Shown: positions 1 through 64,000 of the stretch, piece by piece
Numbering within the stretch: position 1 is the first letter of the stretch
How the letters are laid out: each line of letters opens with the position of its first letter
Source: Niveispirillum cyanobacteriorum
GTDB lineage: Bacteria > Pseudomonadota > Alphaproteobacteria > Azospirillales > Azospirillaceae
Assembly: GCF_002868735.1 (NCBI RefSeq)
Contig: NZ_CP025613.1
Coordinates: 930,001-994,000, forward strand
Reading direction: 5' to 3'
Length of the DNA: 64,000 nucleotides
The notes under the pieces: generated by a model
Seen by the model: only the letters and a program-made list of their open reading frames with translations
What the model was told of the DNA's origin: nothing
Database searches by the model: none
Translations under genes and position numbers: made by a program

Positions 1-2
1 AG

Positions 3-1118
3 TATTACATGCATAATTTCCTGTCCAGCCAGCCGGACCTGAACCTGCATAACCCCGAAGTGCAGGAAGCCATCAAGGGCGTGGCCCGTTTCTGGATGGA
101 TAAGGGCGTGGACGGATTGCGCGTCGATGCCGCCAACTTCTTCATGCATGACCGGGAATTGCGCGACAATCCCATCAACCTGGAAGCGACCGCACCGAAG
201 CGCCCCTATGAGTTCCAGCGGCAGGTCCATAATATCTCACAGCCCGAGAATCTGGGCTTTATCGAGGATCTGCGCACCCTGCTGGACAGTTACCCAGACC
301 GTTTCATGGTGGCGGAGATGGGGGAAGCACCGTTCGACATGGTGGCGGATTACACGCTGCCCGGCAGACGTTGCCATTCCGCCTATAATTTCTCCTTCCT
401 CTATCACAAGCAGTTAGATGCTGGCGTGCCGCGCCGGGTGATCGGCGGCTGGAATCAGGCATCGGGCGGGGCCTGGCCCTCCTGGACCTTCTCCAACCAT
501 GACGCACCGCGTGCCGTTTCCCGCTGGGGCGGGGATGTGCCGCCGCCGGCTCTGGCCCGCTGCCTGAACACCCTGCTGGTGTCGCTACCCGGCTCCGTCT
601 TCCTCTATTACGGGGAGGAACTGGGCCTGCCGCAGGCGCGGGTGGCGTTTGAGGATCTGGTGGACCCCGAAGCCATCGCCAACTGGCCCCACACCTTGGG
701 CCGCGACGGCGCCCGTACCCCCATGCCCTGGTCCAAGGATGCGCCCAATGCCGGCTTCTCCACGGCCAAGCCCTGGCTGCCCGTAGACCGCAACCACCTG
801 CCGCTGGCCGTGGATGTGCAGACAGGCGATCCCAACAGCACCCTGTCGGTGACCAGGCGCCTCTTGGCGCGTCGCCGGGCCGAACCGGCCCTGCGCTGGG
901 GCGACATCCGATTCCGCCCGCCCGCCGATCCCGTGCTGGCCTTTGAGCGCATCCATGCCGATGGCGATGTGTTGGTGGTGATCAACCTCTGCGCCGAACC
1001 CGCCCCGCACGGCCTGATCGATGCGGCCAACTGGGTGCAGGTGGAAAGCGTCAACGGCGCCGACCTGTCATCCGGCACCCTGCCCGCCTATGGCGCAGTG
1101 ATCGCGCGGCGGGGGTAA
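3..1118 (+). CDS. Alpha-glucosidase, GH13 family (3' part)
   Basis: The reading frame is already open at the window edge, so only the C-terminal ~370 residues are present. Family signatures are clear: a QPDLN-x-HNPEV stretch near the start, GLRVDA with the catalytic nucleophile Asp, VAEMGE with the acid/base Glu, and SNHDAPR with the transition-state Asp, followed by a beta-sandwich-like tail. Such enzymes release glucose from maltose, malto-oligosaccharides or sucrose-type substrates in the cytoplasm. It ends 17 bp before a convergent esterase gene. A second set of alpha-glucan genes (glucoamylase, transporters, glucokinase) lies about 23 kb away, so the organism clearly uses alpha-glucosides. 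Exact substrate (maltose, isomaltose, trehalose) cannot be decided from this fragment. Confidence 0.9.
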   Translation, partial: YYMHNFLSSQPDLNLHNPEVQEAIKGVARFWMDKGVDGLRVDAANFFMHDRELRDNPINLEATAPKRPYEFQRQVHNISQPENLGFIEDLRTLLDSYPDRFMVAEMGEAPFDMVADYTLPGRRCHSAYNFSFLYHKQLDAGVPRRVIGGWNQASGGAWPSWTFSNHDAPRAVSRWGGDVPPPALARCLNTLLVSLPGSVFLYYGEELGLPQARVAFEDLVDPEAIANWPHTLGRDGARTPMPWSKDAPNAGFSTAKPWLPVDRNHLPLAVDVQTGDPNSTLSVTRRLLARRRAEPALRWGDIRFRPPADPVLAFERIHADGDVLVVINLCAEPAPHGLIDAANWVQVESVNGADLSSGTLPAYGAVIARRG

Positions 1119-1134
1119 GGGGCATCGCTCCCCC

Positions 1135-2034
1135 CTACCGCCGCAACCGATCCCTGATTTCAGCCTGGATCACGGCCCAAGCGCCTGATTGCGGGTCGAT
1201 CAGTTCGAAATGCCCGGCCCCGTCAATCTCCAGCTCCCGCAACCCCGGCCCCAGCGCCTTGGCGCCATAGGCCTGGGCGAATGTCGGCGGCACGATGATG
1301 TCGCGCGTCCCGGAAATCAGGGTCAGGGACAGGCTTTTTGCGGGCGCCTCACCCGGTGAGGTATCGGCGAAGGCCGCCTCCCCGCGCGTGGCGGCCCCGA
1401 TCAGCTTGTCCACCGTTTCCGGCCCGCCACAGGCCGCCGGCCCCCGCGCCCGGTAATCGCGTAGATCGACAATCCCGGCCAGCGACACCACCCCCGTCAC
1501 GGGCAAGGCATCCGCCTTGTAAAGCGGGCTGCCCTTGGGCAGCAGTGCGCGCCCGGCGGCCCAGACGGCCAGATGCCCGCCCGCTGAATGCCCCGCCACG
1601 GCCACGCGCGTCAGGTCCAGCTTGTGCGGCTCGGCCAGGGCGCGCACCTGCTCCATGGCCGCCGACACATCCTGAAAGGTTCCGGGATAGCCGCCGCCCG
1701 GCTGCCCCAGCCGGCGATATTCGATATTCCACACGGCGATGCCGGCATCCGACAGCGCCTTGGCCATCGGGTTCATCAGCTCAAAGGCCGGCACATCGCC
1801 CAGCCAGCACCCACCATGGATCAGAACCAGCACCGGGTGGGGGCCCGCCCCCGCCGGCAGCCATAGGTCGCCGAACTGCTGCGCATCACTGCCATAGGTG
1901 ACACGAACCCCGCCCGTCACCTTGGGCCGGGCCAGCAGGTCCTTGTATGTGAGGACCGGCGGCGGGTCGGCGGACAGGACGGGGGCTGAGAGCAAGAGGC
2001 CGGAAACGACAAGGGCAGGAAGCAGACGCAGCAT
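1135..2034 (-). CDS. Exported alpha/beta hydrolase (esterase/lipase type)
   Basis: About 299 residues when started at the ATG at 2034, which gives a clean signal peptide (MLRLLPALVVSGLLLSAPV then ADPPP); an in-frame start ten codons upstream adds only a poor leader. An oxyanion-hole motif (HGGCW), a nucleophile elbow (GHSAGGH) and a C-terminal GAGHFEL histidine are visible, which places it in the BD-FAE/carboxylesterase-like branch of alpha/beta hydrolases. Likely periplasmic ester hydrolysis; the substrate is unknown. It lies downstream of and on the same strand as the phosphate transporter, 41 bp away, but functional linkage is not obvious. Confidence 0.8.
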   Translation of the reverse strand: MLRLLPALVVSGLLLSAPVLSADPPPVLTYKDLLARPKVTGGVRVTYGSDAQQFGDLWLPAGAGPHPVLVLIHGGCWLGDVPAFELMNPMAKALSDAGIAVWNIEYRRLGQPGGGYPGTFQDVSAAMEQVRALAEPHKLDLTRVAVAGHSAGGHLAVWAAGRALLPKGSPLYKADALPVTGVVSLAGIVDLRDYRARGPAACGGPETVDKLIGAATRGEAAFADTSPGEAPAKSLSLTLISGTRDIIVPPTFAQAYGAKALGPGLRELEIDGAGHFELIDPQSGAWAVIQAEIRDRLRR

Positions 2035-2074
2035 GGACGGCACCCTATGGTGGATACCGCCCATGGTGACCCGC

Positions 2075-3070
2075 TTAAAACACCCGCGTCAACCAGTAGA
2101 AGCCAGCACCCACGGCGGCCGCCGCCGGCATGGTCAGGACCCAGGCCACCAGAATGCCCTGCGCCAGCCCCCAGCGCACGGACGAGGCCCGCTGTGCCGA
2201 CCCCACCCCGACAATGGCGCCGGTGATGGTATGGGTGGTGGAGACGGGAACGCCCAGATATGTGGCCGTGAATAGGGTGATGGCGCCCGCCGTTTCGGCA
2301 CAGCTTCCATGAACAGGCTTCAGTTCCGTCAGGCGCGACCCCATGGTCTTCACGATCTTCCAGCCGCCGAACAGCGTGCCCAGCCCCATGCAAAACTGGC
2401 AGGAGATGACCACCCAGAACGGCACATGGAACCCATCGGGCATATAGCCCTGGCTGAACAGCAGCACGGCGATGATCCCCATGGTCTTCTGCGCGTCATT
2501 ACCGCCATGTCCCAGGCTGTAGAGCGAGGCCGAGACGATCTGCACGCTGCGGAACACCTTATCCACCTTGAAGGGGGAGAAGCGGCGGAACACCCAGGAG
2601 ACGATCACCATCAGGATGATGGCCAGCACGAAGCCGACGGTGGGAGAGATCACGATGGCCACCGCCGTCTTGATCAGGCCCGAACCCACCACCCCGAACC
2701 CGGCCTTGGCCACACCAGCCCCGACCAGACCCCCCACCAGCGCGTGGGACGAAGAGGAAGGGATACCGCCCAGCCAGGTAACGATGTTCCAGATGATCGC
2801 CCCCATCAGGGCCGCAAAGATAACCGAGGCATCGATGATGCTGGCATCGACAATGCCCTTGCCGATGGTATTGGCCACATGCGTGCCGAAGAAGATGAAG
2901 GCGATGAAGTTGAAGAAGGCCGCCATGATCACGGCGTTGCGCGGCGACAGCACGCGCGTCGACACCACCGTGGCGATGGAATTGGCCGCGTCATGCAGGC
3001 CGTTCAGGAAATCGAAGGCCAGCGCCAGGGCGATCAGGCCGATCAGGATCGGCAGGGAGATCAGTTCCAT
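2075..3070 (-). CDS. pit: Low-affinity inorganic phosphate transporter, PiT family
   Basis: A 331-residue polytopic membrane protein with the duplicated PiT signature: an N-terminal GLHDAANSIATVVSTRV copy and a central GHGGNDAQKTMG copy, each followed by hydrophobic helices. PiT proteins co-transport phosphate (often as metal phosphate) with protons or sodium across the inner membrane. It is the second gene of an operon with the DUF47 gene 12 bp upstream, the conserved alphaproteobacterial order (orfA-pit in Sinorhizobium). A PHO-box-like triple repeat lies upstream of the operon at 3823-3850. In rhizobia this operon is repressed by PhoB under phosphate starvation; I infer the same here. Confidence 0.93.
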   Translation of the reverse strand: MELISLPILIGLIALALAFDFLNGLHDAANSIATVVSTRVLSPRNAVIMAAFFNFIAFIFFGTHVANTIGKGIVDASIIDASVIFAALMGAIIWNIVTWLGGIPSSSSHALVGGLVGAGVAKAGFGVVGSGLIKTAVAIVISPTVGFVLAIILMVIVSWVFRRFSPFKVDKVFRSVQIVSASLYSLGHGGNDAQKTMGIIAVLLFSQGYMPDGFHVPFWVVISCQFCMGLGTLFGGWKIVKTMGSRLTELKPVHGSCAETAGAITLFTATYLGVPVSTTHTITGAIVGVGSAQRASSVRWGLAQGILVAWVLTMPAAAAVGAGFYWLTRVF

Positions 3071-3082
3071 GGGAGGCGCCGA

Positions 3083-3736
3083 TCAGACATTGTCGACAAT
3101 GATGCTGTCGACGATGTCGGCGACATCCTCGCCCGCATCCAGCACGGCTTCCATCAGTTCCAGGATCTCGCGGATCAGGGCCTGACGGTAGGTGATGGGG
3201 GCATCCAGACCGCCGCTTTCCTGACGCAGACGGGCCTTGGCAGCGCGCAGGATCTTGTCGCTGTCGCTCTCCAGTTCGGAAATCTCGCGCGTCATGCGGG
3301 TCATTTCCGCGACATGGCGGGGAATGTCGCGCAGCTTGGGCAGGCATTCCGGCAGGATGGCAGCACAACGCACGATCAGATCAGACAGAGCGTGCATCTC
3401 GGCCGTATATTCCATGGGGCCGGCTTCCGTCATGTGACGGGCCACGTCCTGGATCAGGTCGATAATGTCATCCATGCGCTTGGCCAGATCCTGGATGTCG
3501 GACCGGTCAAAGGGCACAATGAAGGAACGGTGGACAGCCGCCTGGATTTCCTTGGTGATCTTGTCGGCGTCGTTCTCCGCCTGATGGATACGCTGGAACC
3601 GCATCTCCAACTGGTCGCCATTCTTGACCAGATCACGCAGCGCCTCAGCGGCGACCAGAATCAGGCGGGCATGGTCGGTGAAATGGTCGAAAAACCGTTC
3701 TTCGCGGGGCATCATGGCCCGGAACAGGCTCAGCAT
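3083..3736 (-). CDS. DUF47/PhoU-like accessory protein of the phosphate transporter
   Basis: A 217-residue, almost fully alpha-helical protein rich in Glu and Asp (for example HQAENDADKITKEIQ and KRMDDIIDLIQD), the PhoU-like metal-binding pattern of the DUF47 family. DUF47 proteins are encoded next to PiT transporters and are thought to modulate phosphate uptake. The start MLSLFRAMMPREERFF matches the family N-terminus. Its stop is 12 bp before the pit start, so both are one transcription unit; the intergenic region on its 5' side carries a candidate PhoB site. Confidence 0.9.
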   Translation of the reverse strand: MLSLFRAMMPREERFFDHFTDHARLILVAAEALRDLVKNGDQLEMRFQRIHQAENDADKITKEIQAAVHRSFIVPFDRSDIQDLAKRMDDIIDLIQDVARHMTEAGPMEYTAEMHALSDLIVRCAAILPECLPKLRDIPRHVAEMTRMTREISELESDSDKILRAAKARLRQESGGLDAPITYRQALIREILELMEAVLDAGEDVADIVDSIIVDNV

Positions 3737-3822
3737 CTTCTATCCCGATAACGCATTGGCAAGGGGCACTGACGGCGCACCGCCGCAGTCTGGCCCCCCT
3801 GTAGCATTGAATGGCCCGTCTC

Positions 3823-3850
3823 TGTAATGTTAATGTCACAAAACGGTCAT
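3823..3850 (+). promoter_or_regulatory. Candidate PHO box (PhoB binding site)
   Basis: Three direct half-sites, TGTAAT (3823-3828), TGTCAC (3834-3839) and GGTCAT (3845-3850), sit exactly 11 bp apart, the spacing typical of PhoB boxes. The site lies in the divergent region, 87 bp upstream of the DUF47-pit operon (minus strand) and 86 bp upstream of the NUDIX gene (plus strand). The half-sites are imperfect, so this is an inference from spacing and context. Confidence 0.5.
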
Positions 3851-3935
3851 GTTGAGCCAAGATACTGGGTGTTTATCCGTCGCACTAAGAACGGATAGCT
3901 ATTCAGGCAGTTCGTTCAGGGTGTAAAAGCAGTAA

Positions 3936-4364
3936 ATGGGTGATCGTAAAAACACAGTCCAGCATGCGGCCCTGCCGTTCCGCATGACCGAAACCGGCCC
4001 GCAGATCCTTCTGGTCACCTCGCGTGAGACGCGGCGGTGGATCATTCCCAAGGGCTGGGCCAAGAAGAATGTCGAACCGCATGAGATGGCCGCCATCGAA
4101 GCGTTCGAGGAAGCGGGCGTGCGCGGCAAGGTCAAGAAGAAGGCCGTGGGCGAATATCGCTATGACAAGCGGCTGGACGATGGCAGCACCGTCACCTGCG
4201 ATGTATCGGTCTTCCCGCTAGAGGTGACGACCGAACTCCCCGACTGGCCCGAACGCACCCAACGCGACCGCCGCTGGTTCCCCCCCGCCGAAGCCGCCAT
4301 GCTGATTTCCGAGCCGGGGCTGGTGGATATTTTCCAGAAACTGGCGGTGAAGTGGGAGGATTGA
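3936..4364 (+). CDS. NUDIX hydrolase
   Basis: A 142-residue single-domain protein. The NUDIX box reads PKGWAKKNVEPHEMAAIEAF then EEAGV, with the catalytic EExG core intact; the first conserved Glu is shifted by one residue relative to the textbook G-x5-E spacing, and Arg of the RE pair is replaced by Ile, as is seen in the PKGW-type alphaproteobacterial group related to diphosphoinositol/diadenosine polyphosphate hydrolases. It should hydrolyse a nucleoside diphosphate linked to another moiety; substrate not predictable. It is divergent from the phosphate operon and 201 bp before the rut operon, so probably monocistronic. Confidence 0.85.
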   Translation: MGDRKNTVQHAALPFRMTETGPQILLVTSRETRRWIIPKGWAKKNVEPHEMAAIEAFEEAGVRGKVKKKAVGEYRYDKRLDDGSTVTCDVSVFPLEVTTELPDWPERTQRDRRWFPPAEAAMLISEPGLVDIFQKLAVKWED

Positions 4365-4494
4365 GGCCCCCCGCCCAATTTCCCGCCATCTGCCGCTTTT
4401 CCTGGCACCGCTGCCACAACAGGCGTAGGCTTCATCCCAGACCGGTCACGCGCCACGACCGGGTTTTGCCTTGTTTTCCGCCATTCAGACGCCC

Positions 4495-4511
4495 TTGGCA
4501 CGGAACCTGCG
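4495..4511 (+). promoter_or_regulatory. Candidate sigma-54 promoter of the rut operon
   Basis: TTGGCACG, four bases, then CTGC: the -24 element is perfect and the -12 element has one mismatch (CTGC for TTGC). The invariant GG and GC are separated by exactly 10 bp. It lies about 55 bp upstream of the rutA start. In E. coli the rut operon is driven by NtrC under nitrogen limitation, so a sigma-54 promoter here fits known biology. Confidence 0.65.
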
Positions 4512-4565
4512 AAGCTGATCGGCTTTCCCACGTTTCGACCCAAGGTCACTTTCAGGGGAGGCAGG

Positions 4566-5645
4566 ATGGAGATCGGTATATTCATTCCCATTGGGAATAA
4601 TGGCTGGCTCTTGTCGGAGAATGCGCCACAATACAAACCAAGCTTTGATCTGAACAAACAGATCACCCTGTCGGCGGAAAAGCACGGTCTGGATTTCGTG
4701 CTGTCGATGATCAAGCTGCGTGGTTTTGGCGGCAAAACTGAATTCTGGGATCACAACCTGGAAAGTTTCACCCTGATGTCGGGTCTGGCCGCCGTGACCA
4801 GCCGCATAAAGATTTACGCCACCGCCGCCACCCTTGTCATGCCGCCCGCCATCGTGGCCCGCATGGCATCCACCATCGACAGTATTTCGGGCGGCCGGTT
4901 CGGCGTGAACCTCGTCACCGGCTGGCAGCGGCCAGAATATTCGCAGATGGGCCTATGGCCGGGGGATGAGCATTTTGCCAACCGCTACGACTATCTGGCC
5001 GAATATGCCACCATCCTGCGTGAGCTTTGGGCCACGGGCCGCAGCGACCTGAAGGGCAAATATTTCCAGATGGATGATTGCCGTCTGTCGCCGCGACCGC
5101 AGGCCGATGTGAAGCTGATCTGCGCCGGGTCATCCAATGCCGGCATGGCCTTTTCCGCGCAATATGCCGACTATAATTTCTGCTTCGGCATGGGCGTGAA
5201 CACGCCCACCGCCTTCGCCCCCACCGTGGACCGCATGCGGGCGGCGGCGGAAAAGACGGGGCGCGACGTTTCCTCCTACGTCCTGTTCATGATCATCGCG
5301 GATGAGACGGACGAGGCGGCAAGAGCCAAGTGGGAGCACTATAAAGCCGGTGCCGATCAGGAGGCGATATCCTGGCTGGGCGTGCAGGGTGCGGCCGACA
5401 CCAAATCCGGCTCCGACACCAATGTCCGCCAGATGGCCGACCCCGTTTCCGCCGTGAACATCAACATGGGCACCCTGGTCGGGTCCTATGAAACCGTGGC
5501 CCGCATGCTGGACGAGGTGCCGACGGTCCCCGGCACCGGCGGCGTCCTGCTGACTTTCGATGATTTCGTAAAGGGGGTGGAGGATTTCGGCACCCGCATC
5601 CAGCCGCTGATGAAATGCCGTCAGCATATCAAGGGGCCGGCATGA
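4566..5645 (+). CDS. rutA: Pyrimidine oxygenase RutA
   Basis: A 359-residue flavin-dependent monooxygenase of the luciferase-like TIM-barrel family, with the typical RutA beginning [15 protein letters not shown], a [12 protein letters not shown] segment, [14 protein letters not shown], and an ending KCRQHI. RutA opens the uracil ring between N3 and C4 using FMNH2 and O2 to give ureidoacrylate peracid, the first step of the Rut pathway that frees pyrimidine nitrogen. The ATG is preceded by a strong GGGGAGGCAGG ribosome site. The gene overlaps rutB by ATGA, so the four rut genes are co-translated. A flavin reductase (rutF) is not present in the window. Confidence 0.96.
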
Positions 5646-6373
5646 GCAGCGCCGGGTATGAGCCGCCAAAGCCCCGGTCGCAGCCGGTCACCCTGCCTGC
5701 CCGGCCCGAACCGATCCGCCTGGACCCGGCGGAAACCGCCGTGATCGTCGTGGATATGCAGAATGCCTATTCCACACCCGGCGGCTATGTCGATCTGGCC
5801 GGGTTCGACATTTCCGGCGCGCGCGGCACCATCGCCAATATCAAGCGCACGCTGGATGCCGCCCGCGCCGCAGGCGTCCTGGTTGTCTATTTCCAGAATG
5901 GCTGGGACCCGGACTATGTGGAGGCGGGCGGGCCCGGCTCCCCCAACTGGCATAAATCCAACGCCCTGAAAACCATGCGCGCCCGGCCCGAATTGCAGGG
6001 CCAATTGCTGGCCAAGGGCACCTGGGATTACGCGATTGTGGAGGAGCTGCAGCCGCAGAAGGGCGACATCCTGATCCCCAAGACCCGCTATAGCGGCTTT
6101 TTCAACACCAATGTCGACAGCGTCTTGCGGGCGCGCGGCATCCGCAATCTGGTCTTTGTCGGCATCGCCACCAATGTCTGTGTCGAAAGCTCGCTGCGCG
6201 ACGCCTTCCACCTGGAATATTTCGGGGTGATGCTGGAGGACGCGACCCACCATCTGGGCCCCGACTTCATCCAGAAGGCCGCCGTTTATAATGTCGAGAA
6301 ATTCTTCGGCTGGGTCGCCACCGTCGATGATTTCTGCGGCACCATCTCCCAGGCCGCCCCCATCACCGAGTAA
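5642..6373 (+). CDS. rutB: Ureidoacrylate amidohydrolase RutB
   Basis: A 243-residue isochorismatase-fold (cysteine hydrolase) protein. Catalytic features are visible: VVDMQNAY with the Asp, a Lys in the middle part and the nucleophile in [15 protein letters not shown]. RutB hydrolyses (per)ureidoacrylate to aminoacrylate, releasing ammonia and CO2. I place the start at the ATG at 5642, which overlaps the rutA stop as ATGA; a start nine codons upstream is possible in frame but would lie inside rutA. It is followed 25 bp later by rutC. Confidence 0.95.
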
Positions 6374-6398
6374 AGCCAACAGAACAGGAGCAGCAAAT

Positions 6399-6788
6399 AT
6401 GCCCAAGCAGATCATCGTGCCCGAAGGCACGCAAAAGCCCATCGCCCCCTATTCGCCGGGCACCCTGGCCGATGGCGTCGTCTATGTCTCTGGCACCCTG
6501 CCGTTTGACAAGAACAATGACGTGGTTCATGTCGGCGATGCCGGGGCCCAGACGCGCCATGTGCTGGAGACGATCAAATCGGTGATCGAAACGGCGGGCG
6601 GCACCATGGAGGATGTGACCATGAACCACATCTTCATCACCGACTGGGCCAATTATCAGGCCGTCAACAAGGTCTATGCCGAATATTTTCCGGGCGACAA
6701 GCCGGCCCGCTACTGCATCCAGTGTGGTCTGGTAAAGCCTGACGCGCTGGTGGAGATCGCGACCGTCGCCCATATCGGGAAGAAGTGA
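6399..6788 (+). CDS. rutC: Aminoacrylate peracid reductase / RidA-like protein RutC
   Basis: A 129-residue YjgF/YER057c/RidA-family protein beginning [20 protein letters not shown], with the family's [10 protein letters not shown] and [18 protein letters not shown] segments including the ligand-binding Arg. In the Rut pathway RutC handles aminoacrylate (peracid), speeding its deamination. An AGGAG site precedes the ATG. Its TGA overlaps the ATG of rutD (TGATG), so the two are translationally coupled. Confidence 0.95.
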
Positions 6789-7561
6789 TGCATGTGGAAA
6801 CCCATGGCCGGGGCGATGCCGACGCCCCGGTCCTGATCCTATCCTCGGGCCTGGGCGGCTCCGGTGCCTATTGGGCCGCCCAACTCCCCGCCCTCACCCC
6901 TCATTTCCGCGTCATCACCTATGACCATCGCGGCACGGGGCGCACCGGCGGCATGGTTCCCGAAAATGGCGGCATCACCGCCATGGCCGATGACGTTCTG
7001 GACATCGCCGACCGGCTGGGTGTGCAGCGTTTCAGCCTCATGGGCCACGCCCTGGGCGGCCTGATCGGTCTGGACCTCGCCCTGCGCGCGCCCGACCGGC
7101 TCGAAAAACTGGTGCTGATCAATGCCTGGAGCAAGGCCGATCCCCATTCCGGCCGCTGCTTTGATGTGCGCCTGGAACTGCTGGAAAAATCCGGCGTACC
7201 GATGTTCGTAAAGGCACAACCTTTGTTCCTCTACCCCGCCATCTGGATGGCCGAGAATGCCGACCGGCTGGAAGCTGAGGAGGCCCACGCCATCGCGCAT
7301 TTCCAGGGTGCCGACAATATCCGCCGCCGCATCGCCGCCCTTCGCGGCTTTGATATCGATGCCCGATTGGGGTCGATCCCCCACCCTACCCTGGTGATGG
7401 CCACGAAGGATGACCTTCTGGTGCCCTACAGCCGCTCCCTGCGTCTGGCCGACGGCCTGCCCAACGCGCAGTTGCACCTGAGTGCGTTCGGCGGCCATGC
7501 GGTCAATGTGGTGGACCCAGACGGGTTTAACGCAACGGTGCTGGGGTTTCTACGCGGATAG
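6788..7561 (+). CDS. rutD: Aminoacrylate hydrolase RutD
   Basis: A 257-residue alpha/beta hydrolase with GLGGSGAYW (oxyanion hole), DHRGTGRTGG, the nucleophile elbow GHALGGLIG (Ala in the usual Ser position, as in RutD proteins that otherwise keep the fold) and a C-terminal FGGHAVNVVD histidine. RutD accelerates spontaneous hydrolysis of aminoacrylate to malonic semialdehyde. The ATG overlaps the rutC stop. No rutE, rutF or rutG follows: the next gene is a convergent toxin gene 3 bp away, so malonic semialdehyde reduction, flavin reduction and uracil uptake must be provided elsewhere (an NCS1 permease lies at 19.1 kb). Confidence 0.92.
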   Translation: MHVETHGRGDADAPVLILSSGLGGSGAYWAAQLPALTPHFRVITYDHRGTGRTGGMVPENGGITAMADDVLDIADRLGVQRFSLMGHALGGLIGLDLALRAPDRLEKLVLINAWSKADPHSGRCFDVRLELLEKSGVPMFVKAQPLFLYPAIWMAENADRLEAEEAHAIAHFQGADNIRRRIAALRGFDIDARLGSIPHPTLVMATKDDLLVPYSRSLRLADGLPNAQLHLSAFGGHAVNVVDPDGFNATVLGFLRG

Positions 7562-7564
7562 GCG

Positions 7565-7876
7565 TCATGGCTCTTCGAAATAGGTTTCAACATCCCGGTG
7601 CGCCTCAAGGATATTGATCACCTCCAGCCGGTCATCAACATACTGGAAAAACACAACATAGCCCCGAAACGGCGATGACCGCATGCCCGCGCGCAGTTCC
7701 GGACGGGGCCTGCCCAGGGTACCGGGCAGGCGGGCCAGCTTGCGGCAATGATCATCCAGTGCCGCCACAAACTTCTGCGACACCGCAGTGCTCAAGCTCT
7801 GCCGTGTAATGTATCTCAGAATATCGGCTACATCCCGTCGGGCGGCAGCGCTGTAAAGCAGGACCCGCACGATCAA
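7565..7876 (-). CDS. parE: ParE-family toxin (type II toxin-antitoxin)
   Basis: A 103-residue RelE/ParE-superfamily protein with the expected LLYSAAARRDVADILRYI beginning and a SSPFRGYVVFFQYVDDRLEVINILEAHRD core, including the Arg and Tyr/Phe pattern of ParE. ParE toxins usually poison DNA gyrase. The frame opens with TTG at 7876, overlapping the antitoxin stop as TTGA; a GTG two codons later (7870) is an alternative. It forms an operon with the ParD gene directly upstream. Full length, apparently intact. Confidence 0.87.
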   Translation of the reverse strand: MIVRVLLYSAAARRDVADILRYITRQSLSTAVSQKFVAALDDHCRKLARLPGTLGRPRPELRAGMRSSPFRGYVVFFQYVDDRLEVINILEAHRDVETYFEEP

Positions 7877-8118
7877 TAGCCCTCTTTCTCAAGCTCCTTC
7901 GATACCTGCGACAATTCCCGTGTCAAATCCTCAGACGTGCCAAAGCCCCCCTCCGTAATCGACGCGTTCAGCGTGTCGCGCAGGGCCTGCAACTTGGCCT
8001 CGCGCTCCTCCACCAGACGCAGCCCTTCGCGGATGACCTCGCTGGCGGAGCCATAGCGGCCATTCTTCACGACATCATCCACAAACGCCTCCCACCGGCG
8101 ACCGATCGACACATTCAT
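7873..8118 (-). CDS. parD: ParD-family antitoxin
   Basis: An 81-residue antitoxin: a ribbon-helix-helix N-terminus (MNVSIGRRWEAFVDDVVK, then YGSASEVIREGLRLVEERE) and an acidic C-terminal toxin-binding tail. It neutralises ParE and autoregulates the operon. The ATG has a strong AGGAGG ribosome site 5 bp upstream, giving the usual excess of antitoxin over the TTG- or GTG-started toxin. The pair sits between rutD and a TonB receptor gene, both on the chromosome-like core background. Confidence 0.88.
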   Translation of the reverse strand: MNVSIGRRWEAFVDDVVKNGRYGSASEVIREGLRLVEEREAKLQALRDTLNASITEGGFGTSEDLTRELSQVSKELEKEGY

Positions 8119-8191
8119 GCTGTCCTCCTGGCATTACAGGCCGAACCATAGCACAGAATGCGCATATTTTGTTATCGATCCGCCACCGCCC

Positions 8192-10117
8192 TCACATCCT
8201 CACTGTCAGCGACAGGCGCCAGGTCCGCCCCACCATCGGCTCATATTCCCCATCGCCCTCAACAAAGAATCCCTGCGCATCGAGCAGGTTCTGCACCTGG
8301 GCGCGCAGGCTCGCCTCCTGCCCCCACAGGCCGAATTCCTGGCGCAGGCCCGCATCGACCAGGGTGTAGGCGGGGGCATCGGCCAGATTGTCGCCGCGCG
8401 CGGTCGTTTTGGCGCTGTGATCCACAGTCATGTCAACCGACAGCCCCTCCACGATACCCGGCGCATAATCGACGCTGGCCTGCCATTGCAGCCGGCTTTG
8501 CCCCACAGGCCGCCGCCCGATCAGGCCCTGTTCCACCTCATCCCCCCCCACCTCGGGGTCCAGCAGGACAGCGCCCAGCACCACCGAAAGCCCTTCCACC
8601 GGCTCCCCCGACAGCGATGCCTCCACCCCCCGGTGCCGCACCTCACCCAGGAAGCCGTAACGGCCAGCGGCATCCACCCCGTCATAGGGCCGGCGCACAT
8701 CAAACACCGAACTGGTCAGCGTCAGCGGCCCGACAGCGGTACGTATCCCCGCCTCGCGCTGTGTGGTCTTCACGGCCGGCAGCACGGCATTGCGGTTCAC
8801 CGCGGTAATGGGCGCCGATCCGCTTTCCTCCAACCCCTTGGAATAGCTGGCATAGGCGATGACGCCATTCTCAAACCGCCAGGCGGCGACACCATTATAG
8901 AGCCAGGGCTTAGACCCGCCCCGGGCCTGCCCGCCCGTGCCGGGCCGCGCGATCTTGGTATAGTCGGCCTTCTGCACCCCGGCCCCCAGGTCCAGCCGCC
9001 TATCCCAGGACAGGTTATAGGCCAGGCCCAGCGTATGCTGCTTTACCTCGTTGCGGTCCTGCGGCTGGTCGAAAAGCACCACGGGTTTCGCCACATCGGG
9101 CCGGCGATCCATGGCCCAGGGGCCGTAATCCACCTCGACATCCCCGCCCTTGCGGCTGCGCTTGGACAGGCCGCGTCCCGCCAGACTGATGGTCTGCTGT
9201 GTCCGGCCGTCCACCCATTCATAGGCGACCGACGCCTCCCCCGACCATGCCGCATAGCGCGTGGCCGGCAGCAATACATGCAGCATCCGCCCCTGCCGGT
9301 CCTGATCGACCGACAGCAGGGCAAAGGCGTCATAGGGCAGGCGATGCACCGACCGGAACAGCCCCGCCCGCGCCGTCAGCCCGTCCATCAGGCCTGCATC
9401 GACGATGACCCCCTGGTTCTCGCTCTCATAGGCCCAGTCACCCCAGGGCAGGGTGTGATCCACATCCCGGTCCACGCGCGGCGGCAGATAGGGGCCGTCG
9501 GGCAGGTAGTTGGGCACCACCTCGCTGTCATGCATCTGGTCCCAGTCGGCAAATGCCGTGACCGTCACATCCTCCGTCACCTGCCAGCGCGGCACGAACC
9601 CGGCGGACCAGGACCGCTGATCCCCGCCAAAGGCGCCGTTGCTGTCGGGCCGCGCCGCTACCCCGGCTGACAGCTTGAACCTCCCGTCCGTGGCCACATA
9701 GGCCGTATCCAGTTCCATGAAGGGCGACGTCCGGGGATCAATGCCCACCCGCATCTCCGCCCCCGTCCCTTCCGGGTCGCGCAGCGACAGGTCGGCAATG
9801 CCCGACGGGGCCGGGAACAGCAGGCCGACGGTATTCAAACCCACCCGGATGCTGGTCGCATCCACCACCCGGTCGGACAGCGATCCCTGCTGTGAGATGA
9901 ACAGGCCCTGCAAACGCACATTGCCGGCACTGTCCGGGCTGAACCCGCGCACATTGCCGGCATCATAAAGGCCGATGGATTCAGTACCGACGCGCAGGCC
10001 GAAGGCATCGGTGGCATTGCGCACGACATTGTCGTCACTCTGCTGCGCCGTCACCGACGGGGCGGACAGCAGTGCAATGGCGCAGACACTGCACCCGGCA
10101 AAATTCCTGATGGACAT
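8192..10117 (-). CDS. TonB-dependent outer-membrane receptor
   Basis: A 641-residue protein with a signal peptide (MSIRNFAGCSVCAIALLSAP, cleavage near VTAQQ). Residues ~30-130 look like a plug domain (ESIGLYDAGNVRGFS, then NVRLQGLFISQQ), followed by a long series of alternating amphipathic strands typical of the 22-stranded barrel and a C-terminal strand ending TWRLSLTVRM with the terminal aromatic/hydrophobic pattern. Such receptors import siderophores, vitamins or glycans with TonB energy. No transporter or sigma/anti-sigma pair accompanies it, so the ligand cannot be inferred. Upstream is a 236-bp region shared with the divergent diguanylate cyclase. Confidence 0.85.
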   Translation of the reverse strand: MSIRNFAGCSVCAIALLSAPSVTAQQSDDNVVRNATDAFGLRVGTESIGLYDAGNVRGFSPDSAGNVRLQGLFISQQGSLSDRVVDATSIRVGLNTVGLLFPAPSGIADLSLRDPEGTGAEMRVGIDPRTSPFMELDTAYVATDGRFKLSAGVAARPDSNGAFGGDQRSWSAGFVPRWQVTEDVTVTAFADWDQMHDSEVVPNYLPDGPYLPPRVDRDVDHTLPWGDWAYESENQGVIVDAGLMDGLTARAGLFRSVHRLPYDAFALLSVDQDRQGRMLHVLLPATRYAAWSGEASVAYEWVDGRTQQTISLAGRGLSKRSRKGGDVEVDYGPWAMDRRPDVAKPVVLFDQPQDRNEVKQHTLGLAYNLSWDRRLDLGAGVQKADYTKIARPGTGGQARGGSKPWLYNGVAAWRFENGVIAYASYSKGLEESGSAPITAVNRNAVLPAVKTTQREAGIRTAVGPLTLTSSVFDVRRPYDGVDAAGRYGFLGEVRHRGVEASLSGEPVEGLSVVLGAVLLDPEVGGDEVEQGLIGRRPVGQSRLQWQASVDYAPGIVEGLSVDMTVDHSAKTTARGDNLADAPAYTLVDAGLRQEFGLWGQEASLRAQVQNLLDAQGFFVEGDGEYEPMVGRTWRLSLTVRM

Positions 10118-10353
10118 GGATCACTGCCTGATTTTGTTCTGGTTGGTCATTTGCGGCAACAATACGCCCCTCACTACCACAGGCCTTTTACATCCGCCAT
10201 AGGATATATTCTTTGACCGGTGCGTTCACGAAGCCTGCATCCAGCAACAGCCCTAAGGGGGCTTTTCCGCCACCCTATGCCATTGCACAGTTTCGAAAGC
10301 CACGTTCCTGAGGTTAGCTGAGGGGACAGGTTCCGTTGTTACTGGAGGATAGG

Positions 10354-11520
10354 GTGGCAGGTGATCGCAATGTGGTGGGCCGGCTGACAGCGGCCTACGT
10401 GATCGCTCTGACCCTGATCGCCATCCTGTCGGGTGGCGTGCATCTGCTGCTGGACAATGTCATTTCCGAACAGCGTGACGCGGCCACCATCATCAATATC
10501 GCAGGCCGGCAGCGCATGCTGTCACAGCGCATATCCCTGCTGGGCAATGACCTGCACCAGGGGGACGAAACGGCACGGCAGCCGCTGCGCGACGCCATCG
10601 CCCTGATGCGCCGGTCACAGGATGCGCTGGTACATGGCGATGATCTGGGCATCTCCAACCCGCTATCCCCCGATGCCAGCGCCCATTATTTCGCCGGCCC
10701 AAGCCCGCTGGACGCGCGTGTCCGCGCCTTCCTTGATGATGCAGAGCGATTTGTAGAAACCGGCGACGAAGCATCGTTCCGGCAGTTCCATCTGGCCGCC
10801 CGCGACACGCTGCTACCGGCATTGGACCGGGCCGTGACCATCTTCGAGAATGAAGCCAATGGCCGTACCCATTGGCTGCGTCAGGCACAGAAGGTGGTGC
10901 TGGCCATCCTGCTGACCACCCTGCTGGCAGAGGCGGTTTTCATCTTCCGCCCGATGGTGACACGCATCCGGCTTTACGCCAGCCGCCTGTTCGATCTGGC
11001 CAGCCGCGACAGCCTGACAGGCCTGCCCAACCGCCGCTTCCTGGTCGATAGCGGCGAAGCCGCCGTGATCCAGGCCCGGCGTGACGGGACGGAACTGTCC
11101 TGCCTGCTGGTCGATCTCGACCATTTCAAGGCCATCAATGACCAGCATGGTCACGCCACCGGCGATGCCGTCCTGGTCCGCTTCGCCGAACTGGCCCAAA
11201 CGGCCCTGCGCCAGGGCGATATGGTGGGCCGGACAGGGGGGGAGGAATTCGTCATCCTGTTGCCGGGCGCCGGCGAGGCGGGAGCCTTGCTGGTGGCCGA
11301 GAAACTGCGCGCCATGCTGGATGCCGACCGCAGCGAAGGCCTGCCCCATTTCACGGCCAGCATCGGTGCCACCACCCTGGCCCCCGGCGACCGTGGCCTG
11401 CCCGACCTGTTCTCCCGCGCCGACGCCGCGCTTTATGTTGCCAAGGGTCTGGGCCGCAACCGCGTGCGGTTTGAGGCAGGGCAGCCGGTCGCACGGGACC
11501 AGGCAATGGAAATGGCGTGA
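10354..11520 (+). CDS. Membrane-bound diguanylate cyclase with PilJ-type sensor domain
   Basis: About 388 residues from a GTG start at 10354, chosen because GGAGG lies 5 bp upstream; an in-frame TTG six codons earlier has no ribosome site. Order: TM helix (YVIALTLIAILSGGVHL), a periplasmic helical PilJ/NarX-like sensor with AGRQRMLSQRISLLG, a second TM (VVLAILLTTLLAEAVFIF), then a GGDEF domain with LTGLPNRR and the active-site variant GGEEF. It should make cyclic di-GMP in response to a periplasmic signal (type IV pili chemoreceptor N-domain family). No RxxD inhibitory site is obvious before GGEEF. It is followed by an AT-rich island. Confidence 0.9.
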   Translation: MAGDRNVVGRLTAAYVIALTLIAILSGGVHLLLDNVISEQRDAATIINIAGRQRMLSQRISLLGNDLHQGDETARQPLRDAIALMRRSQDALVHGDDLGISNPLSPDASAHYFAGPSPLDARVRAFLDDAERFVETGDEASFRQFHLAARDTLLPALDRAVTIFENEANGRTHWLRQAQKVVLAILLTTLLAEAVFIFRPMVTRIRLYASRLFDLASRDSLTGLPNRRFLVDSGEAAVIQARRDGTELSCLLVDLDHFKAINDQHGHATGDAVLVRFAELAQTALRQGDMVGRTGGEEFVILLPGAGEAGALLVAEKLRAMLDADRSEGLPHFTASIGATTLAPGDRGLPDLFSRADAALYVAKGLGRNRVRFEAGQPVARDQAMEMA

Positions 11521-11575
11521 ATAGCGGCACTATGACCGCTGGCGCAAACGCGTCGCAATGGCAACCTGATCAATA

Positions 11576-13588
11576 CTACCGTATCCGACTGCTAGGCTGT
11601 TGCGCCAAAGCGCGTGCCGCATGCTCTTTGCACTTGTTACAAGTTGGGCCCTTCTTCAATTTGCTGGGTGATATTGCATAGCACCCATCCTTAGGACAAT
11701 TCAACTTATCGCAGACCAAATCGATATTCACGTTGGCACCTAAGTAATTAGCGTTCGGCGACAAACGTAGTCCAAATTTAGCGGCCAATTTCTCAAAATT
11801 ATCTTGCCTATTTATCTTATCACATTCTTTACATTTATAGCTACCGGAATTCGCCTTCTGTAGCGCCTGATGAATTCCAACCTTCTTATTGTGTCCGTTT
11901 TTACAAATTATTTCATACAATTCAATCTTGCTGTCTTTTTGACTCGTACCCCTCCATTCCTGAGGGGGAACAGTCCATCCCTTATCTTGCATGACCTCTT
12001 TGAAATTGGTCCAAGTAGTACCATCGCCAGGACGACGCCTAATTATCTTTGGCTGTTCATCATTGCAGGCCTTGCAAAGTTTTTGCGTTTGCCCAGAACG
12101 AATTTTTCTGGAAATGTCTGCGCGCGTACGGTTTTCTACTTTATTATGCCGCAGACATTTTAATTCGACAAAATCCTCAACATTCACTGATTTTTCGGCA
12201 TTTACAATACGATACCCGGCTCGTTCGCAAGCATATACAAAACCTTCCCAAATTTGCCAGTCACCACAGGACATGCATGGCAGCAGGCATGCCTCGAGAC
12301 GTTGTGCCCACATATTATTGGGGTATCCGCACTTGTCGCACCGATAATTGTAAGGGCTATTAAAGCCGGTCCATATTTGGTCGCCAAGAAAGGTCAGACC
12401 GCGTTCCTTGGCGATACTAGTATGCGCCCTAAGAACTGAGTGAGCCTCAATAAACTCCGTAGCTGTCGGCAAATCACGGCTCGGCATTTCAAGGGGATAT
12501 TCAGCCGTCCCCAACTTCTGTTTACTCAATGCATCCCTTAAATCCAGCAGCAAAGCCTCTACATTATTCTCACTTCGCGATAGTACTTGTCGAATGTCTT
12601 CATCCGACCAACGAACCACTGCGTACCGCCACCCTTCAAGAACCCCCCCGCGTTCAATAGCTTTAATCTTCAAATTGTCTTGGCGTGCAGTTTCCTCGAC
12701 AGATCTATTCTTAAAAAAATGGCTGTCTTTATCAGCATCATGCACGCTTGAGTGGTTCTCAATGACTATTTTATACACTTCAGAGGCAACGTCATAACGA
12801 TTAGTAGCCTCCGGCCTTGCTGGATCAGCCCCCTGGATAGTATACTCCGCCACCCATTTGCCATCAGGCCAAAGAACCTTACATGTAGCTAGCAGTAACA
12901 TCTCTCCCGCCGGGCGCTGACACTCCCCGCAACCTCGCCCCCTTTGGACACTCCACGATTTCTTGAATTCGTGATCATTTGCGCATTTAAAATGTAGCTC
13001 AGAGTTAATATTATTGTACGCATTTATATTCAGAATTGTAAGCCCGCGAACGGCAGCGCGAGCCATAAGTTCTTCAGGAGGCAACTTATTACCTACGCAT
13101 ACTGGACACCCATTCCCCCCACTCTTGCGAAGTAAATTTTTGATAGTTATTGATCTCTCATGGCCACACTCCTTCCCACTCCTATAGTTAAGACAGACAA
13201 CAGTAATTTCATCCAGGAATTTAGCTGTGTTTTCTTTAATTTTATTTTTATTGATTTTATTTTTATTAATTACAAATCCGATTCCATCCCCCATGCATTC
13301 CTTGAATTTTAATTTCAACTCAGATAATCTGGCCAAAATTTCAGAAACTGACCATATATATTTTCTTTCTTTAGCCTCGTCATGACAATGCGGGCATATC
13401 TTCCAACTTTTTGCCTGAGCTTTCTGATGGCTGATTTTATTTTCTCTAATGTACCCACACTCCATATGCTTTACAATAATCATGTCCGAATTCTTTAATG
13501 CAATCGGTGAAAAATCTACCAATTCGTAACCATTTTCGTCAAACGCCATTGCTGATCTGCTGGGTCCTGTCTTTTTTGGTGGCGCCAT
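11576..13588 (-). CDS. Multi-zinc-finger protein with Vsr-like nuclease core (putative)
   Basis: A 670-residue protein with markedly lower GC than both neighbours. It contains at least six treble-clef/zinc-ribbon-like Cys clusters: around residues 44-68 (CGY...CPHC), 132-164 (CGH...CPVC), 202-223 (CANDH...CGEC), and at least three more after residue ~400 (CDKCG...CMSC, CLRHN...CKAC, CKNGH...CKEC, CDKLNC...CNKC). Between them residues ~225-340 resemble a PD-(D/E)XK/Vsr-type nuclease: RYDVASEVYKIVIENHSSVH (Asp266, Glu277, His279, His283) followed by ARQDNLK. Related phage and mobile-element proteins combine Zn ribbons with Vsr-like nucleases; function here (homing, defence or phage remnant) is unknown. 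The ATG has a GGAGA site. It stands alone. Confidence 0.6.
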   Translation of the reverse strand: MAPPKKTGPSRSAMAFDENGYELVDFSPIALKNSDMIIVKHMECGYIRENKISHQKAQAKSWKICPHCHDEAKERKYIWSVSEILARLSELKLKFKECMGDGIGFVINKNKINKNKIKENTAKFLDEITVVCLNYRSGKECGHERSITIKNLLRKSGGNGCPVCVGNKLPPEELMARAAVRGLTILNINAYNNINSELHFKCANDHEFKKSWSVQRGRGCGECQRPAGEMLLLATCKVLWPDGKWVAEYTIQGADPARPEATNRYDVASEVYKIVIENHSSVHDADKDSHFFKNRSVEETARQDNLKIKAIERGGVLEGWRYAVVRWSDEDIRQVLSRSENNVEALLLDLRDALSKQKLGTAEYPLEMPSRDLPTATEFIEAHSVLRAHTSIAKERGLTFLGDQIWTGFNSPYNYRCDKCGYPNNMWAQRLEACLLPCMSCGDWQIWEGFVYACERAGYRIVNAEKSVNVEDFVELKCLRHNKVENRTRADISRKIRSGQTQKLCKACNDEQPKIIRRRPGDGTTWTNFKEVMQDKGWTVPPQEWRGTSQKDSKIELYEIICKNGHNKKVGIHQALQKANSGSYKCKECDKINRQDNFEKLAAKFGLRLSPNANYLGANVNIDLVCDKLNCPKDGCYAISPSKLKKGPTCNKCKEHAARALAQQPSSRIR

Positions 13589-13716
13589 ACTTCGGTCTCC
13601 ATTCTAAGTATAAAGGCCTATTCAAGCGCATATAATGCCATTGTAGATCAGTGGGATTCAACAACTAAGAACATTGCACCCAGTTGCCTCCCCAGACGAG
13701 ACTGGGAGCTGCCCCC

Positions 13717-14979
13717 TCACCGCCCCATCCGTGTTTCCACTCCTGCCAATATCCGCGCCGCCAGCGCTTCATAATTGCCGTCGAAATGGTGCCCGCCCTC
13801 GGTCGCCACCACTTCCACACCGGTCCCCACCAGCGTGTCGCAGACCCCGTCAGCGTCTTCACGCCCCTCAAAACATTGCAGTTTGCTGGGCGCGATCCGG
13901 TCCAGGTCGGGTTTGGTCGGCTGGGTGCTTTCGCTGTTGGCGGTCAGGAACTCGCCCACCGTCACCTCGAAATTAGCCCTGGCCGACAGGGCCAGCAGGG
14001 AGACTTGCACCACGCTGTCCCGCTGCTCCGCCGGCAGCAGGTTATAAAGGGCCGGCATGACATCGGCGCCGAACGAATATCCGACCAGCACCACCTTCTC
14101 CACGCCCCATGCCTTGCGGTAATGCGTGATCAGGCGGGAAAGGTCGACCGCACTATCCTCCGGCGACCGCCAGGCCCAGTAATAGCGCAGCATGTCCAGG
14201 CCAACCGTGGGCACGCCCTGGCTTTGCAGATATTCCGCGATATCCTTGTCCAGATCGCGCCAGCCGCCATCCCCGGAATAGACGATGGCCAGCACCCCAT
14301 GTTTCGCCTCCGCCGGCAGTTCGGTCAGCGGCAGGTCGGACAATTCATCCGCCCCCTGCGCCTCCACGCGCCGCGCCATTTCGGCAATCAGCCTTTCGCC
14401 CGGCCGCCCCCCGCCGCTGGGCCGCACCACCGGCACCTGTGCCCCTTGCGGGTTGGCGCAGAACGGCTTGGGCAGCGGCCCCTTGGCCTCGTCCACGGCC
14501 ACCGCCCCGCCCAGGATGGCGGGCGTGCCCGTCCCGGCCATGGCCACCGCCATATCCGCCCCAGCCCCAATCCCGGCCAGCACCGGCAGTTGATAGCGTT
14601 TCAGCCCCAGCCCCCGCTGTGCGGCATGGGCCACATCCTGCAGGGCCCAGCTGGGGTCCACACATTCCCCATCCGCCGCCGCCACCCGTGCCGTCACTTC
14701 CTTCAGGTCCAGGCCAATGACCACGACGCCCGCATGCACCAGACGGCGGGCCAGGTGCCCGCTGCGCGCGTCCCACCCTTCCGGGCCGGACAGCAGCATG
14801 ACCACCGGGCCATCCTGCCGCCCCATGGCCTGCATCACCCGCACCGGCCCCAGCAGCCCATCGACCGGCAGATGCACCCAGGAAGGCGCGATATCGTAAC
14901 GATGCACCCACCAGGCGGGAACAGTCAGCGCCGCCAGCCCCGCAACCAGCAGGCCCATGATCACGCCGCGCATCGTCAT
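13717..14979 (-). CDS. acvB: AcvB/VirJ-family protein, probable lysyl-phosphatidylglycerol hydrolase
   Basis: About 420 residues from the ATG at 14979, which overlaps the mprF stop as ATGA. A signal anchor (GVIMGLLVAGLAALTVPAW) precedes two alpha/beta-hydrolase-like halves; the C-terminal half shows IVYSGDGGWRDLDKDIAE and the nucleophile motif LVGYSFGADVMP, with a terminal GGHHFDGNY histidine, as in VirJ. In Agrobacterium AcvB removes the lysine from lysyl-phosphatidylglycerol in the periplasm, and the lpiA(mprF)-acvB operon is acid-inducible in rhizobia. The coupled arrangement here supports the same role: MprF makes the lipid and AcvB turns it over. Confidence 0.9.
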   Translation of the reverse strand: MTMRGVIMGLLVAGLAALTVPAWWVHRYDIAPSWVHLPVDGLLGPVRVMQAMGRQDGPVVMLLSGPEGWDARSGHLARRLVHAGVVVIGLDLKEVTARVAAADGECVDPSWALQDVAHAAQRGLGLKRYQLPVLAGIGAGADMAVAMAGTGTPAILGGAVAVDEAKGPLPKPFCANPQGAQVPVVRPSGGGRPGERLIAEMARRVEAQGADELSDLPLTELPAEAKHGVLAIVYSGDGGWRDLDKDIAEYLQSQGVPTVGLDMLRYYWAWRSPEDSAVDLSRLITHYRKAWGVEKVVLVGYSFGADVMPALYNLLPAEQRDSVVQVSLLALSARANFEVTVGEFLTANSESTQPTKPDLDRIAPSKLQCFEGREDADGVCDTLVGTGVEVVATEGGHHFDGNYEALAARILAGVETRMGR

Positions 14980-17552
14980 TTCCCCACCACTCCCCGCAAT
15001 CCGCCGGCAATCAGGACGGTAATATCGGCCAGGGCCAGCATCGGGTTCAACCCGCCCGGCACCGCCATATAGCGGGCTTCCCATTCCGGCCCGAACTTGG
15101 ACTTGAAGGTGCGCAACCCGCTGAAATTATAGAACCTGTCCCCGCGTTCATAGACGGCCCGGCCCACCTGCTGCCACAGGCCCACGGCACTGGCCGACAG
15201 GCCCGATAGCGGCGCCATGCCCAGATTGAAGCGCTTATACCCCTGTTCCTTGAACATCAGGATCAGGCGCATCAGCAGATATTCCATGACGGCGGGCGGC
15301 GCCTTGCTGGAAAACCGCATCAGGTCGATGCTGGCCTCCTCCCCTTGCCCCGTCAGCATCAGGCTGGCAAAGGCCACCACTTGCCCGTCGCGGCGCAGCA
15401 CGGCGACGGGGCGCAGCGCGATATAATCGGGGATGAAGGCCCCCAGGGAGAACCGCTTCTCCCGCACATTATGCGCGGCCATCCAGTCATCCGACACGGC
15501 GCGCAATTCATCCATCAGGGCCGGTACCCCCGCCGCCGGCACCATCTCGAACTGCACGCCCGCCTTTTCGCAGCGGTTGGCGGAATTGCGCAGATTGGCC
15601 CGCTTCGATCCTTTCAGGTCGAAGCTGCTCAGGTCCACCTGCGCCTCCTCACCCAGCTTGAAGGCCACCAGCCCCATATCGGCATAAAGCGCCAGGTTTT
15701 CCGGGGCCACCTGATAGAACACGGCCCGCCCGCCCGACGCGCGCGCCATCTCCACAAACCGCCAGATCAGGGTTGCCCATTCCACCGAAGGCCCCACCGG
15801 ATCGAACAGCGCGATCCAGGACCGCCCCTGGCGGGCATACATGATGAAGGCCTGACCGTTTTCGGAAAATAGCAGCTTCTTGTCGCCCAGCAGCGCCAAT
15901 TGCGCCCCCGGTCGCCGCTGCGCATCCACCACGGCCAGCGCCTTGGCCAGCATGTCCTTGTCCGGGTCCGGCAGGTCGGCCATCACGGCGGGCCGCAGCA
16001 GCACCCACCCGGCCCCCAGCCCCGCCAGCAAGGCCACGCCCAGCAGGGCCCGCAACCCGCGCGGCGCCTCGCCCGAAAACTCGAACTGCCACCACAGATC
16101 ATGGGTGTAATCGACACCCTTATAGACGAAGAACAGCACCGACAGTGCCGCAATCAGCAGCAGGCCCACCGCCACCAGCCAGGGCCGCGTCAGGGCCGAA
16201 TGCAGCAGCGAGGCCTTGCGCGTAAACTCCCGCCGCGACAGCAGCAGCAGGCACAGCAGCACCGCCAGCAGCACCATCTCCGTCACGGCCAGCGCCTTGG
16301 CCAGCGCCAGCACCATGGCCGCCAGGACGATGGACACCGCCGCCCACCACGCCCCGTCCAGCCGATATGTGACCCCCCGCGCCACCACGAACAGCATCAG
16401 GCCAAGCACCGATGACAGGAAATGCGCCCCTTCCATCAGCGGCAGGGGCAGCAGGCCTGACAACAGGTCCAACCGCGCATCATCGGCGGGCGTGACGCCG
16501 GAAAAGACTAGCATGCTGGCCAGCAGCAGTGTCAGCGCCCCCAGCACCGGCGGGGCCAGCCGCCGGCCCGCCCGCACCACGCGCGTATCGGCCAGCATGA
16601 CCGCCACCCGCCGCGTCTCCAGCAGGGCCACGGCCACACCCGCCAGCAGCAGCGGCACAACGTGATAGACCACCCGGTACAGCAGCAGCGCGCCCAGCAC
16701 CTGTTCGGTATCGGCGCGGCCCCCCACCGCCGCCATAATCACCGTCTCAAACACGCCCAGGCCGGCGGGCACATGGCTCAACACGCCCAACCCGATGGCG
16801 ACCGCATAGATGGCGATGAAGGATGGCAGGTCGATATCGGCACTGGCCGGCAGCAGCACCCACAGCACCGTGCCCGCCGCCGCAATATCCACGATGGTGG
16901 CCAGGAACTGGATGATCAGCAGGCGCGGGGCCGGCGGCTCCACCGACCAGCGGCCGATCTTCACGGCCTGATGCCGCCCCGACGCCACGACCAGTGCCGC
17001 CAGCAGGCAGAGGCCGACCGCCCCCACCCCGTGCCCGATCCAGCCGGGCATCCCCATACCGGTGACATCGCCGGCAACAAACAGGCCCAGGGCCGTGACG
17101 CCAGCCACGCCCAACCCGAAGGTGGCCGTGACGAACCCGACAATCCGCGCCACCTCCTCCGGTTCCAGCCCGTGCGGGGTATAGAACCGATACCGGATGG
17201 CGCCCGCCGTCAGCGGCCCGAACCCCACTGTGTTCCCCACCGCATAGGCACAGAAAGAGGTGAGGCCGATCACCGGATACGGCACCTTGCGCCCGACATA
17301 GCGTAGTGCCGTCCAGTCATAGAAGGTCAGCGCCAGGAAACTGACGCCGGTGGCCGCCACCGCCACCGCCAGCGCCCAGCCCGGCGTGGCGCGCAGGGCG
17401 TCCACCACCTCCTGATACGAAATCTCCGCCGCCAGATGCGACAGGGCCGTCCAGGCCAACGCGCCCACGGCCAGGATCACCAGCCCCGTCAGGCCGCCCT
17501 TGACCCAGCCGCGCCAGGGAATACGCCCGACCTCACCCGTCACATCCGCCAT
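14976..17552 (-). CDS. mprF: Bifunctional lysylphosphatidylglycerol synthetase/flippase MprF (LpiA)
   Basis: An 858-residue protein: an N-terminal polytopic flippase domain of about 14 helices (residues ~20-520, with FCAYAVGNTVGFGPLTAGAIRYR) and a C-terminal cytosolic GNAT-like synthase domain (residues ~540-845, with KRANLRNSANRCEKAG and YKRFNLGMAPLSGL). It transfers lysine from Lys-tRNA to phosphatidylglycerol and flips the product, reducing the negative charge of the membrane and raising resistance to cationic peptides and acid. It is the first gene of a two-gene operon with acvB. The 130-bp divergent region to the aminotransferase contains a short GTGATCAC palindrome but no recognised operator. 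Confidence 0.94.
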   Translation of the reverse strand: MADVTGEVGRIPWRGWVKGGLTGLVILAVGALAWTALSHLAAEISYQEVVDALRATPGWALAVAVAATGVSFLALTFYDWTALRYVGRKVPYPVIGLTSFCAYAVGNTVGFGPLTAGAIRYRFYTPHGLEPEEVARIVGFVTATFGLGVAGVTALGLFVAGDVTGMGMPGWIGHGVGAVGLCLLAALVVASGRHQAVKIGRWSVEPPAPRLLIIQFLATIVDIAAAGTVLWVLLPASADIDLPSFIAIYAVAIGLGVLSHVPAGLGVFETVIMAAVGGRADTEQVLGALLLYRVVYHVVPLLLAGVAVALLETRRVAVMLADTRVVRAGRRLAPPVLGALTLLLASMLVFSGVTPADDARLDLLSGLLPLPLMEGAHFLSSVLGLMLFVVARGVTYRLDGAWWAAVSIVLAAMVLALAKALAVTEMVLLAVLLCLLLLSRREFTRKASLLHSALTRPWLVAVGLLLIAALSVLFFVYKGVDYTHDLWWQFEFSGEAPRGLRALLGVALLAGLGAGWVLLRPAVMADLPDPDKDMLAKALAVVDAQRRPGAQLALLGDKKLLFSENGQAFIMYARQGRSWIALFDPVGPSVEWATLIWRFVEMARASGGRAVFYQVAPENLALYADMGLVAFKLGEEAQVDLSSFDLKGSKRANLRNSANRCEKAGVQFEMVPAAGVPALMDELRAVSDDWMAAHNVREKRFSLGAFIPDYIALRPVAVLRRDGQVVAFASLMLTGQGEEASIDLMRFSSKAPPAVMEYLLMRLILMFKEQGYKRFNLGMAPLSGLSASAVGLWQQVGRAVYERGDRFYNFSGLRTFKSKFGPEWEARYMAVPGGLNPMLALADITVLIAGGLRGVVGK

Positions 17553-17682
17553 GATCCGTGATCACCCCTTTTGGACCTGCTACCCCGGTCCTTTCCGGTT
17601 GTCATCGGCCAACTTCCTGCACACGGCAAATTACTTCTATGTCATCCTATGCCCATCGTTAACAAGATGGAGCGACCGTGTC

Positions 17683-19011
17683 GTGACCGGAACCACGCAC
17701 CCGTCCACCAACAATCTCGATGCTTTCTGGATGCCGTTCACCGCGAACCGGCAGTTCAAGCAGACGCCGCGCATGCTGGTTTCGGCCAGCGGCATGTATT
17801 ACCGCACCGATGATGGCCGCCCCATTCTGGATGGTACCGCCGGCCTCTGGTGCGTGAATGCGGGCCATTGCCGGCCAGAGATTGTGAAGGCCATTCAGGC
17901 ACAGGCCGCCGAAATGGACTATGCGCCCGCCTTTCAGATGGGCCATCCCGGTGCGTTCGACTTCGCGTCACAGCTCACGGCCCTGCTGCCCGCCGGACTG
18001 GACCATGTGTTTTTCACCAATTCCGGGTCAGAATCGGTGGATACCGCGCTCAAGGTGGCGCTGGCCTATCACCGCGCGCGTGGGGAGGGGCAGCGTACCC
18101 GCTTCATCGGGCGCGAACGCGGCTATCACGGCGTGGGTTTCGGCGGCATCTCCGTCGGCGGCATTGTCACGAACCGCAAGGCGTTTGGCACCATGTTGCC
18201 CGGCGTCGATCACCTGCCCCACACCCATGGCCGGTCCCAACAGGCCTTCTCGCGCGGCCAGCCCGAATGGGGTGCCCATCTGGCGGATGAGCTGGAACGC
18301 ATCGTCGCGCTTCATGATGCCAGCACCATCGCCGCCGTCATTGTCGAACCGGTGGCTTGCTCCACCGGCGTGCTGGTCCCGCCCAAGGGTTACTTGGAGC
18401 GGCTGCGCGTCCTCTGTGACAAGCATGGCCTGCTGCTGATCTTTGATGAGGTGATTACCGGCTTTGGCCGCCTGGGCACGCCGTTCGCCACCGATTATTT
18501 CGGCGTCACGCCAGACGTCATTACCGCCGCCAAGGGCCTGACCAACGCCACCGTGCCCATGGGTGCCGTCTTCTTTCAGAAGAAGATCTATGACGCCTTC
18601 ATGACGGGGGCGGAACACATGATCGAGCTGTTCCACGGCTACACCTATTCCGGCCACCCGCTGGCCGCTGCCGCCGGTCTGGCAACCTTGAAGGTCTATA
18701 AGGATGAAGGCCTGCTGACCCGCGCCGCCGACCTCAACGATTACTGGGCCGATGCCGTCCATTCGCTGAAGGACGCCCGCCACGTCGTGGATATCCGCAA
18801 TCTGGGCCTGATCGGCGCCATCGAACTGGACCCGCTGCCGGGACAGCCCACCAAACGCGCCTTCACCACCTTCCTGAAATGTTTTGAGAAAGGCGTCCTG
18901 ATCCGTACCACGGGCGACATCATCGCGCTCTCCCCTCCGCTGATCGTGGAGAAGGCGCAGATCGACCAGATCGTGGAAACGATCCGCGACGCACTGGCGG
19001 GCGTGGAATAG
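17683..19011 (+). CDS. Omega-amino acid (beta-alanine)--pyruvate aminotransferase
   Basis: About 442 residues from a GTG at 17683 (GGAG 10 bp upstream); the open frame extends 61 codons further but that part overlaps mprF and has no family similarity. Class-III PLP aminotransferase: FFTNSGSESVDTALK (phosphate site), DEVITGFGR (PLP pyridine Asp) and the Schiff-base Lys in TAAKGLTNATVPMGAV; the start NNLDAFWMPFTANRQFK and GTAGLWCVNAGH are typical of beta-alanine:pyruvate transaminases. It would convert beta-alanine or similar omega-amino acids to malonic semialdehyde. The NCS1 permease follows by 42 bp, suggesting a pyrimidine/beta-alanine catabolic unit. Confidence 0.88.
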   Translation: MTGTTHPSTNNLDAFWMPFTANRQFKQTPRMLVSASGMYYRTDDGRPILDGTAGLWCVNAGHCRPEIVKAIQAQAAEMDYAPAFQMGHPGAFDFASQLTALLPAGLDHVFFTNSGSESVDTALKVALAYHRARGEGQRTRFIGRERGYHGVGFGGISVGGIVTNRKAFGTMLPGVDHLPHTHGRSQQAFSRGQPEWGAHLADELERIVALHDASTIAAVIVEPVACSTGVLVPPKGYLERLRVLCDKHGLLLIFDEVITGFGRLGTPFATDYFGVTPDVITAAKGLTNATVPMGAVFFQKKIYDAFMTGAEHMIELFHGYTYSGHPLAAAAGLATLKVYKDEGLLTRAADLNDYWADAVHSLKDARHVVDIRNLGLIGAIELDPLPGQPTKRAFTTFLKCFEKGVLIRTTGDIIALSPPLIVEKAQIDQIVETIRDALAGVE

Positions 19012-19053
19012 AGGACGCCCCCTCCCGCTTCCACCAACCCACAGGCCCCGCCC

Positions 19054-20505
19054 ATGTCCGATCCGGTCAACACCCAATCCGGCCTCTGGAACCCCGATCT
19101 CGCCCCGGTGCCGGCGGAACGGCGGACCTGGAACTGGGTGCATTATGCCTCGCTGTGGATCGGCATGGTCATGTGCATCCCCGCCTACCTGCTGGCCTCG
19201 GGCCTGATCCAGCAGGGCATGTCGGCGGGACAGGCGGTGTTGACGGTGCTGGCCGGCAATCTGATCGTGCTGGTCCCCATGGTCCTGATCGGCCATTCGG
19301 GGGCAAAATATGGCCTGCCGTTTGCCGTCATCGTGCGATCCAGCTTCGGCACGCGCGGCAATAAACTGCCCGCCGCCCTGCGCGCGCTCATCGCCTGCGG
19401 CTGGTTCGGCATCCAATGCTGGGTGGGCGGCAGCGCCATCTATGCCATCGCCAACATCATGATGGGCGGTGCCCTGGCGGGGGACAAGATCGCGGCACTC
19501 GGCATCGATGCCGGACAGTTGGCCTGTTTCCTGTTCTTCTGGGCCCTGCATCTCTGGTTCATCAAACGCGGGCCGGACAGTATCCGCTGGATCGAAACGG
19601 TCACGGCCCCGTTGAAGATCGTCATCATGCTGGCCCTGCTCTGGTGGGCCTGGGACAAGGCCGATGGTTTTGGCCATCTGCTCTCCGCTCCCTCACAATT
19701 CGTGACCGGTGGTGCAAAGCAGGGGCAATTCTGGGCCGTTTTCTGGCCGGGCCTGACGGCCATGGTCGGCTTCTGGTCCACGCTGGCCATCAACATCCCC
19801 GACTTCACGCGGTTCGCGAAAAGCCAGAAGGATCAGATGCTGGGCCAGTCCTTGGGCCTGCCCATCCCTATGGCCTTGCTGGCCTTCGTCTCCGTCGCCG
19901 TCACCTCGGCCACCATCATCATTTATGGCGAAGCGATTTGGGACCCGGTCGATCTGGCCGGACGGCTGGAAGGCATTGCGGTCGCCATCGGCCTGATCAT
20001 CATCACCATCGATACCTTGTGCGTGAACCTCGCCGCCAACACTGTCGGCCCGGCCTATGATTTCTCCGCCATCTTCCCCCGCCATGTCAGTTTCGCGACG
20101 GGCGGTTACATCACCGCCGGCATCGGCATCGCCATGATGCCCTGGAAACTGATTGAGACGACGGACGGCTATATCTTCACCTGGCTGATCGGCTATGGCG
20201 CTTTATTGGGGCCGATCCTGGGCATCATGCTGGCCGATTACTGGCTGATCCGCAAACAGGTGCTGAACGTGCCGGCCCTGTTCGATGCGCAAGGCGAATA
20301 CCGCTTCCGATCCGGCTGGAACCCAGCCGCCCTCATCGCCTTTACCCTGGCCGTGCTGCCCAACCTGCCGGGCTTCCTGCATGCCGCCTTCCCCGGCAGC
20401 TTCGCGGGCGTGCCGGGCGTCTTCACCGAACTCTATAACTACGCCTGGTTCGTGGGGCTGGGGATATCGGCGCTGGTCTATCTGGCCCTGATGCGGCGAA
20501 CCTGA
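19054..20505 (+). CDS. NCS1-family nucleobase/hydantoin permease
   Basis: A 483-residue, 12-helix transporter. The beginning NPDLAPVPAERRTWNWVHYASLWIGM and SFGTRGNKLPAALRALIACGWFGIQCW match NCS1 proteins such as uracil, allantoin or hydantoin permeases; WSTLAINIPDFTRFA is the conserved helix-6 region. It likely imports a pyrimidine or hydantoin with sodium or protons. Probably co-transcribed with the aminotransferase upstream; together with rutABCD at 4.6-7.6 kb it could supply uracil. It is convergent with kynB with only 2 bp between stops. Confidence 0.9.
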   Translation: MSDPVNTQSGLWNPDLAPVPAERRTWNWVHYASLWIGMVMCIPAYLLASGLIQQGMSAGQAVLTVLAGNLIVLVPMVLIGHSGAKYGLPFAVIVRSSFGTRGNKLPAALRALIACGWFGIQCWVGGSAIYAIANIMMGGALAGDKIAALGIDAGQLACFLFFWALHLWFIKRGPDSIRWIETVTAPLKIVIMLALLWWAWDKADGFGHLLSAPSQFVTGGAKQGQFWAVFWPGLTAMVGFWSTLAINIPDFTRFAKSQKDQMLGQSLGLPIPMALLAFVSVAVTSATIIIYGEAIWDPVDLAGRLEGIAVAIGLIIITIDTLCVNLAANTVGPAYDFSAIFPRHVSFATGGYITAGIGIAMMPWKLIETTDGYIFTWLIGYGALLGPILGIMLADYWLIRKQVLNVPALFDAQGEYRFRSGWNPAALIAFTLAVLPNLPGFLHAAFPGSFAGVPGVFTELYNYAWFVGLGISALVYLALMRRT

Positions 20506-20507
20506 GC

Positions 20508-21137
20508 CTACGCCATCTCCCGCAGCACCGCCCTGACCGGTGCCGCATCCGCGCCCTCCAGCCGGATCGGCAGGGCGATCAGCTCATAAACCCCGTCCGG
20601 CACCCCATCCAGGACCAGCCCTTCCAGGATGCGCATGTCATGCCGGCGCACGGCATGGTGCGCGTCCAGGGTCTTGCTGGTTTCCGGATCGACCGACGGT
20701 GCATCCGTCCCGACCAACCGCACGCCACGCGCGGCCAGCGCTGTGATCAGGCCGGCATCAATGGCGGTAAAGTCACTGACCCATCCATCCGGAAACCGGT
20801 CAAACGTGTGCAGCAATACCCGCGTGATCCCCGCCCGCAACACGGGCAACACATGCTCAACCGTGACCAGTCCGGCACCCGCCGGCACAGTCACCACCTG
20901 CGCCGGTCCCAGATAGACCTCCAGATCCAGCGCCCCGATCCCCGCACCTTGGGCATCATAATGGAGCGGTGCGTCGGCATGGGTGCCGGTATGGGTGGAC
21001 AGGGTCAGGCGGCTGACATTCACGGGGCATCCCGGCCCGATGGCCCAGGTCCGCTCCTCCTGATAGGGCGTATCGCCCGGCCAGACAGGGATGCCGGGCC
21101 GCACCTTCTGGCTGATATCCCAGATGCGCCCGCTCAA
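20508..21137 (-). CDS. kynB: Kynurenine formamidase KynB
   Basis: A 209-residue cyclase-family (DUF1852-type fold) metal-dependent hydrolase: [22 protein letters not shown], the metal-binding [13 protein letters not shown], and [20 protein letters not shown]. It hydrolyses N-formylkynurenine to kynurenine. There is no ATG at the family N-terminus; I start at TTG 21137, which overlaps the kynA stop as TTGA and has GAGGA 7 bp upstream. Longer starts inside kynA read out of family. Last gene of the hydrolase-kynA-kynB operon. Confidence 0.93.
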
Positions 21138-22009
21138 ATCGCCGTCCTCACGCTCAACAGTTCGGGGAAGAAGGACAGGCTCAGCGCCTTCACAAGGTAG
21201 GACACACCGCCGGTGCCGCCGGTGCCCATCTTGTACCCGATGATGCGCTCCACGGTCTTCATATGGCTGAACCGCCATTGCTGGAACCGGTACTCCAGAT
21301 CGACCAGCTTCTCCGCCAGCTCATAAAGCTCCCAATGTGCATGCGGATCGCGGTAGACAACCGACCACGCTGCCTCCACCCGCTTATCCGCCTGATAAGG
21401 CTGTGACCAGTCTCGATTCAGGGCGTTCTCCGGTATGTCAAACCCCCGCCGCGCCAGCAGCGCCAGGCATTCATCATAAAGCGAGCGTTCATTCAGCGCG
21501 GTCATCAGGCGCGCATGCACCTCCGGCATCCCCTGATGCACGGTAATCATCCCGGCATTCTTGTTGCCCAGCATGAATTCCAGCAGCCTGTACTGATAGC
21601 TCTGAAATCCTGAGCTTTGCCCCAGATGCGGGCGGATGCGGCTGTAATCCGCCGGCGTCATGGTGGACAGCACGTCCCAGCCCTGGATCAGCTGCTGTTG
21701 GATACGCGCCACCCGCGCGATCATCTTGAAGGCTGGGCCCAGATCATCCTGTTTGATCTGCTGCCGGGCCGCCGCCAGCTCATGCAGGCACAGCTTCATC
21801 CATAATTCCGACGATTGGTGGATGATGATGAACAGCAGCTCATCATGCTCCCCCGACCGCGCATGCTGGCAGGACAGCAGCGGTTCCAGGCCCAGATAGG
21901 CGCCATAGGACAGGTCGGGTGCCTGATGCACCCCTTCCTGGGACAGATCGACGGCATTGGGCTTCATGGGACCGGGCACCTTTGGGTCAAACCTGCCGGA
22001 CCATTTCAT
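21134..22009 (-). CDS. kynA: Tryptophan 2,3-dioxygenase KynA
   Basis: An all-helical haem dioxygenase with [17 protein letters not shown] near the N-terminus, [15 protein letters not shown] (substrate site), and the proximal haem His in [22 protein letters not shown] near the C-terminus. It opens the indole ring of tryptophan to N-formylkynurenine, the substrate of KynB. The ATG at 22009 gives 291 residues; the ATG at 21967 (277 residues) has a better AAGGTG ribosome site and may be the real start. It begins only 15 bp after the upstream hydrolase gene. kynU or an anthranilate branch is not in the window. Confidence 0.93.
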
Positions 22010-22024
22010 CTGCAACGATTGCCG

Positions 22025-23329
22025 TCAAGGGTTAGGCCCCGCCAGCGTCGCGCCATAATTGCCCTTGATCCGCCCCTCCTGGATGAAGTCGCGCATCATC
22101 GTGAAATAACCGTCGGGCGCCCGCGTGGACACCCGCTCACCGCTTGCATACGTCTCGTAAAGGTAAAGGCCATGATCGGCGCCGGGATATAGGGCCGATG
22201 TCACGTGCCGCCCCGCCGCTGTCAGGTACGCCAGCCGCCGCATCGTCTCACCGGGCGGCGCCACGGCATCATCGCCGGCCAGCACCCAGAGCTGTGGCAC
22301 GGTCAGGTTCCGCAACACCGGCATCGGATCATAGTAAAGCGAAATCCCCGGCGCGATCCCCGGCCCGACCTGGCGCAACTGCGCCTCATCCATGGCCAGA
22401 ACCGGTGCCACGACACTGCCACGCGCTTTGCTGAACCAGGGTTCCGGGCTGTAACGGCTGCGCAGTTCGGCGATACGCTCGTACCCCGACTGGAAATTGC
22501 TGTCGATCAGCGTCTCGATCGCCTGCGACAGTTCCAGGGCCTTTTTCGTCTCCGCAGCGCCAAAGCCGGCGCGGGCCATATCCGTGGCCAGCAGTTCATG
22601 CTCCGCCGCGGCGGGCGACACGGCCAGCCCGAAACTCACGATGACGAAATCCACCGGCTCCATCCGGGCCGCCAGCGGCGCGACCCATCCGCCCTGGCTG
22701 CCCGCCTGATAGCCGGCACGCGTCACCCGTTTGCCGGCCAGACGCCGCGCCTCCGCCATGGCCGCCACGGCATCCGCGGCCAGCGTGGCGAAATCATGGG
22801 TGTAGTGGCCCGTCGACGCCCCCGTGCCCCGCTTGTCATACACAAAGGCGGCAATGCCGGCGGCGGGGAACATCCGTTGCAGGGCATAGGATTGGCGCGC
22901 CGCCGTTCGCTCTGCCCCATGCACCAGAACCACCAGCGGCACCTTGTCCCCGCCTTCCGGCAACAGCAACCGGCCCGCCAGCATGGCGCCATCGACGGCA
23001 AACTGCGTCTCGACCACCCGCAGGGCGATGCGCGCGGCCATCCGGCCGTTGAAGCGAAGATTGCCCTGCGCACAATCTAGCGTGATTTCTGTGCCATCCG
23101 GTCGACCGGTCCAGCCCATTGTGCTGGTCCATCCGGCGCCGGCCTGTTCGGTCAATGCGCCGGTGCGGCCATCCGGCAGACGCCAGCGCAAACCGTCGCC
23201 TGCCCCCGGTGCCACATCGATGAAGCCCCCATCCTCGAACCGATAGACGCCCACGGCGCAGTGATCTGCGGCGCCCGCCGGCGTCACCGCCATCAGCAGG
23301 GTCGCCAGACACAGCATCAATACCCTCAT
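22025..23329 (-). CDS. Exported alpha/beta hydrolase, first gene of the kyn operon
   Basis: About 434 residues from the ATG at 23329, which gives a signal peptide (MRVLMLCLATLLMAVTPAGA). An N-terminal beta-rich ~110-residue domain precedes an alpha/beta-hydrolase: LVHGAERTAA (oxyanion), YDKRGTGASTG, nucleophile GSQGG, acid AGDDAVAP and histidine GADHGLYLYE. Similar two-domain esterases of the YdeN/S9-like type act on unknown esters. The gene is 55 bp from the divergent MarR regulator with a palindromic operator between, and is followed closely by kynA and kynB, so it is probably expressed with tryptophan catabolism; whether its substrate is related is unknown. Confidence 0.8.
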   Translation of the reverse strand: MRVLMLCLATLLMAVTPAGAADHCAVGVYRFEDGGFIDVAPGAGDGLRWRLPDGRTGALTEQAGAGWTSTMGWTGRPDGTEITLDCAQGNLRFNGRMAARIALRVVETQFAVDGAMLAGRLLLPEGGDKVPLVVLVHGAERTAARQSYALQRMFPAAGIAAFVYDKRGTGASTGHYTHDFATLAADAVAAMAEARRLAGKRVTRAGYQAGSQGGWVAPLAARMEPVDFVIVSFGLAVSPAAAEHELLATDMARAGFGAAETKKALELSQAIETLIDSNFQSGYERIAELRSRYSPEPWFSKARGSVVAPVLAMDEAQLRQVGPGIAPGISLYYDPMPVLRNLTVPQLWVLAGDDAVAPPGETMRRLAYLTAAGRHVTSALYPGADHGLYLYETYASGERVSTRAPDGYFTMMRDFIQEGRIKGNYGATLAGPNP

Positions 23330-23360
23330 GGTCGCCTCAAATTCTCTGTTCAACCGCCCC

Positions 23361-23386
23361 ATAATATGTAAAGATTTACATATTAT
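23361..23386. promoter_or_regulatory. 26-bp perfect palindrome, putative MarR operator
   Basis: Arms ATAATATGTAAA (23361-23372) and TTTACATATTAT (23375-23386) are exact reverse complements around a GA spacer. The right arm ends inside the ATG of the MarR gene, and the left arm is 32 bp upstream of the hydrolase start. Its AT-richness in a GC-rich genome and symmetric position between divergent genes indicate an operator controlling both directions. Confidence 0.75.
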
Positions 23387-23879
23387 GTCAAACGATGCAC
23401 ATGACCTTGATTTCATCCGGGCCCAGGGCCCTGCCTATCTGGCGCATCTTCTGCTGCGGCTGGCCGATGAACTGGTGCGGGGCGGGGGGCAATGGTATCC
23501 GCGCATGGGCGTGACGGCCCCGCCGCGCACAACATCAACCCTGCTGGCCCTGGATGAACATGGCCCCCTGGCCGTGACGGAGATTGCGGGTCTGCTGCGT
23601 CAATCACACCCGCTGGTGATTGACTGGTGCCGCGATCTTACGGCACTGGGCTTCATCGCCAAGGAAACCGACCCCAAGGATCGCCGTCGCACCCTTGTGG
23701 ACCTGACACCGTCGGGCCGGGCGGAGGTTGGGCGTCTGCGCGGCGCCCTGGTGCAGATGGCTGCCGCGTCACAGGCCTTGATGGATGAGGCAGGGCCCGG
23801 CCTGTTCGACGCGCTCTGGCGGATGGAGGCGGCTTTGCGCCACCGCCGCTTCGCCGACCGGCTTGGCGACGGGGACTGA
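23385..23879 (+). CDS. MarR-family transcriptional regulator
   Basis: A 164-residue winged-helix regulator: residues ~45-115 contain TLLALDEHGPLAVTEIAGLL and the wing region KETDPKDRRRTLVDLTPSGR, classic MarR. The start MSNDAHDLDF at 23385 lies directly on the 26-bp palindrome, with no ribosome site, so the mRNA may be leaderless or nearly so, or binding of the protein may block its own initiation. Divergent to the hydrolase-kynA-kynB operon, which it most likely represses. The effector could be tryptophan, kynurenine or an ester. Confidence 0.88.
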   Translation: MSNDAHDLDFIRAQGPAYLAHLLLRLADELVRGGGQWYPRMGVTAPPRTTSTLLALDEHGPLAVTEIAGLLRQSHPLVIDWCRDLTALGFIAKETDPKDRRRTLVDLTPSGRAEVGRLRGALVQMAAASQALMDEAGPGLFDALWRMEAALRHRRFADRLGDGD

Positions 23880-23920
23880 ACATCGGGGGCGACCGGGGTA
23901 TCCGGCCGCCCCAACCACCT

Positions 23921-26314
23921 TCACTTCCCGTACCGCGCCACGACCGGCGCATACAGGTCCCAAACCTGCCGGTCGCGCACCGACCGCAGCAGCTTCACAT
24001 ATTCGGCGTGGCTCCAGGCCAGCGGCGTGGCGCTGTTCGTCCCTTCGCCCAGCTTATAGCCCTTGGGCGACACGCCGACCCCGTCCCACACCTGCTCGGG
24101 GATCATCATGCCTTCATTGGCGAACTTCTCCATGCCGCGGACATAGGTCATGCGGATGCTGTCCAGCTCCGCTGCCGTCACGCCGCCGGGCTTGGCACTG
24201 GCACGGGCCAGCTCATAATGCCCGCGCTCCCCGGTGAAGATGGGCCAGACACGCCCGCGCTGCCCCACGCCCATGCCGCCCGTCAGCTCGCCGGTACCGT
24301 AATTGCCGCCATTGCGGATATCCTCGCCATAGCCGTCATTGCCATAACGGCGCCAGCCGGGATATGTCGCCGGGTCGCCGGCAAACTTGAACTCATATTT
24401 CACGCGGAAATGGTCGGGGATGGACATGTCGTCCAACTCGCCCAGGCTATCGACAATGCTCTCGGCATTGGGCGCCCGCACGCCATAGCGCACCAGCTCC
24501 AGGAACCCGCCATCCAGATAGACATTCTCCGTCAGGCCCTGTTGCCCATTGGCGGCGTTCACGGGGCCCTTGTCATTGGGATTGTCGTTCTGATTGACGC
24601 GCAGGAAGTAACGGCCATTGCCGTAGGTGCCCTGGGTCGTGAACATCCGCGCCTCGATGGCGCCGTTGATGGCATCCGCCGTGGCGCGATAGGTCTTGGC
24701 GTCTTCTGCCTGGCCCAGCTTGTCGGCGATTTCCGCCGCACTGATCAGCCCCGCCACGATGGCAGCCGTAGTGGAGGGCGAATGGCCCGGCTGTTCTTCC
24801 CAGCGTTCCTGCTGGCTGTTGGGCGGGGTGATGGTTTCCTTGTTCCAATCCAGCCCGATCTTGCCGCCCTTGACCAGGAAATCCGCCGCCGGCTTCAACA
24901 TGGTCGGGTACATGGCTTTCAGCGTTGCCTCATCCACAACACCCGCCTGCCACAGCTTCCAGCCCAGCATGATGGGCATCGCCGTCTGGTCCAACTGCAC
25001 GCCGACCCATTCGATGGTGCCATCGACATGGGTCTTTTGCAGGAACCAGCCATTGGCGCCCTTGTTGCCCTTGGTCTGGGCCGACACCTGCACCGTCTTC
25101 AGATAGTTGAAGGCGGCCAGCGGCGTTTGCGTGTCGCCCAGCGCCAGCAGCGCCATGGCGCATTGATAGAAGTCGCGCGGCCAGACGGCCTTGTACCCGG
25201 TGGCCAGCTTTTCGGTCGATACCGTCTCGCCCCACGGCGCCGACAGGGATGCGATCAGGGCGCCGGCATAGGTCTTATCCTCCTGCGCCTTCAGCACCAG
25301 GGCCGACACAAAGGCCAGGCTGCCGCCATCGGTCGCCATGGCCGCCAGATCCTTCAGCGGCGCCAGGCCCTGGATGTAATCCTCCCACCCCACGGCATCG
25401 CCCTGCCCGTTGAACTTGGCCAGCGTTGCGGCATAGCCAACCTTCAGGCTGGCATCGGCCATGGCATTGGCGGCGGCGCGGTCGGCCCCGAACGCCACGG
25501 CCACATCATAGGTCGCCTCCTGCCCGGCAGACAGCGTCGGCAGTTCCCCCGCCAACGCCACATTGCCCGCCTTGGCCCCCGTCGTATCGTAAGCCGTCAG
25601 CGCACCGTCTTTGCGCAGCTGGCTCAACCCGTCCGACGCGCCGACAAAGCCGACGCTGGCCTTCACAAACGGCTTATCCGCCTTGATGACCAGCGCATGC
25701 GTGCCCTCCACGGCGTTCAGCGTGCCGCCGACCGTGTCGGCCTTGTCATTGCTGCCCGTGCCCGCCATCTGCGGATCGGCCAGCAGGACGGGCGTGATCC
25801 CTGTCTTCAGCGCGCGGAAGATGGTCCGCACGAACAGCGTGTCGCGGTCGGGATCGGTGAAGACATGCTTTTCGATCTCATACCGGCCCTGACGGTCGCG
25901 GTTGACGATCTTGTAGGCCAGCGACAGGGGCCGCCCGGCGGCATCCTTGTGCAGATAATCGACATGGGTTTCCATGTCGTCATATTCGGTATGGACGAAC
26001 CCGTCGCCCTTCACGGCAAATTGCAGCTCACGAAGCTGCGCCTCATGGATCATGCCCTGCATGGTCTCGGTGATGACGCCATGGGCAAGCGAGAACCAGA
26101 CCTTGGACACCGGCCCCGTCACGCCCCCATCCTGATAGCGGCCCTTCACATAGGCCTCATAGGAGGTGCCGATCCCGTCCTTGCCGGCATAGGAAAAGGT
26201 GGGCTTGGCCCCCGGTGCACCCGGTGCGGTCGCGGCCAGGGCCGTCCCACACATCAACAGGGCGGCAAGGGTGCCAGTGACGGTGAGGGCGGTGCTGCGC
26301 AAGGTCCTGGTCAT
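23921..26314 (-). CDS. Glucan 1,4-alpha-glucosidase (glucoamylase), GH15
   Basis: About 797 residues from the ATG at 26314 (GGGGAGAG upstream), with a signal peptide ending ALLMCGTALAA. An N-terminal beta-sandwich (residues ~40-290, GH15_N type) precedes an (alpha/alpha)6 barrel with the hallmarks YKAVWPRDFYQCAMA, QERWEEQPG (general acid Glu), PIFTGERGHYEL, and IPEQVWDG (general base Glu) followed by ATPLAWSHAEYVKL. It releases glucose from starch or malto-oligosaccharide ends in the periplasm or outside. It is the distal gene after the duplicated-domain protein, 170 bp away across a hairpin and two AATACGTATG repeats. Confidence 0.93.
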   Translation of the reverse strand: MTRTLRSTALTVTGTLAALLMCGTALAATAPGAPGAKPTFSYAGKDGIGTSYEAYVKGRYQDGGVTGPVSKVWFSLAHGVITETMQGMIHEAQLRELQFAVKGDGFVHTEYDDMETHVDYLHKDAAGRPLSLAYKIVNRDRQGRYEIEKHVFTDPDRDTLFVRTIFRALKTGITPVLLADPQMAGTGSNDKADTVGGTLNAVEGTHALVIKADKPFVKASVGFVGASDGLSQLRKDGALTAYDTTGAKAGNVALAGELPTLSAGQEATYDVAVAFGADRAAANAMADASLKVGYAATLAKFNGQGDAVGWEDYIQGLAPLKDLAAMATDGGSLAFVSALVLKAQEDKTYAGALIASLSAPWGETVSTEKLATGYKAVWPRDFYQCAMALLALGDTQTPLAAFNYLKTVQVSAQTKGNKGANGWFLQKTHVDGTIEWVGVQLDQTAMPIMLGWKLWQAGVVDEATLKAMYPTMLKPAADFLVKGGKIGLDWNKETITPPNSQQERWEEQPGHSPSTTAAIVAGLISAAEIADKLGQAEDAKTYRATADAINGAIEARMFTTQGTYGNGRYFLRVNQNDNPNDKGPVNAANGQQGLTENVYLDGGFLELVRYGVRAPNAESIVDSLGELDDMSIPDHFRVKYEFKFAGDPATYPGWRRYGNDGYGEDIRNGGNYGTGELTGGMGVGQRGRVWPIFTGERGHYELARASAKPGGVTAAELDSIRMTYVRGMEKFANEGMMIPEQVWDGVGVSPKGYKLGEGTNSATPLAWSHAEYVKLLRSVRDRQVWDLYAPVVARYGK

Positions 26315-26407
26315 GTCTCTCCCCAATCCAACCGATTATGGCCCCGGCTTCGTGGCCGTGGCGCTTGAGGAGAATAGATCGGGTATCAACGCCGGTTTTA
26401 CCGGCTG

Positions 26408-26450
26408 AATACGTATGTTGTGCGCTGCGAAGCGTGCCGAAATACGTATG
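26408..26450. promoter_or_regulatory. Direct repeat AATACGTATG upstream of glucoamylase
   Basis: AATACGTATG occurs at 26408-26417 and again at 26441-26450, 33 bp (about three helical turns) apart, each with a central palindromic ATACGTAT. They lie 94-136 bp upstream of the glucoamylase start. Spacing suggests a pair of operator sites, perhaps for a LacI-type protein; unproven. Confidence 0.35.
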
Positions 26451-26453
26451 CGA

Positions 26454-26476
26454 GCGGGCGGGACCATGCCGCCCGC
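26454..26476 (-). terminator. Hairpin after the duplicated-domain gene
   Basis: GCGGGCGG (26454-26461) pairs perfectly with CCGCCCGC (26469-26476), loop GACCATG. It begins 9 bp after the stop of the minus-strand gene. No strong U-tract follows, so it may be a weak terminator or an mRNA-processing hairpin separating it from glucoamylase. Confidence 0.5.
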
Positions 26477-26484
26477 CCTTCCCC

Positions 26485-27603
26485 TTACTTGGTCATGTCC
26501 AGAACATAGACCTGCCCGATTTCCACCACCTGTTTGGCCCCGGCGATCTGAAAGCCCAGGACGCCTTTGCCGGCATCAAGCGCCATGCTGGACCGCATCT
26601 TCACCTGATGCAGTTTCCAATCGGGTCCAACCGACAGCATATTATCGCCAAACCCGGCATAAGGGGCGGCATTCTCCTGCATCCGCAGGCCGATGCGCCC
26701 TTTCCCGTCTGGTGTCTCCGCCGAAATGGTGCGAGCCCAGAAGGCCACAGTGATATCGCGGTCGGGTGCGATGGCCGCCACCAGCGGCACCGACACACCG
26801 ATATTGTACGGCTTCTCGTCCGCCGCCGGGCTACTGATCCGCAACGCATAGCCGCCGCCAGCATCCGGTGTCTCCACCTTGGCATTGCTCTGGTTGGCGC
26901 CATAGACGGGCCAGTCGATGCTGGCCGCATCATTCAGCAACTTGCCCGGCAGACCTTGCGGCACCGGCATTTTAATGGATGTGGCCCCGCCGCCGGCGGG
27001 GGCCGCCGCCACCGCCTTCATGCCCATATCCAGAACGAAGATCTGCCCGATCTCCACCACCTGTTTGGCGGCGGCGACCTGAAAGCCCAGGACGGCCTTG
27101 CCGGGATCAACGCTGATGCTGGCCTGGGCCTTCACCTCATACATTTTCCATTCCGGCCCGATGGCCAGCATCGTGTCCCCGAACCCGCTATAAGGCGCTT
27201 CATTCAGCTGCAGCCGCAGGCCCAGCTTGCCATTGCCATCCGGCGTGTCGGCGGAGACGGTGCGGGCCCAGAAAGCCACCGTGATGGCCTGCCCCGGCGT
27301 AAAACCTGCCGTCAGGGGCACATTGATACCGATATTATGGGCCGCCTCCGACGCGGATGGCGACGTCACTTGCATCGCGGCACCACCGCCAATGGCCGGC
27401 GTCTTCACCCGCTTGTTCTTTTGCCCCTGGCCATAGACGGTCCAGTCCAGCACCGTGGGGTCATTCATCAACTTGCCGGGCAGTTGCGCCTGCAAGGCCG
27501 CCAGGGCCGCCGCATCCGCCATCGCCCGCGTGGGCGCACCAATCCCACCACCCGCCAGCAGGGCAAATGCCACCACCGGCAGGACCCAACGCTTCCCGCA
27601 CAT
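26485..27603 (-). CDS. Exported protein with two tandem CBM-like repeats
   Basis: 372 residues from the ATG at 27603 (GGGAGGAAAC ribosome site), with a signal peptide (WVLPVVAFALLAGGGIG). Two copies of a ~130-residue beta-rich domain follow: copy 1 starts LPGKLMNDPTVLDWTVYG and ends KQVVEIGQIFVLDM; copy 2 starts LPGKLLNDAASIDWPVYG and ends KQVVEIGQVYVLDM. Each has VAFWARTxSAxTPDGxGxxGLR and APYxGFGDxML. They resemble jelly-roll carbohydrate-binding modules (CBM4/9-like) without any catalytic domain. Joined by an Ala/Gly-rich linker. Its place upstream of glucoamylase and next to sugar transporters suggests glucan binding; exact family unknown to me. Confidence 0.7.
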   Translation of the reverse strand: MCGKRWVLPVVAFALLAGGGIGAPTRAMADAAALAALQAQLPGKLMNDPTVLDWTVYGQGQKNKRVKTPAIGGGAAMQVTSPSASEAAHNIGINVPLTAGFTPGQAITVAFWARTVSADTPDGNGKLGLRLQLNEAPYSGFGDTMLAIGPEWKMYEVKAQASISVDPGKAVLGFQVAAAKQVVEIGQIFVLDMGMKAVAAAPAGGGATSIKMPVPQGLPGKLLNDAASIDWPVYGANQSNAKVETPDAGGGYALRISSPAADEKPYNIGVSVPLVAAIAPDRDITVAFWARTISAETPDGKGRIGLRMQENAAPYAGFGDNMLSVGPDWKLHQVKMRSSMALDAGKGVLGFQIAGAKQVVEIGQVYVLDMTK

Positions 27604-27683
27604 GTTTCCTCCCTTATCCCGTTCGCCGGGTTCTTGGACAGGGACAGTAAAGCGTTCCTTTGCACCTGGATCAATCGAAAATG

Positions 27684-27695
27684 TGAGCGCTATCA
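27684..27695. promoter_or_regulatory. Possible LacI-type operator TGAGCGCTATCA
   Basis: TGAGCGCTATCA is an approximate palindrome with the central GCGC typical of LacI-family operators, 81 bp upstream of the duplicated-domain gene. A LacI regulator is encoded 3.3 kb away in the same cluster. Single occurrence, so weak. Confidence 0.3.
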
Positions 27696-27866
27696 TCTAC
27701 GGCCGATTGCGAACTCCTGCCACCTCGCTTTTCTCATGAATAGCGCAGCTACGGATACTTCAATTTTATGAGAATTTACTTATACAGCTTCTACCAAAAA
27801 TTAGGAAGCAGAAGGCGTCTCTGACCATGAATTTGTCATACATGTCCACCTGTTGGCCGGATACCC

Positions 27867-27880
27867 TGACAACGCTGGCA
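27867..27880. promoter_or_regulatory. Shared motif TGACAACGCTGGCA
   Basis: This 14-mer matches the reverse complement of the site at 29429-29442 (TGACAACGCTGTCG) at 12 of 14 positions. It sits in the 281-bp gap upstream of the duplicated-domain gene, just after the GPH transporter stop. Recurrence at two promoters of one sugar cluster suggests a binding site of the local LacI regulator. Confidence 0.4.
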
Positions 27881-27884
27881 ATTC

Positions 27885-29237
27885 TCACCGCCGCCCCAAC
27901 CGCTCGACGATGCCGGCATGGCGGCGCAGGTCCAGGCGGTAATTGCGCATGATGAACATGGCGGCCAAGATGCCGGCCAGGGGGATGATCCCCATCACCA
28001 CGCGCAGGCCCGTTTCGGACGCCTCCCCCTGCCCCTTGGTCACATCAAACCCGTGGAAAACTGCGGCCATCAGCAGGCCGGACAGGCCCAGGGCGGCCTT
28101 TTGCAGAAAGGCGGCCAGCCCGAAAATCTTGCCCTCGTCCCGCCGCCGGAACCGCCATTCGCTCCAATCTACGGTATCGGGCAGCATGGCCCAGATGCAC
28201 ACGGCATAGGCAGTGTGACCCGCGCAGGCGACGGCCAGCGGGATGAACGCCCCCCAATAGCTCCATTCCGGCATCAGCGCGAATCCGAGAGAGCCGATGG
28301 CGAACAATGTGCCCCCCACCATGAAGCCTGTCAGCTTCTCCGTCCGCCGGATCAACCAGACCCAAAGCGGTACGCACAGCACATTGATGGCCCCGAACAG
28401 GGCCATGGCCTGATCGGCCTGGCTCATATCGCCAATGCCATATTTGAAGAAATACAGATAGTTACGGGCCTGCAACGGCACCATGATCTGGGAAATCAGG
28501 ATACAGAGGTAAAGCTGTACCGTCGGCCCACCGCGTCGGACCAGCGACAGGAAGCCCTTCAGATCGTCCCAAAAGCCCTCATTCCGCGCCATGCGCGACG
28601 CCGCCACCGGCTGTTCCCGGACGATCAGAAAACACAGGACAAAGGCCACCGCCGACACCGCCCCGATAATGGATGCTGCCACGGCATAGCCCTGGGCACC
28701 GTCCAAACCTGCAAATTGCTTGGCCAGGACCGGCATCATCCAGGATACCGCCGCCCCACCCAGAAAGGCGAATTGCATGCGCCATCCGGTCAGGGATGTG
28801 CGCTCATCGGCGTTGCTGGTCATGCGGGCAGACAGGCTGGAATAGGGGATGGCCACGACGGTGTAGGTGGTGCGCAACAGCATATGTGTGGCCAGCCCGT
28901 ACATCACCGCCGCCGGTCCGGTGAAGCCCGGCGCCGTAAAGGCCAGGGCCAGACTGGCCGCCAGCGGTACGGCCCCGAACAGAAGATAAGGCCGGTGGCT
29001 GCCCCATCGCCCGCGTGTTCGGTCGGCGATCAACCCCATGATCGGGTCGGTGATCCCGTCCCATAGGGCCGCCACAAAGAAGGTGACGCCCGCCCAGACG
29101 GGCGACAATCCCATAATCTCTGTCTGGAAAAAGGTCAGGAACAGGCCCATCCCCTGCCAATGCAGGTTCAGACCGAAATCCCCCAGCCCATAGCCGAATT
29201 TCCGGCCCAGGCTCAACGTGCCAGCCTTACTCTCCAA
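27885..29237 (-). CDS. GPH-family sugar:cation symporter (MFS)
   Basis: A 450-residue, 12-helix protein of the glycoside-pentoside-hexuronide family: GRKFGYGLGDFGLNLHW at the N-terminus, LWDGITDPIMGLIADRT after helix 2, and a long C-terminal half. It should bring disaccharides or oligosaccharides into the cytoplasm. The start codon is TTG at 29237 with GGAGG 8 bp upstream. It is divergent from the FucP-type transporter over a 251-bp region with a LacI-type site, and lies upstream of the duplicated-domain and glucoamylase genes. Confidence 0.88.
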   Translation of the reverse strand: MESKAGTLSLGRKFGYGLGDFGLNLHWQGMGLFLTFFQTEIMGLSPVWAGVTFFVAALWDGITDPIMGLIADRTRGRWGSHRPYLLFGAVPLAASLALAFTAPGFTGPAAVMYGLATHMLLRTTYTVVAIPYSSLSARMTSNADERTSLTGWRMQFAFLGGAAVSWMMPVLAKQFAGLDGAQGYAVAASIIGAVSAVAFVLCFLIVREQPVAASRMARNEGFWDDLKGFLSLVRRGGPTVQLYLCILISQIMVPLQARNYLYFFKYGIGDMSQADQAMALFGAINVLCVPLWVWLIRRTEKLTGFMVGGTLFAIGSLGFALMPEWSYWGAFIPLAVACAGHTAYAVCIWAMLPDTVDWSEWRFRRRDEGKIFGLAAFLQKAALGLSGLLMAAVFHGFDVTKGQGEASETGLRVVMGIIPLAGILAAMFIMRNYRLDLRRHAGIVERLGRR

Positions 29238-29428
29238 CGGCTTGTCCTCCCAGGGACGCCCCGGTAGCGGTGGTTTCCACCTGTCCCCGGCGCTTCTTGT
29301 TAGTCATCACTGAACATGCTTGGCATCGTTCTGCCAAGGCCGTTTACGAAATTACCCGATCTTCCCCCTTTTCTTGTTGCATCATTACGGATTTCGGCAG
29401 AAAACAAACCGTTCATGCAAAACGGTGT

Positions 29429-29442
29429 CGACAGCGTTGTCA
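29429..29442. promoter_or_regulatory. Candidate LacI-family operator between the divergent transporters
   Basis: CGACAGCGTTGTCA is a near-perfect even palindrome centred on CG (GACA-GCGT-TGTC), the classical LacI-family operator layout. It is 46 bp upstream of the TTG start of the FucP-type transporter and 191 bp from the divergent GPH start. A similar 14-mer occurs at 27867-27880. Confidence 0.5.
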
Positions 29443-29488
29443 ATTTCTGCGACATGTCGGGACAAAATCAAAACGATGGGAGGTCGCC

Positions 29489-30766
29489 TTGGCGCAGTCC
29501 GGTCCTATTGCCGCATCCGGGGGGGACAGCACGTTCCCGGTGGCCCGTTCGATGCTGCCGTTTACCTTCATGCTGTTCTTCGTCGTGGGTTTCGTGACCG
29601 TTCTGGTCGATCCGCTGGTAGCGAAGTTCAAGGCGGCCTTCAGCCTGGGCTATGCCGAGGCGATGCTGACGCAGTTCTGCTATTTCCTGGCCTATTTCCT
29701 GATCTCCCTGCCGGCCAGCCGCGTGCTTGACCGTCTGGGCTATCTGCGCGGCGCCATTGTCGGCTTTGTCACGGTCGGCCTGGGCATCCTGCTGTTCGTA
29801 CCGGCCATCGAGATTGCCCAGTATTGGGTCTTCCTTCTGGCCCTGTTCATCATCGCCACGGGCGTCACGATGATCCAGGTCGTGATGAACCCGCTGACCT
29901 CGGGCCTGGGCTCGCCGGAAACCGCACCGCAGCGTCTGACCCTGGCGCAGGCCTTCAATTCAGTCGCCACCTTCATCGGCCCCCTGCTGGCCGGCGCCAT
30001 CATTTTTGACGCGGTGACAGAGGTTGTGCCCGCCGGTGAGGGCTCTGCCACCACCATGCTGCGCGTTCTGGAAACGCCTTGCATCGTGCTGGCTGGCATG
30101 ATGTTCGCGGTGGCGGCCCTGTTCTGGGCGCTGCGCGGCAAGGAAAAGGTCGTGCGGCGTGAAACCGCCCACTGGCACATGCCGTCGCTGAAGGAAAATC
30201 CGCGTCTGGCCTTCGGTGCGCTCTGCATCTTCGTTTATGTGGGTGCGGAAGTGGCCATCGGCTCGCTGATGATCAATTACCTGGGTCTGGAAAGCACCCT
30301 GGGCCTGACCGAGGAACAGGCGACCAAGTATCTCGCCTTCTATTGGGGCGGGGCCATGGTCGGTCGTTTCATCGGCTCTGCTGCCATGTCGAAGATCGCG
30401 CCGTCCCGCGTGCTGGCCTTCTGCGGTATCATGACCGCCCTCCTGGCCGCCATCTCGGGCTTCACCACGGGTCCGGTCTCGGCCTACACCGCCATCGCCA
30501 TCGGCCTGTTCAACTCCATCATGTTCCCCACCATCTTCTCCCTGTCGGTGAAGGATATGGACGACCAGACGCCCGCCGCGTCCGGCCTGCTCTGCCTGTC
30601 CATCGTCGGTGGGGCCGTGGTGCCGGTGCTGACGGGCCTGTTCGCCGACGCCACCAACCTGCATCTGTCGATGATTGTGCCGGTTGCCTGCTATCTGGTG
30701 ATCGTGGCCTTCGGCCTGAAATGCACCAATGGTTCGCTGGAAAACGGCTACGGCCGCGTACGGTGA
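29489..30766 (+). CDS. Sugar MFS transporter, FucP/GluP (glucose/galactose) type
   Basis: 425 residues from the TTG at 29489, chosen because GGGAGG lies 5 bp upstream and the sequence before it has no family character. Twelve helices; MLPFTFMLFFVVGFVTVLVD, FLISLPASRVLDRLGY, and GAEVAIGSLMINYL are typical of the FHS family that includes FucP and glucose/galactose permeases. It probably imports glucose released by the glucoamylase. Together with the LacI regulator and glucokinase downstream it forms the plus-strand arm of the cluster. Confidence 0.87.
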   Translation: MAQSGPIAASGGDSTFPVARSMLPFTFMLFFVVGFVTVLVDPLVAKFKAAFSLGYAEAMLTQFCYFLAYFLISLPASRVLDRLGYLRGAIVGFVTVGLGILLFVPAIEIAQYWVFLLALFIIATGVTMIQVVMNPLTSGLGSPETAPQRLTLAQAFNSVATFIGPLLAGAIIFDAVTEVVPAGEGSATTMLRVLETPCIVLAGMMFAVAALFWALRGKEKVVRRETAHWHMPSLKENPRLAFGALCIFVYVGAEVAIGSLMINYLGLESTLGLTEEQATKYLAFYWGGAMVGRFIGSAAMSKIAPSRVLAFCGIMTALLAAISGFTTGPVSAYTAIAIGLFNSIMFPTIFSLSVKDMDDQTPAASGLLCLSIVGGAVVPVLTGLFADATNLHLSMIVPVACYLVIVAFGLKCTNGSLENGYGRVR

Positions 30767-30782
30767 TATCGGCATCAATATC

Positions 30783-30870
30783 GTAGGTCAGGTCGAGCGG
30801 AGCGAGCCCTGGCGGTAAGGTCCGATGGCCCTGTCTGTCAGGGCTCGGCTCACGCCTCGACCTGACCTAC
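30783..30870. repeat. Long imperfect inverted repeat (extragenic palindrome)
   Basis: The arm GTAGGTCAGGTCGAGCGGAG (starting 30783) is repeated in inverse form ending CGAGGTCAGGTC-like at 30870 (GCCTCGACCTGACCTAC), with arms of about 30 bp and a 25-bp loop. It sits between the FucP-type transporter and the LacI gene, where it may act as a terminator. The sequence looks like a dispersed REP-type element. Confidence 0.55.
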
Positions 30871-30958
30871 GGTCGATGATCACCTCATCCACTTTTGGTG
30901 GACCCGGCAACCGAATAAGCAGACAATTGCACCGGTCAAACCGGGAGAGTTTTCAAAG

Positions 30959-32038
30959 ATGGCGCAGCCGCATCGCAAGCCGACGATCAATGACGTGGCG
31001 GCCCTGGCCGAAGTGTCGATCAAGACCGTCAGCCGCGTCATGAACAAGGAACCGAACGTCCGCGACGTGGTGCGTCAGCGGGTGCAGGCGGCCATCACGC
31101 AGCTGGGCTATCAGCCCTCGCTATCAGCGCGCAGCCTGGCCGGCGAACGCTCCTTCCTGATCGGCCATTTCTATGGCGATACCGGCGGCCAATATACGCA
31201 CGACATTCAGTTGGGCATGCTGAACCGTTGCCGGGCCGCTGGCTATCACCTGCTGATCGAAGAAATCGCCTATAACGCCCCGGATGTAGAGGAACGCGCC
31301 GCCGCTCTGGTCAATCAGGTGCGGATGGCCGGCGTGGTGCTGACCCCGCCCGTGACCGACAATCCCATTGTGCTGGGCGTGCTGCAACGGGCAGGTGTGC
31401 CCTATGTCCGCATCGCGCCCGACCGCGATATCGACACCTCTCCCATCGTCCGCATCGATGAATGGAAGGCGACGCGCGACCTGACCGAACATTTGATCAA
31501 TCTGGGCCACCGGCGCATCGGCTTCATCAAGGGCAAGGCGCAGCATGCCGCCACGCGCCTGCGCTATGCTGGCTTCTGCGAGGCGCTGGCCGATCACGGC
31601 CTGGCCCCCATGCCCGACCTGATCGAGGTGGGTGAATTCAACTACGCCTCCGCCCTGCCGGCCGCCACGCGGCTGCTGGAACGGGCCGACCGGCCCACGG
31701 CCATCCTGGCATCCAACGACGAAATGGCCGCCGCCACCCTGGCCGTGGCACATGGCATGGGCATCACCGTGCCCGAACAGCTTTCGGTGGTCGGCTTCGA
31801 TGACATGCCCATCGCCACCATGGTCTGGCCGCAACTGGTGACCATCCGCCAGCCCGTGATCCAGATGGCAGAGGCTGCCGCCGACATTCTTCTGGAACTG
31901 ATCAAGCGCAAGGATGCGGGTGTGTGGGAGAACCCCATGCCCCACCGGCAGCTTGACCATTCCCTGATCATCCGCGGGTCCACCGGCCCGGCCCCTGGCC
32001 AACCCGGTGCAGCCCTGCGCCCCGTGCGCAGTGCCTGA
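30959..32038 (+). CDS. LacI-family transcriptional regulator
   Basis: 359 residues: an N-terminal HTH (KPTINDVAALAEVSIKTVSR, then VMNKEPNVRDVVRQRV) with the hinge helix LSARSLAGERS, followed by a periplasmic-binding-protein-like effector domain (LASNDEMAAATLAVAHGMGI; VVGFDDMPIA). ATG with GGGAGAG upstream. It is placed between sugar transporters and glucokinase, so it most likely controls alpha-glucan or glucose uptake, with sugar as the inducer; candidate sites are at 27867 and 29429. Confidence 0.92.
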   Translation: MAQPHRKPTINDVAALAEVSIKTVSRVMNKEPNVRDVVRQRVQAAITQLGYQPSLSARSLAGERSFLIGHFYGDTGGQYTHDIQLGMLNRCRAAGYHLLIEEIAYNAPDVEERAAALVNQVRMAGVVLTPPVTDNPIVLGVLQRAGVPYVRIAPDRDIDTSPIVRIDEWKATRDLTEHLINLGHRRIGFIKGKAQHAATRLRYAGFCEALADHGLAPMPDLIEVGEFNYASALPAATRLLERADRPTAILASNDEMAAATLAVAHGMGITVPEQLSVVGFDDMPIATMVWPQLVTIRQPVIQMAEAAADILLELIKRKDAGVWENPMPHRQLDHSLIIRGSTGPAPGQPGAALRPVRSA

Positions 32039-32083
32039 CCCATCGTCAAACCACACCTATCTCCGCCTGCCTGGAACGACACC

Positions 32084-33055
32084 ATGACCGACGGTACCGC
32101 CCCTTTCCTGATCGCCGATATCGGCGGCACCAACGCCCGCTTCGCCCTGGTCGGGCCGGCCGGCGCCCCCTATAATGAACAGGTGCTTCGCTGCGCCGAT
32201 TATCCCACCTTGCAGGACGCGGCCTTCACCTATCTGAAGATGCAGGATCTGGTGGGCAAGGTGCAGGTGGCCACCTTCGCCGTCGCCTCCCCCGTGACGG
32301 GCGACCTGATCCGCATGACCAATCTGGCCTGGGAATTCTCGATCAAGGCCGTGGCCCATGATCTGGGTCTGGCCCGCCTGGACCTGATCAACGACTTCAC
32401 CGCCGTGGCACTGGGCATTCCGGAACTGAAGCCGGAAGATTACGTCCAGGTGGGTGAGGGTGACCCCATCACCGGCGCCCCCATTGCCGTTCTGGGGCCA
32501 GGGTCGGGCCTGGGCGTCTCCGCCCTGGTGCCTGACAGCGCTGGACATTTCACCGCACTGGCCACGGAGGGCGGGCATGTCACCATGGCCCCCATCACCG
32601 ACCGCGAAAGTGCCGTCCTGGGACAGTTGCGCAAACAATTCGAACATGTCTCCGCCGAACGGCTCGTCTGCGGCCCCGGCCTCGTGAACCTTTATGAGAC
32701 GCTGTGCTTCCTGGACGGGGTGGAGCATGAAAAGCTGACCGCCGCCGAAATCTCCGACCGGGCCGTGGGCAAGCGTGACGCGATCTGTGTGGAGGCGCTG
32801 GACATGTTCTGCGCCATGCTGGGCAGCGTCGCCGGTAATCTGGCCCTGTCACTGGGCTCCCGCGGCGGTGTGTTCATCGCGGGCGGTATCATCCCCCGCT
32901 TCATGGGCTGGTTCCAACACAGCCGCTTCCGCAAGCGCTTCGTGGAAAAGGGCCGCATGCGCGCCTTCCTCGGCCCCATCCCCACCTACGTGGTGACCCA
33001 CCCCTACCCGGCCTTCCTGGGTCTGGCGGCCCATGTGCGGCGGGTGGGGCGGTAA
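32084..33055 (+). CDS. glk: Glucokinase
   Basis: 323 residues of the ROK-independent bacterial Glk family: the phosphate-binding IADIGGTNARFALVG at the N-terminus, LINDFTAVALGI, GPGSGLGVSALVP, and EGGHVTMAP. It phosphorylates glucose with ATP to glucose 6-phosphate. It follows the LacI gene by 45 bp and is convergent with the toxin gene across a palindromic terminator. Its place completes the route: glucoamylase, glucose import, phosphorylation. Confidence 0.95.
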   Translation: MTDGTAPFLIADIGGTNARFALVGPAGAPYNEQVLRCADYPTLQDAAFTYLKMQDLVGKVQVATFAVASPVTGDLIRMTNLAWEFSIKAVAHDLGLARLDLINDFTAVALGIPELKPEDYVQVGEGDPITGAPIAVLGPGSGLGVSALVPDSAGHFTALATEGGHVTMAPITDRESAVLGQLRKQFEHVSAERLVCGPGLVNLYETLCFLDGVEHEKLTAAEISDRAVGKRDAICVEALDMFCAMLGSVAGNLALSLGSRGGVFIAGGIIPRFMGWFQHSRFRKRFVEKGRMRAFLGPIPTYVVTHPYPAFLGLAAHVRRVGR

Positions 33056-33062
33056 CTGTGTG

Positions 33063-33090
33063 ACGGGGGTGTGTGACGTCACACCCCCGT
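33063..33090. terminator. Bidirectional terminator between glk and the toxin gene
   Basis: ACGGGGGTGT (33063-33072) pairs with ACACCCCCGT (33081-33090), and the inner GTGTGAC/GTCACAC is also self-complementary, so the 28 bp form a near-perfect palindrome between two convergent stops. Confidence 0.65.
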
Positions 33091-33110
33091 CCCTGCTCAA
33101 TAGCGGACAA

Positions 33111-34403
33111 TCAGCCGGGGACGACGGGTTGAAGCACGCCACCGGTCACTGAACGGGATGCCAACCTACGGCCTCCAGTCCATAGGTCTGTGGAACGGGA
33201 CGGATCCTTTTCATAAAGCTCGACACGGACAATGTTGGCTGCGGTGATCTGGCACGGAATGATATATTCCTGCTGTGCTTCGAAGCGGATTTTAAAATTG
33301 CGGGCGCGCAGCACCGTATTCACATCAATATAATTAGTTACTTGCATCGTATAGACTAACCCATACTTATGTTTGTCTACAGCAAAATGGATGGCGCAAT
33401 CCTTATTGCCCGCCGTGGAGATCACGCCTCCAGGCATCGTATTGGAATGGGTATGCTCCGCGATACCCTTAAAGGTCAGGTCCAGCGCCCCGACGGGGGT
33501 GATGCCGGTGACACCAACCAAGTTGTTCAGGGACTCGGCTGTGATACCGCGTCCATCACCACGATAAACATTGATGGGCGTGGTCGGCCGGCTTCGCAGA
33601 TATGCCTGGAAGTATTCCTCATCCTCGGGAATCAGGTCGGTCAGGTGGATGCGCTGGCGAGACAGGATCTCTGCCACCTCCCGCTCATGCCGCGCGCGGG
33701 CAGCATCTTGCTGCCGGGCCATTCGCGCATGCTTCTTTTCCCAGAACTTACGGCTTTGCTCATGTTGTGCCGCCGTCCAATGCTTCTTCAACTGTGCGGT
33801 AGACGCCTCCTCCGGCTGCCACCCTGGTCTGGGCAACGGTCCCACCGCTGCAGGACGCGCCCCTGCCGGGCCAACTTGAAAGGCGGCAGCGCGCATGCCC
33901 AACCTGTCGGCCTCTGCCTCCAGCATCCGGTCATGCACGACGGATACACCCGCACCCCCGGCACGGACACGTCCCTGCCGCTGCTGCACCACATGGGCTA
34001 ATTCGTGACCCAGCAACTGCTGGCCTTGCATCGTGTCGGGCTGATACCGGCCCGGCGCAAAATAGATGTCGTTGCCGGTGGTAAACGCCAGGGCGCCGAT
34101 CCGTGCCGCCTGTGGTCCTTGATGGACCCGGACTGCGGAGAAATCCGCACCGAAGGCAGCCTCCATTTTTGCCAACACAGTCTGCGGCAACGGCTGTCCC
34201 CCAACCCGGACCAAACCCAACCGGATCGGATCAATCTCGAACCCTTGGGCCGCAGCGGAGTCAGTTGCGGCCAGACGAGGCTGGATGGCCGGCGGGTGGC
34301 CAGCAGCACGGCCGTGCATCGGCGACAATGCGCCTGACCGAAGCAGGTGCTCGGGCTGGGGAGGACGCCCTTCAGCGAAGTAACCTTGGATAACCCGCAC
34401 CAT
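33111..34403 (-). CDS. DUF4157 protein with C-terminal ADP-ribosyltransferase-like toxin domain
   Basis: 430 residues without a signal peptide. Residues ~72-150 match the DUF4157 (eCIS core) domain: LAKMEAAFGADFSAVRVHQG, ALAFTTGNDIYFAPGRY and the zinc-site LGHELAHVVQQ (His133, Glu134, His137), with EAEADRLG as likely third ligand. A helical linker follows (~200-270). Residues ~277-400 look like an R-S-E class ADP-ribosyltransferase of the enterotoxin/pierisin type: INVYRGDGRG (Arg281), GGVISTAGNKDCAIHFA (Ser-Thr 329-330), GLVYTMQV, DVN and the Q-x-E pair in AQQEYIIP (Gln377, Glu379). DUF4157 occurs in contractile-injection cargo and polymorphic toxins. No immunity gene is evident. Confidence 0.72.
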   Translation of the reverse strand: MVRVIQGYFAEGRPPQPEHLLRSGALSPMHGRAAGHPPAIQPRLAATDSAAAQGFEIDPIRLGLVRVGGQPLPQTVLAKMEAAFGADFSAVRVHQGPQAARIGALAFTTGNDIYFAPGRYQPDTMQGQQLLGHELAHVVQQRQGRVRAGGAGVSVVHDRMLEAEADRLGMRAAAFQVGPAGARPAAVGPLPRPGWQPEEASTAQLKKHWTAAQHEQSRKFWEKKHARMARQQDAARARHEREVAEILSRQRIHLTDLIPEDEEYFQAYLRSRPTTPINVYRGDGRGITAESLNNLVGVTGITPVGALDLTFKGIAEHTHSNTMPGGVISTAGNKDCAIHFAVDKHKYGLVYTMQVTNYIDVNTVLRARNFKIRFEAQQEYIIPCQITAANIVRVELYEKDPSRSTDLWTGGRRLASRSVTGGVLQPVVPG

Positions 34404-34461
34404 CCACCTGCCCTGGGAGGTTGTACTCCTATGACTAACCTATTTCGCGTAAAAGCTCAAA

Positions 34462-35673
34462 TTACCCCGCCACCCCCATCGACACGATGAAGATCACAAA
34501 CGTGATGCTGGTCATCAGCGTGATGAACAGCAGTGCCACGGTCCGCCACAGTGCCCCAAAATTGGACAGGCGGTAGGTGCCCCGCAGCTGGAAGAACATA
34601 TGCACTGGTGGCGCCAGCAGGATCAGCGACGCAATCGTCCCCTCCCATGTCGGCAGGAACTTGATCACCAGTGAGATCACGATGAACAGCAGCGACATGA
34701 AGGACAGGGAATAGAGCGAGAAGATGGCATGGTCATACATGGCCACACCACGCTTCCAGAAGAACAGCAACCACAGGAACGGCAGCGAGATGGGGATCAG
34801 CAGCCAGGAGAATTTATAGGCCGTGTTCTGCATCTTATAGAGCAGCAGTTCCGGATTCTTCAGCTTCTTCTTGATCTTAGCCTCAAGCTCCGGATCGCCG
34901 ATATTGATGTTCAGGTCTTCATCGAAATTGCGGACCAGCATGTCCGACAGGTTTTCGGTGGTGACCGGACCATTCGTGACCACCTTCGGCAGGTCCGGCA
35001 CCGCGGGCTTCTCACCCGGCTTGGGCGGCGTCGGGGGTACGATGGCCACACCTGCCGCTGCCAGGGCGGTATCGATGGCCTCAACGGATTTCTGAGCGGT
35101 ATTCAGGCGCCGCTGCGCCCGGTCGCGCTGCTTGGTCTCCGCCTTTACATCCTCTCCCGCACTCAACGCCTGGGCCAGTTCCGCCTCGGCTTCGGCCAGA
35201 TCGGCGCGCGCTTCCTCCAGCCCCTGGCGGGCATGGTTCAATGCCTCGCGCTGTTCCTCCGCCGGTATGGCCACCGGCACATTCGTGCTGATGCCCAGCA
35301 GGGAGAAACTCATGAACATGACAAAGACAGAGAACAGGAACATGGCCATGGGCGTTACATAACGCGCCCGGTGGCCATGGATGTAATCATAGGTCAGCTT
35401 GCCGGGCCTAAACGCCAGCAGCGGCAGGGTACGCCAGGCCTTGCTGTCGAAATGCAGGATGCCGTGGAAGAACTCCTCCACGATATGCAGCATGGACCGG
35501 TGCAGATGGCCAGCCTGTCCACAAGCATGACAGAAACTGCCGGTCAGTTTGGTGCCGCAATTGGCGCAGTCCCCATGCGCCCCGTGCCCGTGCCGACCGC
35601 TTTCGCCCTCGATGGCCGCCGCCGCCATGCCCGCCGTGGCCATGGCGCCCACAGATTCAATCCCGTCGCTCAT
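34462..35673 (-). CDS. DUF3667-family membrane protein
   Basis: About 403 residues from the ATG at 35673 (GGGGGATTGC upstream). An N-terminal zinc ribbon (CANCGTKLTGSFCHACGQ) is followed by the family region VEEFFHGILHFDSKAWRTL, a first TM, a cytosolic or periplasmic coiled-coil insert rich in Ala/Glu/Arg (EQREALNHARQGLEEARADL), and about four C-terminal helices. DUF3667 proteins are of unknown function, common in proteobacteria. Nothing ties it to the DUF4157 toxin 58 bp downstream except co-orientation; it could be its immunity or membrane partner but that is speculative. Confidence 0.72.
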   Translation of the reverse strand: MSDGIESVGAMATAGMAAAAIEGESGRHGHGAHGDCANCGTKLTGSFCHACGQAGHLHRSMLHIVEEFFHGILHFDSKAWRTLPLLAFRPGKLTYDYIHGHRARYVTPMAMFLFSVFVMFMSFSLLGISTNVPVAIPAEEQREALNHARQGLEEARADLAEAEAELAQALSAGEDVKAETKQRDRAQRRLNTAQKSVEAIDTALAAAGVAIVPPTPPKPGEKPAVPDLPKVVTNGPVTTENLSDMLVRNFDEDLNINIGDPELEAKIKKKLKNPELLLYKMQNTAYKFSWLLIPISLPFLWLLFFWKRGVAMYDHAIFSLYSLSFMSLLFIVISLVIKFLPTWEGTIASLILLAPPVHMFFQLRGTYRLSNFGALWRTVALLFITLMTSITFVIFIVSMGVAG

Positions 35674-35766
35674 GCAATCCCCCGTCCCCACGCAAGGCGC
35701 AGGGTGCCAGGGAAAGCCCATAAAGATCAAGGACCAGCGTGGGGCAACGCCCGTCTACATCACCGA

Positions 35767-36831
35767 TCAACTCACCTTAGGGTCCAGTTCGACCTCCTGC
35801 CCATCACGCAGCCGTTCGGCCCCGCGCACCACGGTGCGGTCGCCATCGCGGATGTCGCCCGTCACCTGCACCCAGTCGCCGATGCTGGTGCCGGTTTTCA
35901 CGGCCACACGCTCGGCCTTGTTCTGGGCATTGACCTTGAACAGCCAGGTGCCATCCCCGCGCAGGACCAGGGCGTCACGATGCACCGCCACCACCTGTTC
36001 GGCCGTGGCCGAGGGCAGGCCGACCTTCACCGCCGACCCGACGATCCAGTTCGCCTCCCCGCGCGGCAGGGCCACCCGCACCTCAAAGGTACGCGACTGC
36101 GCCTCGCCGATGCCGATGATGCGCGTCACCTTGCCCTGGGCGGGCTGGCCTTCGACATCCAGGGAGACGCTGATCCCTTCGCTCAGATGCCGCGCGATGG
36201 AAACCGGCGCCTGGGCCCGCACCTCCACCTGATCAACGGCTACCAGCCGCGCCACCTTCACACCCGGGGCTGAATATTCACCGACCTCCAACATGCGCTC
36301 CGCCACCTGTCCCGCGAACGGCGCCTTCACAATGGTACGTTCGATCTCAAGCTGGGTGCGGTCTCGGCTGGCCTGGGCGCGGACCAGATCCTGGACCAGA
36401 ACGTCGCGGCGGCTATTGGCCTCCTCCAGCTTGACGATGGTCGCCGTACCCCGCTCGGCCAATTGCCGCTGGCGCTCCAGCTCGCGCTCCTGGAACGTCA
36501 ACTGGCTTTGCAGGCTCTTGATCTGCGCCTCATACTGGCGCAGTTCCAGGCGCAGCAGCCGGTCATCGACACGCGCCAGGGCCTCGCCCGCCGCCAGCTT
36601 GGTGCCGGCTTCCGCCACCCAGGTGACCCGCCCCGACACTTCCGCCGCCACATCGGCATCTTGGCGCGACATCACGCTGCCCGGCACCTGCAGCACGGGC
36701 GCCATCTGCCGCAGGCTGGCCGCCTCCACCTTCACCTTGGCGGCAGGCGCCGGTGCCTGCTGTGCCACTACCGGCAGGGCAAACGTACCGATCAGCAGGG
36801 CGGCGGCGAAAGACTGGTGAATGCGGCTCAT
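35767..36831 (-). CDS. RND efflux periplasmic adaptor (HlyD/MFP family)
   Basis: 354 residues: signal peptide (SFAAALLIGTFALPVVAQQ), barrel-sandwich hybrid (VSGRVTWVAEAGTKLAAGEA), a coiled-coil hairpin (ALEKSLQSQLTFQERELERQ-like heptads around residues 95-170), the second lipoyl half (KAPFAGQVAERMLEVGEYSA) and a membrane-proximal domain. It bridges an RND pump to an outer-membrane channel. It lies downstream of the RND pump gene but behind a strong terminator, and has its own upstream motif TGTAACGGG at 36903, so it is probably transcribed from its own promoter. No outer-membrane factor is nearby. Confidence 0.9.
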   Translation of the reverse strand: MSRIHQSFAAALLIGTFALPVVAQQAPAPAAKVKVEAASLRQMAPVLQVPGSVMSRQDADVAAEVSGRVTWVAEAGTKLAAGEALARVDDRLLRLELRQYEAQIKSLQSQLTFQERELERQRQLAERGTATIVKLEEANSRRDVLVQDLVRAQASRDRTQLEIERTIVKAPFAGQVAERMLEVGEYSAPGVKVARLVAVDQVEVRAQAPVSIARHLSEGISVSLDVEGQPAQGKVTRIIGIGEAQSRTFEVRVALPRGEANWIVGSAVKVGLPSATAEQVVAVHRDALVLRGDGTWLFKVNAQNKAERVAVKTGTSIGDWVQVTGDIRDGDRTVVRGAERLRDGQEVELDPKVS

Positions 36832-36902
36832 GGTGGCGATCCCTTATCTGGGCGAATACTGCTTCCTTATAATCAGGACCCGGTTACGTGAGGGTTTCGA
36901 TG

Positions 36903-36919
36903 TGTAACGGGCGTGTAAA
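36903..36919. promoter_or_regulatory. TGTAACGGG-type motif upstream of the RND adaptor
   Basis: TGTAACGGGCGTGTAAA contains two GTGTAA-like half-sites about 11 bp apart. The same TGTAACGGG core precedes the RND pump gene (40267-40283). It lies 72 bp upstream of the adaptor start. The spacing fits an OmpR/CpxR-type response regulator binding as tandem repeats. Confidence 0.45.
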
Positions 36920-36971
36920 GCTGAAAAATAGGCGATAGTGATGATTTTACCCACCCCCACGCCAACAAATA

Positions 36972-37003
36972 AACGCCTCCCCGGCGCAGGCCGGGGAGGC
37001 GTT
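36972..37003 (-). terminator. Strong intrinsic terminator after the RND pump gene
   Basis: AACGCCTCCCCGGC (36972-36985) pairs perfectly with GCCGGGGAGGCGTT (36990-37003), a 14-bp stem with a GCAG loop; on the minus strand it is followed by TTATTTGTT. It lies 24 bp after the pump stop. Confidence 0.88.
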
Positions 37004-37026
37004 GAAGAAAGACTTATCGGCCTCGA

Positions 37027-40000
37027 TTACTCCGCCGCCAGCCGCGTCACCTTCTGCCCATAATCCGGGGCTGGCGCCGCCTCCGCCTTGTCCTTCTCAC
37101 CCAGCCGCAGCAGCGCCGGCAGCAGCAGCAGGGTAAACACGGTGGACACGGCCAGCCCACCGGTCAGCACGGCGGCGATACCGCGATAGATGACGCTGCC
37201 CTCGCCCGGCACCACGATCATCGGGGCCATGCCGGCCACCGTCGTCAGCGTGCCCATGAAGATCGGCTGGATGCGCGACCGCAGGGCCATATGCACGGCC
37301 TCCGCCCTGCCCTTGCCTTCGGCCTCGCACATGCGCGTCTCATCAACCAGCAGGATGGCGTTGTTGACCACAATACCCAGCAGGATGATGAAGCCGATCA
37401 TGGTCAGCAGGTCCAACGGCTGGAACGTGAACAGGTTGGTAAAGTCCAGCAGCGCCAGCCCGCCAACCGTGGCCAGCGGGATGGAGATCATCACCATGGC
37501 GCTGTCCTTGGCCGACTTGAAGGTCAGGGCCATCAGCAGGAACAGCAGGCCCAGCGCGATGATGAAATTCTTGCCCATGGCTGCGACCGTTGCATCCAGC
37601 CGGTCCGCCGACCCGCCATAGCGCAAGGTACCATCCGCCGGCAGGAAGGCGCGCAATTGCGGCTCAATATCCCGCTTCAACATCACCATCACATCTTCCA
37701 GGGCGATATTCTCACCGGGCTGAAGGTTGAGCGTGATGGTGCGGCGGCCATCGACGCGGGTGATGCCCGACGGCCCGACCTCGCGGGAAACATTGACCAA
37801 CTGGCCCAGCGGCACCACGGTCCCCGACGGTGTCGCCACCGGCACCTGTTCCAGCTCCTCCGGCCCCGTCCATTCCGGCGACCTCAGGATGATGTCCAAC
37901 CGGTTCTGCCCGTCAAAATGCTCGCCCAGCCACAGTCCGTCGCCAAGCGCCCGGACCACCTGCCCCACCTGTACCCGCGTCCAGCCCACTTCGGAGATGC
38001 GGCGATCATTGGGCATGACGGTCAGTTGCGGCTGCGCCATTTCCGGGTTGGGGTTGGACCAGGACTGCACATCGGGCAGCTTCTCGCGCAGCAGCGCCAA
38101 GCCCTTGGACGCTGCTTCCGACAGGGCCGCCGGATCGCTGGATTGCAGCAGGATGGAGACATTGCCCTCCGCGCCCAGCCCACCGAACAGGTTCCCACGG
38201 TTGGGGAAGCCCTGCACATCGGGGAAGCCGGCCAGGATCTCGTTCTTGACGATCCCCATCATCTCGTCCAGCCGCTCCGGGTCTTCCAGACGGACCGCGA
38301 TGGAGCCGCCACCCGGCCAGCCGATGAAGTAGAAATTCTTGGCCTTGGGCTGTTTCTCGCCCGTGTAATAGGGCATGAACCGGTCAACCACGACCTTGGC
38401 CACTTCCTCCTTCGCCAGATCGACCGACGTGCCGACGGGGAAGTTCAGGAAGGCGTCGACACTGTCGCGCTTTACCGGCGGCAGGTACGACATGGACGGG
38501 AACAGCAGATACGACCCGCCCAGCGACACCACGACCAGCCCCGCAATCACGGCGGCGCGGCGTTTGTTGGTGGCCGTCAGATCCATGATCTTCAGCGACA
38601 GCCATTCCACCCAGCGCGCCTCGCCCGCCATACGCGGCGTCACCTTCATCAGCTTTGCTGCCGCGACGGGCAGCACCGTGGCGCAGACGATCAGGCTGAT
38701 CGTGACACCGACCGCGATGGTCAGCGCCAGATCGGCGAAAATCTGCCCCTCGACCTCGCGCATGAACACGATGGGCACAAAGGTGATGACGGTGGTGGCG
38801 GCGGACGCGAACAGGGCGGAAATGACGCGCCGCGTGCCCTCATGGCTGGCCTCGTCATTGCCCATGCCCCGGTCACGCATGCGCACGATGTTTTCCAGCA
38901 CCACAATAGCGCTGTCGATCACCATGCCGACCGCAAAGGCAAGTCCTGCCAGCGAGATGACATTGATCGACCGCCCCGTGATCGACAGCACCGCGAACAG
39001 CGACAGCAGCGAGATGGGAATGGTCATGGCGACCAGCAAGGTCAACTGCGTACGGCGCAGGAACAGCCACAGCACCGCGACGGCCAACAGGATGCCCGAC
39101 AAAAGATTGCCGGTCAGCAGGCCGATGGCGCTCTCGATATAGACGGACGGGTCAAAGCTCTGATTGTTGGTCAGGCCCTTCGCCTTCATCTCCCCGTCGC
39201 GCAGCTCCGCCATCAGGTCCTTGACCTCGGTCAGGGTGGCCAGAACATTGGCCCCCTCCCGGCGGATAACACGCAACCCGATGGCCTCATTGCCATTCTG
39301 AAAGGCATATTGCCACTGCCGGCCCAGCTGCACCTTGACCTCGGCCACATCGCCCAGCTTCACCGGGCGACCATCGCGCCATTCCAGGACCAGATCGCTG
39401 AACTGTTCCGGCTTGAACCGGCCCTTGTAGCGGACGGTATAGATGCGTCGCCCATCATCAACGAACCCACCCGTCACATCCTGCGCGCGACCGACCAGAC
39501 CGGAAACGGTGGGGATGGTGATGCCATATTGCGCCATCTTGAACGGGTCGAAGATGATCTGCACTTCCTGCTGCGGCGCTTCGGCCTGTCCGCCGAAATC
39601 CACGCGCGCCACGCCCTGGATCGCTTCGATCCGGGGGATCACATCTTCAATGATGTAATGATAATGGTCGGTCAGGGCCGTGGTCGTCCCCGGCATCTTC
39701 TGCACGAAGTAATAGATCAGGGTCTCGTTGGCATTATCACCCCCGCCCATGATCAGGCGCGGCGGATCGGCATCGGCGGGGCGTGACGGGATGCGGTTCA
39801 ACCGGCTGATGACATCCAGCATGGTCTGCTGCATGTCGGTCTTGGCGTCGAACTCCAGGCTGACAAACGCCCCACCGGGATTGGCAAAGCCCTGCATCTC
39901 CGTGACGCCGGGCAGACCCTTCATCACATCCTCAATGGGCTCCAGGATCTCGCTCTCCACCTCCTGCGGTGACGCGGCGCGCCAAGACGCCTCAATGCCC

Positions 40001-40134
40001 AGCGTCGGCTGCTTGACCTCGGGAAACAGCTGCACCGGCAGGGTCAGTGCCGACCAGATTCCCAGCCCCACCACCAGCAACACCGCAACCGCCAGCGCCG
40101 CCGGATTGCGCAATCCCAGCTTGATGACATCCAT
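37027..40134 (-). CDS. RND efflux pump permease (HAE1/AcrB-like)
   Basis: 1035 residues from the ATG at 40134 (AGGGG upstream); a 20-codon longer frame lacks a family N-terminus. Twelve helices with two large periplasmic loops; the start MDVIKLGLRNPAALAVAVLL, VQLFPEVKQPTLGIEASW, the TM4 region GLAFAVGMVIDSAIVVLENI with the proton-relay Asp pair weakly replaced (VIDSAI), and FVPIVFMREVEGQIF are RND hallmarks. It exports drugs, dyes or metabolites using the proton gradient together with a periplasmic adaptor. The order pump first, adaptor second with a terminator between is unusual. Confidence 0.93.
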   Translation of the reverse strand: MDVIKLGLRNPAALAVAVLLVVGLGIWSALTLPVQLFPEVKQPTLGIEASWRAASPQEVESEILEPIEDVMKGLPGVTEMQGFANPGGAFVSLEFDAKTDMQQTMLDVISRLNRIPSRPADADPPRLIMGGGDNANETLIYYFVQKMPGTTTALTDHYHYIIEDVIPRIEAIQGVARVDFGGQAEAPQQEVQIIFDPFKMAQYGITIPTVSGLVGRAQDVTGGFVDDGRRIYTVRYKGRFKPEQFSDLVLEWRDGRPVKLGDVAEVKVQLGRQWQYAFQNGNEAIGLRVIRREGANVLATLTEVKDLMAELRDGEMKAKGLTNNQSFDPSVYIESAIGLLTGNLLSGILLAVAVLWLFLRRTQLTLLVAMTIPISLLSLFAVLSITGRSINVISLAGLAFAVGMVIDSAIVVLENIVRMRDRGMGNDEASHEGTRRVISALFASAATTVITFVPIVFMREVEGQIFADLALTIAVGVTISLIVCATVLPVAAAKLMKVTPRMAGEARWVEWLSLKIMDLTATNKRRAAVIAGLVVVSLGGSYLLFPSMSYLPPVKRDSVDAFLNFPVGTSVDLAKEEVAKVVVDRFMPYYTGEKQPKAKNFYFIGWPGGGSIAVRLEDPERLDEMMGIVKNEILAGFPDVQGFPNRGNLFGGLGAEGNVSILLQSSDPAALSEAASKGLALLREKLPDVQSWSNPNPEMAQPQLTVMPNDRRISEVGWTRVQVGQVVRALGDGLWLGEHFDGQNRLDIILRSPEWTGPEELEQVPVATPSGTVVPLGQLVNVSREVGPSGITRVDGRRTITLNLQPGENIALEDVMVMLKRDIEPQLRAFLPADGTLRYGGSADRLDATVAAMGKNFIIALGLLFLLMALTFKSAKDSAMVMISIPLATVGGLALLDFTNLFTFQPLDLLTMIGFIILLGIVVNNAILLVDETRMCEAEGKGRAEAVHMALRSRIQPIFMGTLTTVAGMAPMIVVPGEGSVIYRGIAAVLTGGLAVSTVFTLLLLPALLRLGEKDKAEAAPAPDYGQKVTRLAAE

Positions 40135-40266
40135 AACCAACCCCTGTCCGTTCGGGACTTGATAAAGGGGCGTGTCCAGCCGTCCGAAAGCCAACCGCCC
40201 ATGGGATCACCATAGGCGGGACCGTGTAACCTGTCCGTTGGGCTTGGTTAATGGATGGTAGGGATT

Positions 40267-40283
40267 TGTAACGGGGTGTTACA
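40267..40283. promoter_or_regulatory. TGTAACGGG-type motif upstream of the RND pump
   Basis: TGTAACGGGGTGTTACA is an inverted and near-direct repeat sharing nine bases with the motif before the adaptor gene; a further GTGTAAC occurs at 40224-40230. Located 133 bp upstream of the pump start in the 169-bp gap after the protease gene. Confidence 0.45.
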
Positions 40284-40303
40284 CTCACAACAGCCTGGGC
40301 CCC

Positions 40304-41266
40304 TCACCAGGATTGGTATTGCATGAACATGTCATAGGCCGCGTTGTTCAGACGAGCCCCCCTGTTATTGCTGCCGCCACCGCCGGCAATATGGATGCCG
40401 ACGGCAATCCGCTCCTCCCCGAAGACGGCGATGACGGGACCGCCGCTCATCCCCCCCTCCGTCTGGCAATCATACCAGAGGAAACCCGGATCGGACTGCA
40501 CCACCCGGCCCGCAGAGCCATACATCGCGGCACGGGGGCGGGTGGCGGGGTGGCCAAAAACATTCACGATCATATTGTTGAACTTTGCATCCTCGTAATC
40601 CGCGAAACCGAACCAACCCCGCCGATTGCCGATCTCAGGGTCCTCGATCTTGATGACAGCAAAATCCAGCGGGCTGATATCGCTTGATCTCTGCCGCCAT
40701 CCGCTGAGGAAATGATTGTCGATGACGCGGTACGTACCTCCTCTGGCGACATGTCCGTCAAATGCCAGATGGACCAGCATGGCCTGGGTCGCACCTACTT
40801 CCGGATGCAGTAGGTTGTGCGCTGCCGTGGCCAGGGTACGAGGACCGATCAGCCATGCGGTGCCATAGCGCATGGGCCCCTTCTCCGGTGTTATGCTCAA
40901 AAGGGCGACCGAGCGGGCCGGGATGCGTGATGTATCCGCGATCAATTGCAGGGCGTTCGGACTTCCCAGATTGTGGAGTCCGCCCGACGCTGATTCCTGT
41001 CCGACCGGCCCGGTCAGTGCTGATTCCGGATGGGGCGCGCTGGGACGCAACATGCGCTCATAGGTGGAGCCGCCATTGGTTCCCATCATGAAACTGTTCT
41101 TGAACCGCCCCTCCCGTACCATGTGCCTGCTGGCATCCACGGCGTCGGACTTGTCTGTCAAGTCCAGTAATTCCGCCTCGATCCCACCATTGAAGCTAAG
41201 CGGAACCGAATCCACAGTAAAATCGGAAATTGGTTTGTTTCGGGTTGTTGATTTGCGTTTGGCCAT
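40304..41266 (-). CDS. Trypsin-like serine peptidase (V8/glutamyl endopeptidase type), no signal peptide
   Basis: 320 residues from the ATG at 41266 (GAGGAG upstream). The catalytic triad is visible: His in LATAAHNLLHPE, Asp in SPLDFAVIKIEDPE, Ser in CQTEGGMSGGPVIAVFG, in a chymotrypsin fold of residues ~105-315. The N-terminus is Lys/Arg-rich (MAKRKSTTRNK) and not a secretion signal, so the protein may stay in the cytoplasm or leave by another route. It follows a lipoprotein gene on the same strand by 107 bp. Cytoplasmic trypsin-like proteases sometimes act as effectors in bacterial conflict systems; there is no direct proof here. Confidence 0.83.
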   Translation of the reverse strand: MAKRKSTTRNKPISDFTVDSVPLSFNGGIEAELLDLTDKSDAVDASRHMVREGRFKNSFMMGTNGGSTYERMLRPSAPHPESALTGPVGQESASGGLHNLGSPNALQLIADTSRIPARSVALLSITPEKGPMRYGTAWLIGPRTLATAAHNLLHPEVGATQAMLVHLAFDGHVARGGTYRVIDNHFLSGWRQRSSDISPLDFAVIKIEDPEIGNRRGWFGFADYEDAKFNNMIVNVFGHPATRPRAAMYGSAGRVVQSDPGFLWYDCQTEGGMSGGPVIAVFGEERIAVGIHIAGGGGSNNRGARLNNAAYDMFMQYQSW

Positions 41267-41373
41267 CACTTGTCTCCTCATGGTAAATCCCCGCTCCTGC
41301 CGACACTCTCACCCCGCGCGCCCTCCCCCCGGTCTCGAAGTCACGGAAGGAGAATGCGCGCGTGATGCTCAGC

Positions 41374-42732
41374 CTATTTCCCTTGTTGGGTCTGCGGCTG
41401 TCCGGCCTCGACGGCAACCGGGAAACCGGGCACATCTAGGGAGAAGGGGCGGATGGTCAGGGCATTGGCTGGACCGGCACTGACGCCAGTACCCGGCGAT
41501 TGGCTCAGGTCGATCGGGCTGCTGTTTCCAGGCGCCGCTCCGCCGGCGCCACCCCCCATGGGCACACCATCCACACCTCCCCCAGATGCCTCGGCGCTGT
41601 GAAGGCTTTCACCGTCACTGCCGGGGTTGGCTGGACTGGTGCGCCCTTGATCGTTGGCATTGTCCGCCGATGGCGTTGAACCTGGATTGCCATTTTCATT
41701 GTTTTCGGACTCTGCCTTGTCAGCAGCCGCCATTTCACGTTCTAGCGTCAGCAAATCCTTCTTGGCTTCCAGCGCTGTCTTTTCGTCCGTCAACCCCTGC
41801 GTCAGGCCCTTCGCGACCCCGGAGATAAGGGCACCCGGCAACTTCACCAGTTGCAAAAGCGCACTGTCGCGTTTGAAGTCGTACTTCTCAACAACGCCCT
41901 CGTTCAGGGCGATGGCGATGTCCTGGTTTGACACTGAACCTGGCAGCGGCAATGCCATGACCCCCGGCGACGGCGGGTGCACGACTTTACTGCCCAGGAC
42001 CTGGCCATCCAGCAGAAGGCGGATAATCAAGCTGTCGCGCGCACGGGCACAAATCCCTTGCTTGCACGCCTCTAAGTCCGACTCGCTTGGCTGCTGGGCC
42101 TTCGGCTTGCTGCCATCAGGGTAGTGAACCGTGATTGCAAGTGTGCCGCTCCGCATCCTGCGTGTGCTGCCAACGGCATTCAGCGCTTCAAATCCCCGGC
42201 CCACGGCAGCATTCAGCGCCGCGTTGACACGCGCAATGTCAGCTTCGCTATAGGGGTCGAAGTAGTCCTCATATTCGGGTCTCACGGTATTGCGGAAATC
42301 AACAACGGCGTTCTGAAGTTTCATGCGCCCAATCGACTTGCCCAATTCCTCCGCAATCGCCACGATCTGGGATTCGGAATTTGTCGTTACACTCGACAAG
42401 AACGAAGGCCCCCTATTGATCTCCTTATCGTCGCCCTTGCTTACTTCCTTATTTGTAGTACTGATTTTTACTTCGTCTTTATTAAATGGACTGGCGTTGA
42501 TTTTTGCATGAATTTTGCCCACCGCACTGTCGCCGACAGTAAGGGAATCAAATATTGAAACACCGATTCCATCCTTATCGACATATAGGAATACTGGCAC
42601 CAACCCTTTGGGCAAGTCATAGGCAACTCCCGATGCTGCCACAGCACCACCACCCGGTTTTGCCTTTTCGCTGGACACAAGCGGCGCACACCCCGCCAGC
42701 AGTACACACATAGATGCAGCCACGAATCGCAT
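41374..42732 (-). CDS. Lipoprotein of unknown function
   Basis: About 452 residues from the ATG at 42732 (GGAGG ribosome site); signal peptide with lipobox LLAGC (Cys at ~15). I recognise no family. Visible parts: a Lys/Asp-rich segment (KISTTNKEVSKGDDKEINRG), a middle domain with a conserved-looking YFDPYSEADIARVNAAL and GIC-x-RARDSLIIRLLLDG, and a C-terminal low-complexity tail rich in Asn, Gly, Ser and Pro (residues ~350-440) ending AGQPQTQQGK. Base composition slightly lower in GC at the 5' end. Upstream is an AT-rich 214-bp region with short palindromes. Co-oriented with the protease gene downstream. Confidence 0.6.
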   Translation of the reverse strand: MRFVAASMCVLLAGCAPLVSSEKAKPGGGAVAASGVAYDLPKGLVPVFLYVDKDGIGVSIFDSLTVGDSAVGKIHAKINASPFNKDEVKISTTNKEVSKGDDKEINRGPSFLSSVTTNSESQIVAIAEELGKSIGRMKLQNAVVDFRNTVRPEYEDYFDPYSEADIARVNAALNAAVGRGFEALNAVGSTRRMRSGTLAITVHYPDGSKPKAQQPSESDLEACKQGICARARDSLIIRLLLDGQVLGSKVVHPPSPGVMALPLPGSVSNQDIAIALNEGVVEKYDFKRDSALLQLVKLPGALISGVAKGLTQGLTDEKTALEAKKDLLTLEREMAAADKAESENNENGNPGSTPSADNANDQGRTSPANPGSDGESLHSAEASGGGVDGVPMGGGAGGAAPGNSSPIDLSQSPGTGVSAGPANALTIRPFSLDVPGFPVAVEAGQPQTQQGK

Positions 42733-42946
42733 AAGGGCCTCCATGATAGAAAGAGTCGTATTTGATGCATTTTATATATGATATATCAAATTCTGATATT
42801 TATAGATAATATGCCATCACCCCCATAAAATTGCATGGCACAAGCATAGAGATAATATTTAGGCAAAAAATTCATCACCCCGACGTAGACGCATCCTTCG
42901 GCACCTGAAGGGTGCCACACTTCCCGCGTAACCTTTTCCTTGCTCC
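42733..42946. promoter_or_regulatory. AT-rich promoter region
   Basis: Positions ~42761-42812 are strongly AT-rich for this genome and include the perfect palindrome TGATATATCA (42779-42788) and TGATATTTATA. The region separates the lipoprotein (minus) from the exported barrel-like protein (plus), so it should carry the promoters of both. No known operator recognised. Confidence 0.35.
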
Positions 42947-43702
42947 ATGCGAATATCCCCTGGTCCGCCGCCCATCAGGACCGCCCCCTTGCGCCTTCTC
43001 TTCGCCCTCCTCACCGCCCTAGCCGCCCCCCTCCCCGCCACCGCGCAAACCACCGACGCGCGCTGCGGTCCCGATCTTTATCGCCCCGGTATCCTCCTCA
43101 CCGCCTCCCCCGTCTGCGGTGCTGTCTATTCCCAGCATGTCCCCGACCTGGGCCGCCTGCATCTGGGCGTCTTCCATTCACTCGACCGGTCGAAGCCGGA
43201 CGAGGCGGCGGGCCGTGTCATCAACCTCACCGCCGGAACCTTCTACCGCCTCTCCGACGACATCGCCGCCTTCACCGATTACGGTTTCCGCATTGAGGAT
43301 GGGCATCCCGCCGCCGCCCTCTACCACGACTTCATACATTACGCCTCCGACGACCTGCGCTTCTTCGCGGGCTATGAGGGGGTGCGGTTCTTCAACGGTT
43401 TCACCCGCGCCTATGACAGTTTGCATGTCGCGGCGGAGCAGAAGCTGCGTCTGGATGAGGGCCGGCTGGTGATCGATTTCGTCGCCATGGCCTATTGGAC
43501 ACGGAAGGGCGACGGTCCCGCCGCCGACAGCTTCTCCGGCCTGAACCCCTGGGTGGAGGCGACATATCAGCCCTGGCGCACCACCGGCCCCCGCTGGCGG
43601 CGCGTGCTGCGCTTCTACACACAGGTGGCGGGCTTCACGGGGCAACCGGGCCGCCCCGGCCTCTACCTGACGGGCTTCGCCGGCATCCGCACCAGCTTCT
43701 GA
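42947..43702 (+). CDS. Exported beta-rich protein, possible outer-membrane barrel
   Basis: 251 residues with a signal peptide (LRLLFALLTALAAPLPATAQ). The mature part alternates hydrophobic and polar residues in short strands (AAFTDYGFRIED, LRFFAGYEGVRFFNG, LVIDFVAMAYWTRKGDG) and ends in GLYLTGFAGIRTSF with a C-terminal Phe, the signal recognised by the Bam machinery. Two Cys near the N-terminus (RCGPDLYRPG, SPVCGAVYS) may form a disulphide. Function unknown; similar to no family I can name. The next gene starts 65 bp on. Confidence 0.6.
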   Translation: MRISPGPPPIRTAPLRLLFALLTALAAPLPATAQTTDARCGPDLYRPGILLTASPVCGAVYSQHVPDLGRLHLGVFHSLDRSKPDEAAGRVINLTAGTFYRLSDDIAAFTDYGFRIEDGHPAAALYHDFIHYASDDLRFFAGYEGVRFFNGFTRAYDSLHVAAEQKLRLDEGRLVIDFVAMAYWTRKGDGPAADSFSGLNPWVEATYQPWRTTGPRWRRVLRFYTQVAGFTGQPGRPGLYLTGFAGIRTSF

Positions 43703-43767
43703 ACAGGACTGGCGTCCGCCCGCAACCCATGGTGAAATCAGCCATCCCCGGTTGCGACAGGCCCATC

Positions 43768-44562
43768 ATGCGCGAATTGCTCTATGCACTGCCCGCCCCG
43801 CTGATCGCCCTGCTTCTGCTGGCCTCGCTGGCCAGCATCACCTGGGCCGGGTTGCGCCTGGGCCGGCGGCGGGCCGGCACGGGGGCCGAGGCCTATTGCG
43901 CCCATGTATCGGCTGCGCAGGGCTCCCTGCTGGGGCTGCTGGCCCTGCTGATGGGTTTCACCTTCTCCATGTCATTGCAGCGCTATGACGCGCGGTCGCA
44001 GGCACTGGTGGAGGAGGCGAACGCTATCGGCACCACCTGGCTGCGCGCCGGACTGCTGCCCGAACCTGTGGCCGCGCAAACCAAGGCGCTGCTGCGCGAT
44101 TACACCCATCTGCGGGTGGAGGCGGGTTCGATCAGCCTGGACCAGGCGGGCGACCGCGCCGCCGTCAACGCCCGTGCCATCGCGGTGCAGGATCAGCTCT
44201 GGCAACAGGCCCGGCAAACGGCGGAACTGGACAAAAGCCCCGTGACCAGCGGGCTTTATATTCAGGCCCTGAACGGCATGATCGATGCTTTCGGCGCGCG
44301 TGATGCACTGCTGGCCCGGCATGTGCCGGAACTGGTGCTGCTGCTGCTTTACGGTACCATCCTGCTTACTGGTGCCGTGACGGGCTACACCTGTGGCCTG
44401 AATGGCCACCGCCCGTCGACTGTGGCGCACCTGTTCGGCCTGCTGATCGTGCTGGTGGCCATGATCATCATTGATGTTGACCGACCGCGCCGGGGCTTCA
44501 TCACGGTCGATCCCACCCCCATGTTGACCTTGAAGGACAGCATCGACGCGGCGTTGAAATGA
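43768..44562 (+). CDS. Bestrophin-like (DUF4239) membrane protein
   Basis: 264 residues from the ATG at 43768; an ATG 13 codons upstream (43729) is also possible. Two N-terminal helices (ALLLLASLASITWAGL, LLGLLALLMGFTFSMSL) flank a short loop, then a helical middle (residues ~70-185) and two C-terminal helices (LVLLLLYGTILLTGAVTG, LFGLLIVLVAMIIIDVDRP), the layout of DUF4239 proteins that include RYDARSQALVEEANAIG. Possibly an anion channel-like protein; physiological role unknown. Confidence 0.72.
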   Translation: MRELLYALPAPLIALLLLASLASITWAGLRLGRRRAGTGAEAYCAHVSAAQGSLLGLLALLMGFTFSMSLQRYDARSQALVEEANAIGTTWLRAGLLPEPVAAQTKALLRDYTHLRVEAGSISLDQAGDRAAVNARAIAVQDQLWQQARQTAELDKSPVTSGLYIQALNGMIDAFGARDALLARHVPELVLLLLYGTILLTGAVTGYTCGLNGHRPSTVAHLFGLLIVLVAMIIIDVDRPRRGFITVDPTPMLTLKDSIDAALK

Positions 44563-44622
44563 TTGCCACCCACCCCGCCCCTCATGCATGGTCGCGCGCA
44601 ACGATGACCTGGGAAGGATGCG

Positions 44623-45060
44623 ATGTTGGATAAGCTGTTGCGCGGCGTGACGCTGACGGATCTGGAAGCGGCCCTGGAACAGTTGGGCCTGCCCGCCACC
44701 CAGGATCTGACCCCCGCCGGCGCCCCCGTCCTGCGTTCCGCCATTGGCGGCCTGACCTTCAATGTCCGCCCCGGTGCGCAGATTGATCCAGAGGGCCCGC
44801 GCTTCGGCGACTTCAACTTCAACCTGATGTTCCAGGTGCAGGACAGTTTCGATGCCGCCATCCTGAACCAGTGGAACCGGCACAAGCGCTTTGCCCGCTT
44901 CTCGCTACGCGACGATTTCCTGGTGCTGGAGATGGACAATCTGGCCGTCGGCATCACGGGCGATCAAATCCTGGCCAGCCTCGAACTCTGGGGCCGGCTG
45001 GTGGTAGAGGCACTGAACTTCCTGCGCACCGCGCACGGGGCAGAGGCCGGGCACTCGTAA
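44623..45060 (+). CDS. YbjN-domain protein
   Basis: 145 residues starting after GGGAAGGATGCG. The core FNFNLMFQVQDSFDAAILNQ and WNRHKRFARFSLRDDFLVLE, then a C-terminal helix ILASLELWGRLVVEAL, match the YbjN (putative bacterial sensory transduction) family, which resembles a type III secretion chaperone fold. Soluble, role unknown. Convergent with the PccR/ScfR-type regulator gene. Confidence 0.78.
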   Translation: MLDKLLRGVTLTDLEAALEQLGLPATQDLTPAGAPVLRSAIGGLTFNVRPGAQIDPEGPRFGDFNFNLMFQVQDSFDAAILNQWNRHKRFARFSLRDDFLVLEMDNLAVGITGDQILASLELWGRLVVEALNFLRTAHGAEAGHS

Positions 45061-45072
45061 CCGGTCACACCC

Positions 45073-46494
45073 TTAACTGACCGAGTACGGCACCACCCGT
45101 CTTTCATGCGCATCCACGCGCAGGGCCTTGCCGATGGGCGGGAAGGCGCGGTGGCGGCAATCCTCGCGGTCACAGACCTTGCAATTGGACCCGATCGGCA
45201 CCGCCGCATCGACATTGCGCAGGTCTAAGCCGGCGGAATAAACCAACTGGTCGGCATAGGCGATCTCACAGCCCAGCCCCACCGCCGCCTCACGCGGCCT
45301 TGAGAGATAAGAGTTGCCCTTCGCCACCACGGTCCGTGCGATGCACAGATATGTGGCCCCGTCCGGCATGCGCGCCTGCTGCACCAGGATGCGCCCCGGC
45401 TGGGCAAAGGCCTGGTGCACATTCCACAGCGGGCAGGCCCCGCCGAACCGCGCGAACTGGAACCGCGTGGCGCTGGACCGTTTGGCGATATTGCCCGCCA
45501 TGTCCACCTTCACGAAATAGAAGGGCACGCCCGGCATGCCCGGCCGCTGCATGGTGGACAGGCGGTGACAGACCTGTTCGAAGCTGACATTAAAATGCGC
45601 CGACAGCCGGTCAATGTCATAGCGCATGCGCTGCGCCTCGGTCAGAAAGCGCTTATAGGGCAGGATCAAAGCGCCCGCGAAATAGTTCGCCAGGCCCACG
45701 CGCAGGATCGACCGCGCCTCGATACTGGACAGGCCGGCATCGGCCACCAGCCGCTCGATCTCGACCCCGTAATCCAGCAGGGCGATCTGATGCGCGGCGA
45801 AAAACGTCCGACTCTCGCGCGGCGTACCTTCCGAGACCAGCAGTTCCTTATCGTCCGGATCGTACCGCCACAGCACATCATGGCGCGCGAGCATGGGCGA
45901 CACCCGGATGGTCACCCCATGCCGGTCGGCCAGATGCTGGGCCAGATGCTCCAACAGCCGGTCCTTGGAGAAATGCCCGCCCTCGAACAAATCCTCGGCC
46001 GCATGGTCCAGCGTTTCAAAATGGTTGCGCTGCGCCTGCACGAAGTCGCGCACTTCGTCATAGGGGAAGGCCGCCGGACCGGCCACGGCATCCCCGCCCC
46101 CGACCTTGTCGACCAGCGCCTTATATTCCTCGTCCAGCCCCTGATAGGCGCGGTACAGCTTCAGCAGCGATCCCATGATGGCGGGGGCGGCCCGCACCGC
46201 GTCGCGGATGCCGGCAAACGTGACCGACGCATCCCCGAACAGGGGATCGCCCAGCACCTCGCGCAGTTCCGACGCCAGCCTTGTATCGCTGTCATCGGCG
46301 AAATGGCTGGGCTCCACCTGAAAGAAGGTGGACAGGCGGATGACGGCGGCGGCGGACAGGGGCCGCTGATTATTCTCGATCTGGTTCAGATAGGAGGTGG
46401 ACAGCCCCACCTCGGTCGCCAGTTGCGCCTGGCTGATACCGCGCGTCTCCCGCAGGCGGCGGATGCGTTCACCGGCATAGATTTTGGCGGTCAT
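45073..46494 (-). CDS. Short-chain acyl-CoA-responsive regulator, XRE/PccR (ScfR) family
   Basis: 473 residues: an N-terminal XRE HTH (RIRRLRETRGISQAQLATEV, then GLSTSYLNQIENNQRPL), a central IrrE-like peptidase-fold domain (residues ~165-290) without a complete HExxH, and a C-terminal DUF2083-like domain with a Cys cluster (SNCKVCDREDCRHRAF). PccR of Rhodobacter and RamB-type relatives sense acyl-CoA and control propionate or acetate assimilation, binding TTTGCAAA-type sites. A matching array lies before pccB at 51889-51980, 5.4 kb away. Activation of pcc genes by this protein is my inference. Confidence 0.87.
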   Translation of the reverse strand: MTAKIYAGERIRRLRETRGISQAQLATEVGLSTSYLNQIENNQRPLSAAAVIRLSTFFQVEPSHFADDSDTRLASELREVLGDPLFGDASVTFAGIRDAVRAAPAIMGSLLKLYRAYQGLDEEYKALVDKVGGGDAVAGPAAFPYDEVRDFVQAQRNHFETLDHAAEDLFEGGHFSKDRLLEHLAQHLADRHGVTIRVSPMLARHDVLWRYDPDDKELLVSEGTPRESRTFFAAHQIALLDYGVEIERLVADAGLSSIEARSILRVGLANYFAGALILPYKRFLTEAQRMRYDIDRLSAHFNVSFEQVCHRLSTMQRPGMPGVPFYFVKVDMAGNIAKRSSATRFQFARFGGACPLWNVHQAFAQPGRILVQQARMPDGATYLCIARTVVAKGNSYLSRPREAAVGLGCEIAYADQLVYSAGLDLRNVDAAVPIGSNCKVCDREDCRHRAFPPIGKALRVDAHERRVVPYSVS

Positions 46495-46598
46495 GCTGCG
46501 GCGCTCTCCGTTCCCCGTACGCGTCCCTGTCGGGCGGGGATGTTACCCGGTCTCGGGCAGAGCGCCATAGCGTTTCACGCGGACAGGACCACAGCGTT

Positions 46599-47030
46599 TC
46601 ACGCTGGCAGCGTCACACGCCCCCGCGTGATCATCTCCCCCACCGTATGCACGCCCAGCTTTGCCCGGGCCCGTTCGCGGTGTTTTTGAACCGTCAGGGG
46701 GCTGATCTTCAACAGCCGGGCGATCTCCTTGCTGGTACAGCCCGACACGATATGCCGCACCACTTCCGCCTCGCGCGGGCGCAGCTGGTCCCAGGACAGG
46801 GGCGCCGGCTCCACCGGGGCCTGATCCACTTCCACCGACGGGCTGTTTCCCCCGGCAAAGGCGATCAGCTGCGCCGTGGACCGCAGCCCTGCCTTTTGCA
46901 TGATGGAGGAGCGATGCTTGCGGATGGTCAGTTCGGAAACGCCCAGCTGTGCGGCGATCTCGCCATTCTTCAGCCCACGCCCGGTCAGGGCCAGAACCTG
47001 GCGTTCACGGGGGGTCAGCATCGGTGACAT
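46599..47030 (-). CDS. Regulator made of two tandem LuxR-type HTH domains
   Basis: 143 residues from the ATG at 47030. It consists of two complete LuxR/GerE HTH domains: residues ~4-58 (LTPRERQVLALTGRGLKNGE, LGVSELTIRKHRSSIMQKAG) and ~80-138 (LRPREAEVVRHIVSGCTSKE, LKISPLTVQKHRERARAKLG), joined by a ~20-residue acidic/Pro linker. There is no receiver, autoinducer or sensor domain. LuxR-family proteins normally have one HTH after a sensory domain; this layout would let one chain occupy two half-sites. TTCGGAAG-like repeats lie in its own promoter region. Target genes unknown; it sits between the PccR/ScfR gene and the STAND locus. Confidence 0.82.
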   Translation of the reverse strand: MSPMLTPRERQVLALTGRGLKNGEIAAQLGVSELTIRKHRSSIMQKAGLRSTAQLIAFAGGNSPSVEVDQAPVEPAPLSWDQLRPREAEVVRHIVSGCTSKEIARLLKISPLTVQKHRERARAKLGVHTVGEMITRGRVTLPA

Positions 47031-47077
47031 GGCGGAAAATCCCTGGCTGGTTGGCGATGACCAGACCCTGCCAGGGA

Positions 47078-47148
47078 TCGGAAGAATTCTCTCTTCTGTT
47101 ATCCTTCCGAAATACAATGCATTGATTTTATTGACTTCTCTTCGGAAG
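47078..47148. promoter_or_regulatory. Three TTCGGAAG-type sites upstream of the tandem-HTH gene
   Basis: TCGGAAG at 47078-47084, CTTCCGAA (inverse) at 47104-47111 and TTCGGAAG at 47141-47148. The second and third form an 8-bp inverted repeat. All lie 48-118 bp upstream of the start codon at 47030. Candidate autoregulatory sites. Confidence 0.4.
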
Positions 47149-47247
47149 AAAACAGGAAGCCAGCCAGAATGAGAAAGGGGGGCGGACTGGGGCCACTCAG
47201 CCACAAATCCGCCCCCCTGACATCGGGATCGCCGTTACAGCAACCCG

Positions 47248-47694
47248 TCAGACAATGCTGCCATCATTCACCACTTCCGGGTCGGAGCTGTAAACCACCT
47301 TACTGCCCGCCGAAATCAGGGATGCCTGCGTCTCCGGGTCCTCGACCAGGAAGAACAGAGTGATGTTGCCGACCGCCTGCTTGTCCTGATTCTGCTGGCC
47401 ATCGGAAATCGTGACCTCGTTATCGCTGACGCTAACGATTTTAAGATCTTTAAGGATCTTGGTCCCCTCCACCGCCGGCGTCACATTCACACCGGTGAAA
47501 ATGAAATCGATCTGTGTGGTCGGGTCCTTCGTGAAGACGATCTTCGTGATGTTCGCCCCCGCCATGATCACATCATTGGCCGAAACATTCTTCTCATAGA
47601 CCAGGGTCGGCTGCGGAACCCCACCGCCCGTTCCCTGCATTTCACACGCCACCGGAATGGTCAGAACATGGTTAACGACGTCGGTGCTGCTCAT
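47248..47694 (-). CDS. Small beta-rich protein coupled to the STAND gene (DP-EP-like)
   Basis: 148 residues without signal peptide; acidic, beta-rich: VLTIPVACEMQGTGGGVPQP, ITKIVFTKDPTTQIDFIFTG, VSDNEVTISDGQQNQDKQAV and FFLVEDPETQASLISAGSKV ending VVYSSDPEVVNDGSIV. The DPE repeats recall proteins annotated as DP-EP family, a group of unknown function; I am not certain of membership. Its ATG overlaps the stop of the giant STAND protein gene (ATGA), so expression is coupled. Possibly a substrate or structural product of the locus, like the AidA/PixA-type protein on the other side. Confidence 0.55.
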   Translation of the reverse strand: MSSTDVVNHVLTIPVACEMQGTGGGVPQPTLVYEKNVSANDVIMAGANITKIVFTKDPTTQIDFIFTGVNVTPAVEGTKILKDLKIVSVSDNEVTISDGQQNQDKQAVGNITLFFLVEDPETQASLISAGSKVVYSSDPEVVNDGSIV

Positions 47695-50600
47695 TTTACG
47701 TCTCCTTGTTTGAGGGTTGAACTGATCGCGCGTTGATAATGGGCATCGGCATAACCGATCTTTTCCAACGTGCTCATGCCTCCCACGGCAGCGGAAAGGG
47801 TGCCGGCACAGACATTGGCGCGGACCCAGGGATCGAGGATCTTGTAATCGCGCGTGGTTGCCGCCACCGGCCCCAGGAGCCTGACCGCCTCCCCGCAGAA
47901 GGCGGCGACGGTCTCGCCATTGCGCCGTGCCCGTTCAACAGCGGCCTGAACCAGCAGGATGTTGGCGGTCAGAACCGCCCGACTGGCATCCTGTGGACCC
48001 TCACGGATAATCGCTTCGGCCTTGGCGACACTGGCCGCCGCCGCCTTTACGTCGCCGGTCAGCAGCAGCATTTCCGCCCGGTTGGCCAAGGCTTGCCCCA
48101 TCAGGCGGCGGACATAGCCATCGGTCGGCTTGGCGGCCAATGCCTGCTCCAGCCAGACCAGGGCACCGGACAGCTTGGCCGACGCCCCCGTGAGGTCATT
48201 GGCCAACAGATGGAACCGCGCGCCCAGCACGTCATTCTCTGTCTTCTGCCGCTGCCAAAGGCTGTTTTCCGGCTCCTTGTTCAGCAGATAGCCGATCAGG
48301 TCGGACGACATCTGCAAGGAGGCCAGGGCCGCCTCGGTCTTGCCGCGCGCCGCCAGCAGGATGGCTTCCAGCTTATAGGCGAGCGCCAGCCGGTTGGACC
48401 ATTCAAGCGCATCCGGTTCCGCCTTGCGCAGGCCCTCCAGCATGTCCTTCTGCTGGCCATACAGCATAACGGCATCGTCCAGGCGGCCATCCTGTGCGCG
48501 GGCATTGGCCAGCCAGGACAGGCCATTGGCCATGCTGACGGCCAGGGCGCGGTCATCCGGGCGTTTGTCCATCACCGCGCGCTTCAACCGGTTGGACTCC
48601 TCAAAATCCTGGGCGGCCTCGCTGACCTGATCCCGGCGCAGTCGCAGACTGCCCAGGCTGGCCAGGGCATAGGACAGTTCCAGGCTGGCATCCTCGTCCT
48701 GGGCGTTCAGCGCCACCATGCTGCGGGCCAGATCGCGATAGCGGATGAAGTGCTTTTCCGCCTCGTCCAGATTGCGGCGGTCCAGCGCGATCTGCCCGAA
48801 CCAGAAGGCCACGGCCCCCGCCGTCTTCAGCAACGGCCCATCCACCGGCCCCTCGGCCAGATTGACCCGCAGCAATGTTTCCGCCCGGCCCAGCGCCGTC
48901 AGGGCCGCATCGACATTGCCGCGTGACCGGTTCACGTCTGCCAGCGTCAAAAGCGCCTTGGCTTGGCGCAGACGCAGCGGCCCCGGCACCCGGCCCGCAT
49001 CCTCCTCCGTCAGATAGGCAAGGGCCTTCTCCGCCACCCCGCCCAGAAGATCAAGCCGGGCCAGCGGCTGCAATTTCTGGGTCAGGTCGCCCAGCATGAA
49101 ATCGACCAGCCCTTCCGCCTCCTGCCGGCGTTGTGCTGCCAGTGCCTCTGCCTGCCGGGCCTGATAGCCCTGGGCCAGGGCCATCATGGCAATCACGGCA
49201 AAACCGACAACGGCGCCCAGGCGCAGACGGTCGGCCCGCCGCGCCTGCCGGGCCGACGCCGTGATCAGTGCCGATATATCCGGCGACAGCGGCACGGCCC
49301 GCGTCTTTAGCAACTCGCGCGCCTCTTCCAACGGGCGGCCCTGGCGCAGCAGGCGGTCTGTCCGGCGCCCCTCTGCGATCCATTGTTGCGCTTCGGCCTC
49401 CAGCCGCGCCCGGATGCGCAAGGACTGGCGGTGTTCAGCGATCCAGGCGACCGCACGCGGCCATTGCCGCAACAGCGCCTCATGCGCAACGCCGAACACA
49501 GGCTCCCGCCCATGGGAAAGGCTGACGAACAACCGCTGATCGACAAAATTCGTGACCAGTTGCCGTTCTTCCGTCGTGGCCAGAACGGACCAGGGCGCGC
49601 GCAGGCTGCGGGCATTGCCATCGGCCCCGCCCGCCGCCACAATCAGGGAGAAGATGCGGGGAAGGGCCGCCTGTGCCTGCGGCGGCAATGCTTCCAGGAT
49701 GGCTTCCGCCCGCCTTCCAATGGCCCCGTCAATGCCGCCCAGCCTGCGATACGCCTCGATGGTCAGCTCGCGCGTCGGGCTGCGCTGAAGATAAAGCTGT
49801 TGCAGCGTATATTGCAGAAGCGGCAATGCATCGGTGTTGTTGGCAACTCCCTCGCACAGCAGATCATCCAGGTGTTCGTTGCTGTTCAGATCGATACCGA
49901 AACTGAGGCCGGCCATCTCGGCCGGCCGGCGGATCATCTGGGCAATCTCGGCGCGGGTCGGCGGCTCCAGATCGAAATGCGCGCCCGTCTCCTTCCCCGC
50001 CATCAACAGGGGTTCGCGCGCCAGATCGGGGTAGAAATCGTTGCGGCAGGCGCCGATCACGGCAAACGGCCCCAAACGGGCCAGTCGATCCAGCGCCGTC
50101 AGGAACTGCGCGCGCTGCAGAATTCCGGCCATGGGCGTGTTGAACAGAGCCTCCATCCGGTCAATGAACAGGATGAAGCGTGCGGGATTGCGGCCCGGCT
50201 CGTCCGGATGGCGGGCGCCGGGCGGCAGGCTTTCCACCTCGCCGGTCAGGGCCGTGCCGATACTCTCGGCGCTATGGCCCGCAAACAACGGCTCGCCATC
50301 ACGCTCCAGATCCAGCAGCGCGCCCCCCAGCGCCGTGGGCAGCGGCAGGTTGGCGACATCACCTAAATCCAGGCTGGCAATACCTTCCACCCGGAATCCA
50401 CCGCTACCGGCCATCAGGGCCGGCAGCAGCCCCGCCTGGATCAGGGAGGTCTTGCCACTGCCGCTGGGGCCTAGAACCAGAACGAAGGGCCGCCCCGCCG
50501 CCAGCCGCCCCGCCATCGCCGCGCAAAGCCGCGTGACGGCGGTTTCCCGCCCGAAAAACACATCGGCATGGGCCGCGTCAAACGGGTCCAACCCGATATA

Positions 50601-50975
50601 GGGCGACGCCCGCGTCCAGGTTTCCTCCACCGCGCCTGCCCCATATCCTGGCGGGAACGTGACCGGGGCCAGGGTGCGATAGCCGCGTTTGCGGATATTC
50701 TCGATATAGACGGGGTCGGCGGGACTGTCGCGCAGGGCACGACGCAGCTGGGCGATGGCCTTATGGACCTGATTTTCGCCCACCACCACACCGTCCCAGC
50801 ACAGATGCAGCAGGTCATCGGCACTCAAAATCGTGCCGGCCCTGTGACACAGCGCCGACAGCACATCCATGGCGCGGGGTTCAATCTGTGCTTCGGCGGC
50901 TTCCGTGATATGGCGGATACGGCACATCCTCGCATCCACCTGCCAATCGCCAAACTTGAAGCTGCTGCTTTTCAA
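47691..50975 (-). CDS. Winged-helix / STAND NTPase / TPR membrane-linked regulator
   Basis: 1094 residues. Residues ~5-105: OmpR/CadC-type winged helix (WDGVVVGENQVHKAIAQLRR, YIENIRKRGYRTL). Residues ~130-520: nSTAND1-type NTPase with FFGRETAVTRL, Walker A LGPSGSGKTSLIQAG and hhhhD Walker B FILFIDRMEALF, and a GVAHEALLRQWPRAVAWI segment. Residues ~600-620: single TM helix (LGAVVGFAVIAMMALAQGY). Residues ~640-1090: TPR-like helical repeats. STAND proteins act as signal-gated switches; the wHTH suggests transcription control. It is followed by a coupled small gene and faces an AidA/PixA-like gene across a 424-bp promoter region. Confidence 0.85.
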   Translation of the reverse strand: MKSSSFKFGDWQVDARMCRIRHITEAAEAQIEPRAMDVLSALCHRAGTILSADDLLHLCWDGVVVGENQVHKAIAQLRRALRDSPADPVYIENIRKRGYRTLAPVTFPPGYGAGAVEETWTRASPYIGLDPFDAAHADVFFGRETAVTRLCAAMAGRLAAGRPFVLVLGPSGSGKTSLIQAGLLPALMAGSGGFRVEGIASLDLGDVANLPLPTALGGALLDLERDGEPLFAGHSAESIGTALTGEVESLPPGARHPDEPGRNPARFILFIDRMEALFNTPMAGILQRAQFLTALDRLARLGPFAVIGACRNDFYPDLAREPLLMAGKETGAHFDLEPPTRAEIAQMIRRPAEMAGLSFGIDLNSNEHLDDLLCEGVANNTDALPLLQYTLQQLYLQRSPTRELTIEAYRRLGGIDGAIGRRAEAILEALPPQAQAALPRIFSLIVAAGGADGNARSLRAPWSVLATTEERQLVTNFVDQRLFVSLSHGREPVFGVAHEALLRQWPRAVAWIAEHRQSLRIRARLEAEAQQWIAEGRRTDRLLRQGRPLEEARELLKTRAVPLSPDISALITASARQARRADRLRLGAVVGFAVIAMMALAQGYQARQAEALAAQRRQEAEGLVDFMLGDLTQKLQPLARLDLLGGVAEKALAYLTEEDAGRVPGPLRLRQAKALLTLADVNRSRGNVDAALTALGRAETLLRVNLAEGPVDGPLLKTAGAVAFWFGQIALDRRNLDEAEKHFIRYRDLARSMVALNAQDEDASLELSYALASLGSLRLRRDQVSEAAQDFEESNRLKRAVMDKRPDDRALAVSMANGLSWLANARAQDGRLDDAVMLYGQQKDMLEGLRKAEPDALEWSNRLALAYKLEAILLAARGKTEAALASLQMSSDLIGYLLNKEPENSLWQRQKTENDVLGARFHLLANDLTGASAKLSGALVWLEQALAAKPTDGYVRRLMGQALANRAEMLLLTGDVKAAAASVAKAEAIIREGPQDASRAVLTANILLVQAAVERARRNGETVAAFCGEAVRLLGPVAATTRDYKILDPWVRANVCAGTLSAAVGGMSTLEKIGYADAHYQRAISSTLKQGDVK

Positions 50976-51399
50976 GGGAGATCCTTTGCCGTCAGGGGAC
51001 AGGCATTAAAATTATTATTAGCCATATAACAATTAGACGGGCCAGACCTGCGAATGCCACTGTTTTGAATGCCTTTGTAAAGTGATGCCCGCGGCAGGCC
51101 GTGCAAGCACATCTCCACCCGCTCTCCCTTGAATAGATTTAGGCATAGAGCCGTGTATAGGGGCCACGCTATGCGCTTCGTTGCGTACCGCTGAAAGAAA
51201 TTCGGCTCATATGCGGGGCGGGGCGGACCCAACGATTATTTCATTAAAATAGAATACATTAATATTGATACGCGATTAAGAGCATATAGTCATATGACTA
51301 GCGGCGCTATAAGTCAAACCGCACCCCACGAGGTGCTCGCCGGCGCTTCGCCTTGAACCGCCAAGACAAAATCAACAATTTCCAAATGGAGCATGGGCT
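50976..51399. promoter_or_regulatory. Long AT-rich divergent intergenic region
   Basis: 424 bp between the STAND regulator (minus) and the AidA/PixA-like gene (plus). I see no protein gene. The stretch ~51238-51300 is AT-rich and ends with the 14-bp palindrome described separately. Probably contains the promoters for both directions; unusually long for this compact genome. Confidence 0.5.
51287..51300. promoter_or_regulatory. 14-bp perfect palindrome, putative operator
   Basis: TAGTCATATGACTA reads the same on both strands. It lies 100 bp upstream of the AidA/PixA-like start and 312 bp from the STAND start. Likely operator for the winged-helix protein or another dimeric regulator. Confidence 0.45.
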
Positions 51400-51786
51400 A
51401 TGTCTCAGCAGAATGTGAACGTCATCTGCGTGTTCGATACCGAAACGACGCAGGAAAACGGCCCCGGTGTTGGCGCCACCGTCTATATGATCAGCGACCA
51501 GGGTCCGGGCGCCGCCGGCCAGGGCACCAATGAGCTGACGGTCACTGTGAATGTCGGCGATACCATCACCTGGACTTTGGTGCCGCTGATCAGTTTCATG
51601 TCGGTTTCCTTCACCAGCTTTGTGCAGACGTCTGGCAGCGGCGTGCTGTCGACACGGCAGATTTCGTCGACCCAGTGGCAGGCCAACTGCCTGGGCAAGG
51701 GCCAGGTTACCTATCACTTCAACCTTCAGATCGCCAACGACACCAACACCTATAGCTGGGACCCGTTCATCACCATCAATCCCTGA
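51400..51786 (+). CDS. AidA/PixA-like inclusion-body family protein
   Basis: 128 residues, no signal peptide, start with GGAG site. [19 protein letters not shown] at the N-terminus, a YMISDQG then [19 protein letters not shown] core and the terminal [11 protein letters not shown] match AidA/PixA proteins (intracellular inclusion-body proteins of Photorhabdus/Xenorhabdus and quorum-regulated AidA of Burkholderia/Ralstonia). It is shorter than most members (about 170-180), missing the middle loop. A 16-bp-stem terminator follows. The neighbouring STAND regulator may control it. Confidence 0.68.
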
Positions 51787-51814
51787 TGAACTTTGCGGCA
51801 ACGCCGCACGCCGC

Positions 51815-51857
51815 AACCGCCACCCCTTTCGTCGGAAAGGGGTGGCGGTTTTGTTTT
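51815..51857 (+). terminator. Very strong intrinsic terminator of the AidA-like gene
   Basis: AACCGCCACCCCTTTC (51815-51830) pairs perfectly with GAAAGGGGTGGCGGTT (51835-51850), loop GTCG, followed by TTGTTTT. 16-bp stem plus U-tract. Confidence 0.95.
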
Positions 51858-51888
51858 GGGCCGTTGGGTCGTCCCCTCACAGGGGTGA

Positions 51889-51980
51889 TTTGCAAATTCG
51901 CAAAATTTGCAATTCCCCTCTTCGGCCTTCGCAAATCCACACCCATCCACGCCTTCCCCTGCTGCTTCATAATTCGCAAA
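51889..51980. promoter_or_regulatory. Cluster of TTTGCAAA-like sites upstream of pccB
   Basis: TTTGCAAA (51889-51896), TTCGCAAA (51897-51904), TTTGCAAT (51906-51913), TTCGCAAA (51928-51935) and TTCGCAAA (51973-51980). PccR-family regulators bind paired TTTGCAAA motifs in propionyl-CoA promoters; a member of that family is encoded at 45.1-46.5 kb. The array begins 136 bp before the pccB start. Confidence 0.7.
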
Positions 51981-52024
51981 CTCCGCCCAAACTCCCACGA
52001 ACCATTCTACGGGGCGGATTTCCC

Positions 52025-53557
52025 ATGCAGGACATGCTGGTACGGTTGGAAAATATGCGGGCCGGCGCCCGTCTTGGTGGCGGTGAAAAGCGTATCGCGG
52101 GCCAGCATTCCAAGGGCAAGCTGACGGCGCGGGAGCGGATTGAGATCCTGCTGGACGAAGGCTCGTTCGAAGAATGGGACATGTTCGTCGAACATCGCTG
52201 CGCCGATTTCGGGATGGAGGCGCAGAAGGTTCCCGGCGACGGCGTCGTCACCGGTCATGGCACCATCAATGGCCGTCTGGTCTTCGTCTTCAGCCAGGAC
52301 TTCACCGTCTTCGGCGGTTCGCTGTCAGAGGCGCATGCCGAGAAGATCTGCAAGATCATGGACCAGGCCATGAAGGTCGGCGCCCCCGTCATCGGCCTGA
52401 ATGACAGTGGCGGTGCCCGCATTCAGGAAGGTGTCGCCAGCCTCGGCGGTTATGCCGAAGTGTTCCAGCGCAATGTGCTGGCCTCTGGCGTCGTCCCGCA
52501 GATTTCCCTGATCATGGGTCCCTGCGCCGGTGGCGCCGTCTATTCCCCCGCCATGACCGACTTCATCTTCATGGTGAAGGACAGCTCCTACATGTTCGTC
52601 ACCGGTCCCGACGTGGTGAAGACCGTGACGCATGAGGTTGTGACGGCGGAGGAGTTGGGTGGGGCCGTGACCCATACGGCCAAGTCGGGCGTCGCCGATC
52701 TGGCCTTTGAAAACGACGTACAGGCGCTCTTGGAAACCCGCCGCCTGGTCGATTTCCTGCCTTTGTCGAACCGGGAAAAGCCGCCCTCGCGCCCCACGCC
52801 CGACATCGCCGACCGGCCGGAGATGAGCCTCGACACCCTGGTCCCGGCCAATCCCAATAAGCCCTATGACATGAAGGAACTGATCTCGAAGATCGTGGAC
52901 GAAGGCGATTTCTTCGAGATTCAGCCGGACTACGCCAAGAACATCATTGTCGGCTTTGGCCGCATGCAGGGTTCGACCGTCGGCTTCGTGGCCAACCAGC
53001 CCATGGTGCTGGCCGGCTGCCTGGACATTGACAGCTCGATCAAGGCCGCGCGCTTTGTGCGCTTCTGCGACGCCTTCAACATCCCGATTGTGACGCTTGT
53101 CGATGTCCCCGGCTTCCTGCCAGGCACGTCCCAGGAATATAACGGCATCATCAAGCATGGCGCCAAGCTGCTGTTCGCCTATGCCGAGGCGACGGTGCCC
53201 AAGGTCACCCTGATCACCCGCAAGGCCTATGGTGGTGCCTATGACGTGATGGCGTCCAAGCATCTGCGCGGCGATGTCAACTATGCCTGGCCCACGGCTG
53301 AAATCGCGGTGATGGGGCCGAAGGGGGCCGTGGAAATCATCTTCCGCGGTGATATCGGCGATGCCGCCAAGATCGAGGCGCGGACCGAGGAATATCGCCA
53401 GAAATTCGCCAATCCCTTTGTGGCGGCGGGTCGCGGCTATATTGACGACGTGATCATGCCCCACAATACCCGCCGCCGCCTGTGCAAGGCGCTGTCGATG
53501 CTGAAGAACAAGCAGCTCCAGAACCCCTGGAAGAAGCACGACAATTTGCCGCTCTGA
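52025..53557 (+). CDS. pccB: Propionyl-CoA carboxylase beta subunit
   Basis: 510 residues. Carboxyltransferase fold with the N-half acyl-CoA site ([40 protein letters not shown]) and C-half biotin site ([38 protein letters not shown]). The start [20 protein letters not shown] at 52025 matches the family; the frame continues far upstream but is not coding. It carboxylates propionyl-CoA to methylmalonyl-CoA together with the alpha subunit, 32 bp downstream. Preceded by PccR-type sites. Confidence 0.97.
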
Positions 53558-53589
53558 TCCGACGCGCCCGCACGAAGAGGCACCGTACA

Positions 53590-55590
53590 ATGTTCAAGAA
53601 GATCCTCATCGCCAACCGTGGCGAAATCGCCTGCCGCGTCATCAAGACAGCCCGCCGCATGGGCATCAAGACGGTGGCCGTCTATTCCGACGCCGACGCT
53701 GGCGCGCTTCACGTTGAGATGGCGGATGAGGCGGTGCATATCGGCCCCGCCCCATCCGCCCAATCCTACCTGATCGCCGACAAGATCATCGCGGCGTGCA
53801 AGCAGACCGGGGCGGAGGCGGTCCATCCCGGCTATGGCTTCCTGTCGGAGAAAGCGCCCTTCTGTGAGGCGTTGAAGCAGAATGGCATCGTCTTTATCGG
53901 CCCCGATGTGCATGCCATCGGCGCCATGGGCGACAAGATTGAGTCTAAGAAACTCGCCAAGGCCGCCGGTGTCTCCACCGTCCCCGGCTATCTGGGCGTC
54001 ATCAAGGATGATGAGGAAGCGGTCGCCATCGCCCGCGACATTGGCTATCCCGTGATGATCAAGGCGTCCGCCGGTGGCGGCGGCAAGGGCATGCGGGTGG
54101 CCTGGAACGATGCCGAAGCCCGCGACGGCTTCCGGTCGGCCACCAACGAGGCACGCAGCAGTTTCGCCGACGACCGCGTCTTCATCGAAAAATACATCAC
54201 CGAACCGCGCCACATCGAAATCCAGCTTCTGGCCGACAGCCACGGCAACGCCGTCTATCTGAACGAGCGTGAATGCTCCATCCAGCGCCGCCATCAGAAG
54301 GTGATCGAGGAAGCGCCCAGCCCGTTCCTGGACGCCGCCACCCGCAAGGCCATGGGCGAACAGTCGGTGGCGCTGGCCAAGGCGGTTCAATACCGCAGCG
54401 CCGGGACCGTCGAATTCATCGTCGACAAGGACCGGAACTTCTATTTCCTGGAGATGAACACGCGGCTACAGGTCGAACATCCGGTGACCGAGATGATCAC
54501 CGGCCTCGACCTTGTCGAACTGATGATCCGCGTCGCCGCCGGGGAGCATCTGCCCATCACCCAGGCCGATGTCGGCATCAATGGCTGGTCGCTTGAAGCG
54601 CGCGTCTATGCGGAGGAACCGACGCGTGGCTTCCTGCCCTCCACGGGCCGCGTCACCCGCTACCGCCCGCCCACGGAAGGCACCCGTGAAGACGGCTCCA
54701 TCGTCCGCGTCGATACCGGCGTGTATGAAGGGGGCGAGATCAGCATGTATTACGATCCCATGATCGCCAAGCTGATCACCTGGGCCCCCACCCGCGATCA
54801 GGCGACGGATGCGATGGCCGACGCGCTGGACGGGTTCCAGATCCGGGGCGTGGGCCACAATATCTCCTTCCTGACCTCCCTGATGCAGAAGCAGCGCTTC
54901 CGCGACGGCCGCCTGACCACCAATTTCATTGCCGAGGAATATCCAGACGGCTTCCACGGCCTGACGCCCGACCCGGCCGTCCGCGACCGCCTTCTGGCGC
55001 TCGCCACCGTGCTGCACCACCGCCGCGCCAGCCGCGACGCCATGATCTCGGGGCAAGTGGCGGGCCACGCCTTCCACGTGGCCCAGGATTGGGTGGCCCG
55101 CGCCGACCGCCAGAACCACAAGGCCCACCTGTCCTTCGCCGGCGGCGCCGCCACCGTCACGCTGGACAGCGGCCCGCACACGGTCCTGGGCGACTGGGAA
55201 ATCGGCCAAAGCCTGTGGCAGGGCACGGTGGCCGGTGTCGCCATGACCGTCCAGGTCGATATCAAGGGCACATCACTGGTCCTCACCCATGGCGGCTTCG
55301 CCTTTGTGGTCGACGTGCTAACCCCGCGCGCCGCTGACCTCGCCGACCTGATGCCGGTGAAATTGCCGCCCGACATGTCCAAATACCTGCTGTCCCCCAT
55401 GCCGGGCCTGCTGGTCTCCGTGTCGGTCAAGGAAGGCGAAGCGGTGAAGGCCGGCCAGGAACTGGCCGTGGTCGAAGCCATGAAGATGGAAAACATCCTG
55501 CGCGCCGAAGCCGACGGCACCGTCAAAAAGGTCCACGCCGCCAAGGGCGCCAGCCTCGCGGTGGATGAGAAGATCATCGAGTTTGAGTGA
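53590..55590 (+). CDS. pccA: Propionyl-CoA carboxylase alpha subunit (biotin carboxylase/BCCP)
   Basis: 666 residues: biotin carboxylase N-terminus MFKKILIANRGEIACRVIKT, ATP-grasp with KASAGGGGKGMRVAW, FLEMNTRLQVEHPVTEMITG, a BT-type middle domain (~470-590) and a biotinyl domain with VVEAMKMENILRAEADG (Lys biotinylated) near the C-terminus. It carboxylates biotin with ATP and bicarbonate for the beta subunit. Start at 53590 after CACCGTACA, with the neighbouring pccB 32 bp upstream. A hairpin at 55620-55646 lies before the mutase gene. Confidence 0.97.
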   Translation: MFKKILIANRGEIACRVIKTARRMGIKTVAVYSDADAGALHVEMADEAVHIGPAPSAQSYLIADKIIAACKQTGAEAVHPGYGFLSEKAPFCEALKQNGIVFIGPDVHAIGAMGDKIESKKLAKAAGVSTVPGYLGVIKDDEEAVAIARDIGYPVMIKASAGGGGKGMRVAWNDAEARDGFRSATNEARSSFADDRVFIEKYITEPRHIEIQLLADSHGNAVYLNERECSIQRRHQKVIEEAPSPFLDAATRKAMGEQSVALAKAVQYRSAGTVEFIVDKDRNFYFLEMNTRLQVEHPVTEMITGLDLVELMIRVAAGEHLPITQADVGINGWSLEARVYAEEPTRGFLPSTGRVTRYRPPTEGTREDGSIVRVDTGVYEGGEISMYYDPMIAKLITWAPTRDQATDAMADALDGFQIRGVGHNISFLTSLMQKQRFRDGRLTTNFIAEEYPDGFHGLTPDPAVRDRLLALATVLHHRRASRDAMISGQVAGHAFHVAQDWVARADRQNHKAHLSFAGGAATVTLDSGPHTVLGDWEIGQSLWQGTVAGVAMTVQVDIKGTSLVLTHGGFAFVVDVLTPRAADLADLMPVKLPPDMSKYLLSPMPGLLVSVSVKEGEAVKAGQELAVVEAMKMENILRAEADGTVKKVHAAKGASLAVDEKIIEFE

Positions 55591-55619
55591 GCCATAGACG
55601 CGCGCTAATTTCCCTCCCC

Positions 55620-55646
55620 GTGATCCCGGTGACAAGCCGGGATCAC
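55620..55646. repeat. Perfect hairpin between pccA and the mutase gene
   Basis: GTGATCCCGG (55620-55629) pairs with CCGGGATCAC (55637-55646), loop TGACAAG. No U-tract, so more likely a REP-type element or mRNA-processing hairpin than a terminator; it may set the ratio of carboxylase to mutase. Confidence 0.55.
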
Positions 55647-55676
55647 GCATAAATTGCCGAAGCCCGGAGCCTTCCC

Positions 55677-57833
55677 ATGACCACCCAGTTTCCGCCCAAG
55701 ACCCTCGCCGATTGGGAAGCGCTCGCCGCCAAGGACGCCGGTGCCGACGCCCAGCTCTCCGACCTGACCCGCACCACCGCCGAGGGTCTGGCGGTCAAGC
55801 CGCTCTACACCGCCGAAGACCTCGCCAACCTGGAGACCACCGGCACCCTGCCCGGCTTCGCGCCCTTCGTGCGCGGCCCCCGCGCCACCATGTATGCGGT
55901 GAAGCCCTGGACCATCCGCCAATACGCGGGTTTCTCCACGGCGGAGGCCAGCAACAAATTCTACCGCGCCAATCTGGCCGCCGGGCAAATGGGCCTGTCG
56001 GTGGCCTTCGATCTGGCCACCCATCGCGGCTATGACAGCGACCATCCCCGCGTCGTGGGCGATGTCGGCAAGGCCGGCGTCGCCATCGACAGCGTGGAGG
56101 ACATGAAAATCCTGTTCGACGGCATCCCGCTGGACAAGATGTCCGTCTCCATGACCATGAACGGCGCCGTTCTGCCCATCCTGGCCATGTATATCGTGGC
56201 CGGCGAGGAACAGGGCGTGCCGACGGAGAAGCTGTCCGGCACCATTCAGAATGACATTCTGAAGGAGTTCATGGTCCGCAACACCTATATCTACCCGCCC
56301 GAACCCAGCATGCGGATCATCGCCGATATCATCGAATACACGGCCAACCACATGCCCAAGTTCAACTCCATCTCCATCTCCGGCTACCATATGCAGGAGG
56401 CCGGGGCCACGGCGGTGCAGGAACTGGCCTTCACCCTGGCCGACGGTCTGGAATATGTCCGCGCCGCCCTGGCCAAGGGCCTGCACGTGGACAAGTTCGC
56501 CCCGCGCCTGTCCTTCTTCTTCGCCATCGGCATGGATTTCTTTATGGAGGTGGCAAAGCTGCGCGCCGCCCGCCTGCTGTGGGCCAAGCTGATGGACAAG
56601 CATTTCCAGCCCAAGGACGCCCGCTCCCTGGCGCTGCGCACCCATTGCCAGACCTCGGGCGTGTCACTGACGGAGCAGGACCCCTACAACAACGTCATCC
56701 GCACGACGATTGAGGCCATGGCCGCCATCATGGGCGGCACGCAAAGCCTGCACACCAATTCCTTTGACGAGGCCCTGGGCCTGCCCACGCCGTTCAGCGC
56801 CCGCATCGCCCGCAATACGCAGTTGATCATCGCGGAGGAAACCCGCATCCCCCATGTGGTGGACCCCCTGGGCGGCAGCTATTACGTCGAACACCTGACC
56901 GCCTCCCTGGCCGAGGCGGCGGAAAAGCTGATCGCCCAGGTCGAGGAGATGGGCGGCATGACCAAGGCCGTGGAAAGCGGCCTGCCCAAGCTGATGATCG
57001 AGGAAGCCGCCGCCCGGCGTCAGGCTCGCATCGACCGGGGCGAGGAGGTGATCGTCGGCGTCAACAAATACCGCCCCCAGAACCCCGAAACCGTGGACGT
57101 CCTGGATATCGACAATACGGCGGTACGCGAGGCGCAGGTCGCCCGCCTGAAGACCATCCGCGCCACCCGTGACGAGGCCAAGGTCAAGGAAACCCTGGCC
57201 GCCCTGACACAGGCGGCGGCCGAGAAATCCGGCAACCTGCTGGCCCTTGCCGTCAACGCCGCCCGCGCCCGCGCCACCGTTGGGGAGATTTCCGACGCCA
57301 TGGAAGAAATCTTCACAAGGCATCGCGCCACCATCCGCTCCGTCTCCGGCGTCTATGGTGCCGCTTACGAGGGCGATGCCGGCTTCGCGCAAATCCAGAA
57401 GGACGTGGCCAGCTTTGCCGAGGCCGAGGGCCGCCGACCCCGCATGCTGGTGGTAAAGATGGGCCAGGACGGCCATGACCGCGGTGCCAAGGTCATCGCC
57501 ACCGCCTTCGCCGATATCGGCTTCGACGTCGATGTCGGCGCCCTGTTCCAAACCCCGGAAGAAGCCGCCCGCCAGGCCATCGAAAACGACGTCCACGTCG
57601 TCGGCGTCTCCAGCCTCGCCGCCGGCCACAAAACCCTGGTCCCGCAACTGGCCGCCGCCCTGAAGGAACAGGGTGCGGGCGACATCCTCATCGTCTGCGG
57701 CGGCGTCATCCCCCCCCAGGATTACGAGTTCCTGCTGAACGCCGGCGCGTCGGCCATCTACGGGCCGGGGACGAACATCCCCAAGGCGGCGGCGGAGATT
57801 ATGGAGATGATCCGGGGCAAGCGGGGGGCGTGA
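55677..57833 (+). CDS. scpA: Methylmalonyl-CoA mutase (single-chain)
   Basis: 718 residues in one chain: N-terminal TIM barrel with [38 protein letters not shown] and [17 protein letters not shown], then the C-terminal cobalamin-binding domain with the [20 protein letters not shown] motif (DxHxxG, His is the lower B12 ligand). It converts (R)-methylmalonyl-CoA to succinyl-CoA, completing propionyl-CoA entry to the TCA cycle. It follows pccA by 86 bp. The MeaB chaperone and epimerase are not in the window. Confidence 0.96.
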
Positions 57834-57846
57834 GTGCCTCCCGTAG

Positions 57847-57874
57847 CGCGGATTAGGCAACGCCGTAATCCGCG
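57847..57874. repeat. REP-like hairpin 1 after the mutase gene
   Basis: CGCGGATTA (57847-57855) and TAATCCGCG (57866-57874), perfect 9-bp stem, 10-base loop. Common type of extragenic palindrome in alphaproteobacteria; may also end transcription. Confidence 0.6.
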
Positions 57875-57888
57875 AAACCCCACCGTCA

Positions 57889-57906
57889 TCCCGGCGAACG
57901 CCGGGA
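57889..57906. repeat. REP-like hairpin 2 (CATCCCGGCG...CGCCGGGACCC)
   Basis: TCCCGGCG and CGCCGGGA flank AA. The wider CGTCATCCCGGCGAACGC then CGGGACCCAGG is a familiar dispersed palindrome of alphaproteobacterial genomes. It directly borders the AT-rich cassette region. Confidence 0.6.
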
Positions 57907-58013
57907 CCCAGGGGCCACACGCCCGACCTATCGGCAACCCTTCATCACTTAGGCCTAACTAGCGCATTTCCCGGATTTCGCGTAAATTACGCGAACATCG
58001 GAAGGCCAAGCCC

Positions 58014-58250
58014 ATGAAAACCACGATCCCGGCGTCCGAATTCACCCGTAATTTCGGCCATTACCGCATGGTGGCACAGCGGGAGACTGTGGCCGTCTCC
58101 AGCCATGGCCGCATCACCGGCTACTTCATCGCCCCCGACGAATATGAGCGAGGTTCTTTGCATGTTAGTCTTGCGCCCACACTGGGCAGGCCGCAGTCTT
58201 ATGCTACAGGCATTGATACGCGACCGAGAACGTGGCATACCTACTTTTAA
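58014..58250 (+). pseudogene. Phd/YefM-like antitoxin, C-terminus replaced at an island junction
   Basis: The first ~45 residues (MKTTIPASEFTRNFGHYRMV then SSHGRITGYFIAPDEYE) are a normal Phd/YefM-type antitoxin N-terminus with DNA-binding character. After position ~58147 the reading continues into Arg/Ser/Pro-rich residues (RGSLHVSLAPTLGRP) unlike any antitoxin tail, exactly where base composition changes from GC-rich to AT-rich. I read this as an antitoxin gene cut by insertion of the cassette that follows; no toxin gene remains. The truncated protein might still bind DNA. Confidence 0.6.
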
Positions 58251-58275
58251 TACGGTTTCTAAGGGATAAGCAACT

Positions 58276-59139
58276 GTGCGTGAACTTAAGCTGGCCGTGG
58301 GTGGACTTAATATACGCCTACACCCGCATTCGCCCGAGATTTATGATTTGTATATCCAGGCATTATATAATGCTCGCACACCCGTCCGTATTCGGGGCGA
58401 TCGATTTGCCATGATAACCCGGATCGACCGTCGAGAAGTACATAACAATCTGATTAAAGGTACAATTAGAACTTTCACCAAAATCGATCCAAACGGACAG
58501 TGGTTTGATGAAGAAAGTTTGGATGATGCAAAACCTGATCTTTTAAAGCAAATAAAAATACCCCCTACTGTACATCCAAATTCCGCATCATTTCGATTCT
58601 CAATGAATACGAAGAACCATATGCTTGTTTTTGAGAATTATGTAGATGGACGACAACTAACACCAAATAGCGCTGAGATTATCTTTAGAAGACTGTCCGA
58701 ATTGACGGCTATAGTTAGAAAATTTGGACACGCGAAAATCACCATAAAGCAAGATCAATCGTCATTAGAGAGGATTTTTGATTTACAGAGAATAAAATCG
58801 GTTAAATTCGTTCTCGAGAAGCCCAACCCAGATATTTGGAGCGACGACCTCGAACAGCAGGTTGAGGCGCACTTAGATGCTGCGAATGCAAGCCGTATAG
58901 AAATTGTTTATAAGGCTTCTAGTGGGGAGTCCATTGAGAAGACGGATAGCATGGACCAACTTGGAAGGGCAGCCCTAGTTAACGGTGCAGTAGAAGCCCT
59001 TGGCTACAACGAAAACGGTCATGTTAAAATCTCCACATTAGATTATCCAAAAATAGAGCAAACAAAATATGATCCCGAAACGCAAAGCGAAGAGATTGTA
59101 TACGATAATCTCCGCCGCCGGATGGAAAGCCGTTTATGA
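58276..59139 (+). CDS. DUF4747-like protein (putative defence-type cassette, gene 1)
   Basis: 287 residues, GTG start with AAGGG ten bases upstream, strongly AT-rich compared with flanks. The N-terminus LKLAVGGLNIRLHPHSPEIY and IRGDRFAMITRIDRRE, the middle FTKIDPNGQWFDEESL and RFSMNTKNHMLVFENYVDGR match my recollection of the DUF4747 family (about 270-290 residues, unknown function). C-terminal half is helical with Glu/Asp/Lys-rich segments (SSLERIFDLQRIKSVKFVLE). No TM or obvious catalytic motif. The stop overlaps the start of a membrane-protein gene (ATGA). Role unknown; accessory islands with DUF4747 plus a membrane protein suggest a two-component system such as defence. Confidence 0.6.
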   Translation: MRELKLAVGGLNIRLHPHSPEIYDLYIQALYNARTPVRIRGDRFAMITRIDRREVHNNLIKGTIRTFTKIDPNGQWFDEESLDDAKPDLLKQIKIPPTVHPNSASFRFSMNTKNHMLVFENYVDGRQLTPNSAEIIFRRLSELTAIVRKFGHAKITIKQDQSSLERIFDLQRIKSVKFVLEKPNPDIWSDDLEQQVEAHLDAANASRIEIVYKASSGESIEKTDSMDQLGRAALVNGAVEALGYNENGHVKISTLDYPKIEQTKYDPETQSEEIVYDNLRRRMESRL

Positions 59140-59741
59140 TATCATTCCCAAAGGAGTATGTGGGCTTATCCAGTCAGATCCGAAAATACTGGTCTGATTA
59201 CGGCGGCGTACTTGTATTAGTTCGATCGCCATTCGCTCACATATCTCTCATTATTGCCATGTCCTCATATAGAGTGTGGATGGATCAAAAGTGGGTTGAT
59301 ATTCCCTTATCTTTGTTGCCAAACTTGCTTGGCTTTAGTCTTGGTGCATATGCTCTAATATTCAGCCTAACAAACGAGCGGCTTTTGGCTGCACTGCATA
59401 CTCCTACAAGCGATGGAAGCCCAACACATTTGGGAGCAATTAATGCTACGTTCTTTCACTTTATATTAATGCAGACGATAGCCATAATTTATGCGTTGGC
59501 TAATAAATCTACTTTGATAATTGATGCTGTAATTCTATTGCCGTTTTCGTGTGAATTTAAGAAAACGACAACCAACGTTCTCAGCTCAGCAGCGGGTTTA
59601 TTCGGTTATTTTTTAACAGTGTACGCTATTGTTCTGTTAATCGGGGCTGCCATCGCAGTCTATCGAATGACGACTCTAAGCGCTTCAGCGGCAAGGAAAG
59701 CCCAAGGCCAAGCAAAAAGCCTGTCGCCTAATAGAGATTAA
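59136..59741 (+). CDS. Four-helix membrane protein coupled to the DUF4747-like gene
   Basis: 201 residues. Predicted helices: FAHISLIIAMSSYRVWM (weak), LPNLLGFSLGAYALIFSL, FFHFILMQTIAIIYAL, and a C-terminal hairpin AGLFGYFLTVYAIVLLIGAA. N- and C-termini are basic (KEYVGLSSQIRKYW; ARKAQGQAKSLSPNRD). No family recognised. ATG overlaps the upstream stop. Shares the AT-rich composition of gene 1, so both moved together. Membrane proteins paired with a soluble unknown are typical of abortive-infection systems, where the membrane part is the effector; this is inference. Confidence 0.6.
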   Translation: MISFPKEYVGLSSQIRKYWSDYGGVLVLVRSPFAHISLIIAMSSYRVWMDQKWVDIPLSLLPNLLGFSLGAYALIFSLTNERLLAALHTPTSDGSPTHLGAINATFFHFILMQTIAIIYALANKSTLIIDAVILLPFSCEFKKTTTNVLSSAAGLFGYFLTVYAIVLLIGAAIAVYRMTTLSASAARKAQGQAKSLSPNRD

Positions 59742-59780
59742 TTAAGAGATAAAGCGCCGCCCGCGTGCGGTAAACCGGGA

Positions 59781-60050
59781 TCACTCCGCCCCTACCCGCC
59801 GCGCCTGCGCCCGCACCAACACTTCCTCCACATCAAACAGTGCCCGCCCGCCGCTTTCCTTGCCCTCGTTCCAGGCTTGGCGCAGGCGGGCCAGTTCGTC
59901 CTGACGCTGGGCGCGTTTAAGCTGCCAGTCACGCACGGCCTCGCGCACGATCTCGCTGGTGGTGGCGTAATCGCCGGTCGCGACCGCGTCGCGCATGGCG
60001 GAAAGCTGGTCGCCCGTTACGGCAACGCTGATCTTCTGGATGTCCGGCAT
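59781..60050 (-). CDS. Orphan ParD-type antitoxin
   Basis: About 89 residues from the ATG at 60050 (an ATG five codons upstream is possible; neither has a clear ribosome site). Ribbon-helix-helix pattern ISVAVTGDQLSAMRDAVATG and YATTSEIVREAVRDWQLKRA, with an acidic tail, as in ParD. No ParE gene follows: downstream (lower coordinates) the AT-rich cassette ends 40 bp away, so the toxin may have been lost when the cassette arrived. Different from the intact parDE at 7.6-8.1 kb. Confidence 0.75.
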   Translation of the reverse strand: MPDIQKISVAVTGDQLSAMRDAVATGDYATTSEIVREAVRDWQLKRAQRQDELARLRQAWNEGKESGGRALFDVEEVLVRAQARRVGAE

Positions 60051-60117
60051 GGGGCCAGGGTCCATTGGTGGCAAAAGGTAGCAAAGAGTAAGCCCAAGGC
60101 ACCCGCCCCCTCCACCC

Positions 60118-60732
60118 CTACCCCACCACCCTGATCCCAACCGCCCCGCGCCGCAGGCGCAGCACGAAGCGCACAGTCAGGACCAGCACCACCACCGTCA
60201 GCCCGCCCAACGCCAGCAGCATCCAGGGCACCATATCCGCGCGGCCCTCGTCCTGCGCGCACATCACAATCAAACCGGCCAGCGGGATCGGCGCGCCCCA
60301 GAGGCGCAGGACTTCCAGGGCGATCAGCCCGCCCGGTTGCGGCACGATCAGGCGCAGGGGCCGGTCCATGGGCACATGTTTGCTGGCCATGGCCAGCAGC
60401 GGGAAATAGCCGATATTGAGGATCAGCCAGACGCCGATCATCACCGCCACGCCCGCCACCGGCCCGACCAGCAGCCAGAGCGGGACCAGGGCCGCCAGCA
60501 GCAGAACCGACAGCGCCACCAGGGCCAGGGCGGCACTTGGCAACCGCGAGACCCAGGCCGGATGCACCTTTGCCACGCGCAGCCACGCATCCTCGGGCAT
60601 ACGGATCGGGCCGGGTCGCACCGCCTCCCCGGTCAGCATCACATTGTGCGAGTGATAGATGTTCCCCCGATCATCACGGTACAGCGGCACGCGATCCCTC
60701 CCGGTTCCCTGCTCGTCCCCATCCGCCGCCAC
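60118..60732 (-). CDS. Small membrane protein of unknown function
   Basis: 204 residues from a GTG start at 60732. An N-terminal soluble part (residues ~1-55) is followed by four helices: ALALVALSVLLLAALVPLWL, VAGVAVMIGVWLILNIGYF, a helix around ALEVLRLWGAPIPLAGLIVM, and LLALGGLTVVVLVLTVRFVL. No family recognised. It separates the orphan antitoxin from the HTH gene with divergent orientation to the latter. Confidence 0.6.
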   Translation of the reverse strand: MAADGDEQGTGRDRVPLYRDDRGNIYHSHNVMLTGEAVRPGPIRMPEDAWLRVAKVHPAWVSRLPSAALALVALSVLLLAALVPLWLLVGPVAGVAVMIGVWLILNIGYFPLLAMASKHVPMDRPLRLIVPQPGGLIALEVLRLWGAPIPLAGLIVMCAQDEGRADMVPWMLLALGGLTVVVLVLTVRFVLRLRRGAVGIRVVG

Positions 60733-60841
60733 CCTACCCCATCTCCCCCACCCCGCGAACCCCCATCAACTGTTGCACCCTTGCTGGCCCCAATGATAGG
60801 AATATATTCTGTGCTTTTTCTATTAACCGCCGGAGGCCCCC

Positions 60842-61885
60842 ATGCCGAACCCCGCCTATCCCGAACCGCTCCCCACCTCCCCCGCCTTGGACCCGGCCTT
60901 TGATGAACTGACCAGCGCTGAACAGCGGGAGGCATGGTGGCGCGGGTCGGATGATGTGCAGGCGGTGGAGGCCGGGGATGATGTGGAATGGGCGACGGAG
61001 GAACATTTTCCCTCCGGCCTGCACCGCTCCCGCTTGAAGGACGAGGATTGGGCGCGCGTGGCCTATTTCATTGCCAAGGGCGTGTCGGTGACGGAGGTGG
61101 CGAAACATTTCGGCGTGTCGCGCACCACCATCTGGCGCGGGATGCAGCGTTCGTCGGGCCTGCGCCGCCGCATCTTGTCGGAACGGCGGATGTTGCAGCG
61201 GGAAAGCGACAATCGTTTTGTGGCCCTGCGCGAGGCCGTGGTCACTGGCCTGATGGAGGCGATCAGCAATGGCAATGTCCGCGTCCTGCTCTGGGCGGCC
61301 AAGCGGCTGGACCTGGGCGGTTCCATCCTGCCCGCCGCACCGCCCGCCCCACGGCCCAGCACCGGGGACGCAGCTCCGCCCATGCCCCGTATCCGCCGCG
61401 CCCCGCCGGCGGTGCGCGCCATCATGACCCGTGCGGCCGACCAGGCCGACGCCGCCCCCCTCCCGGCGAACGCTCCGCCGCCAGCGCCACCCCCTACCAA
61501 TCCCGTCTCCGCACCGGTGAGCGCCGCCCGTCAGGCCAAAGCGCCAGCCGTCAAACCGGTACCCAAGCCGCCCCGTCCGGCCCCGGCCCCCATGCCCGCA
61601 CCGACGCCCGTACCCAAGACGGCAACCGCGACCGCCCGGCCCACCGGACCGAACCAGGGAGCGGCCAAGGCACCGGCCTGCCTTAAGCGCCGCGTCTGGC
61701 CACCCGTGCGCCATCTGGCAACGCGGCAGCGCCCGCCCTGCCCGCCGCTGGCCGATCATATGGACATGCATGTCACCGACACGCTGTTGCAGAACTGCCG
61801 GTATCAGGGGCTGGGCCGTCCCGTCTGCGACAATGACGGGCCGCTGGACCCCTACCGCCCCTTACGCAGCTATGACTGGCCCTGA
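60842..61885 (+). CDS. Helix-turn-helix protein with long Pro/Ala-rich tail
   Basis: 347 residues; ATG with GGAGG 5 bp upstream. Residues ~65-110 contain a resolvase/Mor-like HTH: AKGVSVTEVAKHFGVSRTTI then WRGMQRSSGLRRRILSERRM; residues ~110-150 are helical (SDNRFVALREAVVTGLMEAI, LLWAAKRLDLGG). From ~165 to ~290 the chain is low-complexity Pro/Ala (APAPMPAPTPVPKTATATAR) and ends with a short structured tail with two Cys (CLKRR; CRYQGLGRPVCDNDG). Possibly a small-terminase-like or regulatory protein; no phage genes are near. Function unknown. Confidence 0.6.
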   Translation: MPNPAYPEPLPTSPALDPAFDELTSAEQREAWWRGSDDVQAVEAGDDVEWATEEHFPSGLHRSRLKDEDWARVAYFIAKGVSVTEVAKHFGVSRTTIWRGMQRSSGLRRRILSERRMLQRESDNRFVALREAVVTGLMEAISNGNVRVLLWAAKRLDLGGSILPAAPPAPRPSTGDAAPPMPRIRRAPPAVRAIMTRAADQADAAPLPANAPPPAPPPTNPVSAPVSAARQAKAPAVKPVPKPPRPAPAPMPAPTPVPKTATATARPTGPNQGAAKAPACLKRRVWPPVRHLATRQRPPCPPLADHMDMHVTDTLLQNCRYQGLGRPVCDNDGPLDPYRPLRSYDWP

Positions 61886-62082
61886 TCCCGCGCCACCGCT
61901 CCATGCAACAAGGGGCGTCTTTCCGTTGCATTTGGTTGCACGAAATCTAGCGGCCTATCCCTCTGTATACATTGTGGCCTAGATCGAAAGACCTATCTCG
62001 CCATCCTGAAAACGATTGGCCCGGCTATCCATTCCGCCGGACTGGTCGCGGGCTAACCAATGCAGATAAGGGGGTTTTGATC

Positions 62083-63561
62083 ATGTTCGGGCTGGCAAAG
62101 GCGGACAATCAGGGGCGGTTGAAGTCGCAGGCCATGGATCTTGTGCGGGCCAACATCATGATCGCGAATGCCGAATTCGTGATCACCTATGTGAACCCGT
62201 CGCTGCAGGGCTTTCTGTCAGAGGCGGAGGCGGACCTGAAGAAGGAACTGCCGCGCTTCAGCATGGCCAGCCTGATCGGCTCGAACATCGACATTTTCCA
62301 CAAGAACCCGTCGCATCAGCGGAACATGCTGTCCGGCCTTTCCCGCGCGCATGAGGCGACGATCAAGGTCGGCCCGCGCATGTTCGACCTGCTGGTCAGC
62401 CCGATCACCACCAATGGCGTGCGCTCGGGCTATGTCGTGGAATGGGCCAACGCCGCCGAACGGCTGGCCAATCTGGCCTACGCGGCGCAGAGCAAGGCCA
62501 TTGGCCGTAACGCCGCCATCATTGAATTCACGCCCGACGGCAATATTCTGGAAGCCAACGAGATTTTCCTGACGGCCATGGGCTATCGCCTGGACGAGGT
62601 GAAGGGCCGCCATCACTCCATCTTCGTGCCGCCGGAACAGCGGGATACAGAGGCCTACCGCACCTTCTGGGACAAGCTGCGCAAGGGAGAGTTTCAGTCG
62701 GGCCGCTTCCGCCGCCAGTCCAAAACGGGGGCCGATGTCTGGATCGAAGGCTCCTACAACCCCGTGCTGGATGGTAATGGCCGGGTAACCAAGGTGGTCA
62801 AGCTGGCCTCCAACGTCACCGATCAGGTGCGCCTGCTGGCCGATCTGAAGAACCTGATCGACGAGAATTTTGCGGAGATTGACCGCGCCGTCTCGCAATC
62901 CTCCAAGGATTGCAGCGGTGCCACCTCCGCCGTGGCCGGATCGCTGACCAATATGCGGACCGTCCTGGATGGCGCGCGTGACATGGCCAGCTCCGTGGCC
63001 GAAATCGCCCAGACCATGACCCGGTCGCGCACGGCGGTGGAAGCGGCGGGCAAGGAGGCGGAACTGGTGGCACAGCAGGCAGACCGCCTGATCAACGCGG
63101 CCCAGGCCATGAACAGTGTCGTGGAACTGATCCGCGACATTGCCGGCCAGATCAACCTTCTGTCGCTGAACGCTACCATTGAGGCGGCGCGCGCTGGCGA
63201 GGCGGGCAAGGGCTTTGCCGTGGTGGCATCAGAGGTCAAGGGTCTGGCCAACCAGTCGGCCCGCGCCACCGAACAGATCTCCGCCGAAATTGAGAATATT
63301 CAGCGGACCAGTGCGGAGGTGGCCAGCGCCGTCCGTGGCATCACCGGCGCCATCGGCAGCGTCAGCGGCTATGTCAATTCCACCGCCGCCGCCATGGAAC
63401 AGCAAAGTGCGGTGACCCGCGAAATCAGCAGCCGTATGGATGTCACCTCCAGCACGGTCACCCAGGTCTCGGCCAATATCGACACGATCTCGTCAGCCGT
63501 CAGCAAGGTGGCCGCCGCCGTCACCAAGACACGGCAGGCGGCGGAGGTGCTGGCCCGCTGA
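62083..63561 (+). CDS. Soluble methyl-accepting chemotaxis protein with two PAS domains
   Basis: 492 residues, no TM segment. Two PAS domains (residues ~25-130, [20 protein letters not shown]; ~150-265, [20 protein letters not shown]) are followed by the signalling hairpin with the conserved tip [20 protein letters not shown] (residues ~355-400) and two coiled-coil arms. It senses a cytoplasmic signal, possibly redox via a PAS cofactor (Aer2-like arrangement), and controls CheA. ATG with AAGGGGG upstream. No che genes are present nearby. Confidence 0.92.
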
Positions 63562-63671
63562 TCCCTCGCTGGGTGTACGCCTAAAACTACTATTACGCGT
63601 ATGCGTGCGTGACATATTCTCCGCCATACCCTATCCTCCCCTCCACCATCTGGCAGGGGGAGGATAGGGTT

Positions 63672-64000
63672 ATGCGCGTATCACGACGCAAAGTGCTGGC
63701 AACGGGCGGGGCGCTGGCGGGTCTTGGGGCGTTCAGCGGGGTTGCCGGTGCCGCCACGACGAAGCTGCCGGCCCCCTGGGTCCGCTATGATGTGTGGAGC
63801 AGCGATGGCCAGCGCATGCTGAAGGGCTACAAGACCGCTGTGGAGGCGATGCTGGCCCTGCCGCCCACCCATCCCCATAACTGGTTCCGCAATGCCTTCG
63901 TGCATTACATGGATTGCCCGCATGGCAATTGGTGGTTCTATGTCTGGCATCGCGGCTATCTGGGCTATTTCGAACAGACGGTTCGCAAATATTCCGGCAT
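63672..64000 (+). CDS. Tyrosinase-family copper protein with Tat signal (5' part)
   Basis: The frame is open to the window end; 109 residues are present. Twin-arginine signal RVSRRKVLATGGALAGLGAF, then a copper-site region: HNWFRNAFVHYMDCPHGNWW then FYVWHRGYLGYFEQTVR, giving the His (HYMD), His (CPHG) and His (WHRGY) ligands of the CuA site, as in the bacterial tyrosinase/polyphenol oxidase family. It would be exported folded to the periplasm and oxidise phenols. It begins 110 bp after the chemoreceptor; its remaining part and any partner lie beyond the window. Confidence 0.85.
   Translation, partial: MRVSRRKVLATGGALAGLGAFSGVAGAATTKLPAPWVRYDVWSSDGQRMLKGYKTAVEAMLALPPTHPHNWFRNAFVHYMDCPHGNWWFYVWHRGYLGYFEQTVRKYSG

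Follow-up and report, generated by a model that had tools for sequence, protein, structure and literature searches.

The AT-rich two-gene segment is likely a DUF4747-type unit for abortive infection (superinfection exclusion) that resembles RexAB, with gene 1 as sensor and gene 2 as effector; it would travel between replicons as cargo and here occupies a variable chromosomal spot of the window (the whole stretch of 64,000 nucleotides that was analyzed). The RexAB-like reading probably holds and draws on the predicted fold of gene 1, the gene order and the genomic context.

The composition of the segment was compared with that of the window. GC was 0.428 over 58147-59745 versus a mean of 0.623 for the 64 kb, and only 8 of the 62,402 windows of equal length had a lower value. 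The minimum begins at 58154, and these eight are presumably shifted copies of the same stretch. The earlier note had described a 1.6-kb stretch of sharply lower GC starting at 58147. The drop was borne out, but the best two-boundary likelihood fit within 57000-61000 placed the AT-rich acquired segment (no strand assigned) at 58195-59754 (1.56 kb; GC 0.42 vs. 0.66 outside; log-likelihood gain 114), with the compositional border nearer 58195. When 1.6-kb windows were sampled every 400 bases, the only others below 0.50 GC started at 11.6-12.4 kb. Given this second AT-rich place at about 11.6-14.0 kb, where 1.6-kb windows reach 0.439 GC, low GC alone is not unique to the two-gene segment. An AT-rich gene at 11576-13588 (minus strand) encodes a 670-aa Cys-rich protein, zinc-ribbon-looking by eye, which had no PADLOC or Pfam match at E 0.001 and is possibly another acquired gene. 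No direct repeats of at least 14 bases occurred within 57800-60100, and therefore no insertion mechanism was seen. Promoter and terminator scans each gave a single site, which is less than the shuffled mean, and an Rfam search gave no match.

To the left of the segment lies a gene ending at 57833, which we take to be methylmalonyl-CoA mutase-like. The segment starts in a disrupted antitoxin gene, as had been claimed: about the first 46 codons, roughly half, of a Phd-type antitoxin gene (58014-58147, plus strand) are followed by unrelated sequence, into which the reading frame continues up to 58250, with the departure point placed by eye. The fragment matched the Pfam Phd/YefM family weakly and under the family cut-off (E 0.0066). 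It had matches in 11 of the 35 genomes searched (own genome counted), and in another genome a homologue that extends further at its C-terminus (L015) has 93 aa. The right-hand border is formed by a gene at 59781-60050 (minus strand), presumably ParD-like, with matches in 13 of the 35 genomes searched (own genome counted). No full toxin gene was recognized behind it. A putative remnant ParE start in frame 2 at this border spans about ten codons and was rejected as too short to claim.

The C-terminus of the mutase was present in all 11 genus genomes searched. A parD homologue lay near it on the same contig in G008, G009, G002 and G001, and G010 shares sequence beyond parD. The cargo between mutase and parD was AbiU in G008 (E 1.5e-64), an anti-phage dCTP deaminase in G009 (E 7.1e-161), and a HEC-07-like protein with the Fic protein of PDC-S04 in G001. 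The PADLOC comparison covered seven proteins from six regions (G008, G009, G001, G002, G006 and G010). The tested proteins from G002 and G010 and a transporter from G006 had no PADLOC match; no parD flank appeared beside the mutase gene of G006, and the transporter may sit at another site. From the ten fetched regions, L054 (cut at a contig end), L059, L057 and L058 were left out of this cargo testing. The antitoxin start that precedes the window segment also flanks the cargo of G008, as a decayed copy. Since the mutase-parD cargo differs between congeners, the window pair lies at a position of exchangeable genus genes. The interval (L050-L053 and L056) is a candidate genus-level defence spot, with anti-phage genes in three congeners. 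Beyond the Fic gene of G001, part of the mutase C-terminus occurs a second time (L053, 1687-1977; query 132-200, 86% identity); the target end may have been duplicated upon entry of the Fic insert.

Gene 1 (58276-59139, plus strand, GTG start, 287 aa) and gene 2 (59136-59741, plus strand, ATG start, 201 aa) overlap by ATGA, in agreement with the proposal of two co-translated genes. Gene 1 had been said to resemble DUF4747. The HMM search that the earlier note had suggested for both proteins went further: gene 1 is a full member of the family (PF15931), more than a "like" protein, because it scored 145.7 bits (curated cut-off 27; E 2.2e-42) over positions 1-257 of the 257 in the model. We annotate it as a predicted RexA/RdgC-fold sensor. 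For its predicted structure model, RexA was the best VIA-align row and RdgC the best Foldseek match, with low Foldseek TM-scores. Gene 1 gave no match to the RexA family PF15969 at E ≤1 (lambda RexA matches at 1e-97), and the sequence routes from gene 1 to RexA and to solved structures yielded nothing. Weak SecB-like matches (E 0.08-0.31) were dismissed as chance. In a nine-row alignment that includes the window (A1), N12, H115, N184, G237 and P258 of gene 1 were kept in all rows. The HPH motif was unchanged in all 22 rows of alignment A4. Nothing was drawn from this invariance, since the A4 loci had been fetched with patterns containing HPH and the A1 rows, found by other routes, vary (first H in 5/9, second H in 7/9).

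Gene 2 encodes a basic, predicted multi-helix membrane protein, as had been noted from its sequence, with 15 K+R versus 9 D+E. A simple Kyte-Doolittle scan (mean threshold 1.2) predicted four hydrophobic segments, at residues 24-42, 58-76, 104-122 and 155-173, and we annotate it as a predicted inner-membrane effector. It belongs to phrog_20580, an unnamed phage family (E 4.5e-25, profile 2-151 of 157). No Pfam family matched it at E ≤1, RexB family PF15968 included (lambda RexB matches PF15968 at 8.5e-92), and by sequence there was no route to RexB and no solved relative. Twelve residues were invariant in the 21 rows of alignment A5 (Y18, Y22, G23, S31, W53, P62, G66, F67, L69, H108, Q113 and Y163), and the more diverse alignment A2 (nine rows) left only S31, P62, F67, F106 and Y163 invariant. 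Polar residues, prolines and glycines that are conserved within or beside the hydrophobic segments would suit a channel or pore.

Homologues came from a phylum scan (7 of 398 genomes, that is six and the window's own), a plasmid search (two) and alignment scans (nine and fourteen further). The earlier note had asked about recurrent membrane partners, and a same-strand membrane protein lay directly downstream of the DUF4747 gene in 31 of 31 loci (8/8 and 23/23, one of the 23 partners being cut by a contig end), none of which had the gene alone. The spacing ranged from an 86-bp overlap, counted from first-start ORFs, to a 38-bp gap. By eye, four pairs of loci are near-duplicates (L003/L086, L011/L072, L076/L077 and L083/L084), and 27 loci remain. 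The distances of gene 1 and gene 2 were correlated (r 0.88 over 21 loci), with none of 2000 permutations as high. DUF4747 was found in the own genome only among 59 genomes searched (own included), as it was in a class-level scan with phrog_10040 (1/385); a class scan around G406 returned G406 only (1/369). No relative turned up in phage records by tblastn or in public contigs by single-protein scans. The DUF4747-type family phrog_10040 also matched in the Haloferax volcanii control genome, and the sensor family may reach archaea. In the table available from a Salmonella paper (PMC11181664), an 894-bp DUF4747 gene has a 606-bp hypothetical gene at the next locus tag, sizes that resemble those of the window pair.

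The neighborhoods of these pairs were examined through chosen genes. Phage-related contexts included a Mu transposase (L063), a CI repressor directly upstream of the pair, as in lambda (L061), a terminase (L076), a tape measure gene (L085) and Zot (L082). L060 and L061 are Mu-like by eye, the transposase-like gene of L060 having just a sub-threshold rve match. Defence genes were the neighbors at three loci: GmrSD/HEC-06, HEC-03, an HmaB-like methylase and PLD helicase genes at L065; PD-Lambda-4_A, about 160-315 bp ahead of the pair, in Sphingomonas sp. AOB5 (L074), the closest named relative at 62% identity; and RmrA and RmrT about 2.5 kb away in Nitrosovibrio tenuis (L071). The expected defence-gene neighbors were thus found as examples, but the tested neighbors at L066, L067, L073 and L012 had no PADLOC match. 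At L071 (5831-7644), about 45 bp separate the DUF4747 gene from an rdgC gene upstream of it (Pfam RdgC E 3.3e-95), and a UvrA-like gene, named by eye, stands beside the pair at L062. On two small Acinetobacter plasmids (L011 and L012), the pair adjoins toxin-antitoxin genes (RelE/ParE-NadS; BrnT/BrnA), and the window pair likewise sits between two antitoxin genes.

We propose the following working model. The segment would move between replicons as cargo and insert at a variable chromosomal spot. Gene 1 would be a cytoplasmic, probably dimeric protein of RexA/RdgC fold that may bind DNA and recognizes phage DNA, a DNA-protein intermediate or a phage protein. On activation, it would contact the gene 2 product, a membrane protein with four hydrophobic segments, and the latter would open or damage the inner membrane; with such leakage, cell growth would stop before phage is made, and the phage would be excluded. 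The view of the earlier note, an acquired sensor and membrane protein serving as a defence unit, stands as far as the pair, its constant partner and several occurrences in prophages or beside defence genes are concerned. The defence role itself is one we infer, since the portions of the literature available to us contained no phage assay of a PF15931 pair from this branch.

The constant pairing and the co-divergence are compatible with either direction of control, and the main rival reverses the roles of the two proteins. As proposed for Butters gp30/gp31, a DUF4747-like protein and a four-pass membrane protein (accessible parts of PMC7542560 and PMC12894663), gene 1 would be the antiviral agent, which the membrane protein holds inactive at the membrane until infection. 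We regard this as unlikely. In RexABpp, CarolAnn, Sbash and lambda, the effector is the membrane protein, according to the accessible part of PMC12894663. Moreover, the polar residues conserved over 21 rows in segments 3 and 4 of gene 2 (H108, Q113 and Y163) exceed the needs of an anchor, Y163 alone of the three being invariant in the diverse A2 rows.

The proximity of the pair to toxin-antitoxin genes, in the window and on both Acinetobacter plasmids, and its presence in prophages would also fit a toxin-antitoxin or selfish stabilization pair, with gene 2 as membrane toxin and gene 1 as neutralizer, kept for the persistence of a mobile element and not for defence. The neighboring toxin-antitoxin genes are, however, separate systems or remnants, the best fold matches of gene 1 are RexA and RdgC, and anti-phage genes occupy the site in three congeners; we consider this explanation quite improbable. 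It is very unlikely that the pair is an RdgC-like modulator of recombination or replication with a membrane anchor, which serves the life cycle of a prophage and is merely carried along here. Such a role would agree with RdgC as the best Foldseek match, with the rdgC gene directly upstream in Nitrosovibrio (L071) and with the bias that lambda RexA also exerts on the lysis-lysogeny switch (available part of PMC11077077). Yet by eye no repressor or prophage was recognized near the window copy, L062, L067 or L074, and both genes are open at these sites, which suggests that the pair serves some purpose outside a prophage.

Rex exclusion was one of the first abortive-infection phenomena to become known. 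Only five RexAB-like systems are described in the accessible part of PMC12894663. New material for the search for the trigger therefore comes from a chromosomal relative that lacks a coupled repressor and has a predicted fold, a partner that is always present, and many homologues. No model in PADLOC-DB 2.0.0 matched gene 1 or gene 2, and surveys with this database would overlook the pair. The description of the pair as uncharacterized holds, within the literature available to us, for phage assays in this branch, but not for the idea itself, which is partly in print: from the parts available to us, papers of 2019-2020 tie DUF4747 to lambda RexAB and actinophage systems, and to a membrane partner, through weak HHpred matches (for Butters gp30, probability 69 and E 140; PMC7542560). 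To this, the present analysis contributes predicted-structure evidence from a genuine DUF4747 protein, a membrane partner of a distinct family that accompanies it strictly, and chromosomal sites at which no repressor is coupled to the pair. It seems possible rather than probable that true DUF4747 pairs form a separate, widespread branch of RexAB-like immunity that acts outside prophages too, which would combine a different four-segment membrane effector with a sensor that has the RdgC fold and detects intermediates of replication or recombination. The RexA/RdgC/CENP-N-Chl4 fold might then be an alarm module of general use, which responds to foreign or damaged DNA and is joined to unrelated membrane effectors.

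Among known systems, a "DUF4747/CarolAnn prophage system" downstream of capK/capS is a DUF4747 operon that was named as immune in 2026 and found at 17 of 443 capK loci; the available part of that source (PMC13373217) contained no phage test of it. This operon is regulated by capK/capS, whereas none was recognized among the ORFs beside the window pair. Lambda RexA/RexB (PF15969/PF15968; structure 8TWQ) likewise consist of two adjoining genes for a cytoplasmic protein of about 280 aa and a small membrane protein. Neither protein shows sequence similarity to the window pair, which, as judged by sequence, is outside the RexA and RexB families. In addition, lambda RexAB are co-expressed with a CI-type repressor, whereas just the Phd fragment was seen between 57833 and 58276 in the window. 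CarolAnn gp44/gp43 and Sbash gp30/gp31, which are described in the accessible print as having a weak DUF4747 match, share the gene order of a cytoplasmic and then a four-pass membrane protein, as predicted for the window pair. Their sensors are longer (370-372 aa vs. 287 aa), and CarolAnn gp44, Sbash gp30 and the Sejanus relative had no Pfam match even at E 10. The Sbash proteins belong to PHROG families other than those of the window pair, and in profile comparison neither component of the pair matched the CarolAnn or Sbash proteins. RexABpp (PP_5643/PP_5644), likened by description, is encoded behind a CI-like repressor in prophage P1 of Pseudomonas putida. As far as the available texts report, lambda RexA and three actinophage proteins have been shown to be DNA-binding dimers without sequence preference, and in RexABpp the over-expressed RexA-like protein activates the membrane protein, with membrane defects in some cells (PMC12894663). 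The closest tested parallels of the window pair are P. putida RexABpp and the actinophage CarolAnn and Sbash systems.
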